NCBI GenBank assembly: GCA_902799985.1
Contig: CADCCR010000010.1
Coordinates: 1-53,512 of the forward strand
Length of the DNA stretch: 53,512 bases
Source: an uncultured Bacteroidales bacterium
GTDB taxonomy: Bacteria; Bacteroidota; Bacteroidia; Bacteroidales; Bacteroidaceae
Reading direction: 5' to 3'
Shown here: piece after piece, positions 1 to 53,512 of the stretch
Numbering within the stretch: the first letter of the stretch is position 1
Layout of the letters: every line of letters starts with the position of its first letter
Notes under the pieces: model-generated
What the model was told of the DNA's origin: nothing
Database searches by the model: none
Seen by the model: the letters and a program-made list of their open reading frames with translations, nothing else
Position numbers and translations under genes: made by a program

Positions 1-91
1 AACATCGCAACTCAGCATAGATATAGTTGATGCAGGTATCATCTTTTGCTTGCTGCTGACGGTATCGCGGGGGCGAACTCTCATGCCGCAT
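1..91 (-). CDS. possible partial gene running off the left edge
   Basis: An open frame begins with ATG at 91 on the minus strand and stays open for 30 codons to the window edge. The peptide starts MRHESSPPRYRQQQ and ends INYIYAELRC. I do not recognise it. The frame is too short to judge and a second minus-strand frame is open over the same bases, so this may be chance. No promoter is visible upstream. Confidence 0.2.
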   Translation of the reverse strand, partial: MRHESSPPRYRQQQAKDDTCINYIYAELRC

Positions 92-650
92 AGTGGCCCT
101 CGCGACAGACACCCTCAAAAACCCCTCTAATTTGCCCCAGAATCGATTTTCACCCCTTGGGTGGATAGTTGTACCACCCGAGCCGAGAAACGTGCTCAGA
201 AGGGCCTTAAAACGCGAAATTAAAATTCAAAGAATTTTAACCCAACTTTTGAGCTGCCAAAAACAAAGCTTCCTGCCACAACAAGCATGCACCCGTAACA
301 GCGTAACAAGCGCAACAAGCGTAACAAAGGGAAAAAAGAGAAAGAAGAAAAGAGAATGGGTTATTGGAGTTTGGAGTTTGGAAGTAATGAAGCCCATGCA
401 TAGAAACGGCTTGAAAGACCGTCAGCACATAGCCGGAGGTCCCTGGACTGGGGGCTTATGGCCTTTGACTTTGCTTTACCGCTATTGCGCCAGTGGCTTG
501 CAGTACCCTTCGGCCGTCGACCTTTGATTCAGACCGTCCGTTGAAACTCCAGATACTTCAATGATTAATATCTGATTTGTCTCATTTTTAACGGGACACT
601 AATGACTTTTAATATAAAAAGACGAAAAAATGACAGAAAAAGACGTAGTA
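92..650. other. intergenic DNA without a supportable gene
   Basis: A GTG-initiated frame spans 93-527 but its product is low-complexity and resembles no family I know. Around 290-350 the DNA is a purine-rich stretch with repeated GTAACAA and GCAACAAGC words, typical of non-coding Bacteroidales DNA. From 400 to 530 the base composition changes and could be the remnant of a mobile element, but I cannot identify ends. Confidence 0.4.
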
Positions 651-682
651 TTTGCTTGGTTCGTTAGAAATCACTACTTTTG
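651..682 (+). promoter_or_regulatory. Bacteroidales-type promoter of the sulfatase gene
   Basis: TTTG at 651-654 and TACTTTTG at 675-682 are separated by 20 bases. This matches the Bacteroides sigma-ABfr consensus (-33 TTTG, -7 TAnnTTTG). The -7 box lies 28 bases before the ATG at 711, leaving a short leader. Confidence 0.75.
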
Positions 683-710
683 CAAGTGAAAACATCTATT
701 ATACGTTCGC

Positions 711-2195
711 ATGAAACTATCTGCTCTGTTACTCTTGTCCCCTGCTTGCTGTTTGGCTCAAAAGTCAATCAGGCCGAACATACTTGTTGCTATCGCGGAT
801 GACCAGTCCTACCCCCACGCCTCGGCTTACGGTTCGACATGGATACACACACCCGCTTTCGACCGTGTTGCTACGGAAGGACTGCTCTTCAGCAATTGCT
901 ATGCATGTTCCCCCGGTAGCAGTCCGTCGCGTGCCAGCATGCTTACAGGTCTTTTCCCTTGGCAGATTGAGGAGGCAGGGACACATGCCAGCAGTTTTCC
1001 ATCGAGATACGTCTGCTATACCGATGTCCTGCATGAGGCCGGCTATCATGTAGGCTATACAGGGAAAGGGTGGGGGCCAGGCGACTGGAAGGTGTCAGGG
1101 CGAACTCAGAACCCAGCAGGACCAGAATACAACAGTCATCGGCTTGTGCCACCTGTCAAAGGTATTTCGGATATAGACTATTCGGCTAACTTCCGTGCCT
1201 TTCTCGATTCTCTTCCGCCTGACCAGCCTTTCTGTTTCTGGTATGGGGCCAACGAACCCCATCGTCCATACACGCGCGATGCTTGGAAAAAGAACGGTAA
1301 GTCCGATGCAAATGCAGAGGTGCCAGCATATTTGCCTGATGTACATGAAGTCCGTGGAGACCTGCTCGACTATTCCTTTGAGATAGAATGGTTCGACAGC
1401 CACCTCGGACAAATCATTCAGGAACTGGAGAGGCGCGACATGATGCAGAACACCATTATTATCGTGACGGCCGACAACGGATTGCCCTTTCCCAGCGCCA
1501 AAGCCAATTGCTATGATGCCGGCATCCATGTCCCATTGGCCATTTGCTGGCAGGGACATACCCTTCGTCATGGCTTAGAGCAGACGACGGTCAGTCTGAT
1601 AGACATCTTTCCGACCATTATGGAGCTGACAGGTACTCCGAACACCTCAATTCCTCTTTCCGGTCAGAGCCTCGCACCTTTGCTGGGCTTAGGGGAAAGC
1701 GAATACAAACCCCACGAAATCTACAGCGGAAGGGAGCGTCATTCCTATGCCCGTCCGAACAACTGGGGCTATCCCATTCGTAGCATGCGGCAGGGGAAGT
1801 ATCTGCTCATACACAATTTCCATCCAGAGCGTATGCCGGCTGGGGATGCCCTTCCGCAGGGAGAAAGCAACCCCGTGAACGGCTATTGCGACATAGACGG
1901 CTCGCCGTCCAAGAAGTTCATCATAGAGCATCGCTCCGACCCGACCTTTGTTCCGTATTTCAGTCATGCAGCCGAACAACGCCCTGAATATGAGCTTTAT
2001 GACGTAGAACGCGATCCGGACTGCATGAATAATCTGGCAGAAACGCCATCGTACAGAAGCATCCTGAGGCAGATGAAGAAGAAGCTATCCCGTTCGCTTC
2101 GGCGTATGCACGACAGTCGAACAGGCAAGAACCCGGAAATATGGGAGACTTATCCGCGTCTGAGAGGGCCGATGAGAAGCTTCCCGGAAGAATGA
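711..2195 (+). CDS. secreted sulfatase (S1 family, serine-type)
   Basis: Type I sulfatase that would remove a sulfate ester or N-sulfate from a glycan, probably in the periplasm. The N-terminus (about residues 1-17) is a hydrophobic export signal. Residues 30-31 are the paired metal-binding Asp of IADDQ. SPSRASMLTG at about 71-80 is the sulfatase signature; with Ser instead of Cys at position 71, the formylglycine must be made by an anaerobic radical-SAM maturase encoded elsewhere. TADNG near residue 250 is a further metal ligand region. The length (494 aa) is normal. The sequence is closest in feel to heparan N-sulfatase-type enzymes, but substrate cannot be fixed by reading. Transcribed alone from the promoter at 651-682, near sialidase, GH20 and GH88 genes that act on the same kinds of host glycans. 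Confidence 0.88.
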   Translation: MKLSALLLLSPACCLAQKSIRPNILVAIADDQSYPHASAYGSTWIHTPAFDRVATEGLLFSNCYACSPGSSPSRASMLTGLFPWQIEEAGTHASSFPSRYVCYTDVLHEAGYHVGYTGKGWGPGDWKVSGRTQNPAGPEYNSHRLVPPVKGISDIDYSANFRAFLDSLPPDQPFCFWYGANEPHRPYTRDAWKKNGKSDANAEVPAYLPDVHEVRGDLLDYSFEIEWFDSHLGQIIQELERRDMMQNTIIIVTADNGLPFPSAKANCYDAGIHVPLAICWQGHTLRHGLEQTTVSLIDIFPTIMELTGTPNTSIPLSGQSLAPLLGLGESEYKPHEIYSGRERHSYARPNNWGYPIRSMRQGKYLLIHNFHPERMPAGDALPQGESNPVNGYCDIDGSPSKKFIIEHRSDPTFVPYFSHAAEQRPEYELYDVERDPDCMNNLAETPSYRSILRQMKKKLSRSLRRMHDSRTGKNPEIWETYPRLRGPMRSFPEE

Positions 2196-2260
2196 TGATT
2201 ATTCTTTATTTTCCAGAAACTCTTCTGTCCCCCAGTCTGTCAAAATACTTTTTGAGCCGC

Positions 2261-2350
2261 CTGCCGATGGAATCAGTCAAAATGTCCTAAAACTGCCGAT
2301 GGAATCAGTCAAAAATGTCCTGAAACTGCCGATGGAATCAGTCAAAAATG
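2261..2350. repeat. 33-bp tandem repeat, three copies
   Basis: Units begin at 2261, 2293 and 2326 with the core CTGCCGATGGAATCAGTCAA followed by a variable AAATGTCCT(G/A)AAA. The first unit is one base shorter. A degenerate fourth copy (GTCTGTCAAAAT) lies just before. The array lies downstream of the sulfatase gene. Confidence 0.85.
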
Positions 2351-2573
2351 CTTAACCATCAAAAAAGAGAAGCAGGTGCACAATAGGTACAAAGTTAATA
2401 ATTTTCCATTATAATCAAGCTCAGAGGTAAAATCTATACTTTAAAATTAATTTTGCGTGCTGAAACCTGTCAAATCCGATACTTTCTGCACGGATATTCA
2501 AACAAAATGCTTAACTTTTTGCTCATAATTACAGAAATAACGCGGATTTCGAAGAATGAATTTGTTTTTTTTA

Positions 2574-2581
2574 TAACTTTG
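2574..2581 (+). promoter_or_regulatory. -7 box for the sialidase gene
   Basis: TAACTTTG fits the Bacteroidales -7 consensus TAnnTTTG. A good TTTG at the usual spacing is not seen; the nearest, at 2561, is only 9 bases away. The box overlaps the left arm of the long palindrome at 2577-2670. Confidence 0.5.
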
Positions 2582-2670
2582 CAGCATCCCATAGGAGCCG
2601 ACGCTTCCAAACGTCGGAATCCGGCAGTCAAACGAACCGACGCTCGGAAGCGTCGGCTCCTACTGCAAAG
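2577..2670. repeat. long inverted repeat in the sialidase leader
   Basis: GGAGCCGACGCTTCC at 2594-2608 is perfectly complementary to GGAAGCGTCGGCTCC at 2646-2660. Outside these arms CTTTGCAG (2577-2584) pairs with CTGCAAAG (2663-2670). Internal ACGTCGG and CCGACG words add pairing. The transcript from the -7 box at 2574 would fold this just ahead of the start codon. It may be a small dispersed palindromic element or an RNA structure. Confidence 0.85.
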
Positions 2671-2704
2671 CGTTATATAGAAGAAAAGATAAGACTAACC
2701 AACT

Positions 2705-4246
2705 ATGAAAACACGACTTTACCTGTTCACTCTGCTGCTGCTGACGGCTGCCTCGGCTTGGGCTGATGGCGCGAAAAGCGACGATGTCCGCACCTCCGGA
2801 CACGCGACGATGCCACAACGCACCACTCTGTTCAGCACCCAGAAGGGCGGCATGGACATCCCTCCCTACCGCATTCCTGGCATCACCTGCGGTAAGGATG
2901 GCCGCCTCATAGCCAGCGCGGCACGTCTCGTCTGCGGTACCGACCCCGGATACGGGCAAGTGGATTGCGTGGTGAAGATAAGCATCGACAACGGCTTGAC
3001 GTGGAGCGACAAGGAGATTGACGTGGCTGTCGGCAACGCCTCGTTGATAAATAATGTGAAGACTCCGATGGAGGCGGCCTACGGCGACCCGGCCATCGTG
3101 ATGGACCGCGAGCACAACGAGGTGCTGGTGATGGCTGTGGCCGGTTGTACCGTCTACTCCAACGCCTCGACCAACCGACAGAACCCCAACATGATAGCCG
3201 CTATCCGCAGCCTCGATGGCGGTGAGACATGGCAGCAACCCGTTGACCAGACGGAGGACATCTACGGCCTCTTCGACAATGGCAATCCGATGGCAGCCGC
3301 TTTTGTGGGAGGCGGACGAATCTTCCAGAGCCGCCTCGTGAAGGTGGGCGACTACTACCGCATCTATGCTGCCCTGGCTGCTCGTCCCAACGGCAACCGC
3401 GTCATCTACTCGGACGACTTCGGCCGCACGTGGAAAGCCCTTGGTGGAGCCAGCGCAACACCTGTCCCCAATGGCGACGAACCCAAATGCGAGGAACTGC
3501 CCGACGGACGTGTCATCATCAGCAGCCGCACCGGTGGAGGCCGTCTGCTGAACATCTACACCTATACCAACACCCGTACCGGAGCAGGCAAGTGGGAGGT
3601 GGAGACCAAGGCAACCATGAGCGGCCTGAGCGCAAGCCCCAGCAGCAACCCAACAAACGGCGAGATGCTCATCGTGCCTGCCAAACGTCTGAGCGACAGC
3701 CGAATACTGTACGTTGCCTTGCAGTCCGTGCCAACAGGTGGCGGTCGCAGCAACGTGGGCATCTTCTTCAAGGAGCTGGCCGACATCAGCGACATCCGCA
3801 ATCTGACGGCCTTCTCTGCCGGATGGGACGGCTTCTATCAGGTGAGCCAGACGGCTTCGGCCTATAGCAGCATCGAGCTTCAGACCGACAACAAGATTGC
3901 CTTCTTCTACGAGGAGACCCTGACGAAATGGGGCACAAAGTCCAATCCTGTGAGCACAAGCTTCCCAACAGGAGCCGGCATACACAACTTCGACGGCTTC
4001 GAGAACATCTACCTGGCCCTCGACCTGGAGATGATTACAGGCGGCAAGTACAGCATAAGCCACGAGGTGAACCGTGGCGAGTATCTGAAGACATTCTTTG
4101 GCGCGCTCATCGACGAGTCGGAACTGACAGCCGAAGAGAAGGCCACAGCAAAGGCTTTGGTGGCCAGTCTGACAGCCGAACCAGCACCGGAACAGATAGA
4201 TGCCATCTACACGTTGCTCGCCAGCAAGGAGTCTGCCGACAAGTGA
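2705..4246 (+). CDS. secreted exo-alpha-sialidase (GH33)
   Basis: Sialidase releasing terminal sialic acid from glycoconjugates. Residues 1-20 form a clear signal peptide ending in Ala (LLLTAASAWA). YRIPG at about residues 55-59 carries the Arg of the sialic-acid carboxylate triad. Asp-box repeats of the beta-propeller are seen as SIDNGLTW, SLDGGETW and SDDFGRTW. EEALC-like acidic and Arg residues follow in the propeller, and a short helical Glu/Ala-rich tail closes the protein. 513 aa is normal for a Bacteroidales GH33 enzyme with little extra domain. The first ATG is right at the signal peptide and follows the palindromic leader. It ends before a convergent carbonic anhydrase gene. Confidence 0.92.
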   Translation: MKTRLYLFTLLLLTAASAWADGAKSDDVRTSGHATMPQRTTLFSTQKGGMDIPPYRIPGITCGKDGRLIASAARLVCGTDPGYGQVDCVVKISIDNGLTWSDKEIDVAVGNASLINNVKTPMEAAYGDPAIVMDREHNEVLVMAVAGCTVYSNASTNRQNPNMIAAIRSLDGGETWQQPVDQTEDIYGLFDNGNPMAAAFVGGGRIFQSRLVKVGDYYRIYAALAARPNGNRVIYSDDFGRTWKALGGASATPVPNGDEPKCEELPDGRVIISSRTGGGRLLNIYTYTNTRTGAGKWEVETKATMSGLSASPSSNPTNGEMLIVPAKRLSDSRILYVALQSVPTGGGRSNVGIFFKELADISDIRNLTAFSAGWDGFYQVSQTASAYSSIELQTDNKIAFFYEETLTKWGTKSNPVSTSFPTGAGIHNFDGFENIYLALDLEMITGGKYSISHEVNRGEYLKTFFGALIDESELTAEEKATAKALVASLTAEPAPEQIDAIYTLLASKESADK

Positions 4247-4303
4247 AACGACACACGACTCAATGCAGCAGGTCGGAAGGTAAAGTGAAGTTGAAGCAAT
4301 GGT

Positions 4304-4846
4304 TTAGCGTATTTCTTCCAAAGCGCCTGTCTCAGAGTCAATAATGAATCCTCTGACCACTATGTCCTTTGGCACCAGCGGATGAGTCCTGATGGTCTCG
4401 ACCGTCCGGCGGACAGAAGTTGGCGTGTCCTTGAAGCCCTCCAACCATTGGTTGAGGTCTATGCCGCACTTGCGGATGGTTTCGAGCGTCGCGTCTGTCA
4501 CGCCACGAGCAATCATTTCGTGGTGGAAATGGTCGTAGCTCATGTGGCAGGCACCACAATGAGAATGAGCCACCACCATAATCTCCTGCACTCCCAATTC
4601 GTAGACGGCGACAATCAGACTACGTATGGCCGAGTCGAAAGCAGAAATCACCAAGCCGCCAGCGTTCTTGATAATCTTCGCGTCGCCATTCTTCAGTCCA
4701 AGAGCGGCTGGGAGCAACTCCGTCAAACGCGTGTCCATGCAGGACAGCACCGCCAGCTTCTTGTCCGGGTACTTGTCCGTGAGATACTTCTCGTAGCCCT
4801 TCTGCTCGACGAAAGACTTGTTATAATCAATAATCTGGTCTATCAT
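4304..4846 (-). CDS. beta-class carbonic anhydrase
   Basis: Interconverts CO2 and bicarbonate in the cytoplasm with a zinc ion. The zinc site is visible: Cys36 with the Asp38-Arg40 dyad in SCMDTR, and His94 with Cys97 in AHSHCGAC. 180 aa is the small bacterial form of the family (related to YtiB/Rv1284-type enzymes). The start codon is preceded by a -7 box at 4867-4874 on the same strand. It converges with the sialidase gene. Confidence 0.92.
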   Translation of the reverse strand: MIDQIIDYNKSFVEQKGYEKYLTDKYPDKKLAVLSCMDTRLTELLPAALGLKNGDAKIIKNAGGLVISAFDSAIRSLIVAVYELGVQEIMVVAHSHCGACHMSYDHFHHEMIARGVTDATLETIRKCGIDLNQWLEGFKDTPTSVRRTVETIRTHPLVPKDIVVRGFIIDSETGALEEIR

Positions 4847-4866
4847 AGTTCATAGTTTTTGTTATA

Positions 4867-4874
4867 CAAAGTTA
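4867..4874 (-). promoter_or_regulatory. -7 box for the carbonic anhydrase gene
   Basis: Read on the minus strand the bases are TAACTTTG, fitting TAnnTTTG, 20 bases ahead of the ATG at 4846. The -33 position is only weakly matched. Confidence 0.5.
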
Positions 4875-5016
4875 CAAAAATGTCCTTGTCGGCAGAGGCT
4901 GAGTCTGTTTAAAAAAGGTTAAAAAGCAGTCGTATCGCATGTTTATGGGACGATTATTAACGTGAACTCGACGAAAATGTAAACTTACATCCTATCATGT
5001 GTTAGATATCCCTCCC

Positions 5017-5772
5017 CTAAGTCCGTTTAATCACGCTGCCGCTGGCCTGATGGGTGGCAAGAATCGTCACTTCGGCTATCTGCACATGCTCGGGCGCGTT
5101 GGCCACATAGACAGCCACATCGGCGATGTCGTCGCCCGTGAGCGGCTTGATGCCCTGATACACCTTGGCGGCGCGGTCTGTGTCTCCATGAAAACGGACA
5201 TTGCTGAAGTTCGTCTCCACCAGTCCGGGCTTGAGGTTCGTCACGCGAACAGCAGTTTCGGCCACATCGATGCGAAGGCCGTCTGTAATGGCCTTGACAG
5301 CAGCTTTGGTGGCACAATAGACATTACCTCCCGCATAGGCCGCATCGCCAGCAATCGAACCGATGTTGATGATGTGACCGCGATTGCGTTTCACCATTCC
5401 CGGCACCACGAGCCGCGTCATCGTCAGCAAGCCCTTGATGTTCGTGTCTATCATCGTGTCCCAGTCGTCGGGGTCGCCCTCTTGTTCGGGTTCAAGTCCG
5501 AGCGCCAGTCCTGCATTGTTGACGAGCACATCGATGTCCTGCCACTCATCGGGCAGCAGAGCCAGTTGCCGCTTTGCTTCCTCGCGGTCTCTCACGTCGA
5601 AAGCGAGTGTCACCACCTCAGCCCCCTCGTCCGTCAGTTCCTTGCAGATTTCCGAGAGTCGCTCCTCGTTTCTGCCAGTCAGGATAAGTCTGTCGCCATT
5701 CTTGGCGAATTTCCTTGCGCAACCGAGCCCGATGCCGCTCGTCGCACCTGTTATCAATACTGTCTTGTTCAT
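5017..5772 (-). CDS. short-chain dehydrogenase/reductase (YdfG-like)
   Basis: NAD(P)-dependent cytoplasmic oxidoreductase of the classical SDR family, of the type that reduces 3-hydroxy acids or small carbonyls (YdfG). The nucleotide-binding motif TGATSGIG is at the very start, VNNAG follows, and YCATK gives the catalytic Tyr and Lys. A longer frame begins at 5817, but the extra 15 residues are Lys/Leu rich and precede a good Rossmann start, so the ATG at 5772 is chosen; an AGGAGG lies somewhat far (about 22 bases) upstream. Length 251 aa is normal. Confidence 0.88.
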   Translation of the reverse strand: MNKTVLITGATSGIGLGCARKFAKNGDRLILTGRNEERLSEICKELTDEGAEVVTLAFDVRDREEAKRQLALLPDEWQDIDVLVNNAGLALGLEPEQEGDPDDWDTMIDTNIKGLLTMTRLVVPGMVKRNRGHIINIGSIAGDAAYAGGNVYCATKAAVKAITDGLRIDVAETAVRVTNLKPGLVETNFSNVRFHGDTDRAAKVYQGIKPLTGDDIADVAVYVANAPEHVQIAEVTILATHQASGSVIKRT

Positions 5773-6027
5773 TATTTTTTTAATTAGTAACAAAGCCTCC
5801 TTCTTGTTTTCATTCATTCAGCTCTGTCGTATTATCAAATTGCTCTGCAAATATACGAAAAAGTTATGATTTCGTCGCCAAGGCAAAATAAAAAGAAGTA
5901 CACACATGGATTTTTTGAAACTTGCCGGCTGACGGGCCGAATCATCTCGCGGGTTGACAGCAGAAAAAGTGCTCCAACAATCGCAAAAAGTTTTGCTGGC
6001 TAAAATGATGTCTTTTCTTCTTATTCT

Positions 6028-6059
6028 CTTGCGAGAAAGGGAGATATTTTGTAAATTTG
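6028..6059 (+). promoter_or_regulatory. promoter of the decayed type I R-M locus
   Basis: CTTG at 6028-6031 and TAAATTTG at 6052-6059 with a 20-base spacer fit the Bacteroidales promoter form. The promoter looks intact although the genes behind it are broken, so the Fic, rhuM and downstream remnants may still be transcribed. Confidence 0.6.
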
Positions 6060-6085
6060 CAAAGGGAAACTGATAAAATAGGGTT

Positions 6086-6259
6086 ATGGCAAACATACAG
6101 GAACGTGCTGAGCTGCACAAAACGATATGGAAGATAGCGAACGACCTGCGTGGCTCGGTCGATGGCTGGGAGTTCAAGGCCTACGTGCTGGGCTCTATCT
6201 TCTACCGTTTCATCTCTGAAAACATCTGCGACTATTTCAACAGCGTATGCACGACTTAG
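6086..6259 (+). pseudogene. hsdM: 5' remnant of type I methyltransferase subunit hsdM
   Basis: A 57-codon frame starting MANIQERAELHKTIW reads as the N-terminal helical domain of HsdM (PF12161), which in a full enzyme contacts HsdS. It continues through YVLGSIFYRFISEN and then hits TAG at 6257 after a frame slip. The next reading frame carries on with GYADFNYADMSD, which looks like the following HsdM segment, up to about 6294. There the sequence turns into a Fic protein. All of the methylase catalytic domain (NPPF/Y motif) is missing. So only about 70 HsdM residues survive, in two frames. It is preceded by a normal promoter. Confidence 0.8.
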
Positions 6260-6948
6260 GATATGCCGACTTCAACTATGCCGACATGTCCGACGGGCGG
6301 TATCGTCGTGGCGGTGTCGGCGTGTTTGGTGAGAGAGGGTTGGTACATCTGGCCCCTCCAGCCGAGCGTGTGCCCACGCTCATGGCCGATCTCTTCGACT
6401 GGCTCAAGCATTCGAATGACCATCTGCTCATCCGCTCCTGCGTGTTTCACTACGAGTTCGAGTTCATCCATCCCTTCCTTGATGGCAACGGACGCATGGG
6501 GCGTCTCTGGCAGTCGCTTATTCTCGGCAAATTGCATCCGCTCTTTGAACATTTGCCTGTGGAGAATATGGTGTATGACAATCAGCAGCAATACTACGAA
6601 GCCATTACGGCCAGCACCAATGCGGGGCAGTCTGGTCCCTTCATCGACTTCATGCTTCGCGAAATTCACAAGACACTCAAAGCGCATCAAGGCGAAACGC
6701 ATCCCAGCGAAGAAGACGAGTTCGGGGCAAGGTTCGGAAAGGAGTTCGGTGTAAAGTTCGGTGTAAACGAGAAGAGAGTCTTGTTGCTTTTGGATTCAAA
6801 TCCCTCGTCCTCAGCTGGAGATATAGCCGAGCAGACAGGACTAAGCAAACGTGGCATAGAGAAGCAACTGAAGAAATTCCGCGAACTTGGCATCATCGCG
6901 AGAACAGGAAGCAACAAGAACGGACTATGGATTATCAATAAAGAATAG
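6247..6948 (+). pseudogene. N-terminally truncated Fic protein with winged-helix tail, fused to hsdM
   Basis: Fic enzymes transfer AMP to protein targets. The core motif HPFLDGNGRMGR at residues 75-86 is complete, and VGVFGERGLVHLAPPAERVP just before it is typical. Residues 165-233 form a winged helix-turn-helix (LSKRGIEKQLKKFRELGII). Full-length relatives have roughly 100 more residues at the N-terminus, including the (S/T)xxxE(G/N) inhibitory helix, which is absent here. The first 15 residues (GYADFNYADMSD) look like HsdM instead. The frame itself is open, so a shortened product could be made. rhuM follows after 3 bases. I call it a pseudogene because of the truncation, but activity cannot be excluded. 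Confidence 0.75.
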
Positions 6949-6951
6949 CGT

Positions 6952-7983
6952 ATGGCAGAGTGGAAGGACAGACAAATGACAGAGAAGGAAAACAAGCTGA
7001 TACTCTATAAAGACGAGGATGGCCGAGTATGTGTGAACGTGCGCTTTGCCGATGAAGATGTGTGGCTGACACAAGCGCAGTTGGCAGAAATATATAACAC
7101 TACTCAGCAAAACATAAGTCTGCATCAAAAAGGCATTTATGCCGATGGCGAACTGGATGAAGCGGCAACTCACAAGAAATACTTGTTAGTTCGTCAGGAA
7201 GGCAAGCGACAGGTGCAAAGAGAGATTGACCACTACAATCTCGATATGATTATTGCCCTGGGCTATCGTGTGCAGTCTCCCATAGCCGTACGTTTCCGCC
7301 GTTGGGCGACACAGCGGCTCCACGAATACATCCAGAAAGGCTTCACGATGGACGATGAACGCCTCAAGCAAGGAGGCAACCGCTACTTCAAGGAGTTGCT
7401 CCAGCGCATTCGCGACATCCGCAGCAGCGAGCGCAACTTCTACCAGCAAGTGACGGACATCTATGCCACCTCTACCGATTACGACCCACGCTCCAAGACC
7501 ACGCAACTCTTCTTTGCCACCGTTCAGAACAAGATGCACTATGCCGTACACGAGCATACGGCGGCAGAACTGATTTACGAGCGGGTCGATAACGAGAAGC
7601 CCTTCGTAGGCATGACCAACTTCAAAGGTAACTATGTGACGCGCGACGACGTCAGGATAGCCAAGAACTACCTGACGGAACAGGAGTTGCAGCGACTGAA
7701 CCTGCTCACCTCTCAGTTCCTCGACTATGCAGAGTTCCAAGCCCTCGAACAGAATCCCATGACGATGGCCGACTGGGTGGCAGCCCTCGACGACCAGATT
7801 CTGCGCTTGCGCAAACACATCCTCGAAGGCACGGGTGCCGTCTCGCATCAGGAAGCCATAGAGAAGGCCGAGCGGGAGTTTGAGATATACCGCGAAAGGG
7901 AAATGCGTCTCCTTGAGAGCGACTTCGACAAGGCAGTAAAGGCCCTGCTGGATAATAAAGATAAAACTGAACAGGAAAAATAG
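6952..7983 (+). CDS. rhuM: RhuM family protein
   Basis: Belongs to the RhuM (virulence protein RhuM, PF13310) family, of unknown biochemical function, often found beside type I R-M genes and in islands. It opens with the typical WLTQAQLAEIYNTTQQNISLH-type helix-turn-helix segment, followed by the conserved DMIIALGYRVQSPIAVRFRRW block. The C-terminal third is a charged helical region. Length 343 aa looks complete and no frame break is seen. It lies 3 bases after the Fic remnant and 2 bases before a small membrane peptide. A second start at residue 9 is possible. It is the only intact large gene in the decayed R-M locus. Confidence 0.85.
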   Translation: MAEWKDRQMTEKENKLILYKDEDGRVCVNVRFADEDVWLTQAQLAEIYNTTQQNISLHQKGIYADGELDEAATHKKYLLVRQEGKRQVQREIDHYNLDMIIALGYRVQSPIAVRFRRWATQRLHEYIQKGFTMDDERLKQGGNRYFKELLQRIRDIRSSERNFYQQVTDIYATSTDYDPRSKTTQLFFATVQNKMHYAVHEHTAAELIYERVDNEKPFVGMTNFKGNYVTRDDVRIAKNYLTEQELQRLNLLTSQFLDYAEFQALEQNPMTMADWVAALDDQILRLRKHILEGTGAVSHQEAIEKAEREFEIYREREMRLLESDFDKAVKALLDNKDKTEQEK

Positions 7984-7985
7984 TT

Positions 7986-8138
7986 ATGGAAACGATTATA
8001 ACTTGGGCAAAGGAGAATTACGACCTGATAAGTCTTGGGTTTGGTGTTCTTGGCGTTCTGATTGGCATTATCTCAGTCATACAGGCAAGGAAAGAAGCTA
8101 AGCAAGCGAAGAAAGACAAAAAGAACAAAACTAAATAG
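7986..8138 (+). CDS. 50-residue single-span membrane peptide
   Basis: Starts METIITWAKENYDL, then a hydrophobic stretch (about residues 15-32, LGFGVLGVLIGIISVI) and a Lys-rich tail ending KKDKKNKTK. One membrane segment with a positively charged end suggests an N-out/C-in topology. It begins 2 bases after rhuM, so it is probably co-translated. Small hydrophobic peptides are sometimes found in type I R-M loci, and toxin-like or holin-like roles are possible, but no function can be assigned. Confidence 0.6.
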   Translation: METIITWAKENYDLISLGFGVLGVLIGIISVIQARKEAKQAKKDKKNKTK

Positions 8139-8141
8139 CGT

Positions 8142-8430
8142 ATGGTAGAGTAGAAGAAGATGGCCCCCACAAGTTCGCCTGTAAGTAGCTTGAATCCAGA
8201 TAGTAGACTTTATACAAACAATGATAATATTGTTGAACTTGTACGGGTTGTAGGAAACGAAGAAATGTGCATCAAACAAATGATGGAGAAAAAAGTCTTA
8301 AAGACAGGAGAAATTTTCTGGATTATCACCTTGAACCAGCCTTGAAGGAGCGGTTTATACGTATGAAATATCCCAAATCTCCCGTCATCCCCGACAGAAG
8401 CATCTCTTGACAGTAAAGGGCATGTTGTAG
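8142..8430 (+). pseudogene. decayed winged-helix regulator/ATP-binding protein fragment
   Basis: ATG at 8142 (MVE) is followed at once by TAG, in frame with a second ATG at 8160. The peptide from 8160 ends NQP at 8345, but reading the neighbouring frames restores KDRRNFLDYHLEPALKERFI and then RHPRQKHLLTVKG. This is the usual C-terminal winged helix of Bacteroidales AlbA_2-type DNA-binding/ATPase proteins. The two slips are explained by single-base losses (GG to G near 8295 and CCCC to CCC near 8381). Only the last part of such a protein is present. Confidence 0.6.
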
Positions 8431-8458
8431 TATAACGAATTAATGAAATAGTTAACTT

Positions 8459-8868
8459 ATGAACGAATCGGATACCAGACTACATAAGATTGACCCTAAG
8501 CTGAAGCAAGCAGGGTGGGGCATGGTGGAAGGAAGTCGCATCACGACCGAATACACTTTCACGCGTGGGAAAATCTCACAGTCGCAAAAGGCTCAGCCCA
8601 AGCGGGCCACCACGCCCATCGAACGCAAGGAGAGGGCAGAACGCATCAAAGGATACGAAGCAGACCTCTCAAGCGCACAGAAGGCGTTTGTGGAATACCT
8701 GACGAATGCCTACATTCAGGCTGGTGTGGACGAGTTGGGCAAAGACAAATACAGACGCTCCTTGCTCTTAAGTTCGGTTCAGTCACAGAAGGTATCAGCG
8801 CCCTTGGCGGTACCCCACAGGCACGACAAACCTTCAAGGACTTCCAGAGGAGACTCTATGTAGGATAA
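8459..8868 (+). pseudogene. hsdR: hsdR remnant: N- and C-terminal ends joined
   Basis: The first 45 or so residues (ESDTRLHKIDPKLKQAGWG) match the start of a type I restriction subunit of the EcoEI/EcoKI-like kind. From about residue 55 the peptide matches the HsdR C-terminal domain (PF08463-like): FVEYLTNAYIQAGVDELGKD and, after a one-base frame slip near 8770, LKFGSVTEGISALGG and FKDFQRRLYVG to the stop at 8866-8868. The PD-(D/E)xK nuclease, the DEAD motor motifs and most of the protein (roughly 700 or more residues) are gone. It cannot be a working nuclease. Confidence 0.8.
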
Positions 8869-8871
8869 GGT

Positions 8872-8961
8872 CTGAGAAATCTGAATATTCAGAATTATCA
8901 GATTACTCAGAATTATCAGATTACTCAGAACAATCAGAATACTCAGAACAATCGAAATAAT
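8872..8961. repeat. 18-bp tandem repeat
   Basis: Units CAGAATTATCAGATTACT at 8890-8907 and 8908-8925 are identical. CAGAACAATCAGAATACT (8926-8943) and CAGAACAATCGAAATAAT (8944-8961) are diverged copies, and a degenerate copy precedes them. The array ends 8 bases before the GH20 start codon, so it forms the whole leader of that gene. Confidence 0.85.
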
Positions 8962-8969
8962 CGGAACCC

Positions 8970-10529
8970 ATGAAAAAGATTCTTATAGCATTAGCATTTG
9001 TCTGTGGGGTGATGAACGCCCAGGCTCAGGCTCTGCCGACAAACTTGATTCCGGCACCGGCGGAGTATTCGGTTCGCCCGGGTAGCATCAGCTCCAAAGA
9101 GATGGTTGGCCTGCACGAGAAGGTCCGCATCTCGGAAAAGGCCCTTCTACGTAGACTGGAAGGCAGAAAACTGGAAGATTGGCAACTGAAGTCGGCCTAC
9201 CTGCTGGAGCTGGGGAAGAAGGGCGTGAACCAAAGGTCGACGCAAGTCAAGATTGTGGCTGCTGATGAGGAGGGCGTGTTCTATGCCCGTCAGACACTCA
9301 GGATGATGGCCTCGCTGGACAGCTCAGTAGCCTGTTGCACCATCCTCGACTGGCCCCGCTTCCGCTACAGGGGCGTGATGCTCGACGAGAGCCGACACTT
9401 CCAAGGCAAGGCCTTCGTGATGAAACAACTGGAGATGATGGCTCTGCTGAAGATGAACCGCTTCCACTTCCATCTGGTGGACAACCCTGGCTGGCGTGTA
9501 CAGATTGATGCCTATCCGCGGCTCACTCATCTAACCGCTTGGCGACCTCAGGCCTTCTTCTGGGACTGGGAGAAGAACGAGATAGGCGGCCCATTCGTGG
9601 AGGAAGGTACGCCAGGGGCTTACGGCGGATACTATACGAAGCAAGATATTGCCGAAATCCTCTCCTTTGCCAACGAACGGCATATTGAGGTGATTCCCGA
9701 GATTGAGATGCCCGGACACAACTACGAGACGCGATATGCCTTCCCAGAACTGGCTTGCAGTCTGCCCGGTGGCGGCAAAGACCCCTGGGAGCTGTGTCCG
9801 GGGAAAGAAAGTACCTTCGAGTTCCTGGAGAAAGTGCTGCTGGAGATTTTCGACATGTTCCCCTCGCAGTACATCCACATCGGCGGGGACGAGGCTCGCA
9901 AGAACAACTGGAAAATCTGTCCGGACTGTCAGGCCCGGATGAAGGCCGAAGGACTGAAGGGTGCAGAGGAGCTTCAGAGCTATATGATTAAACGGATGGA
10001 GCGTTTCGCCCACGAACATGGCAAGCGCATCATCGGTTGGGATGAAATCCTGCAGGGCGGACTGGCTCCGGATGCCACCGTGATGTCCTGGCATGGGATA
10101 GAGGCTGGTCTGCAGGCCGTTCGCGAGGGGCACGATGTGATTTTCACGCCCACACATTATTATTATCTCGACTATCATCAGGACCCTGCTCAGTTCCGAC
10201 CTGTGGGGCGCCTTGTTTCCTTGGAGAAGGTCTATTCCTTCGAGCCGTTGGCAAAGCAGAAGGCCGACGGACAAGGGGAAAGTCAAGGCGTTTCCGAGGC
10301 TGATGCCCATCATGTCCTGGGCGTGCAGGGCAACCTGTGGACCGAGCATGTTCAGGACGCCTGGCATGCCGAGATGATGCTCTATCCGCGTGTCTTCGCT
10401 ATTGCAGAAACGGGCTGGAGTCAGGCCGACAGGAAGGATTGGCCCGACTTCGAGCGGAGAGCATCCGTCATGTCGGCTGTCGCACGCAAATGGGGATATA
10501 CCGTCTACCCACCATCCACGCAGAAATAA
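8970..10529 (+). CDS. secreted beta-N-acetylhexosaminidase (GH20)
   Basis: Removes terminal beta-linked GlcNAc or GalNAc from host or fungal glycans. Residues 1-20 form a signal peptide (ending QAQA). The GH20b-like N-domain (VKIVAADEEGVFYARQTLRM) runs to about residue 125, then the TIM barrel starts at RGVMLDESRHF. The catalytic Asp307-Glu308 pair is in IHIGGDEARK; the Asp holds the substrate acetamido group and the Glu is the acid. Other substrate residues (HFHLVDNPGW; YYYLDYHQD; LWTEHV) are present. Length 519 aa is complete. Its start lies just behind an 18-bp tandem array with no obvious promoter or ribosome site. Confidence 0.93.
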   Translation: MKKILIALAFVCGVMNAQAQALPTNLIPAPAEYSVRPGSISSKEMVGLHEKVRISEKALLRRLEGRKLEDWQLKSAYLLELGKKGVNQRSTQVKIVAADEEGVFYARQTLRMMASLDSSVACCTILDWPRFRYRGVMLDESRHFQGKAFVMKQLEMMALLKMNRFHFHLVDNPGWRVQIDAYPRLTHLTAWRPQAFFWDWEKNEIGGPFVEEGTPGAYGGYYTKQDIAEILSFANERHIEVIPEIEMPGHNYETRYAFPELACSLPGGGKDPWELCPGKESTFEFLEKVLLEIFDMFPSQYIHIGGDEARKNNWKICPDCQARMKAEGLKGAEELQSYMIKRMERFAHEHGKRIIGWDEILQGGLAPDATVMSWHGIEAGLQAVREGHDVIFTPTHYYYLDYHQDPAQFRPVGRLVSLEKVYSFEPLAKQKADGQGESQGVSEADAHHVLGVQGNLWTEHVQDAWHAEMMLYPRVFAIAETGWSQADRKDWPDFERRASVMSAVARKWGYTVYPPSTQK

Positions 10530-10553
10530 CCCTTTAATACTATCGAAACGAAT

Positions 10554-10706
10554 ATGGCATACACGAGATTCGAACAATCGGAAGAGGTTCAGCGCGAAGA
10601 GCTGATACGGAAGATAGAGAACTCCGTGAAGAGCTTGTCTTTGCGCGAGCTGGAGGCCCTATACTACGAACTCAGTACGAAAAACTACATTAGCGAACGC
10701 ATATAA
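10554..10706 (+). CDS. small protein of 50 residues upstream of 10707 gene
   Basis: ATG at 10554 gives a 50-aa peptide starting MAYTRFEQSEEVQREELIRK and ending KNYISERI. It is acidic, helical and lacks membrane segments. The stop codon TAA abuts the ATG of the next gene at 10707, which suggests coupled translation and a shared role. Codon use looks like that of the neighbours. No family recognised. Confidence 0.6.
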   Translation: MAYTRFEQSEEVQREELIRKIENSVKSLSLRELEALYYELSTKNYISERI

Positions 10707-11402
10707 ATGGCTACGGACCGACATTATAGCAAGACCCTTGAACAGAAGCTGCTTCCGCCCTTGCAGACGGGCGATGAGGAGGGCCTTGTCCGACTGCTCG
10801 ATTCCCTTTCCCGAAGCGAGCAACGTACTGCTGGCTACATGCTCGGAGAGCGACTCTTGGCCGATTGTCCTGCCGACCTGTATTGGCAGATGACGGAGAC
10901 GCTGGTGCGACGGGAGAGCAAGGCCTATCTCATCACACTCATGAAGACCTTCCTGATGCGACTGAAGAACGGCTCAGCAAGTCTCAATGATTCTCCGTTT
11001 GTCAAGTTGGCAGCCAGCTTCAACGACGTGGAACGGCAGAAGGTGGCTCTGCTTCTCTTGCCAGCCCTCGATGCTCCCGAGCAGGTGGAGCAGCTCTTCT
11101 CTGCGATGCAGATAGCCAAGGGCCGCGAACAGATGGTCTACCTGGTACGAGTCGACACGCTTCCTTGTCTCTTCCATCTGCTTCGTTCCCTGCGTTACAT
11201 CGAGCACGACCGCATGGAGGTGTTGCAGGTGGCACGGCAGCTGATGAAGCGCGGAACGGGGCGCAGCTTCAACCTGGCCAGCATCATCAAGGTTGCCTTC
11301 GGACTCGAGGAGCTTACTGGCACCTTCTCGCTCCGCCTGCAGCCTTATCAGATAGCCCGTCTGGAACAGTCCTACGAGGCATTCTGCCAAAGCGTATGCT
11401 GA
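10707..11402 (+). CDS. conserved-looking helical protein of unknown function
   Basis: 231 aa, no signal peptide or membrane span. The sequence is almost wholly helical with Leu-rich amphipathic segments (for example EQVEQLFSAMQIAKGREQMV and LFHLLRSLRYIEHDRMEVLQ) resembling HEAT/TPR-like helical repeats, but I cannot match a named family. It follows the 50-aa gene with no gap and ends about 100 bases before a GH88/105 gene. Probably cytoplasmic. Function unknown. Confidence 0.7.
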   Translation: MATDRHYSKTLEQKLLPPLQTGDEEGLVRLLDSLSRSEQRTAGYMLGERLLADCPADLYWQMTETLVRRESKAYLITLMKTFLMRLKNGSASLNDSPFVKLAASFNDVERQKVALLLLPALDAPEQVEQLFSAMQIAKGREQMVYLVRVDTLPCLFHLLRSLRYIEHDRMEVLQVARQLMKRGTGRSFNLASIIKVAFGLEELTGTFSLRLQPYQIARLEQSYEAFCQSVC

Positions 11403-11503
11403 CCATTCTGGCCTCCGACTTGAAGATGCAACAATCTCCCAACAGGTCGTCGGCCTTGGTTCAGCATGACAAGACAAGCTATAAGAAAAAAGAATATAAA
11501 ATC

Positions 11504-12757
11504 ATGATAAAACGACTATTCCTCATCCTTGCGATGTTTTCGCAAATGACCTACAGCCAAAACCACACGGATGCCACACGGCTCGCCTCCGACAAACCAG
11601 ACCTGCAACAAGCATTTGCGGCAGCCGACACCCAGTTGCGCTACCAGCTGGAGCAGGTGGAGAAGATACGCAAGACGAAGAAAGACTGGACGTTAGTGCC
11701 CCGCAGCATAGAGAAGGACGGCAACCTGCGCATGGTGCGCCAGCCCGACTGGTGCTGCGGATTCTTCAGCGGAGAACTGTGGCTGATGTATCAGCACTCG
11801 CACGATTCGTTCTGGCGCGAACAGGCCGTCAGCAACACTTGGATCATCGAACGTGCAAAGCTCGACGGTGGCAGTCACGACCTCGGCTTCATGGTCTACA
11901 ACTCCTTCGGCAAAGCTTACGAACTGACTGGCGAACAGTCGTATCGCGACGTTGTGGTGCGGGCAGCCGAGACGCTTGCCTCGCGCTTCGACAGCCATGT
12001 GGGATGCATCCGCTCGTGGAGCTGGGGAACGCCTGAACGATGGCAGTTTGCTGTCATCATCGACAACATGATGAATCTGGAACTGCTCTTCGAGGCCTGC
12101 AAGTTGACGGGCAACCGACGCTACCACGACATAGCCGTGAGCCACGCCAACACAACCCTGAAGAACCATTTCCGTCCGGACGGCTCTTCCTATCATGTGG
12201 TGGACTACAATCCGAAGGACGGTAGCGTCATCAAACGTATCACACACCAGGGACTCTTCGACGAATCGGTGTGGAGCCGCGGACAAGCATGGGGTCTCTA
12301 CGGCTTCACCATGTGCTATCGCTACACACACGATAAGGCTTACCTGGCACAAGCGCAGAAGATTGCCAAGTTCTGGTTCTCGCAAGCCGATATGCCCTGG
12401 GACCTGATACCCTATTGGGACATGCGCGACCCGGCTATTCCGACGGGTGTCGGCCCAGCCAAGGATGGCTCTTGTCCACGCGACGCATCGGCTGCTGCCA
12501 TCATTGCCTCGGCACTCTACGAACTGGCTACCTTCGTCTCAGCCAAAGAAGCGAAGACTTACCGCAACTATGCCGACAGAATCATGTACTCGCTTACCAC
12601 CAAATATCTTGCAGCCCCTCATACGGCACAAGGTTTCCTCTTGCAGCACTCCACAGGCAACTATCCTGCAGGCGACGAAATTGACGTGCCCATCAACTAT
12701 GCCGACTACTACTATCTCGAAGCGCTGAACAGGTCCCAAACCTTCAAAAACAAGTGA
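11504..12757 (+). CDS. unsaturated glucuronyl hydrolase (GH88/GH105 type)
   Basis: Hydrolyses the unsaturated uronic acid left at the non-reducing end by polysaccharide lyases, in periplasm. The ATG at 11504 gives a signal peptide (MIKRLFLILAMFSQMTYSQ); an open frame extends further upstream but overlaps the previous gene. The (alpha/alpha)6 barrel signature residues include the Asp in GGSHDLGFMVYN and the Asp in IIDNMMNLELLF, then SVWSRGQAWGLYGF, WDLIPYWDM and DASAAAII. Length 417 aa is normal. Ending INYADYYYLEAL is typical of GH88 chondroitin/heparin-type hydrolases. Its partner lyase is not in the window, apart from the PL11 enzyme. The IS256-type element lies 57 bases downstream. Confidence 0.9.
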   Translation: MIKRLFLILAMFSQMTYSQNHTDATRLASDKPDLQQAFAAADTQLRYQLEQVEKIRKTKKDWTLVPRSIEKDGNLRMVRQPDWCCGFFSGELWLMYQHSHDSFWREQAVSNTWIIERAKLDGGSHDLGFMVYNSFGKAYELTGEQSYRDVVVRAAETLASRFDSHVGCIRSWSWGTPERWQFAVIIDNMMNLELLFEACKLTGNRRYHDIAVSHANTTLKNHFRPDGSSYHVVDYNPKDGSVIKRITHQGLFDESVWSRGQAWGLYGFTMCYRYTHDKAYLAQAQKIAKFWFSQADMPWDLIPYWDMRDPAIPTGVGPAKDGSCPRDASAAAIIASALYELATFVSAKEAKTYRNYADRIMYSLTTKYLAAPHTAQGFLLQHSTGNYPAGDEIDVPINYADYYYLEALNRSQTFKNK

Positions 12758-12806
12758 AAAAGAAGATCAGCAGACATGTTTCGTCTGCAGTTACATCGGT
12801 ATGTGA

Positions 12807-12814
12807 GAATAATA
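12807..12814. repeat. left target-site duplication of the IS
   Basis: GAATAATA directly precedes the left terminal repeat at 12815. The identical 8 bases follow the right terminal repeat at 14103-14110. Eight-base duplications are usual for IS256-type transposition. Confidence 0.8.
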
Positions 12815-14102
12815 GGCGTATAGGTCAAATTGCAGGATAGTTTAGTGGTACTTTGTTTCAATGGGTCAAATTGCAGGATAAGAAAATCCTGTATTTGTTT
12901 GTCCGTATTTTCAGGATTGATTATCTTTGCTCCGCAGTCTGAAGCATAGTGGAGCTCTGCTGGGGAGCAACTTCATGAGGAATAGGATTGTGCAAATCGA
13001 CAGGAATGGGCAGGAGTCTCTATTGGCAGGACTCTTGCCTTTTCATTCCAAGAGATTCTGCCAATGCCAAGAAAAACCCAATAATGAACCGCCTGCGGTT
13101 CTCTTGCGACATCCCGCTGTGGTTGTTCAAGTTCTTCTTCAAGTCAGTGAATGTACCTTCTATCTTGTTGTGGTGTTGGGCATTCCCTTGCACTCTGGCA
13201 ACTGATAGGTAAAGAGGTAAGGGAGATAGAAATCCACACTGTGCATGGCGGAACGGAGCCGCCGATGGGTGAACTGTGTCTTGCCTGACCTTAGTAGAGA
13301 CCTTTTGTTCAGAGTGTCCTTCCATGTCATTTTCCACAGGCTGTATTCTGCCTCGAAGTCGGCTTTCCCCACCTTGGTCAGCCTATCCATCAGCGCCTTC
13401 AGTTCCCTGGCTGCCAGGAGTCTGGGGTGAAGTGTAAGATAGCGCTTTACTATCTGTTTCATATGGTATTGGCACATTTGGATCTTATAGGCAGAAAAGA
13501 TGCCGAAGAGGCTCTGCTTGCCGTCGATGATGATGCCGCGGATGGCGTATCCTCTTTCCTCTATACTGTTTACGGCATCCTTGTAGTCCTGATTCGTCTC
13601 GCTCTTTATGAACCCAAGATAGAGAGGAATGCCGCTCTCTTCGTCAAGCCCGAGCATGATTCCCCAGTTGTGGCCCCAGTAAGTGCCATCCAAATGAACA
13701 AAGCCAGAACCGGAGAGCGGAGGCTGCTCCCATGTCTTTTCCACATATCGGAGGCGACGCTTGATGGTCGAAGGGCTTACACCATGTGCTGCAGCGCTGT
13801 TGCGGAACTGATACCTGCATTCTCTACATACATATAGCTGAACGCCTTTACGTTTTCCATTCTTCATCGTGTGCGACGAACCGCACACAGGGCATTTTAC
13901 TTTATACATCTTCTACCATTTATGGGGTGCTTGAATGCCCACAAAGGTAGTGTATATCGACATCTTAGAAGATTTTATCCTGCAAAATGACCCATTGACA
14001 TATTTTTCTCGCCGATTTTTGCCTCAAGCTGCTTAATCTCTCGCAATGCCTTTATATACTGGCATCCCGAGAGATTTTATCCTGCAATTTGACCCATAGA
14101 CC
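12815..14102 (-). mobile_element. IS256-like insertion sequence, 1288 bp
   Basis: The ends are 25-bp imperfect inverted repeats, 12815-12839 and 14078-14102, matching at 22 of 25 positions and sharing GGTCAAATTGCAGGATA. They are flanked by identical 8-bp duplications GAATAATA. Further inside are second copies of the same sequence: 12861-12888 next to the left end and 13971-13995 (ATTTTATCCTGCAAAATGACC) next to the right end, so each end carries two repeat copies. The transposase lies on the minus strand with a frame break. The element sits between the convergent GH88/105 and PorE-like genes and breaks no gene. Confidence 0.9.
13020..13909 (-). pseudogene. transposase, IS256 type with N-terminal zinc ribbon, frameshifted
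   Basis: Reads MYKVKCPVCGSSHTMKNGKR with C-x2-C, then C-x2-C in VCRECRYQF, a zinc-ribbon typical of the Zn-binding variant of IS256-like transposases. A DDE core follows: Asp in HLDGTYWG, Asp in GIIIDGKQSLFG. The first frame runs 13909-13160 and stops after GMPNTTTR. The true continuation NKIEGTFTDLKKNLNNH lies in the frame one base back and ends at 13020. One lost A (ACAAAC to ACAAC) near 13171 accounts for it. Joined, the product would be about 296 aa, near full length. Inactive as read, or a sequencing slip. Confidence 0.8.
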
Positions 14103-14110
14103 GAATAATA
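14103..14110. repeat. right target-site duplication of the IS
   Basis: GAATAATA, identical to 12807-12814. Confidence 0.8.
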
Positions 14111-14126
14111 ACGTTTGAATACATAG

Positions 14127-14243
14127 GAAGCGCCCCGTGCTTATTGCCGAAGCGCCCCGTGCTTATTTCGGAAGCGCCTCGTGCTTATTGCCGAAGCGCC
14201 TCGTGCTTATCGTCGAAGCGCCTAGTGCTTATTGACGAAGCGC
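14127..14243. repeat. 22-bp hairpin repeat array, locus A (5 units)
   Basis: Five units of 22 bp start at 14127, 14149, 14171, 14193 and 14215, then a partial sixth. Consensus GAAGCGCC(C/T)CGTGCTTAT. This is the reverse complement of the arrays at 26259 and 41458. It lies downstream of the PorE-like gene and the IS. Confidence 0.92.
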
Positions 14244-14339
14244 GTTATAAATCGTTGCGGTCGATGTACGTTGGGTTGACGTGCTATACGATGTAAATTC
14301 GTACAGACAAATAAGATTATGCGGGAGAAAAAGCTCTCA

Positions 14340-16796
14340 CTAAGGTTTTACAGGAGCTTTGGCTTCACCTTGCTTGACTTCCTTCGAGACAGGAGCTTTG
14401 GCTTCGTTCTTTGAAGCGGATTGCTTTGGGGCATTTCCTTGCTTGGAATCGTTTCCTTGCTTGGAATCGTTTCCTTGCTTGGAGTCCTCGTCTTGCTTGG
14501 AAACATTTCTTTGCTTGGGGGCGTTTCCTTGCTTCTGGTCCTCGCTTTGATTGGAATTTTTGTTTTGCTCTGAGCCTTCGCCTTCGGTCTGTTCCGAATC
14601 AGAAGCTGGCTCGGAGGCTGCATCAGCATGCTGCTCGGGGGCTTCTGGGGCTTCAGCACCTTCATATCCTTCGGGCGCAGGAGTGGCTTCGGGTTGGGAT
14701 GCAGGCTCGGGAGTGTCGAAGAGGCGATAGGTGGTGCGTAGTACCTTGAACTCGGTACGACGGTTCAGGGCATTACATATCTCCTGCTTCTCTTCGTCCT
14801 CGAAGGCAAGGATGAAGGCTTCGGTCAGAGAGTCGCCCTCGTTGAGGAAGTCGTAGGTGGCTGCCATCTTGCGTGTGACGACCTTGGGACGCTTCTCGCC
14901 ATAGCCGACGGGAGTGAGACGGAGCGTGTCGATGCCATGTGCGATGAGGTAATTCACCACGCTCTCGGCTCGCCGTTGGGAGAGTCGTTCGTTGTACTCG
15001 TCCTTGCCGCGATAGTCGCAATGTGAGGCCAGCTCGATGGTGACGTTCGGGTTCTCGTTCAGGAGGTCGACAAGACTGTCGAGCGCCATCGTGGAGCTCT
15101 CCGTCAGCTCGGCCGAGTCGAATTCGTAGAAGACGTTGCGAATGAGTACGGGATGGTTGATGCTTGCCAGGGGGAACTGCAGAACGTACTCCTGGCTCAC
15201 GCTACTGGTATCCACGTGAAGTTCCTCTTTATGATTGAGATACCCTTGGCAGGTGCCAAGCAGGACATAATCGACCAGAGGCTTCACTTCCTGTTCGAAG
15301 GAGCCGTCGCCACGCACGCTCAGCTTGAGGTATGTGCCGTCGTTTCCCACCATGTAGACGAGTCCTTCGGGCAGTTCGTAGCCGTCCTTCTCATAGACCC
15401 AACCCTTGACGGTGAACGTCACCTCGGGATGTTCGAAGGCCAGGATGTGGTCCCATCCGCGAGCATCGCCGCGATTGGTGGAGAAGTAGCCGCGATTGTG
15501 CAGACCCTCGAAGGTGATGCCGAAGTCGTCGCCGCTGGAATTCATCGGGTATTTGAGGTTCTCGATGGTGTAGGGGGCCGGCAGGGATGTGAGCGGAGCA
15601 GGCGACTTGTCGATGTGGATGGTGTCGCCATCGCTGGTGATTTCCATATCCTGACTGGGGAATTTGGCCACGAAGAGGTCGAGTCCTCCCATGCCGACGT
15701 GTCCGTTGCTGGAGAAATAGAAGTCTCCGTTGGGACGGAAGACGGGGAACATCTCGTCGCCCGGAGTGTTGATGGGGAATCCGATGTTCTCCACGCCGCC
15801 CATGCCGTGGTCGGTGAGAGCAATGCGCCAGATGTCGAAGCCTCCTTGTCCGCCAGGCATGTCGCTGGTGAAGTAGAGCCATTGTCCGTCGGGCGAGACG
15901 GCAGGATGTGCGAAGCTGGAGAGTGTGTCCTTGCTTATCTGCAGGAGTTGTGGCTTGCTCCACGAAGCATCGCTACGGGCGCGGGTGCAGATTTGTGCAT
16001 AGCGGGGATAGTCGGAGTCGTAGGTGCAGATGGTGAGGTACATCGTCTTTCCGTCGGGCGAGAAGCAGCATGCCCCTTCTTCGTACTCGCTGTTGAGGTC
16101 GCCTTCAGCAGGCTCGGGCTGTTCCCACTTGTCCGTGTCATCCTTGCGGCAGAAGAAGATGTCGGCGCTCTTGGTGCCAGTGATGCCGCTTATCTCGTTG
16201 CCCTTGGCATCGTTGCGTGTGGAGGTGAAGTAGAGCATGTCGCTGTCGTCACCCAGGAGGGCAGGGGAGAAGTCGCTGCGTCGGCTGGTGAGGATGGGTT
16301 CCTTCTTGATGCTGTAGAGCGAGAACTGCTCCTTCCACTTCGGAGCCAGCGTGCAACCCTCTATGCCGTTGAGCGCCAAGGTGTCGCCCGGCACGATGTC
16401 GAGGAAGGCTGTATAGGACTTGATGGCGTTCTTGTAGTCGCCGTTCTTCTGTTGGAGCTGTCCGAGATAGAGGAGCGCCATCGAGTCGGGATAGGCGTAG
16501 CGGATAGCATTCTGATAGCCTCCGATGGCCTTGGCCGTGTAGTTGATGCGTCGGTAGCTCTGTGCCATCTTCCATGCTCTCTGGCCGCGCTTCTGCTTGT
16601 CCTTCGTCTGAGTGCGTGCGTAGGCTTTCTTGTATTCGGCAGCAGCATCGTAGTATTCACCTATGGCGTAGAACTGGTCGCCCTTCTTGACGTGCTGGTC
16701 GGCTCCGCAGGCAGAGAGGAACAGGCTTCCCGCTATTGACGTGAGGCAGGGAAGCACGACGATGAGAAGACGAAGCAAGGACTTGATGTGCGACAT
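14340..16796 (-). CDS. PorE-like OmpA-family lipoprotein of the type IX secretion system
   Basis: Outer-membrane lipoprotein predicted to anchor the T9SS complex to peptidoglycan. A signal peptide ends in the lipobox LSAC (Cys30). Next come TPR helices (about residues 35-150), a PD40/WD40-like propeller (about 165-400; SPDGKTMYLT, SPDGQWLYFTSD, GGQGGFDIW), a carboxypeptidase-like beta domain (about 445-530), and an OmpA_C domain (about 545-680; YEFDSAEL, ASHCDYRGKDEYNERLSQRR) which binds diaminopimelate. This order matches PorE (PG1058). The final 120 residues are a low-complexity Lys/Gln/Ser/Asn tail with KQGND-type repeats, which is unusual. Start at 16796, downstream of topB on the same strand. 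Confidence 0.85.
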   Translation of the reverse strand: MSHIKSLLRLLIVVLPCLTSIAGSLFLSACGADQHVKKGDQFYAIGEYYDAAAEYKKAYARTQTKDKQKRGQRAWKMAQSYRRINYTAKAIGGYQNAIRYAYPDSMALLYLGQLQQKNGDYKNAIKSYTAFLDIVPGDTLALNGIEGCTLAPKWKEQFSLYSIKKEPILTSRRSDFSPALLGDDSDMLYFTSTRNDAKGNEISGITGTKSADIFFCRKDDTDKWEQPEPAEGDLNSEYEEGACCFSPDGKTMYLTICTYDSDYPRYAQICTRARSDASWSKPQLLQISKDTLSSFAHPAVSPDGQWLYFTSDMPGGQGGFDIWRIALTDHGMGGVENIGFPINTPGDEMFPVFRPNGDFYFSSNGHVGMGGLDLFVAKFPSQDMEITSDGDTIHIDKSPAPLTSLPAPYTIENLKYPMNSSGDDFGITFEGLHNRGYFSTNRGDARGWDHILAFEHPEVTFTVKGWVYEKDGYELPEGLVYMVGNDGTYLKLSVRGDGSFEQEVKPLVDYVLLGTCQGYLNHKEELHVDTSSVSQEYVLQFPLASINHPVLIRNVFYEFDSAELTESSTMALDSLVDLLNENPNVTIELASHCDYRGKDEYNERLSQRRAESVVNYLIAHGIDTLRLTPVGYGEKRPKVVTRKMAATYDFLNEGDSLTEAFILAFEDEEKQEICNALNRRTEFKVLRTTYRLFDTPEPASQPEATPAPEGYEGAEAPEAPEQHADAASEPASDSEQTEGEGSEQNKNSNQSEDQKQGNAPKQRNVSKQDEDSKQGNDSKQGNDSKQGNAPKQSASKNEAKAPVSKEVKQGEAKAPVKP

Positions 16797-16896
16797 TAGG
16801 AGTGTTTAGAGTTGAGTGTTGAGAGTTTAGAGTTTAGAGATGGTTTTGAGATTCGATTTAATAAATAACGTAAAAGGGTGTCTTTTTATTGTCTGC

Positions 16897-18812
16897 CTAC
16901 TTCTTATCCTTCTTCTTGGGTGTGTATGTGGATGTGTTGTCGACGATGGTGATGCGGCGTGGCGTATTGTCGCGGAGCACGGAGAGGACGATATCGGTGA
17001 CCATTTGCTTCAGCTCGTCGAGGAAGGTGCGTGCCTCGTACTCGTGACGCTCTATCTGTCGCAACTTCTTCTCCCATCTGCCTGTCAGCTCAGCACTCTT
17101 GAGCAGGTCCTCGTGGATGATGCCGATGAGTTCGTTGCCCGTCGGGGTGGGGTGGAGCGAAGAGCGTTCGCGGCGGATGTAGTGTCTGCGGATGAGTGTC
17201 TCGATGATGGCAGCACGTGTGCTGGGCCTGCCTATGCCGTTCTCTTTCAGGGCGTCGCGCAACTCTTCGTCCTCCACGAACTTGCCCGCCGTCTCCATCG
17301 CACGGAGCAAGGTGGCGTCGGTATAAGGCTTGGGAGGTGTGGTCCACTTCTCCGTGAGCTGAGGTGAGTGCGGTCCGCTCTCGCCTTTCACGAAGACAGG
17401 CAAGGTGGCCTCCATCGTCCCTTCGGAAGGAGGGGGGAGTTGCCCCTCTTCTCCCGACATATTCGAAGGAGAGGAAGTTATGCTGCTGTCGTTCAATCCT
17501 CCTTTGGAGGGCGCGGGGGAGGCTTTCACCACTCTCCAACCTTCCTGCGTAATCACTTTGCCTGTGGTGCGGAAGAGGATGGACGATGGGTCGTCGCCCT
17601 TCACTTCGCCTATGACGGTAGTCGTCTCGAAGAGGCAGTCGTCGTAGAAAGCGGCGATGAAGGCACGAGCCACAAGGTCGAACACTTTCTGCTCCAGCTC
17701 GGTGAGCCCTTGCGGAATGATGCCTGTGGGAATGATGGCGTGGTGGTCGGACACTTGGGGTAGACGTCGTCGGGCAGGAAGGTGGTGTCCACACGCGGAT
17801 AGGTGGTGACCTTCTTCTCGTAGAGACTCTGAATGATGGAGAGTGTCTGTTCAGCCGAGAGCCCAAGTTTCTTGTTGCAGTCCACTTGGAGGCTGGTCAG
17901 GTCGTAGAGTCTCGGAGGTGCTTCGCTGCCTTTCTTCTTCTCGACAGAGAGCACGGTAAAGGGTTTGTCTTTGATGCTCTCAATGATGGCCTTTCCTTCG
18001 GCTTCCGTAGTGTATTCCAGGGCCTTGTAGATGATGCCCTTCGGCTTCTGCTTCTTGCCCTTTTCTGATGCTTCGGCCACAGCTGCAGCATCTTCCGCCT
18101 CGGCTTCTTCATCGCGGACGATGGCGTTGAACTTCGTATCGCGATAGAGTGTGGAGAGCACCCACGACTGGCGAGGTACGAAGTTGTCTATCTCCTGCTG
18201 ACGGGCTACGACGAGGGCAAGCGTAGGTGTCTGCACACGTCCCACGCTGAGCACCTGGTGCATGCCCGGGGCGTACTTCTGCGTGTAGAGACGTGTGGCG
18301 TTCATGCCAAGCAGCCAGTCGCCGATGGCACGCATCAGACCAGCTTCGTAGAGGCCTTGATAGGCACTCTGGTCCTTGAGCGTCTGGAAACCTTCGCGGA
18401 TGGCTTCTTCCGTCAGACTGTTCACCCACAGACGCTTGACGGGACACTTTGCGGCAGCCTTCTGCATCACCCATCGCTGGATGAGTTCGCCCTCCTGTCC
18501 GGCATCACCGCAGTTGATGATTTCATCGGCCTTCTGCATCAAGCTTTCTATGATGCGGAACTGCTTCTCCACGCCCTTGTCCTGCTTCAGCTTGATGCCG
18601 AAGCGCGGCGGTATCATGGGTAGTTGTCCCAGGCTCCAGCTCCGCCACATCGGTGTGTATTCGTGCGGTTCCTTCAGCTCGCACAGATGGCCGAACGTCC
18701 ACGTCACCTGGTAGCCATTGCCCTCCAGGTAACCATCCCGCTGGGCATTAGCTCCCAGCACATTGGCAATCTCGCGAGCCACAGACGGCTTCTCGGCAAT
18801 ACAAACGGTCAT
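16897..18812 (-). pseudogene. topB: DNA topoisomerase III (topB), frameshifted with internal deletion
   Basis: Type IA topoisomerase that passes and decatenates single strands. The N-terminal Toprim start MTVCIAEKPSVAREIANVLG is present, and the active-site Tyr is in TTYPRVD. The first frame goes on to FLPDDVYPKCP and then leaves the family (stop 17610). A second frame resumes with SDHHAIIPTGIIPQGL from 17754 to the stop at 16897. Relatives have some 30-45 residues between YPKCP and the VTDHHAIIPT block, so they are missing here. The join falls on TGTCC, common to both sides. Near 17417-17530 an unrelated Pro/Ser-rich stretch is inserted in frame. Could be a true loss or an assembly error. 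Confidence 0.8.
17417..17530 (-). repeat. palindromic element inserted in frame within topB
   Basis: On the plus strand it holds CTTCGGAAGGAGG at one end and CCTCCTTTGGAGG followed by GGGGGAGGC at the other. It encodes a stretch like SPAPSKGG, then Ser/Pro/Gly-rich residues, that no topB relative I know has. The AAGCCTCCCCC end recurs in the elements at 19383, 28830 and 29505. Confidence 0.7.
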
Positions 18813-18859
18813 TATCCTGTCTATAAGAATTTCAACGATGTAATGTGTCCTTTTGTCTG

Positions 18860-18867
18860 CAAAGATA
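18860..18867 (-). promoter_or_regulatory. -7 box for topB
   Basis: On the minus strand the bases are TATCTTTG, fitting TAnnTTTG, about 48 bases ahead of the topB start. No matching -33 TTTG is clear. Confidence 0.45.
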
Positions 18868-18961
18868 CAAAATAAATATGAAATGTGAATGATGAATCGC
18901 GATTAATCCTCATTTGAAAAAAAAATACGAACGATGAATCGCGAATCATTAAATTATTTTA

Positions 18962-18969
18962 TACCTTTG
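18962..18969 (+). promoter_or_regulatory. -7 box for the glycosyltransferase gene
   Basis: TACCTTTG fits the consensus and ends 8 bases before the ATG at 18978, so the leader would be very short or absent. Confidence 0.45.
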
Positions 18970-18977
18970 TCCTTGAT

Positions 18978-19958
18978 ATGATGCCGCTCATCTCATTTGT
19001 TATCACCTATCACAATGAGCCGAAGGATTTCCTTATGGCTTGTTTGCAGAGCATCCGTGCGTTGCCGCTTCGCCAAGGCGAAGCCGAGATAATCGTGGTG
19101 GACGACGGGAAGACACTCTCCGACTTTCCTTTAGCTGACGCGATACATGTCCCTCAGGAACAGGCGGGACTCTCTGTGGCGCGTAATACCGGCATCAGTT
19201 TTGCTCGGGGGCAATACATACAGTTCATCGATGCCGACGATAGTCTCATTCCTTCTGCCTACGAATCTGTACTTAAGGAGGTCAGGAAAGGTGAGTCGGA
19301 TATTGTGTTGTTCAAAATGTCAACGGTTCCCAGCCCTCCATCCCTTAATGGGAATGCTTCTCTTTCCCGTCGCCCACCTATCCTTGATAAGAGACAAAGT
19401 AGACCGTTCCCCCCTCCTTTTGAGGGAACAAGGGAGGCTCGTTCCTTTCCTGCCGATTCCCCCTCTTTGGGAGTGAGCGGGGGAGGCTTTTATCTCCAGC
19501 ACCACAATCTTCGGGCGGCTGCATGGGGCTATGCCTTCCGGAAGGAGACGTTGGGCGACTTGCGATTCTTTCCCGGTCTGCTCCACGAAGACGAGCTCTT
19601 CACGCCGCAGCTCTTCCTCCGAGCCAACACACTCGTCGAACTCAACCTGCGAGCCTACTTCTATCGTCAGCATGCAGGTACCATCACCAGCTCAAAGTCT
19701 GCCGAACAGATACATAAACGCCTTGAAAATATTCATTTTATCATCAGGGAGTTACAGTCACTTGCGAATCCTTTGCTCGAACGTCGCATCCATCAGCTAA
19801 CGGCGGATTATCTGCAAAAGGTATGGACGCTGACCCACAGCTTCAGCGAGTTGCGTCGTCGTGCTCGCAATCTCCACTACGAAGGATTTCTGCCGTTGCC
19901 CCTTCGTTGCTATTCACTACGCTACAGCCTCATCAGCCTTTTCTCGCGTCTGATTTAA
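18978..19958 (+). CDS. family 2 glycosyltransferase with an in-frame repeat insertion
   Basis: Transfers a sugar from a nucleotide-sugar donor in cell-surface glycan synthesis. GT-A features: FVITYHNEP at residues 7-15, Asp42-Asp43-Gly44 in IVVDDG, LSVARNTGI, and the metal-binding DADDS at 85-89. The conserved HEDELF follows at about 215. Between residues about 116 and 170 is a Pro/Arg/Ser-rich stretch (SRPFPPPFEGTREARSF) that is not part of the fold. It is encoded by a palindromic repeat element (19383-19492). The C-terminal helices are normal. 326 aa overall; without the insertion about 280. Acceptor unknown. Confidence 0.85.
   Translation: MMPLISFVITYHNEPKDFLMACLQSIRALPLRQGEAEIIVVDDGKTLSDFPLADAIHVPQEQAGLSVARNTGISFARGQYIQFIDADDSLIPSAYESVLKEVRKGESDIVLFKMSTVPSPPSLNGNASLSRRPPILDKRQSRPFPPPFEGTREARSFPADSPSLGVSGGGFYLQHHNLRAAAWGYAFRKETLGDLRFFPGLLHEDELFTPQLFLRANTLVELNLRAYFYRQHAGTITSSKSAEQIHKRLENIHFIIRELQSLANPLLERRIHQLTADYLQKVWTLTHSFSELRRRARNLHYEGFLPLPLRCYSLRYSLISLFSRLI
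19383..19492 (+). repeat. palindromic element inserted in frame within the glycosyltransferase
   Basis: Contains CCTCCTTTTGAGGG and then CCCCCTCTTTGGGAG followed by GCGGGGGAGGCTTTT, the same end as in topB. It is translated without a stop. Confidence 0.7.
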
Positions 19959-20001
19959 TTCCCGAAGAAATGCTCTCACATCGAAAGGCACATAACAATG
20001 G

Positions 20002-20078
20002 GAATGCTTTCTATTCTTTAACATCTAGAAACACAATAGCAAAGAGAATGCTTTCTGTTCTTTAACATCTAAAGAAAC
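20002..20078. repeat. direct repeat of about 31 bp, two copies
   Basis: GAATGCTTTCT(A/G)TTCTTTAACATCT occurs at 20002 and again at 20046 with few changes. It lies between the glycosyltransferase stop and the nifJ terminator. No function evident. Confidence 0.7.
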
Positions 20079-20140
20079 GAAAGCAATTGAAATAATTTAT
20101 ATGTAACAGATATTTCGAATCATTCAACTTTAGGCAGAAA

Positions 20141-20176
20141 CAAAAGCAGGTCCCCGGTGATGGGAACCTGCTTTTG
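20141..20176. terminator. intrinsic terminator of nifJ (usable in both directions)
   Basis: CAAAAGCAGGT and ACCTGCTTTTG form an 11-bp perfect stem with a 14-base loop. On the minus strand the stem is followed by TTTTGTTTCTG, suiting termination of the nifJ transcript 24 bases after its stop. Confidence 0.8.
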
Positions 20177-20199
20177 GTCGTAAGAAGTTGGAGGAGTTG

Positions 20200-23100
20200 T
20201 TACAAGCTCCAATCTTCCTGAGTCTTGCGGACGTAGGTCTTGTAGCGACGCTGAGCAGCTGCCTTACAAGCGTCGTAAAGCTCCTGTGCCTCTTCGGGAG
20301 CGGCCTTCTTCAGAGAGAGGAAGCGAACTTCGCCCTCGAGGAAGTCCTGGAACTTGTCCCAATCAGGCTCCTTGCTGTCGAGCTGGAAGGGAGTCTTGCC
20401 CTCTTCAGCCAGAGCGGGATTGTAGCGCCACAGGTGCCAGTAGCCGCACTCAACAGCCTTTGCCTCCTCGGCTTGGCTCTTGCCCATACCGCCCTTAGCC
20501 TTCAGGCCGTGGTTGATACAGGGAGCGTAGGCGATGATGAGTGAAGGTCCGTGCCATGCTTCAGCCTCGCGGAAGGCCTTGAGGCACTGGCTTTGGTCGG
20601 CACCCATAGCCACCTGAGCCACATAGACGTTGCCGTAGGTAGCCTGCATGAGGCCGAGGTCCTTCTTGCCCACGCGCTTACCGTTGGCAGCGAACTGAGC
20701 AATAGCACCGATAGGTGTGGCCTTCGAAGCCTGACCGCCCGTGTTGGAGTAAACCTCGGTGTCGATAACGAAGATGTTGACGTCTTCGCCAGAGCCAATG
20801 ACGTGGTCGAGGCCGCCGTAACCGATGTCGTAGCTTGCGCCGTCACCACCGATAATCCATTGGCTTGCCTTAGCCAGCTTGTCTTTGTTCGCCAGCAGTT
20901 CGCTCTCGAGTGCACATCCGCGGCACGGGCAGATGGGGCTGCCTGCTGCCTTGGCATCCTTGGCTTCCTGCAACTTCTGTGCAGCCACCTCGGCGCCATA
21001 CAGTTCCTTGCCCTTGCCCTGCCAGAACTCTATAGCTCCATCGATGGGCAGTATTGCCTTCTCCAGAGCGGCAACGAATTCATCGGTTGCTTTGCGGTTG
21101 GCGGTAGAGTCGTCGAATGTGTCGAGCCATTTCTGTGTGGCCTCGCGCATCCAGTCGAAGGCTGTAGTATTCACGAGTTCCTCAGCCAGCTTGCGCATTC
21201 TGTTGCGCAACTTCTTGCGGCCAAGCACCATACCAAGTCCGTACTCGCAGAAGTCCTCGAAGAGGGAGTTCGACCAAGCGGGGCCTTGACCCTTCGCGTT
21301 CTTAGTGTAAGGAGTGGAAGGAATAGAGCCGGAGTAGATGCTGGAGCAACCAGTAGCGTTGCTGGCCATCTCGCGGTCGCCGAAGAGTTGGCTGATGAGC
21401 TTGACGTAAGGTGTCTCGCCGCAACCCGAGCAAGCGCCGCTGAACTCGAACAGAGGCTGAGCGAACTGGCTGTTCTTCGGGCTTTGCTTGATATCGACGA
21501 GGTCTTGCTTCGAGCTAACCTTCTTGACGCAGTATTCCCAGTTCTTTGCTTCCTGAGCAGCTTCGGCGCTGGAGTCGTCGTAGGCCACCATCTTGAGTGC
21601 AGGACCGCCAAGCTTCGGGTTGCCCGGGCAGACGTCGGCACAGTTGCCGCAACCCAGACAGTCCTTCACGCCAACTTGCATAACGAAGTGCATTCCCTTC
21701 ATAGCGGCAGGAGCCTTCATCTCGATGGTCTTACCCTCGAAGCCCTTCACCTCCTCGTCGTTCATCACGATAGGACGGATGCAAGCATGAGGACAAACGA
21801 ATGCACACTTGTTACACTGAATACAGTTATCAGGGTTCCATACAGGAACGAAACCTGCTACGCCACGCTTTTCGTAGGCGGCTGTGCCCTGTTCCCAAGC
21901 ACCGTCCTCGTAGCCCTTGTAAGCGCTGACGGGAAGGTCGGCACCGTTCTGGGCATTGATGGGACGAACAAGGTTGGTGATGAAAGCAGGCTCGTCATAG
22001 ACGGGAACCTCGTCAGCAGGCAGGTTAGCCCAAGCGGGGTCAACAGGCAGCACCTTGTACTCGCCGCCACGGTCAACGGCTGCAAAGTTCATGTTCACGA
22101 CGTCCTCGCCCTTCTTGCCGTAAGACTTCACGATAGCCTTCTTCATCTGCTCTACTGCGAGCTCAACGGGGATGACTTCTGTGATGCGGAAGAATGCGAC
22201 TTCTGTGATGCGGAAGAATGCGCTCTGCAGGATGGTGTTTGTGCGGTTGCCAAGTCCAATCTCCTGTGCTATCTTGGTGGCGTTGATGTAGTAAACTGTG
22301 ATGTTCTTCTCTGCGAAGTACTTCTTTATATTATTAGGAATGAACTTCACAAGCTCGTCGCCCTCGAAGATGGTGTTCAAGAGGAACTGACCGTTTGGAC
22401 GAAGGCCGCGAATCACGTCGTACATCCTCAGGTAAGCCTGAACGTGACAAGCCACGAAGTTAGGCGTCTTAATCTGATAAGTGCTGCGGATAGGTGTGTC
22501 GCCGAAGCGGAGGTGAGAGCAAGTGAAGCCGCCCGACTTCTTGGAGTCGTAGCTGAAGTAAGCCTGGCAATACTTGTTGGTGTTGTCGCCAATAATCTTG
22601 ACGGAGTTCTTATTTGCACCAACAGTACCATCGGCACCAAGACCGAAGAACTTGGCTTCGAAGATGCCTTCGCCACCCAGAGCCATCTCCTCCTTGACGG
22701 GCAGAGAGGTGTAGGTGAGGTCATCGACGATACCAACGGTGAACTGGCTCTTAGGCTGAGGCAGTTCGAGGTTCTCATAGACGCTCAGCATCATGGCGGG
22801 AGTCACGTCGGCAGAGCCGAGACCATAACGTCCGCCTACAATAACGGGAGCGTTGGGCTGACCATAGAATGCGTCGCGAACATCGAGGTACAGAGGTTCT
22901 CCGTTTGCTCCAGGCTCCTTGGTGCGGTCGAGGACTGCGATGCGCTTGCAAGTCTTGGGAACTGCGGCCAGCAGGTGCTTCACGCTGAAAGGACGATAGA
23001 GGTGAACGCTGACCATACCATACTTCTTGCCGTTGGCATTTGCATAGTCAATAGCCTCGCGAGCTGCCTCGGAAGCAGAACCCATCAGGATGATGACCTG

Positions 23101-23916
23101 CTCTGCATCTTCTGCACCATAGTAGCTGAAGAGCTCATACTTGCGACCTGTACGTTCGCTAATAGCTGCCATATATTTCTCTACGATAGCAGGAACGGCA
23201 TCGTAGTAGCGGTTGCAGCTCTCGCGATGAGCAAAGAACGTCTCGGGATTCTCGGCCATGCCCTTTGCCTGAGGGTGCTCAGGAGAGAGGGCACGAGCAC
23301 GGAACTCGCTGAGGGCCTTCTGGTTGACGAGGTCGCGAACATCGTCATCTTCCAGAAGTTCAACCTTCTGATACTCGTGAGAGGTACGGAAGCCGTCGAA
23401 GAAGTTGATGAAAGGCACGCGAGCCTCGAGTGCAGCAAGATGAGCAACAGCGCTGAGGTCCATCACTTCCTGAACGCTACCTTCTGCCAACATGGCAAAG
23501 CCTGTCTGACGGCAAGCCATCACATCGCTGTGGTCACCAAAGATACACAGAGAGTGAGTTGCAAGTGTACGGGCAGAAACATGGAAGACACTGGGAAGCA
23601 GTTCGCCAGCAATCTTGTACATATTGGGAATCATGAGGAGCAAGCCCTGAGAGGCTGTGAAAGTGCTTGTCAAAGCACCAGCCTGCAAGGAACCATGTAC
23701 GGCACCAGCGGCACCGCCTTCGCTCTGCATTTCCTGAACCATTACTGTGTCGCCGAAGAGGTTCTTACGACCCTGAGCGGCCCACTCGTCAACATGCTCC
23801 GCCATGGGAGATGAAGGAGTGATGGGATAGATGGCAGCCACTTCGCTGAACATATAAGCCACATGTCCGGCACAGGTGTTGCCATCCCAAGTCACGAATT
23901 TCTTTTCTTTTGCCAT
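20200..23916 (-). CDS. nifJ: pyruvate:ferredoxin (flavodoxin) oxidoreductase, single-chain
   Basis: Cytoplasmic enzyme making acetyl-CoA, CO2 and reduced ferredoxin from pyruvate, central to anaerobic energy metabolism. The N-terminal domain starts KFVTWDGNTCAGHVAYMFSE with the YPITPSSPMAEHVD motif. The gamma domain is in the middle. Two 4Fe-4S sites are seen as CIQCNKCAFVCPHAC and CLGCGNCADVCPG. The C-terminal thiamine diphosphate region has GDGASYDIGYGG and a further Cys pair (ACSGCGETPY). All expected domains are present in 1238 aa, rather long, partly because of a 24-bp tandem duplication that repeats AFFRITEV. It is a single-gene unit ended by the terminator at 20141-20176. Confidence 0.96.
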   Translation of the reverse strand: MAKEKKFVTWDGNTCAGHVAYMFSEVAAIYPITPSSPMAEHVDEWAAQGRKNLFGDTVMVQEMQSEGGAAGAVHGSLQAGALTSTFTASQGLLLMIPNMYKIAGELLPSVFHVSARTLATHSLCIFGDHSDVMACRQTGFAMLAEGSVQEVMDLSAVAHLAALEARVPFINFFDGFRTSHEYQKVELLEDDDVRDLVNQKALSEFRARALSPEHPQAKGMAENPETFFAHRESCNRYYDAVPAIVEKYMAAISERTGRKYELFSYYGAEDAEQVIILMGSASEAAREAIDYANANGKKYGMVSVHLYRPFSVKHLLAAVPKTCKRIAVLDRTKEPGANGEPLYLDVRDAFYGQPNAPVIVGGRYGLGSADVTPAMMLSVYENLELPQPKSQFTVGIVDDLTYTSLPVKEEMALGGEGIFEAKFFGLGADGTVGANKNSVKIIGDNTNKYCQAYFSYDSKKSGGFTCSHLRFGDTPIRSTYQIKTPNFVACHVQAYLRMYDVIRGLRPNGQFLLNTIFEGDELVKFIPNNIKKYFAEKNITVYYINATKIAQEIGLGNRTNTILQSAFFRITEVAFFRITEVIPVELAVEQMKKAIVKSYGKKGEDVVNMNFAAVDRGGEYKVLPVDPAWANLPADEVPVYDEPAFITNLVRPINAQNGADLPVSAYKGYEDGAWEQGTAAYEKRGVAGFVPVWNPDNCIQCNKCAFVCPHACIRPIVMNDEEVKGFEGKTIEMKAPAAMKGMHFVMQVGVKDCLGCGNCADVCPGNPKLGGPALKMVAYDDSSAEAAQEAKNWEYCVKKVSSKQDLVDIKQSPKNSQFAQPLFEFSGACSGCGETPYVKLISQLFGDREMASNATGCSSIYSGSIPSTPYTKNAKGQGPAWSNSLFEDFCEYGLGMVLGRKKLRNRMRKLAEELVNTTAFDWMREATQKWLDTFDDSTANRKATDEFVAALEKAILPIDGAIEFWQGKGKELYGAEVAAQKLQEAKDAKAAGSPICPCRGCALESELLANKDKLAKASQWIIGGDGASYDIGYGGLDHVIGSGEDVNIFVIDTEVYSNTGGQASKATPIGAIAQFAANGKRVGKKDLGLMQATYGNVYVAQVAMGADQSQCLKAFREAEAWHGPSLIIAYAPCINHGLKAKGGMGKSQAEEAKAVECGYWHLWRYNPALAEEGKTPFQLDSKEPDWDKFQDFLEGEVRFLSLKKAAPEEAQELYDACKAAAQRRYKTYVRKTQEDWSL
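22175..22222. repeat. exact 24-bp tandem duplication within nifJ
   Basis: ACTTCTGTGATGCGGAAG followed by AATGCG occurs twice back to back, 22175-22198 and 22199-22222. It adds 8 residues (AFFRITEV repeated) with the frame kept. The copies are identical, so the event is recent. Confidence 0.95.
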
Positions 23917-23937
23917 TGTTGTATATGAAAAACTAAA

Positions 23938-24180
23938 TTAGTTAATTTTACTTTCAATCTTTCTTACCTTATTAGATATGTTGACTAACATTTTCAGTAT
24001 TGCCCATCCTGCAACGGAAGCAAAAATGCTGCCGATAAAGAACACGAGAGCTTGAGGGACGCACATCTCTTGATTAGACTCCAAGATGCCTTTGCTGACA
24101 AGCGTTCCAAACACTATACCGCCAAGGAGGATAACCCATGCTATTGCCGTCAAGAGCTTTTCTAACCAAGTATGTTCCAT
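23938..24180 (-). CDS. small membrane protein with two spans
   Basis: 80 aa; hydrophobic stretches at about residues 9-30 (LLTAIAWVILLGGIVFGTLV) and 44-66 (ALVFFIGSIFASVAGWAILK). A short charged tail NKVRKIESKIN could be a coil. It lies 21 bases upstream of nifJ on the same strand and may be transcribed with it. No family recognised. Confidence 0.6.
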   Translation of the reverse strand: MEHTWLEKLLTAIAWVILLGGIVFGTLVSKGILESNQEMCVPQALVFFIGSIFASVAGWAILKMLVNISNKVRKIESKIN

Positions 24181-24272
24181 AATTTGTTTAATTTGTAGGT
24201 TAGTAGTTAGAGGTTAGTAGTTCATCGGCTGTCGCCTCAAGCGCAGGTTGAAAGAGATCACCTTTTCACCTT

Positions 24273-25454
24273 TTAGTACAGGAACCCGTACATCCAGAGT
24301 GGAATCTCCTGTTCCAGACCTTCCTTGATGCCGGCCAGGGCGTAGAGCACATCGGTGTTCTTGCGCTTGGGCTGCTCGAGACAGATGCGGAACTTCTGGT
24401 TCCCATCGACGATGAATGTGCAACTGCGGTCGCCCTTCTGCACCTTGTGACGTCCCCAAAGAGCGTTCTGGAAGAAGGTCTCCATGATGATTTGTTCGTC
24501 GTTGAAGTCAGGCATCATCACATACATCAGGTTTGTGTTGTGCAGGAGGATGCTTGCAGGCTTCTTGGGGAACTCTTCTCCCGGGCGGTAGAGCATGTTG
24601 AGCAGGCGGGCATCGCTCAGGTACTTGATGTAGTTGACCACGGTGGCGCGGCTTGTCTGCATGTCCTGTGCCAGCTGGCTGACGTTGGGTGCCCCGTAGT
24701 CGCCTGTGGCGAGCAGGTAGAGGAGCTTCTTTATCTTACTCAGATACTTGAGGTCGATTTGCTTGATGAGCAGGATGTCCACCTCAATCATCATGTTGAT
24801 GGTCTTGAGCAACTTCTCGGCAAAGCTGGTCTTCTCGAGGAAGAAGGGATAGTAGCCGTGATGGAGATAGTCGTTGAAGTAGTCGAGTGGATTGACCTGT
24901 TCGAGCACTTCTTCGGCAATATGCTCATGGCGGTTCTGAATCTCGCGAATGGAGTAGGGACGGAAGTTGGTGCCAGCCCTGAGATTGAGATACTCGCGGA
25001 AGGAGAAGCCGCGCAGGTTGTAGCTGGCGGCAATGCCGTTGAGCTCTGGGTTCTCGTCTTTGAGTCGCATCACGCTCGAGCCGGTGAAGACTACTCTGAG
25101 GCGCGGGCAGCGGTCGTAGATGAGACGCAGCTCGTGGCTCCATTCGGGATACTTGAAGACCTGGTCGATGAGCAATACCTGCCCTCCTGCCTGCATGAAC
25201 TCCTGAGCGAACTGGAAAAGTGTCTTCTCCTGGAAGTAGAAGTTGTTCATGTTGATGTAGAGACATCTGCGGTCCTTCGGGCCGAAGTTCTCTTTTGCAT
25301 ACTGGAGCAAGAAGGTTGTTTTGCCCACGCCACGGCTTCCTTTGATGCCGATGAGACGCTTGTGCCAGTCAATTTCATCCATCAGCGCGTGCCTGATGGG
25401 AACTACGGTTCGTTCCACCAGATACTGATGTGTCCTATAAAAAGAATCCAACAT
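24273..25454 (-). CDS. AAA_14/DUF4143-type ATPase
   Basis: Cytoplasmic ATPase of the family with an archaeal-like AAA domain and a C-terminal restriction-endonuclease-like domain; biological role unknown in general. Walker A is GSRGVGKTT at residues 39-47 and Walker B is VLLIDQV at about 93. The sensor FTGSSVMRL and the LRGFSFREYL motif are typical. DUF4143 residues follow (LLHNTNLMYVM). Length 393 aa is normal. No neighbour gives a clue; these genes are often multi-copy in Bacteroidales. Confidence 0.87.
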   Translation of the reverse strand: MLDSFYRTHQYLVERTVVPIRHALMDEIDWHKRLIGIKGSRGVGKTTFLLQYAKENFGPKDRRCLYINMNNFYFQEKTLFQFAQEFMQAGGQVLLIDQVFKYPEWSHELRLIYDRCPRLRVVFTGSSVMRLKDENPELNGIAASYNLRGFSFREYLNLRAGTNFRPYSIREIQNRHEHIAEEVLEQVNPLDYFNDYLHHGYYPFFLEKTSFAEKLLKTINMMIEVDILLIKQIDLKYLSKIKKLLYLLATGDYGAPNVSQLAQDMQTSRATVVNYIKYLSDARLLNMLYRPGEEFPKKPASILLHNTNLMYVMMPDFNDEQIIMETFFQNALWGRHKVQKGDRSCTFIVDGNQKFRICLEQPKRKNTDVLYALAGIKEGLEQEIPLWMYGFLY

Positions 25455-25535
25455 AGGTAAGATAATAAGGTATTTTCGTCTGCAAAGTTACACTTTTCTT
25501 TGCATAATGCAAAGTAAGAGTGGCAAAAAGTGATG

Positions 25536-26267
25536 TCAAGGGTGCATTTTTCTTGGAAAAACATCGATATGACGCATCTGAAGCATGATTACAGTCTGTC
25601 TTTTGAGCATATAAGACGAAGGATTGCGACTGCTGAAGCGGATTGGATTGGGTAGCGTGGCAGCTATCAGGGCACAGTTCGGACGCGTCAGAGCATGTGC
25701 AGGATATCCGAAGTGCTGCTGAGCTACGGCTTCGGCCCCATAGATGCCGTCGCCCATCTCGATGGAATTGAGGTAGACCTCCATGATGCGTTCCTTGCCC
25801 CAGATGAGTTCGATGAGCACGGTGAAGTAGGCTTCCAGCCCCTTGCGCACCCAGCTTGGCTTAGGCCAGAGGAACACATTCTTGGCCGTCTGCTGACTGA
25901 TAGTGCTGCCGCCGCGGTAGCGTTTGCCAGAGCGACGTTCCTGCAGAGCCTTGTCTATCTCGATGAGGTCGAATCCGTTGTGCGTGAGGAACCGCTGGTC
26001 TTCGCTGGCCATCACAGCCACGGGCAAGTAGATGCTCATCGAATCGAGCGGTACCCAATGATGCTTGAGGCGCAATGTGTCGCCGTGGTACACTTGCTGG
26101 GCACAGCGGATTACCATCAGGGGGGTGATATAGACGGGACACCACTTGTAGATGACGACGGCGAGGATTGAGCTCCCGAAGAACAGGAGCACAATCCATC
26201 GCACGGTCTTCTGTATTTTCCTTAGTATGTTCAAGTCGGTAGGGTTTGAGACTTCTGAAATAAGCAC
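25536..26267 (-). CDS. mtgA: monofunctional peptidoglycan glycosyltransferase
   Basis: GT51 enzyme polymerising lipid II into glycan strands at the inner membrane. A membrane anchor ([19 protein letters not shown]) is followed by the GT51 motifs [12 protein letters not shown] with the catalytic Glu, [15 protein letters not shown], and [17 protein letters not shown]. Length and motifs are complete. The start is uncertain: the frame is open into the 22-bp repeat array, with GTG at 26333 and 26267 and a TTG at 26234 that would begin at LNILRKIQ. I give the GTG at 26267; TTG at 26234 fits the family length best. Confidence 0.85.
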
Positions 26268-26346
26268 GAGGCGCTTCCAAGATAAGCACGAGGCGCTTCC
26301 AAGATAAGCGCTAGGCGCTTCCAAGATAAGCACGAGGCGTGTTAAA
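26259..26346. repeat. 22-bp hairpin repeat array, locus B (4 units)
   Basis: Four 22-bp units start at 26259, 26281, 26303 and 26325. Consensus (A/G)ATAAGCACGAGGCGCTT then CCAA, same family as 14127 and 41458. Unit three has the perfect hairpin AAGCGC-TAG-GCGCTT. The mtgA frame is open through the array and may start in it. Confidence 0.92.
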
Positions 26347-26388
26347 GATAAAGGGGTGCGCCTGATTTATTGACGCACCCCTTTTATC
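26347..26388. terminator. terminator of the OmpA lipoprotein gene
   Basis: GATAAAGGGGTGCG at 26347-26360 pairs with CGCACCCCTTTTATC at 26374-26388, with one extra base and a 13-base loop. On the minus strand the stem is followed by TTTAAC, 12 bases after the stop of the lipoprotein gene. Confidence 0.8.
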
Positions 26389-26399
26389 TTGTTCGCTGC

Positions 26400-27125
26400 T
26401 TACTGAAGTGTTCCTGCGTTTGCAGCGTTGATCATAGCTTCGCTGGCATACAGATAAACCTCTACGCGGCGGCTGGCATTGCGGTCTTCCTTACCGTTAG
26501 CGTCATAGACGAGGTAGTTGGGGTCTTCGCCGTAGCCTGTAGTGCTCTTAATCTGAGTGTTGCTTACGCCACAGTTGCCTGTCAGGAAGCTGCGTACGGC
26601 GTTAGCACGGTTCTGGCTCAGGGTCAGGTTCGTGGCATCGCTGCCATCGCTGCTGGCGAAACCGTAGATAGCTACGTCGCAGTCTGTGTAGACGTTCAGC
26701 ACATTGTTGGCAAACTGGCGCAGAGAACTCTGTGCACCTGCCTGCAAGTCGCTCTTGCCTACCTTGAAGAGGATGCCGTTGTCGAATGTCACCTTCACAG
26801 CCTCGAGGCCGTTCTTGTCGGTTGTGGTCTCCACCTGAGCGTTAGCTACTGCCTCGGCAGCTGCCTTAGCCTTATCCATCTTCTTGCCGATGAGGATACC
26901 AGCTGTTGTGCCGCCTGCCACACCGACGCCTGCGCCGATGGCTGCGCCCAGCTTAGCACCGCTGGAACCGCCAGCCAGAGCACCGATGGCTGCACCGAGA
27001 CCTGCGCCCAGAGCACCGCCGCCTGCACCGCCGATGAGTCCGCCCTTCGTGGTGTTGTTCAAGTTACAACCAGAGAATACCAAAGCCATTGCCATGATAC
27101 CCAAAAGAATCTTCTTTGCTTTCAT
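26400..27125 (-). CDS. OmpA-family lipoprotein with glycine-zipper
   Basis: Outer-membrane lipoprotein likely tethering the membrane to peptidoglycan. Lipobox LVFSGC (Cys20). Residues about 28-80 are a Gly/Ala-rich glycine-zipper (GGAGGGALGAGLGAAIGALA). The OmpA_C domain covers about 120-225: FKVGKSDLQAGAQSSLRQFA, GFASSDGSDATNLTLSQNRA and RRVEVYL. 241 aa is a normal YiaD-like size. It has its own -7 box (27178-27185) and terminator. Confidence 0.9.
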   Translation of the reverse strand: MKAKKILLGIMAMALVFSGCNLNNTTKGGLIGGAGGGALGAGLGAAIGALAGGSSGAKLGAAIGAGVGVAGGTTAGILIGKKMDKAKAAAEAVANAQVETTTDKNGLEAVKVTFDNGILFKVGKSDLQAGAQSSLRQFANNVLNVYTDCDVAIYGFASSDGSDATNLTLSQNRANAVRSFLTGNCGVSNTQIKSTTGYGEDPNYLVYDANGKEDRNASRRVEVYLYASEAMINAANAGTLQ

Positions 27126-27177
27126 CTTTGTTTGTTTTTATAATTATTAGAAAACGATCTTTTTACTTTTCTGTGTG

Positions 27178-27185
27178 CAAAGATA
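27178..27185 (-). promoter_or_regulatory. -7 box for the OmpA lipoprotein gene
   Basis: Minus-strand bases TATCTTTG fit TAnnTTTG, 53 bases ahead of the start codon. No strong -33 box seen. Confidence 0.5.
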
Positions 27186-27280
27186 CAAAAAAACGTTGAA
27201 TGGAGCTCGAAGAATGAAGAATAAATTGCAGACAAATACAATAAATAATAATGTAAAGGCTATAATTCACATTTTTTTTG

Positions 27281-27288
27281 TATTTTTG
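27281..27288 (+). promoter_or_regulatory. -7 box for proS
   Basis: TATTTTTG fits TAnnTTTG. The 168-base leader that follows contains the direct repeat CCATGG(A/G)AGTACTG at 27368 and 27391. Confidence 0.45.
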
Positions 27289-27455
27289 CACCCGCATTAA
27301 GGCAGAAGAAAGACCTTTCACGCAGGTTGTCATTTGCGGAAGCACACGGTAAGTTGCCAGTACCACCATGGAAGTACTGGAGTTTTCCCATGGGAGTACT
27401 GCCGGAATGGCAAGAGGCGTTTTACGATGAACACAAACTAATATAATATACATCT

Positions 27456-28828
27456 ATGGCAAAAGAATTAGACTTCCTCACAAAGCGAAGTGAGGACTAC
27501 AGCAAGTGGTACAACGAACTTGTGGTGAAAGCAGATTTGGCAGAACAGAGCGACGTGCGCGGCTGCATGGTCATCAAACCCTATGGCTATGCGATATGGG
27601 AGAAGATGCAACGCACCCTCGACGATATGTTCAAGGAGACAGGCGTGCAGAAAACGAAACGCATGATGGTGTAGTAGTTGACCCTGCCGCCCGTCTGGAA
27701 GAAGAACTCATCATCCGACCCACATCGGAGACCATCATCTGGAACACCTTCAAGAACTGGATACAGTCCTATCGCGACCTGCCTCTGCTGGTCAACCAGT
27801 GGTGCAACGTCATGCGATGGGAGATGCGCACACGTCTCTTCCTGCGCACCAGCGAGTTCCTCTGGCAGGAAGGCCACACGGCTCATGCCACACGCGAAGA
27901 GGCAGAAGCAAGAGCTCAGCAGATGCTCAAAGTCTATGCCAAGTTTGCCGAGGAATACATGGCCGTGCCCGTGGTTCAGGGTGTCAAGAGCGAGACAGAG
28001 CGTTTCGCAGGTGCTCTCGACACCTATACCATCGAGGCCATGATGCAGGACGGCAAAGCTCTCCAGAGCGGCACCAGTCACTTCCTCGGCCAGAACTTCG
28101 GAAAAGCCTTCGAGGTGCAGTTCCTCAACAAGGAGAACAAACCCGAATACGCCTGGGCAACCTCTTGGGGCGTAAGTACTCGTCTGATGGGTGCCCTCAT
28201 CATGACACACAGCGACGACAACGGCCTCGTGCTGCCTCCTGCTTTGGCTCCCATCCAGGTGGTCATCATCCCCATCGGCGGCAAGCCCGAGCAAATGGCA
28301 GCCGTCGATGCAGCCGTCGCTCCTGTCATCGACGAACTGAAGAAGATGGGCATCAGCGTCAAGTACGACAACGCCGACAACAAGCGTCCGGGCTTCAAGT
28401 TCGCCGACTACGAACTGAAGGGCGTGCCGGTTCGTCTCGTGCTTGGTGCAAGGGACTTGGAGAACGGCACAGTAGAAGTGATGCGTCGCGATACACTCGA
28501 GAAGGAGACACGCCCCTTCGCTGGCATCGCCGAGTATGTTCGTGAGCTCCTCGACGACATTCAGAAGAACATCTTCGCCAAGGCGAAAGCTTTCCGCGAT
28601 GCACATATCTACGAGTGCGACAACTACGAGGAGTTCAAGGAACGCGTCAAGGACGGAGGCTTCTTCCTCTGCCACTGGGACGGCACAGCCGAGACGGAAG
28701 CACGCATCAAGGAGGAGACGCAGGCCACTATTCGCTGCGTGCCCTTCGGTATGGAGCAGACGCCCGGTGTGGATATGGTAACAGGCAAACCCAGCAAGGC
28801 GCGTGTCCTCATCGCAAGAAGCTACTAA
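27456..28828 (+). pseudogene. proS: prolyl-tRNA synthetase (ProS type 3), frameshifted with internal deletion
   Basis: Class II synthetase charging tRNA-Pro. The first frame reads [20 protein letters not shown] to DMFKETGVQ and stops at 27674. The family continues in another frame with [19 protein letters not shown], then motif 2 ([20 protein letters not shown]) and a normal C-terminus ending [10 protein letters not shown]. Relatives have about 40 more residues after TGVQ, the NAYFP...FAKECAVVTHYR block with class II motif 1. The joint is at GCAGAA, which fits both flanks (VQN and AEN). The length 1373 nt is about 40 codons short. Without motif 1 the protein should be inactive, so either another copy exists or the sequence is wrong. 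Confidence 0.82.
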
Positions 28829-30197
28829 ACAGCCTCTCCCCAATCCTCTCCCTAGGAGAGGGAGACAAGGCGACAGAGCCCTCCCCCCCTCTTTTGGAGG
28901 GGAAGGGGGAGGCTTCTGGTTCCTCACCCTCTTCGCGGCAGAGGAGATACCGGCCACGATGGTCACATATGTGGCTCTGCTGATGCTGCTCCAACTGAGA
29001 TTGGCACCGGCAGGAGCCACCTTACTCTCTGCTTTGCTCTTTATTCCCTGGGTGCTGAAGTCGTTCATGCGTCCATGGGTCAGACTTGTTGGACGTTTCC
29101 GACAGGTGATTTGCCTCATCGAGATACTGCTCTCCGCAGCTCTCTTCCTTTTGGCACTTGCCTTCCGCCCAGGAGCTGCTGCAGTCTTTCCCGCCTTGTT
29201 GCTTGTCAGCCTGCTCTGTGCCTGGCACGAACTGGTGGCGCGCATGTACTACGAGAGCATGCTGCGACCCTCGTTCCAACGTTTGCTTATGGTCCCCAAG
29301 CTTGTTGCCTCGCAGGTGGCAGTCATCTTCACCTATGGCGCGCTCATCTTCCTGGTCGGCACTCTGCAAGTCTACTTCCGCCAGATGATACGCTACTCGT
29401 GGTCGATAGGATGCTACGTCGCAGCTGGTATCTTCCTGCTCTTTGCCTTCTATCACTTCGTCTCGCTCTCAAAGCCTCCCTCACTCCACATGCGCCTGAG
29501 CGAAGCAAAGAAGAGGAAACCAAGCGAAGGAAGCCTCCCCCTAGAGAGGAAGTTATGGAGAATATCTGGAGAGGTTAGGAGAGAGTCATCAGGTTATGAG
29601 AGATCTGCTGGTTCTTTGTGGCTCCCTCTTCTCATGCTCCTCTTCATGCTCTTGCCGCAGGGCCTTATGTTTCACGCGCGCGTACTATATTTATACGATA
29701 CGCATGCGCACGGGGGACTCCAATGCACCATGCAGGAGATAGGCTTTGCCCAAGGCACGGTCGGCGTCATAGCCTTCAGCCTCGGCATCGCTTTGGGTCG
29801 ACTGCTCATCAACCGCTATTCTCTTCATCGACTCTTCTGGCCGATGGCTATTTGCCTCGTCCTTTCGCCCTTCGTTTACTTCGGAATGACAAAGTTCCCA
29901 CCTCAATCGCTGGGCATGCTCTGCCTTTGCACGATGTCGGCACAACTGCTCTTTGGCTTGGGAATCAGCATCTGCCGCTATCCCATCAGCGCCATTTCGG
30001 GCAAACGTTACCGCAACACCATCAACATGTTGCAGATTCCTCTTGTCTCAGCAGTCTTGATTGTGCCCATGGCTGTCAGCGGCTGGATGACCGAAAGGCT
30101 TGGCTACAACGTCTATTTCCTCGTCAACGCGCTCTCGGCTCCCATCTGTTTGTCCTTTGTCTACCTGTTCCGCCGAATGGAGGCCAAGCCTTCTTGA
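28803..30197 (+). CDS. AmpG/MFS-type permease with two repeat insertions
   Basis: Inner-membrane transporter with about 12 hydrophobic spans, resembling muropeptide/AmpG-like MFS carriers ([37 protein letters not shown]). Substrate unknown. The GTG at 28803 lies within the end of proS, overlapping by 26 bases. Residues about 9-37 ([20 protein letters not shown] and following) are encoded by a palindromic repeat, so the true N-terminus before FWFLTLF is lost or replaced. Another repeat-derived stretch, [20 protein letters not shown], falls in the central loop between spans 6 and 7. Both keep the frame open. Confidence 0.78.
28830..28917 (+). repeat. palindromic element forming the permease N-terminus
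   Basis: AGCCTCTCCCCAATCC, then CTCTCCCTAGGAGAGGGAG (a perfect palindrome) and CCTCTTTTGGAGG followed by GGGGGAGGCTTC. It lies where proS ends and the permease begins and is open in the permease frame. Confidence 0.8.
29505..29600 (+). repeat. palindromic element inserted in frame in the permease loop
   Basis: GGAAGCCTCCCCCTAGAGAGG starts the element; AGAGGAAGTTATG is shared with the topB element and GGAGAGGTTAGGAGAG closes it, the complement of CTCTCCTAACCTCTCC. It is translated between two membrane spans. Confidence 0.65.
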
Positions 30198-30307
30198 TTT
30201 GGAAACAAATTCCGTACAGGACAGTCTTCAAGGTGTGTTGTAGAACATATCAGCAAAGAACTTGCGGAGAAATATGCAATCTTTTTTCACTTTTTCCTCG
30301 ATTCTCG

Positions 30308-30337
30308 TTTGTTATTTCCAAATAAGTAGTAACTTTG
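30308..30337 (+). promoter_or_regulatory. promoter of the PrsW-like gene
   Basis: TTTG at 30308-30311 and TAACTTTG at 30330-30337, spacer 18 bases. The rest of 30198-30454 holds nothing else I can name; the leader is about 117 bases. Confidence 0.6.
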
Positions 30338-30454
30338 CAGAACGGGTTAAGCTTTGAAAGCCTACAGTTCAAGGAGTCCTATTGCGTTTGATTTCCATGG
30401 AATCAGCGTATCTTGGGAACAAAGAGAGAATAGAAAAGAAATAGAAAAGACACT

Positions 30455-31183
30455 ATGGAGATAATATACTTGGCAGCAGTCTTGCCTGCCGTCGTGATGG
30501 GACTTTACATTTGGAAAAGGGACCATGGGAGGAATCCTCTCTCGCTTCTGATGAAGAATGTTCTTTGGGGAGTTGTTATATGCATGTTTGTCAATGGCCT
30601 TGAAATGGTGGCAGGCACCTTGCAGATGGACGTCACCGCTCAACCCGACTCGTTCTCTGCGCTCCTTCTGAAGTCCTTCTTCGGCAACACCTTGCCCGAG
30701 GAAATCGTTAAGCTCGTGGCATTGTGGCTCGTGCTGACCGCCAACCCCTATTATGAGGAGCACCACGACTCTATTGTCTACGCTGCCAGCATCGCACTTG
30801 GCTTTGCTTTTGCCGACAATTTGTTCTTCATCTTCAACAACTTCGGCTTGCTCAGCCAATGGATTCCTACAGCTGTCGCTCGCATGCTTTTGGCCTTCCC
30901 AGCCCATTATTTCTTTGCCATCCTCATGGGGTACTACTATCGCGTCTGCCAGTCCAAAAACCATACCTCCCTGGACTTCGTCTTTGTTCTGCTTTTACCC
31001 TTCCTCGCTCATGGCATCTACGATATGCTGAACGTAAGCGGATGGCTGAATCCTTATGTTGTCATGGCGCTTTCCGTTGTATTCTTTTGGCTTGTCACCC
31101 GCTTCCAGCACTTCATGAAGAAACGTCTCTATGCGCGGCACAAGAAGGTAAAACGCTCGATGTACACCGGCTTGGAGAAGTAG
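30455..31183 (+). CDS. PrsW-family intramembrane metalloprotease
   Basis: Integral membrane protein of the PrsW/CAAX-related family, which cleaves anti-sigma factors in Bacillus. The Glu pair of LPEEIVKL is at residues 82-83, followed by SIVYAASIALGFAFADNLFF in which Asp replaces the usual Glu (ENxFY), then FPAHYFFA and HGIYDML with the two His that bind metal. About seven or eight hydrophobic spans. 242 aa is normal. Its target in this organism is not evident. Preceded by its own promoter. Confidence 0.8.
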   Translation: MEIIYLAAVLPAVVMGLYIWKRDHGRNPLSLLMKNVLWGVVICMFVNGLEMVAGTLQMDVTAQPDSFSALLLKSFFGNTLPEEIVKLVALWLVLTANPYYEEHHDSIVYAASIALGFAFADNLFFIFNNFGLLSQWIPTAVARMLLAFPAHYFFAILMGYYYRVCQSKNHTSLDFVFVLLLPFLAHGIYDMLNVSGWLNPYVVMALSVVFFWLVTRFQHFMKKRLYARHKKVKRSMYTGLEK

Positions 31184-31331
31184 CAGTTACCAAAAACACG
31201 TTCCCCAACTTAGTCGGATAGCGTGACAAAAGGAAAAGAGCATTGAGGAGTGGATTCTCGTCATTCGCTAAAAACTCTTAAATAAATGCTATTTTCTTCT
31301 CTTGAAGTGTTCAATGAATCGAATTATTACG

Positions 31332-31339
31332 TATTTTTG
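31332..31339 (+). promoter_or_regulatory. -7 box for the SIMPL gene
   Basis: TATTTTTG fits TAnnTTTG, 35 bases before the ATG at 31375. No clear -33 box. Confidence 0.45.
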
Positions 31340-31374
31340 CAGTTGTAAATTCATAAATCAAAATTATACAGAAA

Positions 31375-32082
31375 ATGAAAAACAACGAGAAAATTACAGC
31401 GGCATGCATCTTGGCAATTGGTATTGTCATCATGGGTTTTGCATTGAGAAGCGGTATTGTTGCCTTTAAGGACATGGACAGAAGTGTCAGCGTGAAAGGG
31501 TTGTCAGAACGTGAAGTGATGGCAGACAAAGTGACTTGGCCACTTGTTTACAAGGAGTTGGGCAACGACCCGGCCGAGATGTACGAATTGCTCGAAAAGA
31601 AGAACAGCCAGGTGGTGGACTTCCTGAAGTCGGCAGGTATCAAGGAGGAGGACATCAACGTCAATTCTCCCGTCATCACAGACCGTCAGGCGGACAACTA
31701 TGGCAACGAAATCATGCGATTCCGCTACAAGGCAACCAGTGTCATCACCGTCACTTCGTCGGAGGTGGAGAAGGTGCGCTCGCTCATGCGCCGGCAGGCG
31801 GAGCTCATGAAGCAAGGCATTGCGCTGGTCACCGAAGAGTATGGCAACAACAATATCGTCTACGAATTCACGGGTCTGAACAACGTGAAGCCCGAGATGG
31901 TGGAAGAGGCCACAAAGAATGCCCGCATCACGGCTCAAAAGTTTGCCGACGACTCGGGGAGCTCCCTCGGCGAGATAAGGACCGCCCAGCAAGGGCAATT
32001 CTCCATCGAGAACCGCGATGCCAACACACCTTACATCAAGAAGTTGAGGGTAGTAAACACCATCGTCTACTCCCTGAAGTAG
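31375..32082 (+). CDS. SIMPL-domain (DUF541) protein
   Basis: 235 aa with an N-terminal anchor (ITAACILAIGIVIMGFALRS) and a periplasmic SIMPL domain: SVSVKGLSEREVMADKVTWP, then GIKEEDINVNSPVITDRQ and TKNARITAQKFADDSGSSLG. Members are found in many Gram-negatives and have no settled biochemical role. It is complete and in single-gene orientation between the PrsW-like gene and the porin. Confidence 0.85.
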   Translation: MKNNEKITAACILAIGIVIMGFALRSGIVAFKDMDRSVSVKGLSEREVMADKVTWPLVYKELGNDPAEMYELLEKKNSQVVDFLKSAGIKEEDINVNSPVITDRQADNYGNEIMRFRYKATSVITVTSSEVEKVRSLMRRQAELMKQGIALVTEEYGNNNIVYEFTGLNNVKPEMVEEATKNARITAQKFADDSGSSLGEIRTAQQGQFSIENRDANTPYIKKLRVVNTIVYSLK

Positions 32083-32133
32083 TCCCTTGCAGAAACTTTC
32101 TGCAGCATAGATGAGCATTTTTATCGAAAAATA

Positions 32134-32165
32134 TTTGCTCATGTGTCTATTTGTTCGTAAATTTG
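32134..32165 (+). promoter_or_regulatory. promoter of the porin gene
   Basis: TTTG at 32134-32137 and TAAATTTG at 32158-32165 with a 20-base spacer, an excellent match to the Bacteroidales consensus. Transcription would begin a few bases on, so the inverted repeat at 32185 is in the 5' leader. Confidence 0.75.
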
Positions 32166-32184
32166 CAGACGGACAGAGAAGAAA

Positions 32185-32221
32185 GTCACCCAAATGCCAT
32201 TTCCAATGACATTTGGGTGAC
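32185..32221 (+). promoter_or_regulatory. leader hairpin ahead of the porin gene
   Basis: GTCACCCAAATG at 32185-32196 is perfectly complementary to CATTTGGGTGAC at 32210-32221, loop 13 bases. No run of T follows, so it is unlikely to be a terminator. Being between the promoter and the ATG at 32265, it may affect mRNA stability, bind a protein or bind an sRNA. Confidence 0.7.
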
Positions 32222-32264
32222 AAATATACTATACATTATTTAATTAATTAAAAACAACACAACA

Positions 32265-33404
32265 ATGAAACAGAGAACTGTTTTCGCAAAGGCAACGCTG
32301 GCAGTGGCATTGGCCATCTTCAGCAGCACGGCAGCTATGGGACAACAAGAATCAGCTGCCTCAAACGGCAAAACGCCGCTCGTCACCATCACAAAGAACG
32401 GACGTATCGAGTTCAATGGTGGGTCGGAGAACAACTGGCTCAAAGATGTGGCGAGCCGCATCCAGCTCCACGGCTATGCACAAGGCGGCTACACATTCGA
32501 CCATTCCAACGGTAACACTACCAACACTTTCAACATCAAACGTGTTCTTTTCTGGGCCGATGCCCGCATTACGGAACGCTGGTCGTTCCTCTTCATGCAC
32601 GACTTCTCGAGTGTCGTACAGGAGTTCTACACAGACTATCGCATTACAAAGAACAAGGCTCTGACCGTCCGACTGGGGCAGTTCAAGAATGGTCTGTCAC
32701 TCGAAAATCCCCTTTCCCCCACATCAATGGAAGCCATCGATGTCTATAGCGAGGCTGTCACCTTCCTGACCGGTTGCGGCAGCGACCCGCTCTTGGGCGT
32801 ACAATACGGACGCGACCTGGGTCTCTCCCTCTTCGGCGAGACCAATAACGGCAAGCTGCGCTACGAGCTGGACGTGATGAACGGACAGGGAATCAACAAA
32901 AAGGACGGCAACAACTTCAAGGACATCATCACGCGCATCGAGTACCGACCGCTGAAGGGACTGAATCTTGTTGCATCAGGACAGATAGGTCGAGGGCATG
33001 CTGTTGCCCCTTCGATATACAACCCCACCATACAAGTAGGCGAGAACTACAAGCGCCATCGCTGGACAGCAGGTGCCGACTACAAGTCGAAGGCTTTCAA
33101 TGTGCACGGCGAAGTGCTGGAAGGCTGGGACGGAAACGCCAAGAGCTGGGGTGCCTATGTCACTGGAGCCGTTCCTTTGGGCATCCCTAAACTGGAACTT
33201 GTGGCTTCCTACGACTTCTTCAACTTCAACACCGACCTCGGTATGGACCAGCACAAAGCCATCGGCGGCTTGCAGTACTGGTTCTTCGGGAAGTGCCGCT
33301 TCCAAGTGCAGTACGTTTACAAGAGCGCCTATGTAGCCGACGGCGTGTTCGTGCACGGAGCCGACCACGGCATCCAATGCCAGATGCAGGTTCGCTTCAA
33401 CTGA
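32265..33404 (+). CDS. outer-membrane porin (Porin_O_P family)
   Basis: Signal peptide residues 1-26 ending TAAMGQ. The rest is a beta-barrel with alternating polar and aromatic strands: HGYAQGGYTFDH, NTFNIKRVLFWADARI, AVRLGQFKNGLSLENP-type family motif and an aromatic, C-terminal strand (CQMQVRFN). Porin_O_P (OprP/OprO related) carry anions such as phosphate in Pseudomonas; substrate is unknown here. 379 aa is normal. A sodium symporter gene follows after 113 bases of AT-rich DNA, suggesting paired uptake across both membranes. Confidence 0.83.
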   Translation: MKQRTVFAKATLAVALAIFSSTAAMGQQESAASNGKTPLVTITKNGRIEFNGGSENNWLKDVASRIQLHGYAQGGYTFDHSNGNTTNTFNIKRVLFWADARITERWSFLFMHDFSSVVQEFYTDYRITKNKALTVRLGQFKNGLSLENPLSPTSMEAIDVYSEAVTFLTGCGSDPLLGVQYGRDLGLSLFGETNNGKLRYELDVMNGQGINKKDGNNFKDIITRIEYRPLKGLNLVASGQIGRGHAVAPSIYNPTIQVGENYKRHRWTAGADYKSKAFNVHGEVLEGWDGNAKSWGAYVTGAVPLGIPKLELVASYDFFNFNTDLGMDQHKAIGGLQYWFFGKCRFQVQYVYKSAYVADGVFVHGADHGIQCQMQVRFN

Positions 33405-33416
33405 TTAAAGATTATG

Positions 33417-33517
33417 GATTGGAACTTGAAATCCTTAAATCGTAAATCTTTAAATCATTAAATCTTGGAATCAACAAATCAGTAAATTTTGAAATCATTA
33501 AATAGTATAATATCGTC
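33417..33517. repeat. AT-rich degenerate repeat between porin and symporter
   Basis: Words like TTAAATC, AAATCATTAAATC and TGAAATCATTAAAT recur six or more times. It resembles the simple AT-rich spacer repeats also present at 52270 and 53437. Confidence 0.6.
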
Positions 33518-35044
33518 ATGATTATAAAAGTTCTGTTGACCATCATCTTTCTGGCCGTGATGGTTGGCGTGGGAATCTATTCCCGTAAGCAGGCTGGCAG
33601 CGTCGATGGTTTCGTGCTTGGAGGCCGTTCAGTAGGTCCGTGGCTCACCGCTTTTGCCTATGGTACATCCTATTTCTCGGCAGTTGTCTTTGTGGGCTAT
33701 GCAGGTCAGTTCGGTTGGAAGTACGGCATGTCTGCCACATGGATTGGCATAGGCAATGCCCTCATCGGCTCATTGCTCGCATGGATTGTGTTGGGCAAGC
33801 GTACGAAGCTGATGACGCAACACATCGAGAGCCGCACGATGCCCGACTTCTTCGGCACACGTTATGAGAGTCAGAGCCTACGCGTAGTGGCTTCTGTCAT
33901 TGCTTTCGTTTTCCTGATTCCTTATACAGCCGGCGTTTATAAGGGCATCTCCACGCTCTTCGAGATGGGCTTCGGCATTCCTTATGAGTATTGCGTCATC
34001 GGTATGGCAGCCTTCACCGCGGTTTATGTCATCTTCGGCGGCTATAAGGCAACGGCCATGAACGACTTCATCCAGGGCGTCATCATGCTCTTCGGCATCA
34101 TTACCGTCATTGCTGCCGTGCTCTCTGCACAGGGCGGTTTCTCGGAAGCTGTGTCGAAGCTGGCCGCAATGCCTGCCGACAACAATCCCGCTGAGAACGG
34201 CAGTTTCGCCTCATGGCTTGGGCCCGATCCCTGGAATCTGCTCGGCGTAGTCATCCTTACTTCGCTGGGCACTTGGGGACTGCCGCAGATGGTGGGCAAG
34301 TTCTACTCCATCACCGACGAGAGTGCCATTCGTCGTGGCACCATCATCTCCACCATCTTTGCCATCATCGTGGCAGGCGGATGCTATTTCCTCGGCGGCT
34401 TCGGTCGTCTCTTCGGCATGCCGCCACTCTTGCCAAACGGCCGACTGGACTTCGACTCCATTGTGCCTTCGATGCTTGTCACACTGCCCGACGTGCTCAT
34501 TGCTCTTGTTGTGTTGCTCGTCCTCTCGGCATCTATGTCGACGTTGGCCTCGCTGGTTCTGACCTCATCGAGCACAATGACGCTCGACCTCATTTATCGC
34601 GACAAGAAATCCTTGCCCGGCGAGGTGGAAGAGGGTAGCATCGACGATATTGTCTCTGAGAAGGTGGAGCGTCGCAAGGTTGTCGTGATGCGTGTCCTTA
34701 TCGTCTTCTTCATCGTTATTTCGCTGATGATAGCTCTGAACCCGCCCACCTTCATCGCCCAGCTAATGGGCATCTCGTGGGGTGCTTTGGCAGGAGCATT
34801 CCTGGCTCCCTTCATGCTTGGCCTCTATTGGCGCGGCGTCACCACCTCGGCTGTTTGGGCATGCTTCATTTGGGGCGTAGGTCTGACTGTCGTCAATATG
34901 CTTGTTGGCAATCCCATCAACCCAATCAACTGTGGTGCCATTGCCATGATTGGCGGTTTCCCCATTGTCTGGCTCGTCAGTCTGTGTACGCCAAAGATGT
35001 CCCGCACACGCGTTGAGAAGATGTTCGACTGCTATCAAAAGTAA
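33518..35044 (+). CDS. sodium:solute symporter (SSS family)
   Basis: 508 aa with about 13 hydrophobic spans. Family features: SVDGFVLGGRSVGPWLTAFA near the N-terminus, then the GWKYG and TWIGIGNALIGSLLAWIV segment, IPYTAGVYKGISTLFE, and the sugar/amino acid loop GTWGLPQMVGKFYSI. Imports a small solute with Na+. The substrate cannot be told from sequence. Lies directly behind the porin gene; no intrinsic terminator is seen between them. Confidence 0.88.
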   Translation: MIIKVLLTIIFLAVMVGVGIYSRKQAGSVDGFVLGGRSVGPWLTAFAYGTSYFSAVVFVGYAGQFGWKYGMSATWIGIGNALIGSLLAWIVLGKRTKLMTQHIESRTMPDFFGTRYESQSLRVVASVIAFVFLIPYTAGVYKGISTLFEMGFGIPYEYCVIGMAAFTAVYVIFGGYKATAMNDFIQGVIMLFGIITVIAAVLSAQGGFSEAVSKLAAMPADNNPAENGSFASWLGPDPWNLLGVVILTSLGTWGLPQMVGKFYSITDESAIRRGTIISTIFAIIVAGGCYFLGGFGRLFGMPPLLPNGRLDFDSIVPSMLVTLPDVLIALVVLLVLSASMSTLASLVLTSSSTMTLDLIYRDKKSLPGEVEEGSIDDIVSEKVERRKVVVMRVLIVFFIVISLMIALNPPTFIAQLMGISWGALAGAFLAPFMLGLYWRGVTTSAVWACFIWGVGLTVVNMLVGNPINPINCGAIAMIGGFPIVWLVSLCTPKMSRTRVEKMFDCYQK

Positions 35045-35105
35045 ACATAACAAACGAAATCAATAAAATTCCTCTACTTTATGTACTAATATGCAAAATA
35101 TTTTG

Positions 35106-35113
35106 TACCTTTG
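35106..35113 (+). promoter_or_regulatory. -7 box for the paaK operon
   Basis: TACCTTTG fits TAnnTTTG, 35 bases before the ATG at 35149. It may drive everything to 41436, as no further terminator is seen. Confidence 0.5.
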
Positions 35114-35148
35114 TATGGGATTCACCGAAAAAAGACAGAAGAAACGAT

Positions 35149-36456
35149 ATGATTTGGAATCCAAATAAAGAATGCATGAGTCGCGACGAAATGAGCGCAC
35201 TCCAAGGCAAAAGACTTCATAAGATAGTAGAGTACGTCTATCATAATGTCCCATTCTATCGCAACAAATTGCAGGAGATGGACATCCGTCCCGACGATAT
35301 TCAGACCATCGAGGACATCAGAAAACTTCCTTTTACAACTAAGAAGGACCTGCGCGACAACTATCCCTTCGGACTGCAGGCTGCTCCGCAAAGTGAAATC
35401 ATCCGCGTGCACGCATCCAGCGGTACGACAGGCAATCCCACCATCGTGGGCTATACCCGCAAGGATATTGGCGTCTGGAGCGAATGTATGGCGCGTTGCC
35501 TGACAGCTTATGGTGTGACGCGCGACGATATCTTCTCCGTTTCTTATGGCTACGGTCTCTTTACCGGTGGTTTGGGAGCTCACTATGGTGTAGAGCACAT
35601 CGGCGCATCCGTCATTCCTGCAGGTACAGGCAACACAGAGAAACACCTGAAACTCATCCGCGACCTCGGCATCACAGGCATTGCCTGCACACCTTCCTAT
35701 GCCCTCTATCTAGCCGAAACGATGGACAAGCTCGGCATTCGAAAGGAAGACATCAAACTGCGTGTCGGAGCCTTTGGCGCAGAACCTTGGACCGAAAACA
35801 TGCGCGATGAGATACAAGAACGGCTTGGACTGAAGGGCTACAACCTCTACGGACTTTCCGAGATAATGGGACCAAGCGTCAGCTATGAATGTCAGATGCA
35901 ACATGGTTCACACGTCTGCGAGGACCACTTCTATCCAGAAATCATCAACCCCGTCACGCTTGAACCATTGCCTGCCGGACAGACAGGCGAACTGGTGTTC
36001 ACCACGTTGACGAAGGAAGGTATGCCTGTGCTTCGCTATCGTACACGCGACCTTTGCTCGCTCTTGCCGGGCACTTGCGACTGCGGACGTACAGCCGTAC
36101 GCATGAGTCGTATCGAAGGACGTTCCGATGATATGCTCATCATCCGCGGCATCAATGTCTTCCCCTCGCAGGTGGAGAGCGTTGTGCTCTCTATGCCCGA
36201 GTTCGCTCCGCGCTACATGCTCATCGTGGACCGCGTCAACAACCTCGACACCTTGCAGGTACAGGTCGAGCTCCGACAGGAATTCTTCACTGGTGTCTTC
36301 GACACGCCAGCTGCCGTCGACCAATTGGAGAAGAGACTTGCCTCCAAGCTCAAGAGCGTGCTCAGCATCGCTGCCAAGGTTCAGCTCAAGGCACCCAATA
36401 CCATCGAGCGCAGCCAAGGCAAGAGTGCCCACGTGATAGACAAACGCAAACTATGA
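35149..36456 (+). CDS. paaK: phenylacetate-CoA ligase, first copy
   Basis: Activates an aryl-acetic or related carboxylic acid to its CoA thioester via an acyl-AMP. AMP-binding motif SSGTTGNPTIVGYT at about residue 85, NLYGLSEIMGPSVSYEC, a Cys-containing cluster (LLPGTCDCGRT) and RIEGRSDDMLIIRGINVFPSQVE near the C-terminal domain hinge. 435 aa is standard. In gut Bacteroidales these enzymes occur with indolepyruvate ferredoxin oxidoreductase, which is not adjacent here. The second copy follows after 42 bases. Confidence 0.92.
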   Translation: MIWNPNKECMSRDEMSALQGKRLHKIVEYVYHNVPFYRNKLQEMDIRPDDIQTIEDIRKLPFTTKKDLRDNYPFGLQAAPQSEIIRVHASSGTTGNPTIVGYTRKDIGVWSECMARCLTAYGVTRDDIFSVSYGYGLFTGGLGAHYGVEHIGASVIPAGTGNTEKHLKLIRDLGITGIACTPSYALYLAETMDKLGIRKEDIKLRVGAFGAEPWTENMRDEIQERLGLKGYNLYGLSEIMGPSVSYECQMQHGSHVCEDHFYPEIINPVTLEPLPAGQTGELVFTTLTKEGMPVLRYRTRDLCSLLPGTCDCGRTAVRMSRIEGRSDDMLIIRGINVFPSQVESVVLSMPEFAPRYMLIVDRVNNLDTLQVQVELRQEFFTGVFDTPAAVDQLEKRLASKLKSVLSIAAKVQLKAPNTIERSQGKSAHVIDKRKL

Positions 36457-36498
36457 TAACTAATAACTATTAAATAAATAATGTTAGGAGAGAAGATT

Positions 36499-37812
36499 AT
36501 GAATGACAAGACAAGATATTTCAATCCTTTCAATGAGACACTTTCTCGCGAAGGGATAGAAAAACTTCAGTTAGAACGCCTCAAGCAGACGATACAGCAA
36601 TGTATGAAGAATGAGTTCTACCGCCAGAAGTTTGCTGAAGCAGGTATCACGCCCGACGATATTCGTTCGCTCTCCGATGTCCGCAAACTGCCCTTCACAA
36701 CAAAGCAAGACTTGCGCGACACCTATCCCTTCGGTATGGCTTGTGTGCCTCTGCGCCAATGCGTTCGACTGCATTCGTCGAGCGGCACAACGGGCAATCC
36801 GACAGTCATCCTGCACACCAAGAAAGACCTCGATGAGTGGGCCAATCAAGTGGCCCGTAACCTGTGGATGGTCGGCTTGCGCCCCGATGATGTGTTCCAG
36901 AATTCATCGGGCTACGGCATGTTCACGGGCGGCTTGGGCTTCCAGTATGGTGCCGAACGCCTGGGCATGCTCACTGTGCCTGCCGCTGCCGGCAACTCGT
37001 TGCGACAGATCAAGTTCATCAAGGACTTTGGCACAACGGCTATCCATGCTGTACCGTCCTACGTGACGCGCCTCTACGAAGTGATGAAAGAAGAAGGTGT
37101 CGACCCACGTCGCGATACGAAGCTGAAGGTGCTGGCCATCGGTGCAGAGCCTCACAGCGAAGAGCAACGGCAGCGCATCGAGGAGATGATGGGCGTGAAG
37201 GCTTACAACTCGTTTGGCATGAGCGAAATGTGCGGACCGGGTGTAGGTTTTGAATGTCCCGAACAGAATGGTCTTCATTTCTGGGAGGACTATTACATCG
37301 TTGAGATAGTTAATCCCGAGACACTCGAACCAGTGCCCGATGGCGAGGTGGGCGAATTGGTACTTACCACACTTTGCCGCGAAGCAATGCCTTTGCTGCG
37401 TTACCGCACTCGCGACCTCACCCGCGTACTGGGTCGTACATGTCCCTGCGGACGCAACCACATACGTCTGGACCGCATGCGCGGACGTTCGGACGACATG
37501 ATGGTGCTGCGTGGCGTGAACATCTTCCCCATACAGATAGAGAAGATACTGATGCAGTTCCCTGAGCTGGCCAGCAACTACCTCATCACCCTCACGACCG
37601 ACGAGAACAACGACAACATGACCGTCGAAGTGGAACTGGCACAGCCCACCGACGACTTTGCTCAGCTTCAGTCCTTGGAGCGTGAGATACGCCGTCGGCT
37701 GAAGGATGAGATACTGCTTACGCCATACGTGAAACTCGTTGCCAAAGGCACGCTCCCTGTTAGCGAAGGAAAGGCAGTACGCGTTGTCGACAAGAGAAAG
37801 GTATATCAGTAG
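36499..37812 (+). CDS. paaK: phenylacetate-CoA ligase, second copy
   Basis: Paralogue of the preceding ligase with the same motifs: SSGTTGNPTVILHT, FGMSEMCGPGVGFECPEQNG, CPCGRNHIRLDRMRGRSDDM and LRGVNIFPIQIE. An ATG at 36481 is also in frame, but AGGAGA precedes the ATG at 36499 at good spacing, so the latter is preferred (437 aa). Sequence differs enough from copy one to suggest another substrate. It is followed by an ACT-domain gene. Confidence 0.92.
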   Translation: MNDKTRYFNPFNETLSREGIEKLQLERLKQTIQQCMKNEFYRQKFAEAGITPDDIRSLSDVRKLPFTTKQDLRDTYPFGMACVPLRQCVRLHSSSGTTGNPTVILHTKKDLDEWANQVARNLWMVGLRPDDVFQNSSGYGMFTGGLGFQYGAERLGMLTVPAAAGNSLRQIKFIKDFGTTAIHAVPSYVTRLYEVMKEEGVDPRRDTKLKVLAIGAEPHSEEQRQRIEEMMGVKAYNSFGMSEMCGPGVGFECPEQNGLHFWEDYYIVEIVNPETLEPVPDGEVGELVLTTLCREAMPLLRYRTRDLTRVLGRTCPCGRNHIRLDRMRGRSDDMMVLRGVNIFPIQIEKILMQFPELASNYLITLTTDENNDNMTVEVELAQPTDDFAQLQSLEREIRRRLKDEILLTPYVKLVAKGTLPVSEGKAVRVVDKRKVYQ

Positions 37813-37902
37813 TAATCAGTCTGTTTAGCATATCTCTCTGAATCGACACTCAAATTGCGGAGCACAAGTTAAAACAAAGTATAATCTTTAATTCAAACAA
37901 TA

Positions 37903-38331
37903 ATGACAATCCATCAATTATCCATTTTCATCGAGAACCGTTCGGGTACACTTATCAAGGTTCTCAACGCCCTGAAGGAGGCAAACATCCAAATCATTGC
38001 TTCCACTATTGCCGATACAGCCGAGTACGGCATCTACCGCCTCATCTGCAGCAGCCCGATGCGAGCCTGCGAGGAACTGAAGGCAGCGAATGTGGCTGTT
38101 GCTCTGAGCGACGTCTTCGCCATCGAGATAGACGACAAGCCAGGTCGAGCTGCAGATGCTGTGAAGTCATTCAGCGAGGCAGGCATCAGCATTACATATA
38201 TGTATAGTTTCCTGCTGCGCGGCAAGGGCATTCTCATCTTCCGCACAGACAACAACGAACTTGCCAAGCAGGTTATTGCCAGGGACGGCCTCAAGAGTGT
38301 CAGCGAGGAAGACTTGGCTGCATTGGCATAG
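37903..38331 (+). CDS. ACT-domain amino-acid-binding protein
   Basis: 142 aa formed by two ACT domains: IHQLSIFIENRSGTLIKVLN (1-70) and FAIEIDDKPGRAADAVKSFS (72-142). Such stand-alone proteins sense amino acids or similar ligands. They commonly lie next to paaK genes and may regulate the ligase. No DNA-binding part. A gap of 85 bases separates it from the 5-alpha-reductase-like gene. Confidence 0.9.
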   Translation: MTIHQLSIFIENRSGTLIKVLNALKEANIQIIASTIADTAEYGIYRLICSSPMRACEELKAANVAVALSDVFAIEIDDKPGRAADAVKSFSEAGISITYMYSFLLRGKGILIFRTDNNELAKQVIARDGLKSVSEEDLAALA

Positions 38332-38416
38332 AACAATCCAACTCATCAGCGCTACTGTGTCCTTCTCCTGCTTCTTCGAGGCATTGAGGGGCGCGTAGCG
38401 CTCAGTTTGTTTACTA

Positions 38417-39205
38417 ATGACAGCAGAAATCTTCTCTTCGCTCACCTATGGCATGATGGCAATGGCCTTTGTGGTCTTTGTCAGCCTTTATTTCGTTACG
38501 GCAGGTTATGGACAGTTCCGCAGCCAAAGCTGGGGCTGGAGCATCAACAACAAGATTGCTTGGATGCTGATGGAAGCACCTGTCTTCATCGTCATGCTTC
38601 TCATATGGTTGTATTCTGACCGCAGCTCTGGCGGATTCGTCCAGAAGTGGGACTTACCTCAGCTCGTGCTGTTTTGCCTCTTCGAGCTGCATTACTTCCA
38701 GCGCAGTTTCATCTTTCCTTGTCTCATTACGGGTAAGAGCCGCATGCCGATAGCCATTATGCTGATGGGCATCACGTTCAACGTCATCAACGGTCTGTTG
38801 CAAGGCGGCGGTCTCTATTGGTTCCCCAATCCCGACTTCCAGGAGGGAGCCTCCTATCTTCTTCGCTGGAATGCTATCGTGGGCATCGCACTCTTCCTGG
38901 TGGGAATGGCTATCAATTGGCATTCTGACCACGTGATTCGTCACCTTCGTCAGCCGGGCGACACACGTCACTATCTGCCGCAGAAGGGTATGTATCGCTA
39001 CGTGACTTCGGCCAACTACTTCGGCGAGATACTGGAGTGGACGGGATTTGCCATTGCAGCAGCCACTCCTGTTGCCTGGGTCTTTCCCCTCTGGACGGCA
39101 GCCAACCTTGTGCCTCGGGCTCATGCCATCTACAACCGCTACCGCGAAGAGTTCGGCAAGGAAGCTTTGGCGGGGCGCAAACGCGTCATACCATTCGTTT
39201 ATTGA
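38417..39205 (+). CDS. 3-oxo-5-alpha-steroid 4-dehydrogenase-like membrane reductase (5AR)
   Basis: Polytopic inner-membrane protein, 262 aa with about six spans, of the steroid 5-alpha-reductase (SRD5A) family: WGWSINNKIAWMLMEAPVF, LFELHYFQRSFIFPCLI, FNVINGLLQGGGLYW, and the C-terminal NYFGEILEWTGFAIAA with KRVIPFVY at the end. The family reduces the delta-4 double bond of 3-oxo steroids to the 5-alpha form using NADPH. The following genes code an OYE-type reductase and an SDR, the same set reported in gut Bacteroidales that make isoallolithocholate. Substrate here (bile acid, steroid or a lipid) is inference. Confidence 0.85.
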   Translation: MTAEIFSSLTYGMMAMAFVVFVSLYFVTAGYGQFRSQSWGWSINNKIAWMLMEAPVFIVMLLIWLYSDRSSGGFVQKWDLPQLVLFCLFELHYFQRSFIFPCLITGKSRMPIAIMLMGITFNVINGLLQGGGLYWFPNPDFQEGASYLLRWNAIVGIALFLVGMAINWHSDHVIRHLRQPGDTRHYLPQKGMYRYVTSANYFGEILEWTGFAIAAATPVAWVFPLWTAANLVPRAHAIYNRYREEFGKEALAGRKRVIPFVY

Positions 39206-39284
39206 TGAATTAATGAATGGAGGAGAGAAGATAAGAGAATAACAGTTAAGCAATACCGATATACAGGATTAGGAAGGAAAGATT

Positions 39285-40538
39285 ATGGAGAACAAGATAT
39301 TCGAGGAAGCTCACATTGGGCCATTGACGTTGCGGAACCGCACTATTCGGAGCGCTGCCTTCGAAAGCATGTGCCCTGGGCACGAACCAAGCCAGATGCT
39401 CTACGACTACCATACGAGCGTGGCGCGGGGTGGGGTAGGAATGACCACGATTGCATACGCCGCTGTGACGGAGAGCGGACTGAGCTTCGACCGCCAGCTG
39501 GTGATGAAGCCAGAGATACTCCCTGGCTTGCGTCGACTCACCGACGGTATCCATCGCGAAGGTGCGGCTGCTGGCATCCAGTTGGGACATTGCGGCAACA
39601 TGAGCCACAAGGAAATCTGCGGATGTATTCCCGTAGGAGCTTGCAGCGGCTTCAACCTCTACAGCCCTACGATTGTACGTGGACTTCGACGCGACGAGTT
39701 GCCCGCTTTGGCGAAGAAGTTTGGCCAAGCCGTCAACCTGGCACGCGAAGCAGGCTTCGATGAGGTGGAGATACATTGCGGTCACGGTTACCTGATAGAC
39801 CAGTTCCTGAATCCCTACTTCAACCATCGCCACGATGAGTACGGAGGCTCGCTGGATAACAGGATGCGCTTCATGACGATGTGCATAGAGGAAGTCATGA
39901 AGGCAGCCCGTGACGATATGGCTGTCGTGTGCAAGATGAACATGCGCGACGGGCTCAAGCACGGCATCACGCCCGAGGAACAGAGCATCCCTGTGGCTCG
40001 CAGACTGCAGGAGCTTGGCGTTCATGCCCTTGTGCTGAGCGGTGGACTGGTCAGCGCCACTCCGATGTATGTGATGCGCGGCGAACTGCCCTTGCAAACG
40101 ATGACGCACTACATGGACAAGCCTTGGCTTAAGTACGGCATCCGCTCGTGCAAACACCTTGTACGTGGCATCATGACGAAGACTGTTCCCTACGAAGAGG
40201 CATTCTTCTTGAACGACGCACTTAAGTTCCGTCAGGCATTGCCCGACATGACGCTCATCTACGTGGGCGGACTGGTCTGCGGCGACAAGATAAACGAAGT
40301 GCTGAACTACGGCTTCGAGGCTGTGCAAATGGCTCGCAGCCTGCTCAACGAGCCGGACTTCGTGAACCGCCTCCGCGAAGACCCGCACCATCGTTGCGGA
40401 TGTCGCCACAGCAACTACTGCATCGGCCGCATGTATACGCTTGAGATGGCTTGCCACCAGCACCTGCAGGAGAAACTTCCTAAAGACATTATAAATGAAA
40501 TAGAAAGGATTGAACGTGAACAGAACATCTCTCTCTGA
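39285..40538 (+). CDS. Old-Yellow-Enzyme family reductase (5-beta-reductase-like, BaiCD/BaiH-type core)
   Basis: FMN-dependent ene-reductase consisting of the TIM-barrel domain: PLTLRNRTIRSAAFESMCPG (residues 11-30), GIQLGHCGNMSHKEICG, EVEIHCGHGYLIDQFLNPYF with the usual HxAHGYL-type site (the second Ala is Cys), YGGSLDNRMRF, and a Cys-rich tail CGCRHSNYCIGRMYT. 417 aa lacks the second NADH domain of BaiCD. In Parabacteroides-type clusters the equivalent gene is a 3-oxo-delta-4 5-beta-reductase; that role here is inferred from company. Overlaps the start of the SDR gene. Confidence 0.85.
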   Translation: MENKIFEEAHIGPLTLRNRTIRSAAFESMCPGHEPSQMLYDYHTSVARGGVGMTTIAYAAVTESGLSFDRQLVMKPEILPGLRRLTDGIHREGAAAGIQLGHCGNMSHKEICGCIPVGACSGFNLYSPTIVRGLRRDELPALAKKFGQAVNLAREAGFDEVEIHCGHGYLIDQFLNPYFNHRHDEYGGSLDNRMRFMTMCIEEVMKAARDDMAVVCKMNMRDGLKHGITPEEQSIPVARRLQELGVHALVLSGGLVSATPMYVMRGELPLQTMTHYMDKPWLKYGIRSCKHLVRGIMTKTVPYEEAFFLNDALKFRQALPDMTLIYVGGLVCGDKINEVLNYGFEAVQMARSLLNEPDFVNRLREDPHHRCGCRHSNYCIGRMYTLEMACHQHLQEKLPKDIINEIERIEREQNISL

Positions 40539-41436
40539 ACCGATTCGCGAGGAGGCTTCTCCCTCCACGTTCTCTCCATCTCGCGGAAGCAAGAAGGGAG
40601 TTGCTATCATTACCGGTGCAGGAACAGGCATGGGCCTGGAAGAAGCGAAGGCAGTAGCGGCCAAAGGTTACCGCACCATCATGGCTTGCCATCACCCAGA
40701 CAATATGGAAGAGAAGCGACAGGAGATTATCCGCGAGACTGGTAATCCTGACGTTGAAGTAATGGGCATCGAGCTGGCCAACCTAAGCGATGTGCGTCGA
40801 TTTGCCGACACGATAAAGGCGAGCACAGACCGCCTCGACCTGCTGATGAATAATGCAGGCACCCTGCAGACAAGTTTCCACCGCACGACCGACGGCTTGG
40901 AACAAACGGTCAGCGTCAACTACGTAGGGCCTTATCTGCTCACGCGCCTGCTACTACCCCTGATGGGCGAGGGCAGTCGCATCGTCAACATGTCGTCGCT
41001 CACCTACAGGATGGGGCACCTCGACTTTCCCGATTTCTTCGTACGCGGACGAAAAGGACGCTTCTTCCGCATTCCCATCTACTGCAATACTAAGCTGGCT
41101 ATCACGTTGTTCACCTTCCATCTGGCTGCACTTCTAAAGGACCGCGGCATCACGGTCAATGCTTCCGACCCAGGGATAGTGTCGACGAACATCATCCGCA
41201 TGCACATGTTCTTCGACCCGCTCACCGACCTTTTCTTCCGTCCCCTTATCCGCACCCCGCGACAGGGAGCAGATACGGCAATCCATCTGCTTCTCGATGA
41301 GGACAAAGCCAAGCAGACCGGTACGTTCAACCGCTCGAACCATATTGTCGACGTTGGCAACAAGTTCTACAAACACCCTCAGATGCAGGAGTTGTGGGAC
41401 AGGACAGAAGCCATCGTAGCAAAGTACCTTGATTAA
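40516..41436 (+). CDS. SDR, candidate 3-hydroxysteroid dehydrogenase
   Basis: Short-chain dehydrogenase: TGAGTGMG cofactor motif, MNNAGTLQ, Ser in NMSSLTYR and YCNTK (Tyr and Lys). It is of the retinol-dehydrogenase/protochlorophyllide-reductase-like subgroup. The start overlaps the OYE gene; GTG at 40516 has AAAGGA at good spacing, TTG at 40510 is the alternative. Residues about 7-25 (EEASPSTFSPSRGSKK) precede the Rossmann start and look repeat-derived. With the two upstream reductases this could act as a 3-beta-hydroxysteroid dehydrogenase, but the alpha/beta choice and substrate are not visible. Confidence 0.82.
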   Translation: MNRTSLSEPIREEASPSTFSPSRGSKKGVAIITGAGTGMGLEEAKAVAAKGYRTIMACHHPDNMEEKRQEIIRETGNPDVEVMGIELANLSDVRRFADTIKASTDRLDLLMNNAGTLQTSFHRTTDGLEQTVSVNYVGPYLLTRLLLPLMGEGSRIVNMSSLTYRMGHLDFPDFFVRGRKGRFFRIPIYCNTKLAITLFTFHLAALLKDRGITVNASDPGIVSTNIIRMHMFFDPLTDLFFRPLIRTPRQGADTAIHLLLDEDKAKQTGTFNRSNHIVDVGNKFYKHPQMQELWDRTEAIVAKYLD

Positions 41437-41457
41437 GGTACCTCACTTCGCTTCCCC

Positions 41458-41720
41458 AATAAGCGCTAGGCGCTTCCAAAATAAGCACGGGGCGCTTCCG
41501 TAATAAGCGCTAGGCGCTTCCAAAATAAGCACGGGGCGCTTCTGAGATAAGCACGGGGCGCTTCCAAAATAAGCACGAGGCGCTTCCGAACTAAGAACGT
41601 GTCGTTTCCGAACTAACCACGCGTCGTTGGCTAACTAACCACGTGTCGTTGGCTAACTAAGCACGTGTCGTTGGCGAACTAACCACGTGTCGTTGGCGAA
41701 CTAACCACGTGTCGCTGGCG
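41458..41720. repeat. 22-bp hairpin repeat array, locus C (12 units)
   Basis: Twelve units, each 22 bp, from 41458. Units 1 and 3 have the perfect hairpin AAGCGC-TAG-GCGCTT; units 2, 4 and 5 read AAGCACGGGGCGCTT. From unit 7 the sequence changes to AACCACGTGTCGTTGG, where CCACG and CGTTGG still pair in part. The array lies between the convergent SDR and HAD genes, ending 11 bases from the HAD stop. Confidence 0.95.
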
Positions 41721-41730
41721 CTTGATGCTT

Positions 41731-42399
41731 TTAGCTGAGGAAGGGGCTGAGAATGTCGTGCAAATGGTCTTTCTTCGTGATGTCGAGCCAAGCACCTTGC
41801 AGTCCTTCGTGCTGGGCAGCAGCTACGTTGACCTCGGAATCGTCGATGAAGAAGCATTGGCTGGCTGGACTACCTATCTGCCGAACGGCATGGCGGTATA
41901 TCTCAGGATCAGGTTTGGCCAGATGAACCTCGTGCGAGACAAAGACGTGGTCGAAGAGGTCGGTACAGGTGTAGCCTTCGTCCGAGAAGCAACGCTGCTT
42001 GATCTTCTCCCAATGCAGGTCGTTAGTATTGGAAAGCAGATGTGTGCCAAAGCCGCGACTGCGCAGCTCCTTTATCATGTCGAGCCGATGACGAGGTATC
42101 GTTCCGAGGCAAGCGTCCCAGGCTTCAATCACCATTTCGCGTGTAACGTTTTCATCTGAGTGTTTCAGCACGAGCGTGAGGAACTGCTCGCTTGTCATCA
42201 TGCCCACCTGATAGGCTGTGATGGCCTGGCTTGCAGAGATGCCGTTGCAGACGGTAGAGGAACCTTCATCTAACCCGCCTTGAGGAGTCTTGACGAAGAA
42301 CAGTTCCGGATTGATGCCAAGGCGTTTGCAAGCTTCGCCAACGCCTTCCATATTGAGGTCGAGCAGAACGCCGCCAAGGTCGAAGATGATATCTGTCAT
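41731..42399 (-). CDS. HAD phosphatase (YihX-like; candidate thiamine monophosphate phosphatase)
   Basis: HAD superfamily class IA hydrolase: FDLGGVLLDL with nucleophile Asp, LLSNTND (motif II), AKPDPEIYRHAV (motif III Lys) and FIDDSEVNV (motif IV). 222 aa is normal. It is the last gene of the thi unit, 13 bases after tenI. Bacteroidetes lacking ThiL dephosphorylate thiamine monophosphate with a HAD enzyme often linked to thi genes, so I infer this role; it is not proven by motifs. Its 3' side carries the 22-bp repeats. Confidence 0.8.
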   Translation of the reverse strand: MTDIIFDLGGVLLDLNMEGVGEACKRLGINPELFFVKTPQGGLDEGSSTVCNGISASQAITAYQVGMMTSEQFLTLVLKHSDENVTREMVIEAWDACLGTIPRHRLDMIKELRSRGFGTHLLSNTNDLHWEKIKQRCFSDEGYTCTDLFDHVFVSHEVHLAKPDPEIYRHAVRQIGSPASQCFFIDDSEVNVAAAQHEGLQGAWLDITKKDHLHDILSPFLS

Positions 42400-42412
42400 A
42401 TAAATTACAAGT

Positions 42413-43015
42413 TTAAGTTTCCGTTATTTTTCCCCAGAAGCCTCCCATCATGGCTGCTCCTGCAAAGCCAAGCTGCTCCACTTCGGCCAACCTGTCGAAA
42501 GTGATGCCGCCCAAGGCATAGACGTTCTGCGAAAGGATGTCACGGACTGCTGTCAGCTCTTCGCGCGTGAAAGCAGCACGATAGCCTGGCTTCGAAATGC
42601 TGTCGAAGATTGGGCTCAGGAAGACATAGTCATAGTCCTTCGCCACAGACTTGATTTCCTCGATGGAATGGCACGAACGGGAGATGGTAAGAACCTGACG
42701 GCCCTCCGATTCTTCCTCCGAGGAGGTCGGCTTCCTGACACGAAACATGCCTTCTCCCTCGGGCAATGGATTGGGGTTGCGACTATTGAGGTGTATGCCG
42801 CAGAGACCGTATTGCAAGGCCAGGTCATGATGGTCGTGCAGGACAATGCGCCTGCGGAATTGCGGCTCAATCTGCTCCAGCCAATGTGCTGTCTGCTCCC
42901 GCGATGCTTCTGGCTTACGCAAGTGCAGCCGCCGACAGCCATCCTGTAACAGCTTGTTCACGGCATCCGTCTCGCCATCGAAAAAAGAGGGTAGGGTGAT
43001 GAGAAGTAGTTCCAT
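42413..43015 (-). CDS. tenI: TenI/ThiE-like protein with an in-frame repeat insertion
   Basis: Thiamine-phosphate-synthase fold: LLITLPSFF, LHLRKPEASREQTAHWLEQI, LHDHHDLALQYGLCGIHLN, VFLSPIFDSISKPGYRAAFT and ALGGITFDRL. TenI aromatises the thiazole in relatives. Between residues about 80 and 112 lies NPNPLPEGEGMFRVRKPT and following acidic residues, which splits the barrel after GIHLN; it is a palindromic repeat in frame. The family normally continues directly with TISRSCHS. The true thiE is at 50453. Encoded between the PL11 and HAD genes. Confidence 0.82.
   Translation of the reverse strand: MELLLITLPSFFDGETDAVNKLLQDGCRRLHLRKPEASREQTAHWLEQIEPQFRRRIVLHDHHDLALQYGLCGIHLNSRNPNPLPEGEGMFRVRKPTSSEEESEGRQVLTISRSCHSIEEIKSVAKDYDYVFLSPIFDSISKPGYRAAFTREELTAVRDILSQNVYALGGITFDRLAEVEQLGFAGAAMMGGFWGKITET
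42701..42785 (-). repeat. palindromic element inserted in frame within tenI
   Basis: On the plus strand CCTCCGAGGAGG is a perfect palindrome (42715-42726), ending towards TTCTCCCTCGGGCAATGG. The coded peptide is Pro/Glu/Ser rich and absent from relatives. The position matches a surface loop of the barrel. Confidence 0.65.
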
Positions 43016-43021
43016 TATATA

Positions 43022-45736
43022 TTATTCTGTTGCATGTTTACGCTCCGTTGCCGTCGGCTCATGGCCAACCGCAAGCAGGAGCTGACCTTCTCGCACGGTT
43101 ATGGCATAGTTGCCATCGATGACGCCTTCGATGATGATATCTCCGATGTTGCCATTGATGTTCTTCACGTTGCCAAGCACGTAAGTACCACTCCCAACAA
43201 GACCTTTGCTGCTGCGAATCTCCATCACTGGTGCATCGTATTTCGGTCCATGCTCCCATGTCTTCTTCTCAACATTTAGCGTCCTGACATCCAATTTGTC
43301 AACGTTTTGTCCGTCGATGTCGAAGACAACACGCGCTCCGATGCCCAGCGAGAGACTGTCCACACGAATGCTGCCTACTGCACCTTCGCCGCCAATCTGA
43401 AGCGTGGCATTGTACTCCATTCGGAGGCTTTTCTCAAATGTGCCGCCGCTGACAAGTGTCGTGTGACGATTCATCCAAACGTCGGAACCTTTCATGATGC
43501 CATCGAACTGCAACGTGCCGCCCCACACATCCGTCTTGCCCGTATAAGGCTCTATGACAGAAGGCAGGATGAGTGTGCCTTCGCCTTGCTTCACCAGACG
43601 CATCTCTCCCATGAAAGCACCGCCCGTGAGCGTGTGCGTGTATCTTATGGTCCTGATGTCTGTGTTGCAGCCCGTTCCTTGTGTCCACGAAGGGGTGTTG
43701 ATCGTCAGGATGTGTGGCGAAGAACCTTCTTCGACGGTGAATGATGCATCCTTCTGTTCGTCGATGAGGAGATGGTCGCCGTTGCCGATGGACATTCCGT
43801 CGCGTACGATGGTACGGCCTCTTGTAGGCAGAGGCGGTGGTGCAACGGTGATGCCCTCTAGTTGTCCCAGGAAGTAGCTGACATGTGGCGGTTGGTTGTA
43901 GCCGCACATCTGCCAGCACATGGCATTGCGGTAGTCATGGTCCAGCCAAAGCGAATAGTTACGCCATTGGGTTGGCTCGGTCGTGGTGTAAATGCGGAGC
44001 TTGTGGTCGCTGGTGCGCAAGATGAGTTCCTCGCGCCAATCGCCGAAGATGTCGCCCTGGAAGTTCGGCGAACCTTTCGTGGAATTGCACGTCCAAACAT
44101 CGTTGCCAAAGGCCCAATAACCGTTGCTCCAATCCGAACCGAGCTTCACGACATGAGGATTGAAGCCGTGGTCGTAGCCATCGACACTCATCCTGTTGTA
44201 GTTGAACGTCTCTTCCAGCAAGTCGCCATCCCAATAGATTCGGAAGTTTGGCATGATTGTGCCATCGGAAGCCATTGCTTTCTGTCCGCTGACCGACGAG
44301 ATATATCCGCCAGTACGGGACGATGACATGAGGCAACCTGGATAAGCGTTCGAGAAGTTGCCAGCCATGCAGCGACCGTCGTCCCTGTCCGACGAGCATG
44401 TGAAATAGACTTCGGCTGTTGTGGCATTGCGGAGCATCGAGCCAGGACTGTCCTCGTGGCAGGTAAAGGTCTCCTCTCCCCAACGGAAGGGGTCGAGGTC
44501 GGAAGTGTGCTGCGCATCACCATGTCCGCGGCCGGTAGTGCTTAGGCCCATGCCGTTGTCGTCGATGACCATGGAGCCATAGACAATTTCGTCGCGCCCA
44601 TCCATGTCCACATCGTTGATGCTGAAGTTGTGGAAGCCCTGTCCGAACCACGGGCTGCCACTCTTCTCCTCCTTCCAGTACCAGCGTTGCGTCAGCTTGT
44701 GAGTCGCTGGGTCAACGTCGAAGGCTTTCATATAGATGTGTGTATAAATGCCTCTGCAGATGAGGACACTCGGATGGCGGCCGTCCAAATAAGGTGCACC
44801 AAAGAAATGTTTGTTGGCACGATGGCCGTAATTGTCGCCCCAGGAGTTGTTTGTGGTCTTTTTGACGAGCCCTTGCAATGTGCGTGGCAGGGGGTAGCTC
44901 ATCTTCTGATAGATTTTCCCTGTAGCTCCTTCCATATATAGCAGGTACTCTGTGCCTTGTGTCTCGTAGGAGGTGTTTGGTCCATGCGACACAATGGAAC
45001 CTCTGTAGTTTGCCGTAGCAGAACCTATCACCGTCTCCTTGCCGTCTGCTGAATGAATGGTAAGACCGTCGTTGGCGCGCATCAGGACTTCGGCCTTTCC
45101 GTCCTCGTCCCAGTCGAAGGCAATGGCATTGCTCTCCATTTGGTTCGGACTGAACATATTGGGACCAACGTCAATCCACCAGAGCAACGTGCCGTCCTGC
45201 TTGATGATGTCTATTCTGGTGAAGTCTATTTGCCTGACATCCCAAACGCTTGCCTGATCCTTGACGTTGATGCGCCGCACGATAAGTTCCATTTCTCCGT
45301 CGCCGTCAAGGTCTGCCACGCTGATGTCGTTGGGCTGATACTGCGCTGTAATGTCTGCTCCATCCTTTCCGATGACAGTCGGCAAAGCCACTTCCTTGTA
45401 ATTGTGGTTCCATGCGCCAACAGCCTCGCAGTCCTCGCCCTCAACGCCTCGAACCACAGGGCGAACCGTATATGTATCGTTCAAGGTGCCGCTCTCGTCG
45501 CTGTAGTTTGACACGTCGAGTGGTTCAGCATTCAGCAACATGCCGTCACGATAGACATTGTACGCCACATCATAATATTCCTCGGCAGTAATGCGCCAGC
45601 TGAGGAAAATGCCGTTCGGATTCTTCACGGCTACAAGACCGCGGCCAAGTGCGTCCGTTTGCCTTTGTGCAGAAACAGAAAGCGGACCGGCAACCACAGC
45701 AGAAGCAACTCCCAGAATACATAAGAGGCGTTTCAT
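43022..45736 (-). CDS. rhamnogalacturonan lyase (PL11) with C-terminal extension
   Basis: Secreted pectin enzyme cleaving the rhamnogalacturonan-I backbone by beta-elimination. Start taken at ATG 45736 (MKRLLCILGVASAVVAGPLS signal peptide); ATG at 45745 overlaps thiH. PL11 features: GRGLVAVKNPNGIFLSWRI, calcium-binding blade motifs (ADLDGDGEMELI, FDWDEDGKAEVL, DVDMDGRDEIVYG), and HGFNPHVVKLGSDWSN. The domain ends about residue 610. About 290 residues follow with beta-helix-like repeats, autotransporter/passenger style, ending without the KxxK-type T9SS signal that I can recognise. 904 aa is longer than typical PL11 (about 600). Confidence 0.9.
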   Translation of the reverse strand: MKRLLCILGVASAVVAGPLSVSAQRQTDALGRGLVAVKNPNGIFLSWRITAEEYYDVAYNVYRDGMLLNAEPLDVSNYSDESGTLNDTYTVRPVVRGVEGEDCEAVGAWNHNYKEVALPTVIGKDGADITAQYQPNDISVADLDGDGEMELIVRRINVKDQASVWDVRQIDFTRIDIIKQDGTLLWWIDVGPNMFSPNQMESNAIAFDWDEDGKAEVLMRANDGLTIHSADGKETVIGSATANYRGSIVSHGPNTSYETQGTEYLLYMEGATGKIYQKMSYPLPRTLQGLVKKTTNNSWGDNYGHRANKHFFGAPYLDGRHPSVLICRGIYTHIYMKAFDVDPATHKLTQRWYWKEEKSGSPWFGQGFHNFSINDVDMDGRDEIVYGSMVIDDNGMGLSTTGRGHGDAQHTSDLDPFRWGEETFTCHEDSPGSMLRNATTAEVYFTCSSDRDDGRCMAGNFSNAYPGCLMSSSRTGGYISSVSGQKAMASDGTIMPNFRIYWDGDLLEETFNYNRMSVDGYDHGFNPHVVKLGSDWSNGYWAFGNDVWTCNSTKGSPNFQGDIFGDWREELILRTSDHKLRIYTTTEPTQWRNYSLWLDHDYRNAMCWQMCGYNQPPHVSYFLGQLEGITVAPPPLPTRGRTIVRDGMSIGNGDHLLIDEQKDASFTVEEGSSPHILTINTPSWTQGTGCNTDIRTIRYTHTLTGGAFMGEMRLVKQGEGTLILPSVIEPYTGKTDVWGGTLQFDGIMKGSDVWMNRHTTLVSGGTFEKSLRMEYNATLQIGGEGAVGSIRVDSLSLGIGARVVFDIDGQNVDKLDVRTLNVEKKTWEHGPKYDAPVMEIRSSKGLVGSGTYVLGNVKNINGNIGDIIIEGVIDGNYAITVREGQLLLAVGHEPTATERKHATE

Positions 45737-45741
45737 GTTAC

Positions 45742-46881
45742 TCATCTCCCTGGTTTCTCATTTACGTAGTCGAACGCGGCATCCCAGTCTTTCCAGACGG
45801 GTTCGCGACCGAGTTGTTTGAGGCGTTGCTCAATCTCCTTTGCCGTCCTTTCGTCGGAAACCGTGAACTGCTCCAAGGCTTGCGGGTAGGTGTGGTAGCC
45901 TCCAGGGTTGACCTTCGACTCAGCCGACATCGTCGTTACGCCCAGCGTACACATGTTGTCGCGTATGTACGCAGGCTCGCGTGTCGAATAAGAGATGTCA
46001 ACATCGTGGTCGAAGATGCGCATGGCAAAGGTGGCTTGTGCCAGCTCGCGGTCGGTCATGATGCAGTTCGGCTGGAAGCCCTCGTTCTGTGCAGGCCGCA
46101 TGCGTGGGAAGTTGATGCTGTACTTAGTACGCCAATAGTGCTTCTGCAGGTAGCGCAGATGGTATGCCATCATCGTGACGTCTGTCCGCCATTCCTTCTC
46201 CAGTCCTATGAGCACACCCATGCCGATGGAGTGCACACCGGCCTGCCCCATACGGTCGAAGCCATCGCAACGCCACTCGAAGCGCGACTTCATGCCTCGC
46301 GGATGATAGAGTTTGTAGTTATCGTTGTGGTAAGTCTCCTGGAAACAGATGACGCCATTCAGCCCATGCCTTGTCAGCTCCTTGTACTCTTCTGCCAGAA
46401 GGGGCATCACCTCAATCTTGATGTTCGAGAAGTAACGCTTTGCTATGTCGATGGCTTCTGCCAGATAGGGTACGCCAGCCTTGGCAGGGTGCTCGCCTGT
46501 GACGAGAAGGATGTTCTCGAACGGAGCAAGTTTCTTTATAGCTTTGTACTCGTTCTCTATCTGTTCAGGGGTGAGGATGGTGCGTGCCATTGGGTTCTCC
46601 CTGTGGAAACCGCAATAGACGCACGAGTTCGTGCAGGCATTGGTGATGTAGAGAGGGATGAACATCGACATGGTGCGGCCGAAGCGTTCCTCTGTATAGT
46701 GACGTGAGAGTCGTGCCATCGTCTCGAGGTACGGCTCAGCAGCAGGGGAGAGCAAGGCCATGAAGTCGCTGACGTTCAGATGGCTCTTCGCAAGGGCACG
46801 GCGCACATCCGTATCAGTCATCCGGGCAATGCGTTCCGTCGTCTCTTCCCAGCTTATGTTTTTTAGTTCGTCTGAAAACAT
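45742..46881 (-). CDS. thiH: 2-iminoacetate synthase
   Basis: Radical-SAM enzyme that splits tyrosine into dehydroglycine and p-cresol, supplying the thiazole of thiamine in anaerobes. Radical-SAM cluster site CTNSCVYCGF is visible at residue about 87; HPRGMKSRFEWRC and MRPAQNEGFQPN are family blocks. 379 aa is normal. Preceded by thiF (2 bases) and followed by PL11 with ATGA overlap. Confidence 0.95.
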   Translation of the reverse strand: MFSDELKNISWEETTERIARMTDTDVRRALAKSHLNVSDFMALLSPAAEPYLETMARLSRHYTEERFGRTMSMFIPLYITNACTNSCVYCGFHRENPMARTILTPEQIENEYKAIKKLAPFENILLVTGEHPAKAGVPYLAEAIDIAKRYFSNIKIEVMPLLAEEYKELTRHGLNGVICFQETYHNDNYKLYHPRGMKSRFEWRCDGFDRMGQAGVHSIGMGVLIGLEKEWRTDVTMMAYHLRYLQKHYWRTKYSINFPRMRPAQNEGFQPNCIMTDRELAQATFAMRIFDHDVDISYSTREPAYIRDNMCTLGVTTMSAESKVNPGGYHTYPQALEQFTVSDERTAKEIEQRLKQLGREPVWKDWDAAFDYVNEKPGR

Positions 46882-46883
46882 TG

Positions 46884-49429
<2,546 letters not shown>

Positions 49430-49493
49430 TTAATAGATAAATGATTAGGAATTAAGAGGGTAGAAGTAAGAATTATTAGAGAAGAACTGTAAA

Positions 49494-49633
49494 GCAAAGC
49501 TCGACGTATATTAACTGTGAAGCAAAGCTCGACGCATGTCAATTGTGAAGCAAAGCTTGACGCATGTCAATTGTGAAGCAAAGCTCGACGCAAGTCAACT
49601 ATGATGCAAAGTTCGACGCAAGTCAATTATGAA
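49494..49633. repeat. 28-bp tandem repeat between thiG and thiC
   Basis: Five units begin at 49494, 49522, 49550, 49578 and 49606. Consensus GCAAAGCTCGACGCATGTCA followed by AT(T/C)(G/A)TGAA. Within the thi transcript it would form an RNA array of repeated CGACG words. Confidence 0.93.
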
Positions 49634-49647
49634 TTATGAATTAAGAA

Positions 49648-50424
49648 TTATGAATTAAGGAAAGCTGTTAGTGGCGAGCTTGCTTCTGCCGTGTTGCCAA
49701 CAGCTCCAAGTCCTGCTTCGTAGGCCATTCGTCCTGCGATGACAGCTTGTCGGAAAGCGTCGGCCATCCGAACTGGGTCGCCTGCTACGGCTATGGCTGT
49801 GTTGACAAGACAGCAATCCGCTCCCATCTCCATGGCTTCTGCAGCGTGGCTTGGAGCGCCAATGCCAGCATCGACCACCACAGGTACAGTAGCCTGCTCG
49901 ATGATGATTTGCAGGAAGTCCTTCATGCGCAGTCCCTTGTTTGTTCCAATGGGTGCAGCCAAGGGCATGACAGTAGCAGCCCCAGCTTCCTCGAGGTGTT
50001 TGCAGAGTGTTGGGTCAGCTTGGCAATAAGGAAGCACGATGAAGCCCAGCTTCACGAGCTCTTCAGTAGCCTTTAGCGTTTCGACGGAATCGGGCAGGAG
50101 ATATCGCGGGTCGGGGTGTATCTCGAGCTTCAGCCAGTTTGTGCCAAAGGCCTCGCGAGCCATCTGAGCAGCGAAGACAGCTTCTTCTGCATTGCGAACG
50201 CCGCTGGTGTTGGGCAGCAGCTGTATGGCAGGGTTCTTAGTGATGTGCGTCAGGAGGTCGTCCGTGGCATCATCCAGCTCGATGCGCTTCATTGCCACCG
50301 TCACCATTTCCGTTCCTGATGCTTCTATGGCACGAGCCATGAGGTCGTTGTTGCTAAATTTACCTGTTCCCAGGAACAGACGAGAGTTGAACTCGCGTCC
50401 AGCTATAATCAGTTTGTTATTCAT
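49648..50424 (-). CDS. thiG: thiazole synthase
   Basis: Builds the thiazole phosphate from deoxyxylulose phosphate, dehydroglycine and ThiS-thiocarboxylate. TIM-barrel: [32 protein letters not shown] with the active Lys, [16 protein letters not shown] and [20 protein letters not shown]. 258 aa is normal. Confidence 0.96.
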
Positions 50425-50452
50425 GGATTGTTAAAATGTTGTATTTCAATAT

Positions 50453-51067
50453 TTATAGTTTAATCCTCAATATTCTGCCAACCATTTCCATTGGATTGTC
50501 AGCACGAAGGATAGCGCCAGAGAGGGCGATGCCTGATATGCCAGTCTGCATGAGGGCAGGGATGTCGTCGGCTGTAATGCCACCAATGGCTACGATGGGA
50601 ATGTCGATGCCAGCTTCCTTTACCTGCTGCATGATGCTTCGATAGCCTTCCAATCCCAGGATAGGTGAGAGCCCCTTCTTTGTTGTGGTGAAGCGGAATG
50701 GACCGCAGCCAATGTAATTGGCAGAAGCGCGGAAGTGCATTTCTATGTCCTCGAAGGTGTTGGCTGTTCCGCCGATGATAGCGTCGCTGCCAAGTATCTG
50801 TCGAGCTTGGGCAACAGGCATGTCTTTCTTGCCAAGATGCACACCATCAGCTCCCAGCTGGCGAACCAGTTCCACATGGTCGTCGATGATGAATGTGGCA
50901 CCATAGTTGTCGCAGAGCTTTCTCACTTCAGCTCCTGTGCGCAGGAATTCTTCAGCAGAAGCATCCTTCATGCGCAGTTGTACCCATCTGATGCCAGCGT
51001 CCAGAACAAGGCGGATGCCTTCAAGGTAGCTGTATCGGTCGGTGTAGTGTGAAATGAATTGTATCAT
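50453..51067 (-). CDS. thiE: thiamine phosphate synthase
   Basis: Joins the pyrimidine pyrophosphate and thiazole phosphate. WVQLRMKDASAEEFL, FIIDDHVELVRQLGADGVHLGK, GGTANTFEDIEM, GPFRFTTTKKGLSPILGLEG and VAIGGITADDIPALMQTGIS are the family blocks. 204 aa. Overlaps thiS by 4 bases. Confidence 0.95.
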   Translation of the reverse strand: MIQFISHYTDRYSYLEGIRLVLDAGIRWVQLRMKDASAEEFLRTGAEVRKLCDNYGATFIIDDHVELVRQLGADGVHLGKKDMPVAQARQILGSDAIIGGTANTFEDIEMHFRASANYIGCGPFRFTTTKKGLSPILGLEGYRSIMQQVKEAGIDIPIVAIGGITADDIPALMQTGISGIALSGAILRADNPMEMVGRILRIKL

Positions 51068-51261
51068 CCTCCGCAGGCAGCTTTAATGATAGTGATGTGC
51101 ATGTCCTCGCTAAGTGCCGTTTCGTCCCAAAGGCTTCGCGGCACCATCTTGTTGCCGATGGCTACGGCCACACCCTTTTCAGGCAGAGCAAGCTCTGCGG
51201 CAAGCTGGGCCAGAGAGGTTGCATTGGTGGTCAGTGGTTTGTTGTTGACGTTTATCTGCAT
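51064..51261 (-). CDS. thiS: sulfur carrier protein ThiS
   Basis: 65-aa ubiquitin-like carrier ending ACGG, as needed for adenylation and thiocarboxylation. MQINVNNKPLTTNATSLAQL is the usual start. Overlaps thiD end by 10 bases and thiE start by 4. Confidence 0.95.
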   Translation of the reverse strand: MQINVNNKPLTTNATSLAQLAAELALPEKGVAVAIGNKMVPRSLWDETALSEDMHITIIKAACGG

Positions 51262-52061
51262 TGTTTGTAGAAGTGGTTTACTGGGCCGTGCCCATGTCCT
51301 ATGTTCAGTTCTGCTCCTGCTCGAATAGCCTCTTCGATGTATGTCTTGGCATTTGTAGCTGCCTGCTTTAGTGTCTCGCCTTTAGCCAGTTGAGCTGCGA
51401 GTGCTGAAGAAAGCGTACACCCTGTTCCATGTGTGTTGCGCGTATGGATTCTCTGCGAAGGCAGTTCGATGGTCTCGCCTGTTGCAGCATCGAAGAGATA
51501 GTCGACGAGCAGGTCCTCGGAGAGGTGTCCAGCTTTGAGCAGAACAGAGACGCCATACTTCTCCGCCAGCAGCCTTACAGCACAGGGCAGGTCGGCCTGA
51601 GCTTGCAGCGTTCTGCCATCCAGCAGCACCTCTGCCTCTGGTATGTTGGGGGTGATGATGGTGGCAAGTGGAATCAGTTCGGAGCACAATGCCCTGACAG
51701 CGCTTTCCTCCGTCAGCCGATGTCCGCTTGTTGAGACCATCACAGGGTCGAGCACGACATGTTGTAGGTTGCGATTGCTCAGTGCTTCGCAGACAGCTTG
51801 TACGGCTTCCTCAGCGCCCAGCATGCCTATCTTTATGGCATCTGCTCCGATGTCGTCCAGCACAGCACAGATCTGTCCGCGTATGATGTGGGGAGGAACA
51901 GGATGAACGTCTGTTACGCCCAGCGTGTTCTGCACGGTGATAGCTGTGATGGCCGAGGCTGCATAGCATCCCAGGGCGGAGATGGTCTTGATGTCGGCTT
52001 GTATGCCAGCACCTCCGCCGCTGTCGCTGCCTGCTATGGTTAGTACGGTAGTTGGTTTCAT
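51252..52061 (-). CDS. thiD: hydroxymethylpyrimidine (phosphate) kinase
   Basis: Adds phosphates to hydroxymethylpyrimidine. VLTIAGSDSGGGAGIQADIK at the start, DPVMVSTSGHRL, and NTHGTGCTLSSALAA (anion hole) are the family motifs. 269 aa. It is the first gene of the operon, behind the TPP riboswitch. Confidence 0.96.
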   Translation of the reverse strand: MKPTTVLTIAGSDSGGGAGIQADIKTISALGCYAASAITAITVQNTLGVTDVHPVPPHIIRGQICAVLDDIGADAIKIGMLGAEEAVQAVCEALSNRNLQHVVLDPVMVSTSGHRLTEESAVRALCSELIPLATIITPNIPEAEVLLDGRTLQAQADLPCAVRLLAEKYGVSVLLKAGHLSEDLLVDYLFDAATGETIELPSQRIHTRNTHGTGCTLSSALAAQLAKGETLKQAATNAKTYIEEAIRAGAELNIGHGHGPVNHFYKQCR

Positions 52062-52173
52062 TCTCTCCTCGTCCTTTGTTTTTCAGGCAGTAAAGCCTGA
52101 GCCTATACGGAAAAAGGCCACGATGCGATACATCATGACCTTCCTTCTGTACTTCGTTTGTTATTCGACTCAA

Positions 52174-52240
52174 TTCCTACGGCAGTATTGACTGCATCAG
52201 GTTCGAAGGTATAATCTCAGCCCCAACGAGGCACCCTTTT
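52174..52240 (-). promoter_or_regulatory. TPP riboswitch
   Basis: On the minus strand the bases read GGGTGCC, then GGGGCTGAGATTATACC, GAACCTGATGCAGTCAATAC and CTGCCGTAGGAATTG: the THI-box with its CUGAGA core and ACCUGA/AGGAA elements. It lies about 110 bases ahead of thiD and should switch off the operon when thiamine diphosphate is abundant. Confidence 0.95.
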
Positions 52241-52254
52241 GATGTTCGACGCTG

Positions 52255-52285
52255 CAAAGGTACGACTTATTATTGAAAATTCAAA
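52255..52285 (-). promoter_or_regulatory. promoter of the thiamine operon
   Basis: Minus-strand TTTG (52285-52282) and TACCTTTG (52262-52255) are 19 bases apart, a perfect Bacteroidales promoter, 15 bases ahead of the riboswitch. Its -33 box lies within the AT-rich repeats at 52270. Confidence 0.85.
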
Positions 52286-52380
52286 ATTATTAAATTCAAA
52301 ATTCAAAATTAATTGAAAATTCAAAATTATTAAATTCAAAATTCAAAATTATTAAATTCAAAATTAATTGAAAATTCAAA
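52270..52380. repeat. AT-rich repeat array upstream of the thi operon
   Basis: TTCAAAATTATTAAATTCAA and close variants recur at least six times. The minus strand carries many TTTTGAA words, each a potential -33 TTTG. The remainder of 52381-52487 shows no feature. Confidence 0.8.
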
Positions 52381-52487
52381 TAAAACCCCCAACCCCTAAT
52401 TCTTATCCTTAATCCAACGGCATCTTAATCTTCAATCTTCATGGATGCTCTGTCTCCACAGCGTGTTTTTAATGCGTAGAGCAATTC

Positions 52488-52760
52488 TTAATCTTCATTT
52501 TTCCTTTTCTTCTCTGGGAACCATCCTTTGCGTACGCGTTCGCGTTGCTGGTAGAGTTCCAGGATGGACCAGAAGCAGGAGAAACTGAAAACGCCAAGTA
52601 TGACTGATACATAGATGTTCTCGACGAAGAGCGACCCAGCCACGAGGAATGCAGGCCAGCACTTCACGCCAAAGTGGTATTCGCTCTTGATGACGAGGGG
52701 ATGGAACATGCCGATACACAGGAAGGTAGCCAGGCCGAGTATGATGCCGTGATAGTTCAT
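52488..52760 (-). CDS. DUF4491 small membrane protein
   Basis: Start ATG 52760 (MNYHGIILGLATFLCIGMFH); an upstream frame to 52844 lacks sense. About three hydrophobic segments: residues 5-20, 37-55 and 60-80, then a charged tail ERVRKGWFPEKKRKNED. 90 aa. DUF4491 is common in Bacteroidales and has no known function. It has its own promoter at 52815-52845. Confidence 0.75.
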   Translation of the reverse strand: MNYHGIILGLATFLCIGMFHPLVIKSEYHFGVKCWPAFLVAGSLFVENIYVSVILGVFSFSCFWSILELYQQRERVRKGWFPEKKRKNED

Positions 52761-52814
52761 TGAAGTGTGTCTGTTTGTCAGAGTTTGTTCTGTGCCATTG
52801 TTACTTTCAGCCTG

Positions 52815-52845
52815 CAAAGGTACGGAATATAATTCAAAAAACAAA
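52815..52845 (-). promoter_or_regulatory. promoter of the DUF4491 gene
   Basis: Minus-strand TTTG (52845-52842) and TACCTTTG (52822-52815), spacer 19 bases, a perfect match to the Bacteroidales form. Confidence 0.8.
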
Positions 52846-53003
52846 ATTTATTAGAAGAAGATAGAAGAAGATAGAAGGAGACAGATGAAGGTTGAAGGAG
52901 ATTTCTCCGCCTCAGGCGAAACGTTAATTACTAATAAATTCTTTCACAAAACTAAACAAAGGTGTTAAATATCGGACGGTTCGAAGCGTTTTCGTCGATA
53001 TTT

Positions 53004-53035
53004 CTTGCGGGCAAGGTGGAAGCCTCGTACCTTTG
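53004..53035 (+). promoter_or_regulatory. promoter of the BlaI-type gene
   Basis: CTTG at 53004-53007 and TACCTTTG at 53028-53035, spacer 20. It is 28 bases ahead of the ATG at 53064. A repressor operator may overlap but I do not see a clear palindrome. Confidence 0.6.
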
Positions 53036-53063
53036 CAGCGAGCAAACCAAACAACAGCCAACG

Positions 53064-53447
53064 ATGGAAAAGAAAACTTTGAAGCCGCTCACACGAGCAG
53101 AGATGGATGTGATGAACGTCCTTTGGAATGCCCAGCATGCCCTGACGGTCAGCGAGATTGTAGACGGCTATGCGGAGCCCAAACCAGCCTACACAACGGT
53201 TGCCACCTTCCTGAAGATACTGGAGGCTAAGGGATCTGTGGAGCACAGGAAGAAGGAGGAGACGGGCCGCACCTTCTACTATTCGCCCATGCTCTCGCGC
53301 GAGAAGTACGTCAGTCAGGTGGTGAACGACGTGAAAGACACGCTCTTTGGCAGCTCGACCAAGAAATTCTGCTCCTTCCTCATACAGAACGAGGAACTCA
53401 CGGACGAGGAACTGAAAGAGTTACTCTCTTTAATTCAAAATGAGTAA
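53064..53447 (+). CDS. BlaI/MecI/CopY-type transcriptional repressor
   Basis: 127-aa winged-helix repressor. LTRAEMDVMNVLWN is the family start, then LTVSEIVDGY, PAYTTVATFLKILEAKGSVE (recognition helix) and KEETGRTFYYSP. In relatives a BlaR1/MecR1-like membrane protease is next; here the window ends shortly after, so the partner cannot be seen. ATG at 53064 is chosen over a longer frame from 52962 because it lies right behind the promoter. Confidence 0.88.
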   Translation: MEKKTLKPLTRAEMDVMNVLWNAQHALTVSEIVDGYAEPKPAYTTVATFLKILEAKGSVEHRKKEETGRTFYYSPMLSREKYVSQVVNDVKDTLFGSSTKKFCSFLIQNEELTDEELKELLSLIQNE

Positions 53448-53512
53448 ATTCAAAATTCAAAATGAGTAAATTCAAATTCAAAATGAGTAAATTCAAAATT
53501 CAAAATTAAAGT
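53437..53512. repeat. AT-rich tandem repeat at the right edge
   Basis: AATTCAAAATGAGTAAATTC is repeated three times with slight change, overlapping the stop of the repressor gene, whose last codons AATGAGTAA belong to the first unit. It runs off the window. Confidence 0.85.

Follow-up and report, generated by a model that had tools for sequence, protein, structure and literature searches.

The window, a stretch of 53,512 nucleotides from an uncultured Bacteroidales bacterium, carries on one strand (38417–41436) genes for a steroid 5-alpha-reductase-like membrane protein (5AR), a short OYE-type reductase and a short-chain dehydrogenase (SDR), which probably act as one functional module that remodels the A ring of 3-oxo-delta-4 steroids and is orthologous to the 5AR/flavin oxidoreductase/3-beta-HSDH cluster of gut Bacteroidales. 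The open reading frames and Pfam matches agree with an earlier note on this DNA as to the three families and their order. In favour of the module we count the Pfam, NCBIfam and PDB matches, the linkage of the genes, their co-occurrence across the genus and the order, and their catalytic residues; against it count a Met at the place of a conserved Gln in 5AR, unlinked or divergent 5AR genes in the order, and six loci with either an SDR of another type (L077, L080, L081) or none found near the OYE (L082–L084). The gene set itself is already published, and the window is a further example of it in a new setting.

Conservation of the trio among relatives

The trio lies within 4 kb, on the same strand and in the same order, in 63 of 76 loci, Phocaeicola- and Parabacteroides-labelled ones among them, and its linkage is more than chance; the cluster is thus conserved in relatives, a point on which the earlier note had made its reading depend. 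Three of these 63 (L077, L080, L081) have another SDR type, 35–37% identical and about 0.8 kb further on, and a search near the OYE in three distant loci (L082–L084) found no SDR. Some absent neighbours reflect contig ends (for example L038, L058 and L076), and L088, which has no full OYE, was excluded from the counts. The earlier claim that the OYE and SDR genes overlap depends on the SDR beginning at a non-ATG codon (TTG 40510 or GTG 40516); in the nearest relative (L014) the SDR starts with an ATG downstream of the OYE stop.

Across 139 genomes of the genus, drafts of lower completeness (the window's own is 79% complete), 63 have both 5AR and OYE, four only 5AR, seven only OYE and 65 neither, kinship uncorrected; the two genes are unlinked in seven of the 63. 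Similarly, in a sample of 247 genomes from the order, again uncorrected for kinship, all 33 with an OYE orthologue (over 550 bits) also have a 5AR-family gene, as against 64 of the 247 overall (E 0.001 or better). The 5AR gene lies within 2.5 kb of the OYE in 26 of these 33, while the other seven have only an unlinked 5AR, in four cases just 36–39% identical to that of the window. The 550-bit line omits two genomes, one with its OYE split over two contigs (G427) and one with a fragment (G281), whose 5ARs stand at 50–53%. Of 33 gene pairs tried for dN/dS, three were saturated and 28 of the 30 calculable ones fell below 0.15, with dS high for many pairs; purifying selection is seen in foregut-titled pairs, and one hindgut pair (L047/L048) gave 0.35 for 5AR and 0.22 for the SDR.

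Other genes at the locus do not appear to belong to the module. Upstream of the trio lie an SSF symporter, two PaaK-like ligases and an ACT pair, which we rejected as module parts because their linkage is not recurrent: among 75 loci only L014 has symporter, PaaK-like and ACT genes upstream on the same strand, some flanks being too short to tell. A short stretch on a 16188-base contig (L004), which looks like the same one as L014, has the PaaK-like and ACT genes in that position without the symporter, and in L067 the symporter, PaaK-like and ACT genes are inverted and lie beyond the SDR. Long antisense reading frames over the OYE (39246–40664, minus strand) recur in 22 loci (31 frames) and are provisionally read as a shadow of codon composition. 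Antisense frames aside, no fourth gene recurs within 7 kb in more than 12 loci, in a count that runs low because it keeps the longest of overlapping frames and drops the rest, and that finds the OYE itself in only 65 loci.

Features of the trio in the window
Feature	Coordinates	Strand	Basis
5AR: SRD5A-family membrane 3-oxo-steroid 5-alpha-reductase	38417..39205	+	ORF, 262 aa; PF02544; PDB 7c83/7bw1 by sequence
5AR Met52-Glu53, at the place of SRD5A2 Gln56-Glu57	38570..38575	+	alignment; Met and Glu in 66/66 copies
5AR Tyr93, equivalent of SRD5A2 Tyr91	38693..38695	+	alignment; 66/66 copies
Short OYE, candidate 3-oxo-delta-4-steroid 5-beta-reductase/dehydrogenase	39285..40538	+	ORF, 417 aa; PF00724; AF2
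OYE active site H164-C-G-H167-G-Y169	39774..39791	+	His164, His167, Tyr169 76/76; Cys165 60/76
OYE C-terminal Cys loop C371-x-C373-x5-C379-x10-C390, candidate Fe-S site	40395..40454	+	sequence, FadH alignment
SDR, candidate 3-beta-hydroxysteroid dehydrogenase	40510..41436	+	ORF; PF00106
SDR catalytic YxxxK (YCNTK)	41080..41094	+	sequence; Y189, K193 69/69

Active sites and proposed reactions

The 5AR protein matches PF02544 above its cut-off (E 1e-36) and, over most of its length, the structures of a bacterial SRD5A (7c83, E 3e-44) and human SRD5A2 (7bw1, E 3e-31). These best matches are steroid 5-alpha-reductases, and on that ground we rejected a ubiquinone or lipid reductase, the finding that the earlier note had said would count against it. 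As in SRD5A2 and PbSRD5A, catalytic Glu and Tyr are present (Glu53 and Tyr93), and seven of the eight NADPH-contact positions described in the relevant part of PMC7815742 are retained when mapped through the alignment. In contrast, every copy departs from the Q-E-Y signature of human SRD5A2 by having Met52 for Gln56, a position at which Ala and Leu mutants are described there as inactive (PMC7815742), and Ile takes the place of His231.

The OYE (PF00724, E 1e-46) is best matched among NCBIfam models by BaiCD (NF041087), but with 168.5 bits it falls short of that model's cut-off of 825. The match covers only positions 2–258 of the 642 in the profile, and therefore the FAD/NADH half is absent, in keeping with the earlier observation that the NADH domain of BaiCD is missing. 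Its AF2 model (pLDDT 88) is an FMN barrel. The PDB folds closest to it are OYEs some 340–350 residues long, and 1ps9 and 2tmd rank below them. The top structural and sequence matches are YqjM-like short OYEs (YqjM, GkOYE and TsER, which we take to be class III OYEs), and the HxxHGY site is shared with them; the window's protein differs in its identity of only about 25%, its greater length (417 residues versus 337–348) and its C-terminal Cys loop. Within the HxxH site the Cys that the earlier note saw in place of Ala is indeed there (Cys165), with Ala in the other 16 copies. The Cys loop, with C373, C379 and C390 in 76/76 copies and C371 in 62/76, aligns with that of FadH, where it presumably serves a 4Fe-4S cluster, although the x1-x5-x10 spacing differs from FadH. 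The barrel, the position of the catalytic Tyr and the loop after the barrel are likewise those of the long OYEs BaiCD and the hormone 5-beta-reductase (ci2350), from which the window's OYE differs in lacking the FAD/NADH half, in having the HxxH pair of short OYEs, and in the residue pair that marks their clades. That pair, as given in section 9 of PMC12238238, is Tyr/Ser and Glu in bile-acid 5-beta-reductases and Asn and Ser in the hormone enzymes; the corresponding columns, mapped through FadH, hold Gly168 and Gln173 in 76/76 copies and fit neither.

The SDR (PF00106, E 1e-30) has the classical motifs TGxxxGxG, NNAG, Ser and YxxxK; T33, G34, G40, A114, G115 and S161, like Y189 and K193, are each found in 69/69 copies, and the NNAG asparagines are kept at a level of at least 97%.

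From these residues we infer the following chemistry. By analogy with the mechanism of human SRD5A2, 5AR would transfer a hydride from NADPH onto the alpha face of C5, with Glu53 and Tyr93 polarising the 3-ketone. The OYE would pass a hydride between FMN and C5 in the manner of short OYEs, His164 and His167 holding the 3-ketone and Tyr169 acting as the acid; in reverse it would supply 5-beta-3-oxo steroids to 5AR, and the pair would therefore invert the A/B ring junction. The SDR would convert the 3-ketone to an alcohol. Since the OYE has no FAD/NADH domain yet carries a Cys loop at the position of the FadH Fe-S loop, its electrons may come from NAD(P)H directly, as in short OYEs, or from an outside carrier via the loop.

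Candidate substrates

The published counterpart, described by Sato et al. (2021, Nature) as covered in section 12 of a review (PMC10382948), is a Bacteroidales 5AR/5BR/3-beta-HSDH cluster acting on bile acids, whose flavin oxidoreductase is hypothesised there to be a 5-beta-reductase; in the P. merdae work summarised in the same section, alloLCA derivatives were prevented. The likeness that the earlier note drew to the isoalloLCA gene set of gut Bacteroidales, as described in that review (PMC10382948), holds, and so do the families and order that it named: in the window an SRD5A-like gene lies beside a gene of NADH:flavin oxidoreductase type and an SDR, the same three families in one cluster. 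The order 5AR-OYE-SDR also recurs in four Phocaeicola- or Parabacteroides-labelled loci (L071, L089, L074, L075), whose 5AR and OYE are 51–60% and 64–71% identical to those of the window. These are MAG or assembly labels that stand in for the assayed P. merdae strains, and B. dorei is, we assume, now placed in Phocaeicola. The label of L074 (P. distasonis) may be off, because that species is reported to have no 5AR (PMC6069880).

Given this orthology, a tentative but real possibility is that the trio converts free 3-oxo bile acids to the 3-oxo-allo and isoallo series, isoalloLCA among them. In the order outside the window's genus, genes of the bile-salt-hydrolase family PF02275 (counted only at E under 1e-30, because the family is not BSH alone) occur in 18 of 32 carriers of the OYE orthologue versus 18 of 214 other genomes, kinship uncorrected, a general link between the cluster and bile. 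Moreover, alloCA is one of the bile acids for which PMC11193847 describes measurements in both rumen fluid and serum, in a study in which bile acids were also added. The genus differs from the published setting in two ways: a strong PF02275 match occurs in only three of its 63 two-gene genomes, with none in the window's 79% complete genome, and many relatives are foregut-titled. By title, which gives the site sampled with residence there unproven, 17 of 75 loci are from rumen, omasum or reticulum, 10 from cecum, colon, rectum or feces, 13 bear RUG names (presumably rumen genomes) and 35 are unstated. A bile-acid substrate is therefore not to be assumed, since, of the 27 loci whose gut site is stated, 17 come from compartments ahead of the bile duct, and this genus does not show the PF02275 association found in other parts of the order.

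These same observations, together with the purifying selection in foregut-titled pairs, suit a rather unlikely second substrate class, dietary plant steroids in the forestomach, with sapogenins (diosgenin and kin) or phytosterols first oxidised to 3-oxo-delta-4 forms, from which the OYE, 5AR and SDR would yield products of the 5-beta and 5-alpha series (smilagenone, smilagenin, epismilagenin and tigogenin). The rumen saturates and epimerises diosgenin to epismilagenin, and sheep digestive tracts convert saponins to epismilagenin, smilagenone, smilagenin and tigogenin, according to the passages concerned in PMC5535167 and PMC10385484; such chemistry would need 5-beta, 5-alpha and 3-oxo reduction. 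Against this, the trio persists in hindgut-titled loci on the same branch of the OYE tree, and grass saponins do not reach human-gut relatives. A clean habitat split was rejected: on quickly built trees in which long branches were flagged, the hindgut-titled copies group together (4 changes for 5AR and 5 for the OYE, with 0/500 shuffles as low) but foregut-titled ones do not (215/500 and 374/500 shuffles as low).

It is very unlikely that the trio only looks like a steroid module and reduces non-steroid enones or lipids, for example plant phenolics, terpenoid enones or lipids of the cell itself. In favour of this are the promiscuity of the OYE and SDR families, the Met that 5AR has for the conserved Gln, and an OYE that fits neither steroid signature; against it, the steroid-ketone Glu and Tyr are present in 66/66 copies of 5AR, 5AR and OYE share genomes even where unlinked, and bile acids are, as reviewed (PMC10382948), the substrates of the published counterpart.

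A probable steroid module with foregut-titled relatives

What is new about this probable ring-A steroid module is its setting: the genus is large, many of the relatives are foregut-titled, and the genes are kept under purifying selection, mostly without bile-salt-hydrolase-family genes. Clusters of this kind may have been overlooked in earlier work, as the 15 enzyme types named in the portions consulted of bile-acid gene surveys of the rumen and cow intestine (PMC11193847, PMC9750977) do not include 5AR, the former mentioning 82 types in all. The passages on saturation and epimerisation of sapogenin ring A in the literature searched name no enzymes for these steps. We consider it unlikely, but worth stating, that the trio of this lineage has been co-opted for dietary plant steroids and is (part of) the rumen machinery for such steps, for example from diosgenin to smilagenin, epismilagenin and tigogenin. 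Conjugated epismilagenin blocks bile flow and so leads to photosensitisation in grazing ruminants. The trio thus raises the question of whether its enzymes carry out the reduction of saponin aglycones that has long been known from the rumen, and its setting makes it testable whether forestomach bacteria apply a bile-acid module to plant steroids.

A three-gene cluster of published kind

The three-gene observation of the earlier note is confirmed, the genes being forward-strand open reading frames of the Pfam families tabulated here, and the 5AR gene (an SRD5A-family 5-alpha-reductase) is the single PF02544 match in the whole assembly, which is 79% complete and spans 3.05 Mb in 215 contigs, the window being contig 10.

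Features of the trio (5AR; OYE, a short old yellow enzyme; SDR) and its surroundings in the window
Feature	Position	Strand	Description
PaaK/ACT genes	35149-38403		Immediately before the trio: two PaaK-like phenylacetate-CoA ligases plus an ACT-domain pair
Hairpin	38389-38403		Terminator-like, between upstream genes and 5AR; weak (scan 5, shuffles mean 3.2)
5AR	38417-39205	+	Steroid_dh PF02544, 126.5 bits (cut-off 22.6)
OYE	39285-40538	+	Oxidored_FMN, 160.1 bits
SDR	40510 or 40516 to 41436	+	adh_short, 106.7 bits
22-bp repeats	41449-41720		Two abutting tandem arrays directly 3' of SDR
Rhamnogalacturonan lyase	43022-45745	-	Family 11, 907 aa

In P. merdae, the 5AR gene is clustered with genes for a predicted 3-beta-HSDH and an NADH:flavin oxidoreductase hypothesized to be a 5-beta-reductase, and its disruption prevented formation of alloLCA derivatives (Sato et al. 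2021, as summarized in a passage of PMC10382948). Strains of P. merdae, Odoribacter laneus and B. dorei make isoalloLCA from 3-oxo-delta-4-LCA (same passage, PMC10382948), and the Bacteroidetes of a survey of chicken isolates were noted to have the 5AR gene, the exceptions being P. distasonis and two Odoribacter isolates (PMC6069880). The window's trio is therefore a further member of an already published kind of gene cluster, and quite probably a 3-oxo-delta-4 steroid A-ring module orthologous to it.

The earlier note had looked to relatives for a conserved cluster, and one is found there. One scan of genome contigs carrying OYE gave 75 loci, and 76 rows were compared: the window, 74 of these loci (L088 is without a full OYE) and a Phocaeicola massiliensis record, L089. 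All three genes lie less than 4 kb apart, in identical strand and order, in 63 of the 76, including three loci (L077, L080, L081) whose SDR is 35-37% identical and about 0.8 kb further along. Among the remaining 13, some of them contig ends, a nearby SDR is absent in three (L082-L084) and a nearby 5AR in ten, six of which keep the SDR while four have neither. The flanks vary, no neighbour recurring in more than 12 loci (antisense shadow ORFs aside; the count runs low), and selection on the trio genes is purifying: of the 30 pairs for which dN/dS could be calculated, 28 have a value below 0.15.

Across the 139 genomes of the window's genus, 5AR occurs in 67, OYE in 70, both in 63 and neither in 65 (Fisher p 3e-26, uncorrected for kinship); the two genes are linked within 2.5 kb in 56 of the 63 and unlinked in seven. 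In a sample of 247 genomes from the order Bacteroidales, 33 carry an OYE orthologue (above 550 bits), and all 33 have a 5AR-family gene, against 64 of 247 overall, within 2.5 kb in 26 and elsewhere in seven, where four of the 5ARs are just 36-39% identical. Two genomes of this sample lack an OYE above this line although their 5AR reaches 43% identity or more, the OYE being a split gene in one and a fragment in the other. Of 151 genomes sampled from the family, 22 have a 5AR match, which is weak (E above 1e-7) in five.

Seven loci (L041, L053, L058, L060, L063, L065, L066) have OYE without an adjoining 5AR, with SDR present in five. In seven genomes (G020, G083, G089, G100, G107, G126, G130) 5AR is on a different contig from OYE, and the trio is thus split with both parts retained. 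A Lachnospiraceae-titled contig (L077, 7747-9356), whose label may be a binning error, carries 5AR, OYE and then two different SDR genes, the 35-37% identical one being the further from OYE.

The 22-bp units beside SDR are a dispersed repeat family: CGCTTCCNAAATAAGCNC has 186 genomic copies, found on either strand (reversed control 0), and in the first 100 of the listed places the spacing is frequently 22 or 44 bp. Another type of unit matches 58 times when up to two mismatches are allowed. The lyase, with a weak match to passenger-associated-transport-repeat, is flanked by a thiamine monophosphate synthase-like gene and a radical-SAM/BATS gene.

Residues of the three enzymes

Most of the 5AR can be aligned with bacterial PbSRD5A (7c83) and human SRD5A2 (7bw1). 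Glu57 and Tyr91 of SRD5A2 polarize the 3-ketone (passages of PMC7815742, PMC7591894), and their equivalents are invariant in 66 of 66 5AR copies. The window's 5AR shares both with SRD5A2 but differs by Met at the position of Gln56, the Q of the Q-E-Y signature; since all 66 copies, Parabacteroides-labelled ones included, have this Met, it is a trait of the entire cluster type seen here. In one eight-locus branch, comprising seven hindgut-titled loci (L046, L047, L048, L051, L052, L056, L087) and L062, the 5AR is strongly diverged, with His for the NADPH-contact Asn167 and Tyr for Gln95, beside an OYE still 81-84% identical to the window's, which would represent in-place change or replacement of one trio gene.

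OYE residues His164, His167, Tyr169, Gln99, Lys217, Arg265 and Arg351 are each present in 76 of 76 rows. Two positions separate bile-acid from hormone 5-beta-reductases (passage of PMC12238238); mapped through the OYE FadH, they are Gly168 and Gln173 in all 76, fitting neither type. The C-terminal Cys loop coincides with that of FadH (profile comparison, probability 99.7), but because its spacing differs and its first Cys is present in 62 of 76, a putative Fe-S cluster here is only a guess. An AlphaFold2 model built on a 39-row alignment (pLDDT 88) shows an OYE barrel that is nearest to short OYEs, with 1ps9 at rank 18 and 2tmd at rank 45 of the structure matches. The SDR motifs are intact.

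Habitat and candidate substrates

By title, 17 of the 75 loci are from rumen, omasum or reticulum and 10 from cecum, colon, rectum or feces; 13 bear RUG names, which we take to be rumen genomes, and 35 state no site. Stated sites in the 60-row OYE branch holding the window are 17 foregut and nine hindgut, and the window's nearest copies are from roe deer rumen (L014; 5AR 89%, OYE 96%) and a source not stated (L016).

The earlier note took the trio for a steroid/bile-acid A-ring module, the gene set reported for gut Bacteroidales that make isoallolithocholic acid, with the substrate inferred. That interpretation is partly supported: the module identity is likely, but that bile acid is what the trio mainly acts on in nature in this lineage is less sure, and we hold it only tentatively. 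In its favour, PF02275 (bile-salt-hydrolase family, E under 1e-30) goes with OYE in the order outside the genus, in 18 of 32 orthologue carriers versus 18 of 214 others (odds ratio 14, p 1.6e-9, uncorrected for kinship), and one study, which also added bile acids, measured them in rumen fluid (PMC11193847). The 17 foregut titles argue against it, as does PF02275 in just 3 of 63 two-gene genomes of the genus (2 of 76 others; 3/63 versus 18/32, p 3e-8, likewise uncorrected).

Plant steroids, saponin aglycones among them, are a possible but less probable candidate. Aglycones are converted to epismilagenin in the rumen (passages of PMC5535167, PMC10385484; related PMC8955086) and to epismilagenin, smilagenone, smilagenin and tigogenin in the sheep gut, epimerization continuing in caecum and colon (same passages, PMC5535167, PMC10385484). 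By our reading these conversions need 5-beta, 5-alpha and 3-oxo reduction, which favours such substrates; however, hindgut-titled members keep the trio, and the rumen-fluid bile acids, though also added in that study, count against them. Among the matches listed in the open-licence literature, no paper connects a 5AR cluster with the rumen or identifies the enzymes that reduce sapogenins there. Judged by the PF02275 rates outside and inside the genus, the trio accompanies bile-handling across the wider order, but not in this genus.
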